From Diplocarpon mali (lineage: Eukaryota > Ascomycota > Leotiomycetes > Helotiales > Drepanopezizaceae), in contig JAENRP010000410.1 in assembly GCA_024741835.1 (NCBI GenBank), positions 9,033 through 27,230 of the forward strand: a stretch of DNA of 18,198 nt, in the 5' to 3' direction. Below are positions 1 through 18,198 of the stretch, in pieces; within the stretch, counting starts at the first letter, position 1; each line of letters opens with the position of its first letter. The notes below the pieces were generated by a model. That model saw only the letters and a program-made list of their open reading frames with translations. It was not told where the DNA came from and searched no databases. Both the position numbers and the translations under genes were made by a program.

Positions 1-153
1 ATATAGCCCTAGTTTAAGCCTTTTAATATATTAGTTTTCTTACACTTAGGGTTTGCTAATAATTAATATACTATTGCCTTAACTTATATTATTTTATATT
101 CTTTACTAATAGTAGTAGAGGCTACTACTTTTATTATTTAAAATATATATAAA

Positions 154-414
154 GACCTAAGATAGATAGGTCTTATAATATATATTACATAATCGGCGCA
201 AGATGGTAGGAGGATAAAAGGGCCATCTTCTATATATAGAGATATCGCATATCGCTATAGTACTAAATATACCTTATACTTAGGACTTATTCCTAACATC
301 TTATCTAAGAGAGCCTGCTTATAGTGCTTCCTCCTCTTGTTTTTAAGTCTTCCCTTAGGCCTATTCTTATATTATCTCCCCTCTATTTTATATTAATAGT
401 AACCTTTATTAAAA
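154..414 (-). repeat. 3' LTR of the copia element (left-hand copy)
   Basis: This is the left-hand partner of the repeat at about 2934-3182, in the same orientation and with matching blocks throughout. It has a 3-base insertion near its AGTAACC end relative to the partner. It lies downstream of RNase H on the minus strand, so it is the 3' LTR. The 153 bases to its left show no recognisable coding sequence or repeat. Confidence 0.85.
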
Positions 415-425
415 TCACTAATCCT

Positions 426-448
426 ACTCGCAAGGTAGGACTAGGAGT
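426..448. repeat. Palindromic element, copy 1 (degenerate)
   Basis: The ends ACTCGCAAG and CTAGGAGT pair as in the consensus 23-mer, but the centre no longer pairs well. Its membership is supported mainly by its exact 64-bp spacing from the next two copies. The flank AGTCAAATT matches the right flank of the copies at 6774 and 8903. Confidence 0.6.
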
Positions 449-489
449 CAAATTTCTAAAAGTGTTCCTTTATAAGACTATATGACTTA

Positions 490-512
490 ACTTATAGTCT
501 AGGCCTAAGAGT
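490..512. repeat. Palindromic element, copy 2
   Basis: The left arm ACTTATAGTCT pairs with the right arm GGCCTAAGAGT around a central A, allowing C/T and G/A differences between arms. It is the second unit of the 64-bp array and lies in the non-coding copia tail. Confidence 0.8.
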
Positions 513-553
513 TGATTTAAAAAAAACTTTCCTTTATAAGACTATATAACCTA

Positions 554-576
554 ACTTATAGGATAGGCCTAGGAGT
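554..576. repeat. Palindromic element, copy 3
   Basis: The left arm ACTTATAGGAT faces the right arm GGCCTAGGAGT around a central A. It is the third unit of the 64-bp array, next to the probable end of the copia coding remnant. Confidence 0.8.
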
Positions 577-594
577 CGTCCTTAAGCCTGCTAA

Positions 595-2925
595 GCCCCT
601 ACTATCTTTTGCAACCTTAGTATATCTTTAAATGCTTTAAACTTTACAACTATCTTTAATAGCTTTATAAATCTATCTACTACTATTCGATCGGTTAGGA
701 TATAGGTAATTAATAACTTATTCTTTATAATAAGGTCGTAGATAAAGTAATAGGTAATATTAATATATTTCGATCGCTTATATAAGTATAGATTCTTTAT
801 AAGTATAATCGCCCTTATATTATCTACTTAAAAATTAATATAGTTCCTATCTTATTTAATATACTTAATAAAACCTATATCTTTTAGAACTTAAGCAACT
901 TATAATCCTTATTTGCAATTTGATAATATTGATATATATTCGGCCTTAATACTTGCAGTAGCTATTGATTTCTACTTCCTACTTCCTTATGATATAGGTC
1001 TACTATATAGTACTACTACACTTTTAAATATACTTTTCTAACCTTTTATATTTACCTAATCAGAATCGGTATATACCTTAAGCTTTACGCTTATATATTT
1101 TATTAGTCTATATCTTACCTTTTATATAATTATTAATTGAAGGTATCTTTTAAATCGCTTAATTATATTCTTATATTAAATCGTCAGATCCTTTAGGTTT
1201 TGATTAAATTGCCTAGTAATAAAGGTAATATCTGGTCTTATATATACTATAGTATATATAATCGCTCTAATATCCTATTAGTACTTCTTTAGATCTCCTT
1301 TCTACTTATTTTTATTAGCAGGCTTTAATTTATTATACTTTCCTTCAATTGGAGTATGCTTTAGCTTAAAGTTAGGAGTATAAGTAAAGAGTCCTATTCG
1401 GTCTAGGATCTTCTTAATATACTACTCTTAGTCTAACTAGAGTTCTTAAGTAGAGCGATTCCTTATAACGCAGATGCTAAGGATCTTATAAATTCCCCTT
1501 AGATCCTTAGTATTAAAACGTTTCCTAATTATTATAAAGAACCAATCTAATTAAGTGGTCGTTTTTGCAGCTATAGCAATATTATTAATATATAATAGCA
1601 ACTTGATTCTACGTTTAATATAGGTAAATAGATAAGGGTTAGCTAGGCTTTAAACGAATCCTATTTCTATTAAAGTAGAGCTATATAAGAGGTTCTAATC
1701 ATAGGCTGATTATTTAAGCTTATAAATACTATAAAGTATATAAAGAGAGTAGCCAGCGCGTATAAGAATACTGTTAGGTTAAGAGAGAAAAATCCGTTCC
1801 TTTATAATTGCTTTAGTAAATGCATTTTTAATATCGTACTATCTGCATTTAAAGTCCTTAGCGGCTATTATTACTATAAATATACAAAGGGTATTTATGC
1901 GAACTATTAGCGCAAATGTATTAAAGTAGTCTTCTTTATACTATTAAGAGAAGCCCTTAGCTATAAGCCTTGCCTTATAACATTCTAAGGTCCTATCTAT
2001 ATATATCTTAATTATAAAGACCCACTTTATTAATACTAGGTTCATATCCTTTAATATTAGTTCCTTTATCTATATACTATTTATAATAAGAGAGCTTATC
2101 TCCTCTTAGATTGCCTTATTTTATACTACTCTATTCTCTAAGTTATTAATAGCTTTATTATATATCTTTAGAAGAGAGATTTTCATTATTCCCTTAGCGG
2201 CTAAGAACGCCTTATCTTTGTCAAAGCTCTATTAAAGTTCGAGCTTATAGATCCTATATGCTATTATAGCCTAGATACGCTTAGACTCGCGTTTATTTAA
2301 GGTATCTTTCGATTCTAGGTCTTTATTCCTCTTTAAAGATATAAGTTTAGCTATAGGTTCTATAGGCTTATTATTTAAGGAACTGCTTTCTAGTAGTAAA
2401 GGCTTATTATTACTTATACCTATTTTAAGAATATCCTTTACCTTAGGTACTTTAACTAAAGGGATAATAATATCAAAGTTGTTCTATACTTTAGGTAGTT
2501 CGCGGACAATAGGAATAGTCTATTCGGCCTTTAAGCGATTAGTAAATTGTTAATTAGCAAGTATACTTAATATGCCTAAGCTAAGAGAAAGGGGTTATTA
2601 GTTCGGCTTAATAATATTACCATTAAGTAGTATACCTTACGAATCTCTAAGTATATAGAGCTTTAAAGATAGCTCTCCCCTATTTTAAGATTTGTTAAAC
2701 TCAACTACTAAAGATATAATTACTCGCCTTAGATCTAGCGTATATATTATCTATTACTTTATTATCTATTTAATATACTTAATAAATATACATTCTCTAC
2801 CTTAGTCTATTAGCTTCTTACTCTTTATACCTGCAGGCTAAGACTTTAGGCTAATATAAGAGTAGCAGACGCTTTTAAAGACGTAAATATAGTTTAAACT
2901 TAATTTCTATTTAAGATATGCCTTA
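595..2925 (-). pseudogene. Copia pol remnant: integrase C-terminal part, reverse transcriptase, RNase H
   Basis: Reading the minus strand, the remnant starts in the C-terminal part of integrase (about 2920-2690: a RVFGSVCY-like segment, then KSKKL-D-GRECIFI and a Y-LDLRRVIIS-like segment). Reverse transcriptase follows: KWVFIIK then CYKARLIAKGFS (about 2030-1960), and the catalytic YVDD box as LLLYINNIA (YINN at 1581-1592), both Asp codons changed GAT to AAT. RNase H shows YTDSD-stop-V then K-G-stop-K-S (about 1013-1080), the stops standing for Trp and Arg codons of the usual DSDWAG...GRKST, and ATASTEAEY (about 935-965). The remnant ends with a TDR-VVD-F-K segment and FKAFKDIL (about 690-600), the usual copia C-terminus. 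The changed catalytic residues and many stops make it a dead gene. Gag, protease and integrase core are absent. Family assignment is firm; exact ends are not. Confidence 0.87.
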
Positions 2926-2933
2926 TATTATAG

Positions 2934-3182
2934 AGACTTAAGAGGGATAGGTCTTGTAATATATATCATATGATCGGCGCAGGATAATAGGAGGATAAAA
3001 GGGCCACCTTTTATATATAGAGATAGCGCGCGTCGCTATAAGTACTAAATATACCCTATACTTAAGACTTATTCCTAATATCTTATCTAAGAGAGCCTGC
3101 TTATAATGCTTCCTCCTCTTATTTTAAGTCTTCCCTTAGGCCTATTCTTATATTATCCCCCTTCTATTTTATATTAGTAACC
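2934..3182 (-). repeat. 5' LTR of the copia element (right-hand copy)
   Basis: It is a direct repeat of the segment at about 154-414. Shared landmarks in the same order are the GATCGGCGCA/AATCGGCGCA stretch, GGAGGATAAAAGGGCCA, the TTATCTAAGAGAGCCTGCTT block, CTTCCCTTAGGCCTATTCTTAT and the shared end AGTAACCT. Differences are mainly transitions plus small indels, as expected after RIP and ageing. Because the element reads on the minus strand, this right-hand copy is its 5' LTR. A segment with several CpG sites (about 3025-3035) is less eroded here than in the partner copy. Confidence 0.85.
3007..3019 (-). promoter_or_regulatory. Probable TATA box in the copia 5' LTR
   Basis: The minus strand reads TATATATAAAAGG, a strong TATA-like sequence inside the 5' LTR and in the right orientation to drive the copia interior. 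The partner LTR has an eroded equivalent near 225-237 (TATATATAGAAGATGG). Assignment rests on position and sequence only; in so AT-rich a window the match alone would be weak. Confidence 0.4.
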
Positions 3183-3486
3183 TACGCAAGGACCGATTTC
3201 TTAAGATTTCCATCCTTATATAACCTTATTAATCTTTTAATTTGCAAATAAGAGACCGGCCTTTCGAAAAATACATCTTTAAAATACTTATAGTATTTTA
3301 ATTAACTTTAAAACCCTTATCCTTAATCGCTTAGTTACTTAAAACTATCAATTTTCATTTAGCAACTATTAATAACTTTAGATTTTCCCTTTTTAGCTTT
3401 GCTTTAAAAACCCTTATTTTCTTCCTTAACTCCGAGATTTTCGGAATTTTCGGCTTTTTAATATAAAAAGTTTAGCAAACCTTATA
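3183..3486. other. Spacer between copia and gypsy elements, no gene seen
   Basis: No motif-bearing reading frame was recognised. If the gypsy element still has its leader, it should lie here, possibly with the end of its 5' LTR, but no matching repeat was found downstream of its pol. Short patches with more G+C (GGACCGATTTC near 3190, GACCGGCCTTTCG near 3253) have no assigned role. Confidence 0.4.
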
Positions 3487-3848
3487 ATAGCAATCTCAAA
3501 TAGTAGTAGTTTTAAGTACTTAAGTAATACTAAGCGCAAACTCCAACTGGAAGTGCCTCTTTAGAATCTTTAGAAATCCAAATCTAATAATTTAGCTGCC
3601 TTAGCTTAATAGAACTTTAAAAACTGCCTTAGAATCGTCTCTAAAGACCCCTTTTCTCTAAGGACTAATAGGAATTGGCCTAAAGGCTAAGAAGAATCTT
3701 AAATATAAACCTTATCTTAGAAATTAGTTCTTAATTAAATAAACCTTATCTTATTGCAATTAGTTGCAATACTTCTATTAGCTATTTAGTACCTACTTAG
3801 AATCTTTTAGTAAACTTAAATTAAACTTTTAGTAAAATCCGGAATTCT

Positions 3849-3871
3849 ACTCCTAGGCCTAGCCTATAAGT
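3849..3871. repeat. Palindromic element, copy 4 (gypsy gag)
   Basis: The arms ACTCCTAGGCC and GCCTATAAGT pair with C/T and G/A differences. In the gag frame it is read L-L-G-L-A-Y-K-stop, one of only two coding copies in this phase. It lies between the N-terminal segment and the main Gag body. Confidence 0.85.
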
Positions 3872-4857
3872 AGGAGGATAAAAAGATATCTTTAAATAAC
3901 TTAAGACTGCTATCTACTTTTTTAATATTAATATTAGAAAATATTAAAAATAATAATAATTTTAAACTTTTCACTAACCCTTTATTTAAATCTTTTTAAA
4001 CTTATCTTAATTACTTTAAAATTGACTTAGATTTTAAATATTCTTTAAGCCCTTTTGAATTTCGAAGTACTCCTTTTAGCAATCAATCTTATAATATCAA
4101 AGCTTTCCCTTTACCCCTTATAGATTCTATTAACTTAGACGGTTAGTATAAAACGATAATAGCCGCATTTAAGGCTATTACTAATCACTTTCCCCTCCTT
4201 AGTTCTCTTAGCGCTCCTTACTTTATAAGCGCTAATATTACTAATTTCCTTAAATAATATAAGGAAACTTATTACAATTTTAGTATTATATAAAAGGATA
4301 TGATTTCTCGACTTCCTTGCTACTATAATTATATAAATAAGGATATTATCAAATCCCTCTTTAAATAAAAAACTTATAGTTTATAAGAACTCCTTATTAA
4401 GGCCTTTAAATCTGAATTCCGCGAATTTAATAAATAGCAGATTCGCAATACCCTAGCTTTCTTAAAGGAATTTATTCTAATCACTTATACTTTTAAAGAA
4501 CTTAAGAACTACTATTAGACTTTTACTTATATATTAAATACCTTAATTAGCTAGAAAATACTTAGCAAAGTTGAAAGAGGCTGCCTTTTCTTATTTAAAT
4601 TACCTACTAGACTTTAAAATAAGATTATTAAGCATTTTAAGATTAATAAATAAGACCTTATAACCTTTGCCTTATTTAAGGAATTTGCGGCCTTTACTTT
4701 GAAATCAGATCTTAGTAAGAGAACTATTGATATTATAGAGTAGGAAAAAGCCCCTACTCCCTCTTATACTAAAGACCTTAAGAGCCTAGTTTAAGAACAC
4801 TCAAAGGCTTTAGAAGTTATAAAGGAGGCAAAGAAGAACCTAATAGTCATACCTTTT

Positions 4858-4880
4858 ACTTATAGGCCTAACTTAAAAGT
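4858..4880. repeat. Palindromic element, copy 5 (gypsy gag)
   Basis: The left arm is ACTTATAGGCC and the right arm is eroded to AACTTAAAAGT. It is read in frame as T-Y-R-P-N-L-K-V, the majority phase. It lies after the Gag body and before the Cys cluster. Confidence 0.85.
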
Positions 4881-6773
4881 AAGATCTAACCTTAGAATTG
4901 AGGAATTTAAGACCTAATTTATAGAACTCCAAATCTAAAGCTTAAAAACTAAGATTAATAATCTCTTATAGAAAAAATAGCATATTCCCTAATTTAATAA
5001 TAGGCAAAACTCGGCCACTATAAGCTAATATAATAGTTCCTATTACCAGACTTCTACTTCTTATCATTCGGAATAACTAGCTAATATAAGAACTTAATAG
5101 TTAATTAAAGAAGGAGAAATTAATCCTAACTAGCACTCTACTAATATTAATATTATAAGGTACTAAGGGAATAGCAATAGAAGACCACTAACTTGCAACT
5201 TTTATAATAATAAAGAACCTAATTGCACTTTATATAAGTATTGTAATAATTGCCCTCTTTTCTATCGTTTTATTAATACTAGGGTTATATATATTAATAA
5301 GTATAGGATACTTTATATTAGAGATCCTAGGCTAGAAGCTATCCTTATTAAAAAGCACTAGAATCGCTTATAGTTATAGACTATTCGAACAATAATATAT
5401 AGTATAAAATAAGATAAGAATTTAATCAAATAATAGTATATTATAGATATAAATGCTAAAATTCCAACTTATATATATACTAGTCCAACTAGCAACCTAC
5501 CTAAGGGAGTTCTTAAGGACTTAGCTTCTGATTAAATAGCTATAGAAGTTAAAGGCATCTTTATCTTAGGATAGGTTAATAATAATATATCTATTAATAT
5601 TAATGCTACTTCTATATCTAAAAACCCTTAGAATACTTAGCGTCCTTTTAAATCTACTACTCCTTTAATACTAATAAAACCAGCCAAAGTCTAGAAATCA
5701 ACGCGTATAACTTAGGAATCTTAATATAGAGTCCAAATGTTAAAAGATACCTAATAATCTAAAATTGTAATAGATAAAGATAAAGCTAATATAGTAGATA
5801 AATTAATCAAAGATATAATAGATAAAGATGGCTTTAAGCTTAAAGATTAAGAAGTTAAAGTTATTATATAGACCCTTAACCTTAAGTGAAAGAGACAGAT
5901 ATTAAAATAGGAAAAATTTATTAATAAATACGCTAGTTCAATTGTAATAGAGAAAGCTATAGAGAATATTATAGCTTAGTAAATTAACCTTATATTTAAA
6001 GACCTATTTAGTTTAATTAGACGCTTTAATAAAGTGCTAAGAAAGTATATCCTAATTGCCTTTAAAGATTTGAATAATAATAAGGAAATGGAAATTATAA
6101 TATAAAAGAACTCTAAGAAGCACTTAGCCTTAATTAAATGTCTTTAGATTATAAAAAACGAAGGAACCTAAAGGTATTATAATATTATAGTAATAGCTTT
6201 AATATCTTAGAATATTAATCGAAATTGTTTAGTAGTTATAATAAAAAGCCCTATTATTATTTATTTAATAAAAGAATCAATTAAAGTAAAGGCTTTAATT
6301 GATTATAGTTTAAAAGTTAATATAATAATTAGAAAAGTGGTAGAAATAGCTCAATTGATAATTGTTAGCGATTGACTCTTTATTTATTTAACTATCTTTA
6401 GATTAAAATATAATTTTAATAGATAGGTGAAAAACGTAAAGGTTAAAGTTAGAGGAATCGTTAATTATACTAACTTTCTAATAATAGAGAATTCTTTAAA
6501 TAATATTCTTTTAAGAATGCCCTTTATTTTAAAATCTTAGCTAATATTTAACTATCCTAGAGATAGTCTTATAAAAGCTAGTCTTTAAAATATAGATTAA
6601 TCTTTAAAAGGATAAATGGTTATTATAAGAGATATAATTGAATTTTAAAATAAGGTTTTAAGAAATGATTAGCTAGTATAAGGGCTAGGCTTAATGCTAG
6701 TAAAGGAAGGCACTTAGCAAGGAGTTATAATAAAAGAAAGGTAAGTTTGCCAATTTTAAATAATAGCGATTTA

Positions 6774-6796
6774 ACTCGCAGTCTTAGATTAAGAGT
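6774..6796. repeat. Palindromic element, copy 6 (protease-RT linker)
   Basis: The left arm ACTCGCAGTCT and the right arm AGATTAAGAGT pair around a central T. It represents the ACTCGCAGTCT sub-type. It is read in the pol frame as T-R-S-L-R-L-R-V and lies just after the gag-protease stop at 6742, in the linker before reverse transcriptase. Confidence 0.85.
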
Positions 6797-6935
6797 CAAA
6801 TCTGGAATTTTAAAAAATAGTACAATTGGCGTTTTATCGGATCAATAATTAAGAAAAAAGAAAAATATAGTAGAAAAAAGGGTTTATTTTATAAATTTTA
6901 ATAATTTATTAATTATTTTAAAAAACTTAAAAACC

Positions 6936-6958
6936 ACTTATAAGCCAGACCTATAAGT
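6936..6958. repeat. Palindromic element, copy 7 (protease-RT linker)
   Basis: The left arm ACTTATAAGCC and the right arm GACCTATAAGT pair around a central A. It is read in the pol frame as T-Y-K-P-D-L-stop-V, the stop standing for Gln. It lies 162 bp after the previous copy, in the same linker. Confidence 0.88.
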
Positions 6959-8902
6959 GAAAAATAATAGAATTACTAATAATATTTCTATTTACGCACT
7001 TTAAATTAATAACTTAGAAAATCTTTTATTTATTTTTAAAAAAGAAAATTCGGACTATTTTATAGGATTTAATAAAAAAGGAAAGAAGTAGAAAAGCATA
7101 GTACTAGCTAATATTCGAACTATATATAAAAGCAAGGCTAATAAAGTATAACTAGTAGATTAAGGAATCTTTAATAGCTTAAAGTTTAAAGGATTAAATA
7201 ATTGGTTTAAATAAGATAAAAAGCGTCAACTTCTAAAGCTAGGTAGCAAATTTAATAAGTTTATTATAAGTAGATTTTCTAATAAACCTATTAGATATTA
7301 GCTAATAAAAGAACGTTTCAATATATTAAAAATTGGAAATAACTTAATAGAGTAAGAATGCAAACTCCTTTATAAAACCTTAATAAATCAAAAGAACGCC
7401 TTAGCTTTTAATTAAATAGAATTAAGTCAGATTTAAGAAGAAGTTATACCTTATATTAAAATTAAGATAATACCTTATAAAGCTTAGTAAGAGAAAACAT
7501 TTAAGGTCCTTAAAGCTCTTTAAGAAAAGGTAATTAAAATATTAAAGGATAGGCTAAAGCAAGGTATTCTCAAGTTCTATAATAGCCTTTATAAGAATAA
7601 ATAATTCCTAATTGCTAAGAAAGAGAAGGGAACTTATAAACTAATAATAGTAGTAGTAAAGATAAACTGAATAACTGTTAAGGATACTAATATTCCTTTA
7701 AATATAGATAAGTTCTTAAATGAATTTATAAGATTAACCTATAGCTCTTTTATTAACTTTTTCTTTAAATATAATCAATTCATTTTTAATATTAAATCGA
7801 GAGATATAATAGCAATTTAAACCCCTCTTAAGCTACTTTAGATAATAAGATTACTTTAAAGGGCTATAAATTCGATTGCTCAATTTGTTTAAGTAATCTA
7901 TAAGATACTAGTAGATTACATACTTAATATTACGCTCCTTTATATAAACGATATAAGAGTAAAAGGATTAAGATCATTTTATAATTATAAAGAAGTTCTC
8001 CTTAGTATATAACAATTTATAATAGAATATATTTAAAACCTAGACTAAGTACTTATATAATTCGAAAGGGTAAAAGCAATAGTTGGTCCGAAGTTATAAT
8101 ACTATCTCCTATTAATAGAAATTGTTAGTTTTATTACTGATTCTAATGGCCGAAGTCTTTAAAAGGCTAAAGTACTTAAAATTGATAAATAGAAAAGGTA
8201 TAATAATATGGCAGAAGCTCGCGCATTTATTAAAGTTATAATATACTATCGCATTTAGATTAAGGATTTCGCTAAAAAGGCAGTACCTATTTACTCCTTA
8301 TTTTGGAAAAGGGCTAAGTTTCAGTAGGAGGAACCTTAAATAGAGGCTATAAGACAACTGAAGCAAGCGTTGCTTAAAGTGCTATATTTAATTAAAATAG
8401 ACTATAGAGCTGACGCTAGGCCAATTATACTAATAGTTAACGTAAGCTTAATCAAATAGGGTACTATCCTTTAATAAGCTAATAGCTAGTAGAAAAGATA
8501 TTTAGCTCGCTTTGAAAGTGGTCTTTAGAATCTAGTAAAGATAAAGTATAATACTATTAAATAGGAATGCAAAGGCGCCTTAAAGGTAATAAAAAAGATA
8601 AGAAGCAACTTCTATAGCACTTACTTCATCTTTAAAATTAATGCTAAAGTACTAATAGAATAATTGAATAAGGCTATAAGCGATCTCCTAAGGGCTTTAT
8701 TAACGAAATGGATTACTTAGATAAGACTAATAGACTTTGAAGTCAAATATATTCTAAAAATGAAAAACACTACTATAGATAGCCTTTTAAGAAGAACTTA
8801 TCTTTACCTCTTTAATTTAATTAAAGAAGATAAAATAAATATTAATAAGTAAGTAGAGAATAAAGTTGATTATCTATTAATATATTGCCTTAAAGGGACT
8901 CG

Positions 8903-8925
8903 ACTTGCAGTCCTAGCCCGCGAGT
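8903..8925. repeat. Palindromic element, copy 8 (RNase H-integrase linker)
   Basis: The left arm ACTTGCAGTCC and the right arm GCCCGCGAGT are among the least RIP-eroded in the gypsy element and stand out as GC-rich. It is read in the pol frame as R-L-A-V-L-A-R-E-S, the minority phase. It lies between RNase H and the integrase zinc finger. The right flank CAAAT extends the palindrome. Confidence 0.88.
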
Positions 8926-10337
8926 CAAATAAGAGAATTTTATCACCTAACTATTTAAGTAACTTTAAGGAAATTATAAAATTTTTAATTATATTTAAAA
9001 GATTAAAGATAGTTCCTCTTAAGGATTTTCAGAAGTTTAAAGCTAAAGCTCTAATTTATCTAGTATAGAAATAGCGATTATTTAAAAGGAGTAATAACTC
9101 ATTTCTTATATAACTCTATATAGATAATAATAAACTATAAGCTAAGGCTATTTAAGATATTTATAAGAAGACTGGCTATTAAAGAGCTGAATTTACTTAC
9201 TATTAACTCTTAAGAAAATTCTTTTAGAAAGGCTCTTTTAAGGACTATAAAGCTTTTGTAAAGAGTTGCGTCCCTTATTAGAAATGAAAACCTAATTATA
9301 AGGAAAATCCCTTATTCCCAACCTAGCCATTAGGCCTTTTCTATAAAGTCAGCCTTAATATTATATAAGTACTAACTATTAAGAATAGGATAATATATTT
9401 TATTTTAATAAAGGAAGACCTATTAGGATAGCCTAAAGGATAACCTTTAAGATCTACTAACTTTAAATCTATTGCAAAATTCCTTTAAGAAGATATAGTC
9501 TATTGCTATAGACTTTTTAGCAGACTAACTATTAATAAAGGCTTTAAAAATAAAGGAGTAGTTAAAGCTTTCTTATAGAAATATAGTATCAAATAGGTTT
9601 AAATCTTGATATATAACTTAAAAGCTAATAGAGTAATAGAATAAGGATATTATAATATTTTTAATAGTCTATCCAAAGTTACTTATAAAGGATTTAAAGA
9701 TTAGATAAAACGCTTTTATAAAATACTCTTTGCTTATCGAATGATAATCTATAAATTGATTAGAGTTATACTATTCTTCCTTATCTATAGTAGAGAGGCA
9801 TAGCTCCCTCTTAAATCCCGCTAGCCTATTTAAAGATTATTCGACTATAGTCAAATTCGGAACCGTTCCGATTTGCTTATAATAAGATACTAATAACTTA
9901 AGCTTTAAGATATAGATATAAAGGAAATCATTTTACAAAAGAAATAATATTAGGAAAAAGCTAAGGAAGCATAGGCTGCTTTTAAAGTACTTAAAACGCA
10001 CCTTATTTAAAAAGATAATCTTATCCTAATCTATAATATTATAAAAAGTATTAATATATCTATAGATATTAAACTTAACTATTGATAGCTTAATCTATTT
10101 AAGGTTAAGTCTAAATAGGAAGAAAAGGGATACTATTCTCTTTAGGAACTTAATAGAGTTAATATCAAAGGAACCTTTATAGCCAATCGATTAAAGCGCT
10201 TTTATTAATATAATTAGACCTTATTCTCTTTAGAAGATGAATTAAAAATTGATATAACCTTTAAATCTTTTATAAGAACCGATAGCAATATAAGCAATTT
10301 TAAACCCTTAGATAAAGATTAAGATTTCTCTAATTTG

Positions 10338-10360
10338 ACTTATAAGCTGGCCCTATAAGT
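10338..10360. repeat. Palindromic element, copy 9 (after integrase)
   Basis: The left arm ACTTATAAGCT and the right arm GCCCTATAAGT pair around a central G. The left flank AATTTG matches the flank of the copy at 15527. It is read as T-Y-K-L-A-L-stop-V in the pol frame, in the tail beyond the NRLKRF end of integrase. Confidence 0.88.
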
Positions 10361-10440
10361 AAAGAATATTAAAATACCTAATTAATCGCAACCTTAAGTT
10401 ATTATTCCTAAAATATCCGAAGAACGCAAGTAGGAATACT

Positions 10441-10754
10441 AAATGATTTCCTAGCTTATCAATTGTCTTACCTTCCTTTAATCCTTATTTTTACATTTTT
10501 AATAAGGTCGCCTCCTTTATTATTTAGGATATAGATCTTTTAAAATCACCTTAAATTCTTACTTACTCTAACTTATTTTATATTCTTAATATTAGCCTTT
10601 AATTATAATATTCTTATTACTTTCCTTAAATAATAAATAAAAAGTCCAATTTCCTTAATATATATATAGCAAACCTATTGCAACTTATATGCCCTTTTAA
10701 TTCTTATACCTTATTAAACTCTCTTATTTATACTCCCTATCTTTTATAAGCAAT
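10441..10754. other. Spacer between gypsy pol and first unknown gene, no gene seen
   Basis: Pyrimidine-rich, AT-rich sequence with stops in all plus frames and no repeat of the 3183-3486 spacer that I could find. It could hold the gypsy 3' untranslated region and the promoter of the next gene. No LTR was recognised. Confidence 0.35.
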
Positions 10755-11600
10755 ATGCCTCTAAAGAACTTACAAATGGTTTTATCTACTATAATAGGGG
10801 ATAAATAAGCACTAGTTACAAACTTCTCTTAAGATAGTAGAGCTATTGCATCGTTAGAGAGCTTTAAATCGACCTATGTAGCCTTAGGAGATATAGAGTA
10901 ATAAAAACTCCTTTTAGCTTATATAAATGCTATTAGCAACCTTTTAACCTAGGTGGCCCTTAGAATTCTCTAATTTAATAACTTCTTAACTAAAGAATTA
11001 AGATTAAAGGGAATCTTTAAAGAGGAATTCTTAGCTAATATAGATTAATATATAACCTTAGCTAATACTTTTAAAATAGATCAAGATAAAAGGGAAGAAT
11101 CTATTTAATAATTGAATAATTTAGCTATTAATAAGAGAGGACTTCTATTTTATTTATATTTTTTAATAAATATTAATTCTAATAATAGAAGGCGAGTATT
11201 ATTAAAAATTCTTAAGGAAAATACTCCTATAGCTAAAGCTATTCAAATTCTTAATTTCTTTATTATTTAAGAAGGAGTAGTAAAATTCTAAGGCAATTGA
11301 ATTCGCGGTCGTAGATTTGTAGGCCTATTTAATATAGTACTTATAGCAGCTGATAGAGTTATAAAAAGATCAAATTAGGCTGCAAATGTTACCCTACCTA
11401 ATAGTATTATTATTAATATGCTAAGGCTTTGCGCTTCTGCTTATAGTTTGCTTATTTTAAGAGAAAACTGGACTCCTATATTAGAGTTTAAATAAGATTT
11501 CTTTAATAATAAAGAAGAGAATTGGTTATTTATAGTTAAGCCTACTTTAAAATTCGCCTCTTAGTCTAAAGATATAATAAGCGCTAAACTATATAATTTA

Positions 11601-11623
11601 ACTCGTAGTCCTAGACTAAGAGT
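11601..11623. repeat. Palindromic element, copy 10 (unknown gene 1)
   Basis: The left arm ACTCGTAGTCC and the right arm AGACTAAGAGT pair around a central T. It is read as T-R-S-P-R-L-R-V in the gene frame. It lies 846 bases after the start codon, the counterpart of the copy at 15527 in the paralog. Confidence 0.87.
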
Positions 11624-12986
11624 TAGAAATAAGAATTTTAAAACTAGACTTAACCTACCTTTTATTAAAATGATTTTAGAAACCGCTGCCGAATAGACTG
11701 CTTAAACGCTTAGCGTAGCCTCTTTAGAATTTTCAGAATCTTTAAAGGACTTTCCTTTAGCTAAACGACCAATTTTAGCTTAACCTTTAAAAAGGATAGA
11801 TTATTTAATAGCTACTTTAGCTAATTTGCAATTTGAAACTAAAGGATTACGTACCTACTTAAACTCCTTCTTTAATAACTTAAAGGAGCTAGTTCTTAAC
11901 TTCTTTATATCTATATATAATCGATTTAGAAATAATAATATAAGGGAAGACCCTATTCCTATTACTTTAAAGATAACTAAAAGAGCTATTAGATAGATTT
12001 AATAGCTTATCTTAAATAAGTTTGCCCTTATAGATATTATTTAATTCTTTAATAATTATAGAAGTTAAGAACTTAGTCTTTCGGATGCTAAGCGGGACTA
12101 TTTTATCTTATAAGAAAGAGAATGCAAAGAGGAATCTATTAATTAAGATATTTATAATTATAGCAATATACCTCAATTGGTTATTCTTAACCTTGAACTT
12201 AAAGAACGATATAATATTCAAGTGTCTTTTATAATAAAAACTCGCTTTTAATAGTATCTTCTTAGTATAGGAATTAAAGGAAGAAGACTTTGCGACCTTT
12301 ATATTCGCTCTCTTTCGGTTTACTATAGTCTTAATTATAAAGGATTTGATATTAATAAAACTATTCAATACCTCGAACTTCTTTATATAGTAGAAGATAT
12401 TAATCTTTTTCTAATCTACTTTAATAATTAATTCTTCATCTCTTTAAGGATATGCAAATCTAACTTATTAATAATAGAGGCATCTTTAAGTATTATAAAA
12501 TTCAAGGCTGATCCTAAAGCCTTAAAGGCATTAGAGCTAATTGAATGGAATAATTCCTTCTTATCGATATTATTAAATAATAAACAGTAGGAGGAAATAG
12601 AGGAAAAAGGGTCAATTATAATACTTAAACCCTTTAGATGCCGCTTCCTAACTGACAATTTTACTATTAATAATAGTGCTTTTATAAGTATATTCCTCTC
12701 TATTATAAGATAAGAAGTAAAGATATATCTTTATCACTTCTATCCTATAGATAGCGCGACCTTTATACCTTTTTATTTTCTTTATAATATAATATTCAAT
12801 CTCATTTAATAAGTCCTTTAAATGTACTATAGACTCTACTTCTTAATTATAATAGTAAGAAGTAGAGGAACCTATTAGCTTATAGCCTACTTTGAACCTC
12901 CCTAATTGATTGGCCTTAGTCTTTATAATTGAGTCGTTTTAATAAAGAGAGATATAAGTGCTACTAATAAAGAAATTCCGATTTTT

Positions 12987-13009
12987 ACTTGCGGTCCTAG
13001 CCTATAAGT
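12987..13009. repeat. Palindromic element, copy 11 (unknown gene 1)
   Basis: The left arm ACTTGCGGTCC and the right arm AGCCTATAAGT are read as T-C-G-P-S-L-stop-V. It lies about 2,232 bases into the gene, shortly after a VVLIK segment that is also present before the paralog's copy at 16943. Confidence 0.86.
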
Positions 13010-13871
13010 CAATTTTGTTAGAAAGTAAGTCTTAGATTATTAGATCCTACTAATTAGATAAGGGCCAGCTTTTAAAAGCCTTAATAGGTAGATTGGCTTT
13101 TAATTAAATATAAAACTTATTCTATCTGCGAAGAAGATAAGTTGATAGACTTCTTAAGCACTTGGTTTAAAATCTCAATTAGTTTAAATGACTGTAAAAT
13201 TGAAGCGAAAGGAGATCTTATAACTTATTATTAATAATAGTAATCTAATTATAGTAATAATAAAATAGGGATACCTTTTTAAAATTCTTTTAGACAATCC
13301 TTATAGGATTAGTGGTTTTATAGCCTTTTGTAATAATTATATAGCTATTTGCAATAAGAATACCTTAGAAAATGAGACTCGAATCTCTGATCTTATCTTT
13401 TCAGTCTTTGCTTTAAAGCAACCTCTAGTACCTTAATAGATTAATATAAGTAGGACTACTATATCTTTCAAAGCAGCTTTTCATTTTGAAAACTGCAGTA
13501 GCCTTTCTAAAGCTATTATTAGTCGACGCTCTTAAGCGGATCTATTAGTTATAATCAAAGTATAGGAGTTATTTCTTCTTAATAAAGACGAATTGAAAAT
13601 CCACCTTATAAAATATAATTAGAAGCTATTTAATACCCTTATTAAGGCTTAAACGAATATTATAAATACTAAGTCGCTTCTTTATAAACTCAAGTCTTAA
13701 AGATAATGCGATAAAGTAAATGCTATCCGAGAGCCTAATGCACTAATTAATAAAGGCATTATTGTAAGAAGATTCGGAAAAGGGATAAACTAAGACGCTA
13801 GTATAGTATTAGACCCTAATTTGGAAACTAATTTCCTATTTTTACCTTTAAGCTTAAAAATGCTAAGACTG

Positions 13872-13894
13872 ACCTGCAAGCCTAGCCTATGAGT
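13872..13894. repeat. Palindromic element, copy 12 (unknown gene 1)
   Basis: The left arm ACCTGCAAGCC and the right arm AGCCTATGAGT are read as T-C-K-P-S-L-stop-V. It lies about 3,117 bases into the gene, near the C-terminal basic tail. It is the counterpart of the paralog copy at 17765 (about 3,126 bases in). Confidence 0.86.
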
Positions 13895-14147
13895 AAGGAT
13901 AGACTTAGCTAGCTTAAGCTTATAAGATAATTCAAATGAACCTTAGTTATTAAATCTAAGGGTACTAATAAAAGATCCTTTAAGAAAGGTCCTTAAAGCT
14001 AAGAAATCGCTAAGAAATAAGAACTAATATAAGAGAAGAAGACTTTAAAGTAATAATAGAACTAACAATTAAGTTAACTCGATCTAAAGAATTATAATCT
14101 ATCCCCTTTAAAAACCATTTAAAGAGATTGCAAATTAGATATTGAAT

Positions 14148-14638
14148 TTTTTTAGGATTATTTACTTTCTATATACTTATACCTCTTTATTCTTAACCTA
14201 TTATTCTATTTTATATATATTCTTTATTTACTTTACTCTTTATATAATGCATTCTTTAATTATTCCCTTTATATACAACTTTCTAACGCTTACCTTTGAA
14301 ATGTTATCCTTACCTTTGATAATTATCATTTACTAATTATAGGTCCTTATATGTGTTATACTCTACTTTTATTTCTACTTCTAGCCTCTTTATACCTACT
14401 TTTCCTTTATATACTAGTATAGTTCCTATCTTTATAAATAAATCTCTCTTTATATTATAATCATACCTTTTTTTACCTTTTCTATAATCCTACTAAACCC
14501 TAGCACTAGTACTAGTAGCACTATTACTATTGTCTTTCTATTATTAATCTTTTCTAATATAAGCCTCCTATATTGTTAATCTTTCCTAAACAATTATCTC
14601 TTTATTTGGAACTACCCCTTCCTATTAAATAATTCATT
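14148..14638. other. Spacer between the two unknown genes, no gene seen
   Basis: Very AT- and pyrimidine-rich sequence with many short T runs. The only notable patch is near 14500-14535, where CTAGTACTAG forms a small inverted repeat inside a trinucleotide-like AGCACTAGTA stretch. The region presumably holds the 3' end of the first unknown gene and the promoter of the second. A 64-codon ATG frame at 14142-14336 is judged spurious. Confidence 0.4.
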
Positions 14639-15526
14639 ATAGTACTATTAACTATAAGTAAAAAGGCCATACTTAAGAAGAATATATCGGTTGTTGCCTT
14701 AGGTAGTAAGTCCTTAAGCACTACTAATAATAAACTAATATTAGAAGGAGGGTTTTTATAAGATAGTAAGTTATTAAGATCATTAGAAGATATTATAACT
14801 ATTTATAAAATATTAGGTAAAATAGAATAATAAGTATTCTTAAATTCCTTTATTAAAGTATTAAACCATAGAATTTCTATTATTAAGGAGGGGTTCCTAG
14901 GCTTTGATGATTTTCTTAAAGGAAAGCTTAAGGTTAAAGGAATTAATTATAAAAAGTTTTTATAAGAGTATTAAAGTTACTTTATATTAGTGGATTTGTT
15001 TTAAAGAAATTAAGATAAAAAGAATAAGGGTATGAAAATATTACTATAGTTTATAAGTAGCATTTATAGCACCCTCTTCTAAACCTACTTTATAACTGAT
15101 ATTACTACTAATAACGCCCTGCGAGGACTAAATAAGATTTTTAAGATATACTAATTAGTAGCAAAGGCTATATAGGTATTGAATCATTTTACTATTTAAG
15201 AAGGTATAAAGAAACTCTAAGGTAATAATATAAGAGGTAGAAAATTTATTAGGTTCTTAAGTACTATTATACACTCTACTATTTAAACTATAAAAGACAA
15301 TCTAGCGTAGTATAATAATCTGGCCCTTCCTAATTAGACAATTTTAAATACCCTTAGCTTATAATAGTTATAATATAGTCTACTTATTATAAAAGAAAAG
15401 ATAATCTATCTTGCTAAGTATACTATGAACTATTTTAATAATAAAATAGAAAGATAGGAATTTATAATTCCTACTACTTAGAAAATGCTACTACCTCTAG
15501 TAGAACTAATTGATAAAGAAAATTTG

Positions 15527-15549
15527 ACTTATAGGCCTAGCTTATAAGT
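15527..15549. repeat. Palindromic element, copy 13 (unknown gene 2)
   Basis: The left arm ACTTATAGGCC and the right arm AGCTTATAAGT pair around a central T. The outer flanks AATTTG and GGAATT extend the symmetry to about 35 bp. It is read as T-Y-R-P-S-L-stop-V. It lies 888 bases into the gene, matching the copy at 11601 in the paralog. Confidence 0.9.
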
Positions 15550-15711
15550 GGAATTAGTATATAATAAAGAGGTCCTTAAATATAAGGTACTTATAATATT
15601 AGAAATATAAACTGCTAACTATTATAACCTTAAATTATTAGACTTAAATGAGTTTGAATTACTATCCTTAGAAATGCTTAAAATACCTTAAATACTAATA
15701 GTAAATAAATT

Positions 15712-15736
15712 AAGTTGCAGGCCCGGCCTACAAGTT
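15712..15736. repeat. Palindromic element, copy 14, least eroded (unknown gene 2)
   Basis: This is the best-preserved copy: arms AAGTTGCAGGCC and GGCCTACAAGTT around a central C pair at 10 of 12 positions, extending the symmetry to 25 bp. It is strongly GC-rich against its surroundings. It is read as S-C-R-P-G-L-Q-V-S with no stop, which probably shows the peptide before RIP. The paralog has no counterpart that I could find. Confidence 0.92.
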
Positions 15737-16942
15737 AGCGTATATAATATTATAAACTTAAAAGAAGATTTGTTAAATAAAGAAGGGAGCACTATTACTA
15801 ATATCTTAGAAATTTTTAATAATACTAAAAAGGATATTGCAGATATTATACAATCTTTCCCTAAGGACTTATAAAAGTTTATTCTAAAATTCTATAAGTC
15901 TATAATAAAGCGTTTGAAAAAGGAAAACTAAGGAGAAGTTTTATTAGTATAAGAAGCAATAGCAAGAGCTATTAAATAGATTATAAAGCTTTAATAAGAT
16001 AAGTTTTTAGCAAATAATATTATATAGTTTTTCATCGACTATAAGAAGTTGAAAGGTGATTACTATATTCTTAAAGAAAAGATAGAGGATAGTATAATAA
16101 TTATTTCTATAGAATGCTATAGAGTCCCCCTTAATATTAAAATAATACTATAGTATAGCGATAGATTCAAGATTGTAATAATACTAGAGATAAAGATACA
16201 ATTAAGCAGATTTATAATAGGAATATTTAAAGACTTTAATCTTGAAAAATTTTATACTCTTTATAAATGATAATATATATAATACTATAGATTGGCAATA
16301 TTATCTTTAACTAATGAATAAGTCTCTTTTAATATATATAAATTCTATACTATACTTAACCTGACTTTATTCTTATTATATCTTAAAAATCATACAATTA
16401 TAGCTAGTGATAGTAGAATGGCTAACTAAATTAAAAAAGATATATTATTAGGTTTTATAAAATTTAAGGTAGCACCTAAGGCTTTAAAATTATTTTATAA
16501 TATCTCCTAGACCCTCGCTTAGTATAAGTCTATACTAACCTTAAACGATTTTATATTACTTTATAGTAAAGGTTTTTTAAATATACTTAAACTATTTAAT
16601 TACGCATTCTTAAGCGCAATGCGTATATAAGGCTATAGTATTTGTAGGAAGAGTTTGTTTATAACTTTAGCATAAGAAGAGGTAATAATATACAGATATT
16701 ATTTCTACCCCTTAGATAAGAAATTATTACCTCCTTCCGCCTTTCTTTATAATATAACGTATAGTCTAATATAATAGACTTTACAAATGCATTATAGATT
16801 GTATTTAAGAGCACTATTAACTTACTATAATTCTTTATATAAGTTAGTAGCTTACCTTAAATTAGTATAGTTTATAAGAATTGACTACTATATAATAGTA
16901 GTATTAATTAAGATTAATACTAATATAAGATTCGTCAGATTA

Positions 16943-16965
16943 ACTCTTAAACTAGGCTCGCGGGT
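16943..16965. repeat. Palindromic element, copy 15 (unknown gene 2)
   Basis: The left arm ACTCTTAAACT pairs with the right arm GGCTCGCGGGT when C/T and G/A differences are allowed. One arm is heavily eroded and the other nearly intact. It is read as T-L-K-L-G-S-R-V. It lies about 2,304 bases into the gene, after a VVLIK segment shared with the paralog. Confidence 0.82.
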
Positions 16966-17764
16966 TGCTATACTTAATAATAGAACCCTTAACTACTATA
17001 TAATTCCAGCTGCCAAACGATTAATAAGGCAATTTGCTATATAGTAAAAGTCTTATAAGTCATCTGCTCTTATACCCTACTATCTTAAAAACGCGCAGTA
17101 GATTTCCTTAAACCTAGTATAAAAGGCGGTATAATAGAAAGAACTAAACACTAAAGAAAAGACTCTCTTAAACGAGTATATCTCTAATAAAACTACGCCT
17201 TTTTCTATATTTATAAAATAAGGAATATTTATTAACCTTAAGTCGAATCGGGAACTAGGTAAGAGAGGGTTCTTAATAATTAGTAACAATTATACTAAAG
17301 TCATTAGGAACAAAGCTCTTAAGAATAGAATAGACTTAAATGATTTCTTAATTAATGCTATTAATATAAAGCGACCTAGAATAGCTAAATAGAGTATTAT
17401 AAGAGAATCATCTGCTAAATTTTAAGCAACGCTCTATATAATAAAAGGTAGCCTATTATTAAATGCTTTTATAAGAAGACAACTATAGAATAATCTATTA
17501 GTAATAATAATTATAAAGGATTTATTTACAAAAGATATATCTTAGCTAATAATATATCTGAAGAAGTATAAATAAGAACTTTTTAAAGATTTTACTAGTA
17601 CTTAGAAGCTAGTTTAATAACTAGAGCTATAGTTATATAGTAATAAGTCTTAGACGAAGACTAAAGATATAGATAATAATATCAAAGCTAATAATATAAT
17701 TAATAAGACGATTCTATTTAAGAAGTATAGCGCTAAGAAACCTTATATAAAGACACCTAATATA

Positions 17765-17787
17765 ACTCTTAGGCCTAGCCTGCAACT
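17765..17787. repeat. Palindromic element, copy 16 (unknown gene 2)
   Basis: The left arm ACTCTTAGGCC and the right arm AGCCTGCAACT are read as T-L-R-P-S-L-Q-L. It lies just before the low-complexity C-terminal tail and is the positional counterpart of the copy at 13872. Confidence 0.87.
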
Positions 17788-17871
17788 TGATTTAGCAAAG
17801 GGTAAAGTTAAGGAAGTAGTATTTATAGAATCTCCTACCTCCTCCTCTTCTATTATTAATAATTCCCTTAA

Positions 17872-17900
17872 GGATAATAATAATAATAATAATAATAATA
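17872..17900 (+). repeat. AAT trinucleotide microsatellite coding for poly-Asn
   Basis: An uninterrupted run of AAT units inside unknown gene 2 encodes consecutive Asn residues. It is preceded by a Ser-coding TCC/TCT cluster (about 17832-17850). It is consistent with a disordered C-terminal tail. Confidence 0.9.
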
Positions 17901-18179
17901 CTACTATATAAGTCTCTCTTCCTATTAGTAAAAACTATTAAAGTATACTAGTATCTGCCTAAACTACTAAAGCCTTTGCAATACTAAGACCTATCTTATT
18001 AGATACTAATAGCAATGCTATAAGAAGAAGTAGTCATTTTGCAAAGAGAGTATTATCTAGCGATAGTTCTTCCTATCCTTTAAAGAGAACTAAGGAAAAC
18101 TAATACTTAAGTTAGTTCTATTTTAATTATTTTTACAATTTTATAGCCTATTTATTTATTTTGCTAGTTTCGTTTTCTA

Positions 18180-18198
18180 ACTCCTAGGCCTAGTCTAT
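18180..18198. repeat. Palindromic element, copy 17, cut by the window edge
   Basis: The left arm ACTCCTAGGCC, the centre and most of the right arm (AGTCTAT) are visible; the expected AAGT end would lie outside the window. It lies 77 bases beyond the stop of unknown gene 2, in non-coding sequence. The stretch 18104-18179 before it holds nothing recognisable. Confidence 0.7.

Follow-up and report, generated by a model that had tools for sequence, protein, structure and literature searches.

The window analyzed here is the whole 18,198 bp stretch of Diplocarpon mali DNA that spans positions 9033 to 27,230 of contig C410, which ends at 27,230. It starts with an LTR-like segment (1..401, + strand), found after the end of ORF B in copies L052, L040, and L045, and a broken copia pol fragment (500..2900, - strand) matching RVT_2 and, under the cut-off, SH3_retrovirus. 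A second LTR-like segment (2924..3180, +), resembling positions 148-401, precedes the Ty3 element E1. The broken gag-like region of E1 (3901..5300, +) was recognized by eye from a Cys-rich knuckle-like stretch and has no Pfam match, and its broken pol (6300..10400, +) gives RNase H and integrase zinc-binding matches, all under curated cut-offs; around 6774 Pfam gave no match to reverse transcriptase (RT), which was placed by eye. Downstream are ORF A (10755..14069, +; broken, end approximate) and its paralog ORF B (14620..18105, +; broken, ends approximate). The intact relative of ORF A, PZA11_006394 from Diplocarpon coronariae, has no match in Pfam or PDB, and the structure prediction for ORF A was unusable (mean pLDDT 33). 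The original prediction placed the palindromes of this stretch in three unrelated contexts: a copia tail, a gypsy element, and an unknown gene family. Because the palindrome spacing is identical in the E1 copies L016, L018, L019, and L020, the last two contexts are one repeat, E1, which carries approximately 14 palindromes.

Seventeen palindromes had been listed, and the family is real: 16 of the 17 places score as members, and the remaining one, 3' of ORF B at 18180..18198, is truncated by the contig end and was recognized through its complete counterpart in L052. Of the listed positions, 15712 is better put at 15713. At a consensus score of at least 11, the window contains 18 sites, compared with a mean of 0.20 and a maximum of 2 in 200 dinucleotide shuffles; these are the 16 places plus 2829 and 898, which we take for chance matches. 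At a score of at least 14, there are 14 sites, 2829 included, and none in 200 shuffles. The lowest-scoring places are 426 and 554 (both 12) and 16943 (11). Three palindromes spaced by about 64 bases occupy the copia 3' part: 426..448, a weak copy that is better in copy L051, 490..512, and 554..576, also weak. In E1, an apparently non-coding palindrome is located 5' of the gag-like region (3849..3871), one lies in phase a within that region (4858..4880; weak frame support, 14 stops versus 17 and 35), two are in phase a in pol upstream of RT (6774..6796 and 6936..6958), one is off-phase between the RNase H and integrase matches and varies among E1 copies (8903..8925), and one close to the pol end has an ambiguous frame (10338..10360; 19, 18, and 26 stops). 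All those in ORF A (11601..11623; 12987..13009, with its frame taken from the intact relative; 13872..13894) and ORF B (15527..15549, aligned with 11601; 15713..15735, without counterpart in ORF A; 16943..16965, aligned with 12987; 17765..17787, close to 13872 in different alignment columns) are in phase a. ORF A and ORF B share only 24% identity, yet two palindrome positions are common to both and a third is close by, and their palindromes differ by just 2-3 transversions in 23. At 8903, the variant present in some E1 copies is the one typical of 12987, and in others it is the one typical of 13872; exchange between places was considered and set aside, the variants of a single place being too little to support it.

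The less mutated form of the palindrome core is ACTCGCGGGCCNGGCCCGCGAGT, and the conserved unit comprises about 29 bases, YYN-core-NRR, with no fixed extension to the 35 bp that had been proposed. Genome-wide, the degenerate consensus recurs far above control, as the original prediction implied: a RIP-tolerant 29-mer finds 4,912 sites versus 0 for the reversed control, a search allowing up to 3 mismatches finds 3,341 versus 1 for the reversed pattern, and ACTCGCGGGCCNGGCCCGCGAGT with up to 2 mismatches finds 217 versus 0, with no mismatch-free copy among the matches listed. Removal of the centre base from the 29-mer, the one spacing variant tried, leaves 2 sites, and the centre is thus fixed. 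Across 42 half-sites, base class varies little or not at all except at -1, 5, and 9; most sites were retrieved with core patterns, so core conservation is partly built in, and copia554 was left out of the site table. The palindromes are less than "perfectly symmetric": no window 23-mer with at least 8 G/C reaches 10 of 11 arm pairs, and pairing averages 8.0 of 11 when one representative copy is taken for each of 21 places. A sequence-blind palindrome test is weak, with eight window 23-mers (at least 9 pairs and 8 G/C), four of them family places, compared with a mean of 1.0 and a maximum of 6 in 30 shuffles. A search with an artificial motif, very short for such a search, gave 269 candidates, none at E <= 10.

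In the copies read, the palindromes occupy fixed places within a few families of LTR retrotransposons, are copied along with them, and show RIP-like decay. The carriers are E1, a second Ty3 family (gypsy-2), and a Ty1/copia family, and the palindromes often lie between polyprotein domains. As far as examined, they are restricted to repeats. The 560 kb contig C1 contains 32 sites, all inside six clusters, with 391 kb site-free, and no palindrome outside clusters was seen in the 6 kb stretch L017. A G+C-flank search gave 13 matches, 12 of them in repeat families; the other, L039, was rejected as a member since its sequence is unlike the family. Insertion into host genes was seen neither on C1 nor in the G+C-flank search, a scope narrower than the whole proteome.

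What is conserved in the unit: DNA, RNA, or peptide? Transversions per base are 0.016 in palindromes versus 0.072 in shifted controls (P = 0.041), a weak test of 30 non-independent comparisons on 5 places, and P = 0.10 for close E1 copies. Because the half-sites are conserved across unrelated retroelements, with a fixed centre and at both coding and apparently non-coding places, the earlier reading of a recurrent functional site fits, the function itself being putative; its companion, a tiny element moved in trans, would hold at most at the level of the element family. The palindrome might instead act in the transcript, as a stem-loop or self-complementary sequence in, for example, dimerization, packaging, or ribosome pausing. 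Carriers must be transcribed for movement, and in retroviral dimer initiation sites a palindrome occurs together with a loop (PMC5445492). Eight of 22 rows pair at 10 or 11 of 11 positions, with folding energies of -12.1 to -17.6 kcal/mol, but several places fold poorly, and the significant arm coupling sought for an RNA stem is lacking (8.00 pairs versus 7.74 when re-paired at random, P = 0.19, low power). Fourteen copies per element also exceeds what is known for such RNA signals, and we regard an RNA element as improbable.

Both earlier readings, functional site and mobile element, overlooked the in-frame reading of the palindromes. When each of two arrays (gypsy-2 and L036) is scored as one place and the three copia L028 places are scored singly, 16 of the 17 places with a usable frame are in one codon phase, T-R-G-P-G-P-R-V (binomial P = 8e-7). 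The count is 13/14 (P = 1.8e-5) after three A/B pairs are collapsed, and 12/13 (P = 5e-5) with the L028 pair also counted once. It leaves out 10338, with its ambiguous frame, and the 3849, 18180, copia-tail, L024, and L030 palindromes, in which the coding frame is unsettled. The one coding place outside the common phase, 8903, reads LAVLARE. The coding places include ones between gag and a protease-like domain, upstream of RT, in the RNase H/integrase linker, and 3' of the integrase SH3 domain. In gypsy-2, array length differs between copies, mostly in 45- and 15-base in-frame steps, and 38 of 40 length differences are divisible by three. The one-phase bias is beyond what a DNA site alone would give, and may reflect peptide-level selection or the mode of unit copying. 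If TRGPGPRV were a polyprotein linker or processing site, both the strong phase bias and the interdomain positions would be expected; we consider a pure peptide motif very unlikely, as the second phase at 8903 and the apparently non-coding places speak against it, conservation at third codon positions is close to that at the first two (mean 1.27 versus 1.33 bits, with search-biased core patterns), and ORF A and ORF B each hold three or four copies. Constraint at the DNA level is preferred over the peptide because 8903 is off-phase and 3849 and 18180 are apparently non-coding.

How did the unit come to occupy so many places? Independent insertion of every copy is rejected for the families read, in which the places are fixed. 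Since copies of one family have their palindrome places in common, most of the approximately 4,900 sites probably spread through retrotransposition of the carrier. Even so, some copying of the unit must have given rise to the distinct places, which number at least about 20 and belong to at least three families (two of Ty3 and one of Ty1 type). Acquisition by one ancestral element, followed by inheritance in all families, would explain the positions common to ORF A and ORF B and the similar places in both Ty3 families (pre-RT and RNase H-integrase linker), but palindromes are present in Ty1 as well as Ty3 families, several places within one element still require unit copying, and array length differs between copies; shared descent alone is hardly credible. 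With one genome compared, the Ty1 and Ty3 places could in part be very old instead of recurrent.

Another alternative is a selfish coding palindrome, a mini-element of the Rickettsia palindromic element (RPE) type that inserts into open frames and is tolerated there without function. In its favor are the number of unrelated places, domain linkers often among them, at which the palindromes are in frame, a consensus open in all three frames, and arm mismatches without significant compensation, as decay predicts. We searched for traces of such insertion. The target duplication expected of MITEs and mini-elements was not detected in 22 rows (longest direct repeat in the flanks, mean 3.41 versus 3.19 expected, P = 0.27), and a unit with terminal repeats and target duplication was rejected since neither direct repeats nor complementarity of the flanks is better than in re-paired flanks. 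L024 is the lone row with a 7-base direct repeat in its flanks. By comparison of lengths, the gypsy-2 linker is of unchanged length in all 40 scored matches (184 candidates), with no empty site found, and loss of a unit length from the copia linker was seen in 0 of 40 (183 candidates); among the lengths compared, in a single genome, the array alone varies. Among 123 related polymerase proteins scanned, the motif is in P0001-P0003 alone, and the linker of 47 aligned polymerases (P0004-P0050) is too variable for setting an insert length. With neither target duplication nor empty site, transposition of the unit is not demonstrated. The absence from host genes, seen in the clustering on C1 and in the G+C-flank matches, also argues against a functionless mini-element, and neutral units would be expected to diverge, yet they remain alike in ORF A and ORF B. 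A selfish palindrome is therefore somewhat unlikely, though a serious contender.

We tentatively favor, as quite possible if short of probable, an in-frame palindromic cassette kept as a nucleic acid recognition site for a predicted dimeric protein. The cassette, which before RIP-like decay would have read YYN-ACTCGCGGGCCNGGCCCGCGAGT-NRR over about 29 bases, is part of several LTR retrotransposons in this fungus; it lies in polyprotein genes, often at domain linkers and mostly in the TRGPGPRV phase, and also in apparently non-coding parts. New places would arise when the unit is duplicated or inserted within still-active elements, and would be tolerated because the frame is kept. The unit would be retained since nucleic acid, and not peptide, is recognized. 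The most likely binder is a DNA-binding dimer, each monomer of which would contact one half-site; it may be supplied by an element, with ORF A or ORF B as candidates, or by the host. Retrotransposition of the carriers and then RIP would have produced the approximately 4,900 present sites. A bolder version, which we consider unlikely, is that a coding palindrome recognized in trans colonized unrelated Ty3 and Ty1 elements of one lineage and multiplied in frame, with ORF A and ORF B as the likely factor, and would represent a eukaryotic counterpart of RPEs.

Rickettsia and Wolbachia already provide examples of short coding palindromes recurring among unrelated genes, and coding palindromes of other types occur in some mitochondria. 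Nuclear retrotransposons with decayed palindromes by the thousand, in arrays whose number varies from copy to copy, would offer a means to study how and why such units multiply in genes. Should the palindrome serve as a binding site, it would point to a control or defence-evasion system that rival retroelements have in common in a fungus subject to RIP-like mutation. Among the titles and abstract openings listed in searches of open-access literature, a scope with subscription papers mostly outside it, none reports such retrotransposon palindromes.

The Conserved Hairpin Site of GalEa copia elements also contains a palindrome and is likewise conserved in LTR elements of fungi; according to PMC5445492, its position is immediately 3' of the 5' LTR, and the elements lack a primer-binding site, whereas the palindromes described here are inside Ty3 and Ty1 genes and not directly after the 5' LTR. 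Palindromes within coding genes are also found in Magnusiomyces mitochondria, where the elements are transcribed and left untranslated through bypassing (as cited in PMC6649704); in contrast, the fungal frames studied here run through the palindromes, and length changes keep the frame. Nematomorph mitochondria have inverted repeats within coding sequence; the same source describes these as perfect, with arms of up to 142 bp, and as seemingly under active maintenance, unlike the single short, shared, and imperfect sequence of the fungal palindrome. PARCEL similarly consists of tandem coding units with dyad symmetry, linked with mobile elements in some taxa, but in the account of PMC2996958 its product is an amphipathic domain of 25 residues, present in bacteria and also in certain eukaryotic microbes, and it differs in length and peptide. 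The arrays are reminiscent of the VANC/VANDAL system of Arabidopsis, in which a short DNA motif is repeated in an element family, and, according to PMC5735166, VANC targets are tandem repeats varying among related elements, with binding demonstrated and with the motifs in non-coding regions of VANDAL21. The fungal unit is also reiterated, with arrays differing among relatives; it is palindromic, located in retrotransposons, coding at most places examined, and a putative binding site, and ORF A and ORF B are only candidates for VANC-type binding proteins. The closest likeness is to the RPEs of Rickettsia and elements of the same kind in Wolbachia, which are described in PMC2229807 as bacterial, 105-146 bp long, and inserted in conserved host proteins and RNA genes. 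Like RPEs, the fungal palindromes are in frame within protein genes at many unrelated places, but at 23-29 bases the unit is far shorter, it belongs to a nuclear eukaryotic genome, and it was seen in LTR retrotransposons alone, with no insertion in unrelated host proteins on C1, in L017, or in the G+C-flank search. It resembles the RPEs in effect and is not a member of them.

Sixteen of the 17 palindromes listed in the original prediction score as members of one GC-rich family, the seventeenth being truncated at the contig end. With a score that tolerates transitions, 18 sites in the window reach 11 or more and 14 sites reach 14 or more, against means of 0.20 and 0 in 200 dinucleotide shuffles. 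A sequence-blind scan is a weak test: at least 9 of 11 pairs and at least eight G/C occur together in eight 23-mers (30 shuffles: mean 1.0, maximum 6). Family places make up just four of the eight, and none of the eight has 10 pairs. The perfect symmetry first proposed therefore does not hold for the window copies, where it is spoiled by decay, but it is a fair reconstruction from less mutated copies, in which 10 or 11 of the 11 pairs are present in 8 of 22 rows. In those copies the core is ACTCGCGGGCCNGGCCCGCGAGT, which has 217 genomic sites at two or fewer mismatches (control 0), with no exact site among the matches listed in the genome search. The window belongs to a 49.37-Mb assembly of 676 contigs, and the genome-wide recurrence of the degenerate consensus is borne out by 4,912 exact sites of the 29-base unit, versus 0 with the reversed pattern; omission of the centre base, the sole spacing change compared, leaves 2. 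Among 42 half-sites (one real copy from each of 21 places), the purine/pyrimidine class shows little or no variation from -3 to 11, with -1, 5 and 9 as exceptions, core conservation being partly inherent in the search patterns used to fetch the sites. Position -2, unconstrained in all of those patterns, is a pyrimidine in 42 of 42, and position -3, where G or C was required only by the G+C-flank search, is a pyrimidine in 38 of 42.

The gypsy element and the unknown gene family, originally taken as separate contexts, are both parts of a single Ty3 element, E1. Spacing between palindromes is identical in the window and in four other copies (L016, L018, L019 and L020), and so gag, pol, ORF A and ORF B form one element, roughly estimated at 16 kb, with about 14 palindromes and with LTR-like segments past ORF B. 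A pattern placed on one flank of ORF A has at least 171 exact genomic matches, and the E1 relatives L030 and L036 possess additional palindromes, seven in L036 sharing one frame. ORF A (10755-14069) and ORF B (14620-18105) are large paralogues of about 1,100 residues, 24% identical over 1,004 aligned positions (E = 8.7e-83). Neither has a Pfam match, ORF A has no PDB match, and they are unusual accessory genes for a Ty3 element. ORF A, taken from L016 with stops as X, is 71% identical over 99% to PZA11_006394 (1,105 residues) from Diplocarpon coronariae, a species whose published assemblies are given as approximately 51-54 Mb, about a third repeats, with LTR elements predominating (PMC11527701). 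The source of the window is accordingly either this apple-blotch fungus or one closely related to it. In the genome that holds the window, 42 of 42 scored copies of ORF A (623 candidates) contain stops, and the best-scored is 83% identical yet has 32 of them. The stop codons are chiefly TAA and TAG and the differences between copies chiefly transitions, matching the prediction for RIP-like decay. In L052, two E1 3' ends lie face to face; the LTR-like segment that comes next is the same for both, and a run of 28 N stands behind one of them. One LTR-like family occupies 148-401 and 2924-3180 of the window, either side of a broken copia fragment.

The sample comprises 53 loci of one genome, 174,679 bases altogether. 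A second Ty3 family, gypsy-2 (L041, L043, L044 and L046, joined at ~81% over 1.1 kb), has one palindrome in the RNase H-integrase interval and an array upstream of RT. In the Ty1/copia family L028, two palindromes lie in the interval from gag to a protease-like domain (Pol_BBD, marginally under its cut-off), with a third downstream of the integrase SH3 domain; the copia tail of the window has three, ~64 bases apart. On the 560-kb contig C1, all 32 sites lie within six clusters, and there is none in the 391 unannotated kb between 3.7 and 394.9 kb or in L017, a 6-kb sample of that stretch with 47% G+C. A search favouring G+C-rich flanks gave 13 matches, 12 in repeat families and one not a family member, which bounds copies in host genes to a few, if any. 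L053, copia-like by eye and 40% G+C, is palindrome-free over 2.5 kb, so LTR families need not all carry the palindrome.

The codon phase reading TRGPGPRV holds in ORF A, ORF B, gag (weak frame support), two pol places set upstream of RT by eye, gypsy-2, L028 and L036, and the intact PZA11_006394 has LTRGPGPGV, FTRGPGPRV and LTREPGPRV at its palindromes. The palindrome at 8903, flanked by RNase H and integrase zinc-binding matches (both weak, below cut-offs), is read as LAVLARE, in the frame with the fewest stops (9, versus 26 and 32 in the other two). This palindrome also differs among E1 copies (L003, L018, L022, L029, L037 and L038), the variant bases being those found at other places, which may reflect exchange between palindromes. 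With 10338 excluded for its ambiguous frame, the TRGPGPRV phase is used in 16 of 17 usable-frame places (P = 8e-7, three-phase binomial throughout), in 13 of 14 with three A/B pairs collapsed (P = 1.8e-5), and in 12 of 13 with the L028 neighbours also counted once (P = 5e-5); these values are guides, as places within one element have a common history. The bias is not forced by stops, since the consensus has none in any of its three phases.

In-frame tandem gain or loss of units is seen in the gypsy-2 array: L044 (1507-1664, coding on the minus strand) has four units at 45-base spacing, L043 and L046 have two. Among 40 scored matches (181 candidates), compared by length rather than letters, length changes of the array region range from -91 to +45 (-45 in 10, -15 in 9, 0 in 6, others in the remainder), and 38 of the 40 differences are multiples of three. 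By the same measure, the gypsy-2 linker region is unchanged in 40 of 40 (184 candidates), and the copia pair shows unit-length loss in 0 of 40 (183 candidates), every length difference there being a multiple of three. No insertion at a fresh place, or empty site, is found by length among these linker and copia matches.

Two palindromes of ORF A coincide with two in ORF B, flanked by well-aligned neighbours, and a third pair is nearby in different alignment columns. Paired palindromes have 2-3 transversions per 23, no fewer than unpaired ones (0-5), so every place stays near one consensus. In relatives of ORF B (74-78% identity) and one gag place, transversions per base are 0.016 in palindromes versus 0.072 when the windows are shifted (5 places, 30 comparisons, P = 0.041), and in close E1 copies 0.0027 versus 0.0095 (P = 0.10). 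This deficit in aligned copies is suggestive of constraint rather than proof of it. The two arms do not co-vary significantly (P = 0.19).

What might explain such a palindrome? We read it as an in-frame coding unit retained as a putative nucleic-acid recognition site, in which the molecule recognised would probably be DNA, each protein subunit taking one half-site. This reading draws on the fixed centre, conserved half-sites with no significant coupling between the arms, phase indifference at 8903, indifference to coding status, and the many sites per element. The phase bias is unexplained by a recognition site and may come from protein tolerance or from the mode of unit copying. The strongest rival to a retained recognition site is a selfish unit like the Rickettsia palindromic element (RPE), which is likewise carried in frame. 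However, RPEs differ in length and in their occurrence in host proteins, and since the palindrome fits them in neither respect, we do not file it as an RPE.
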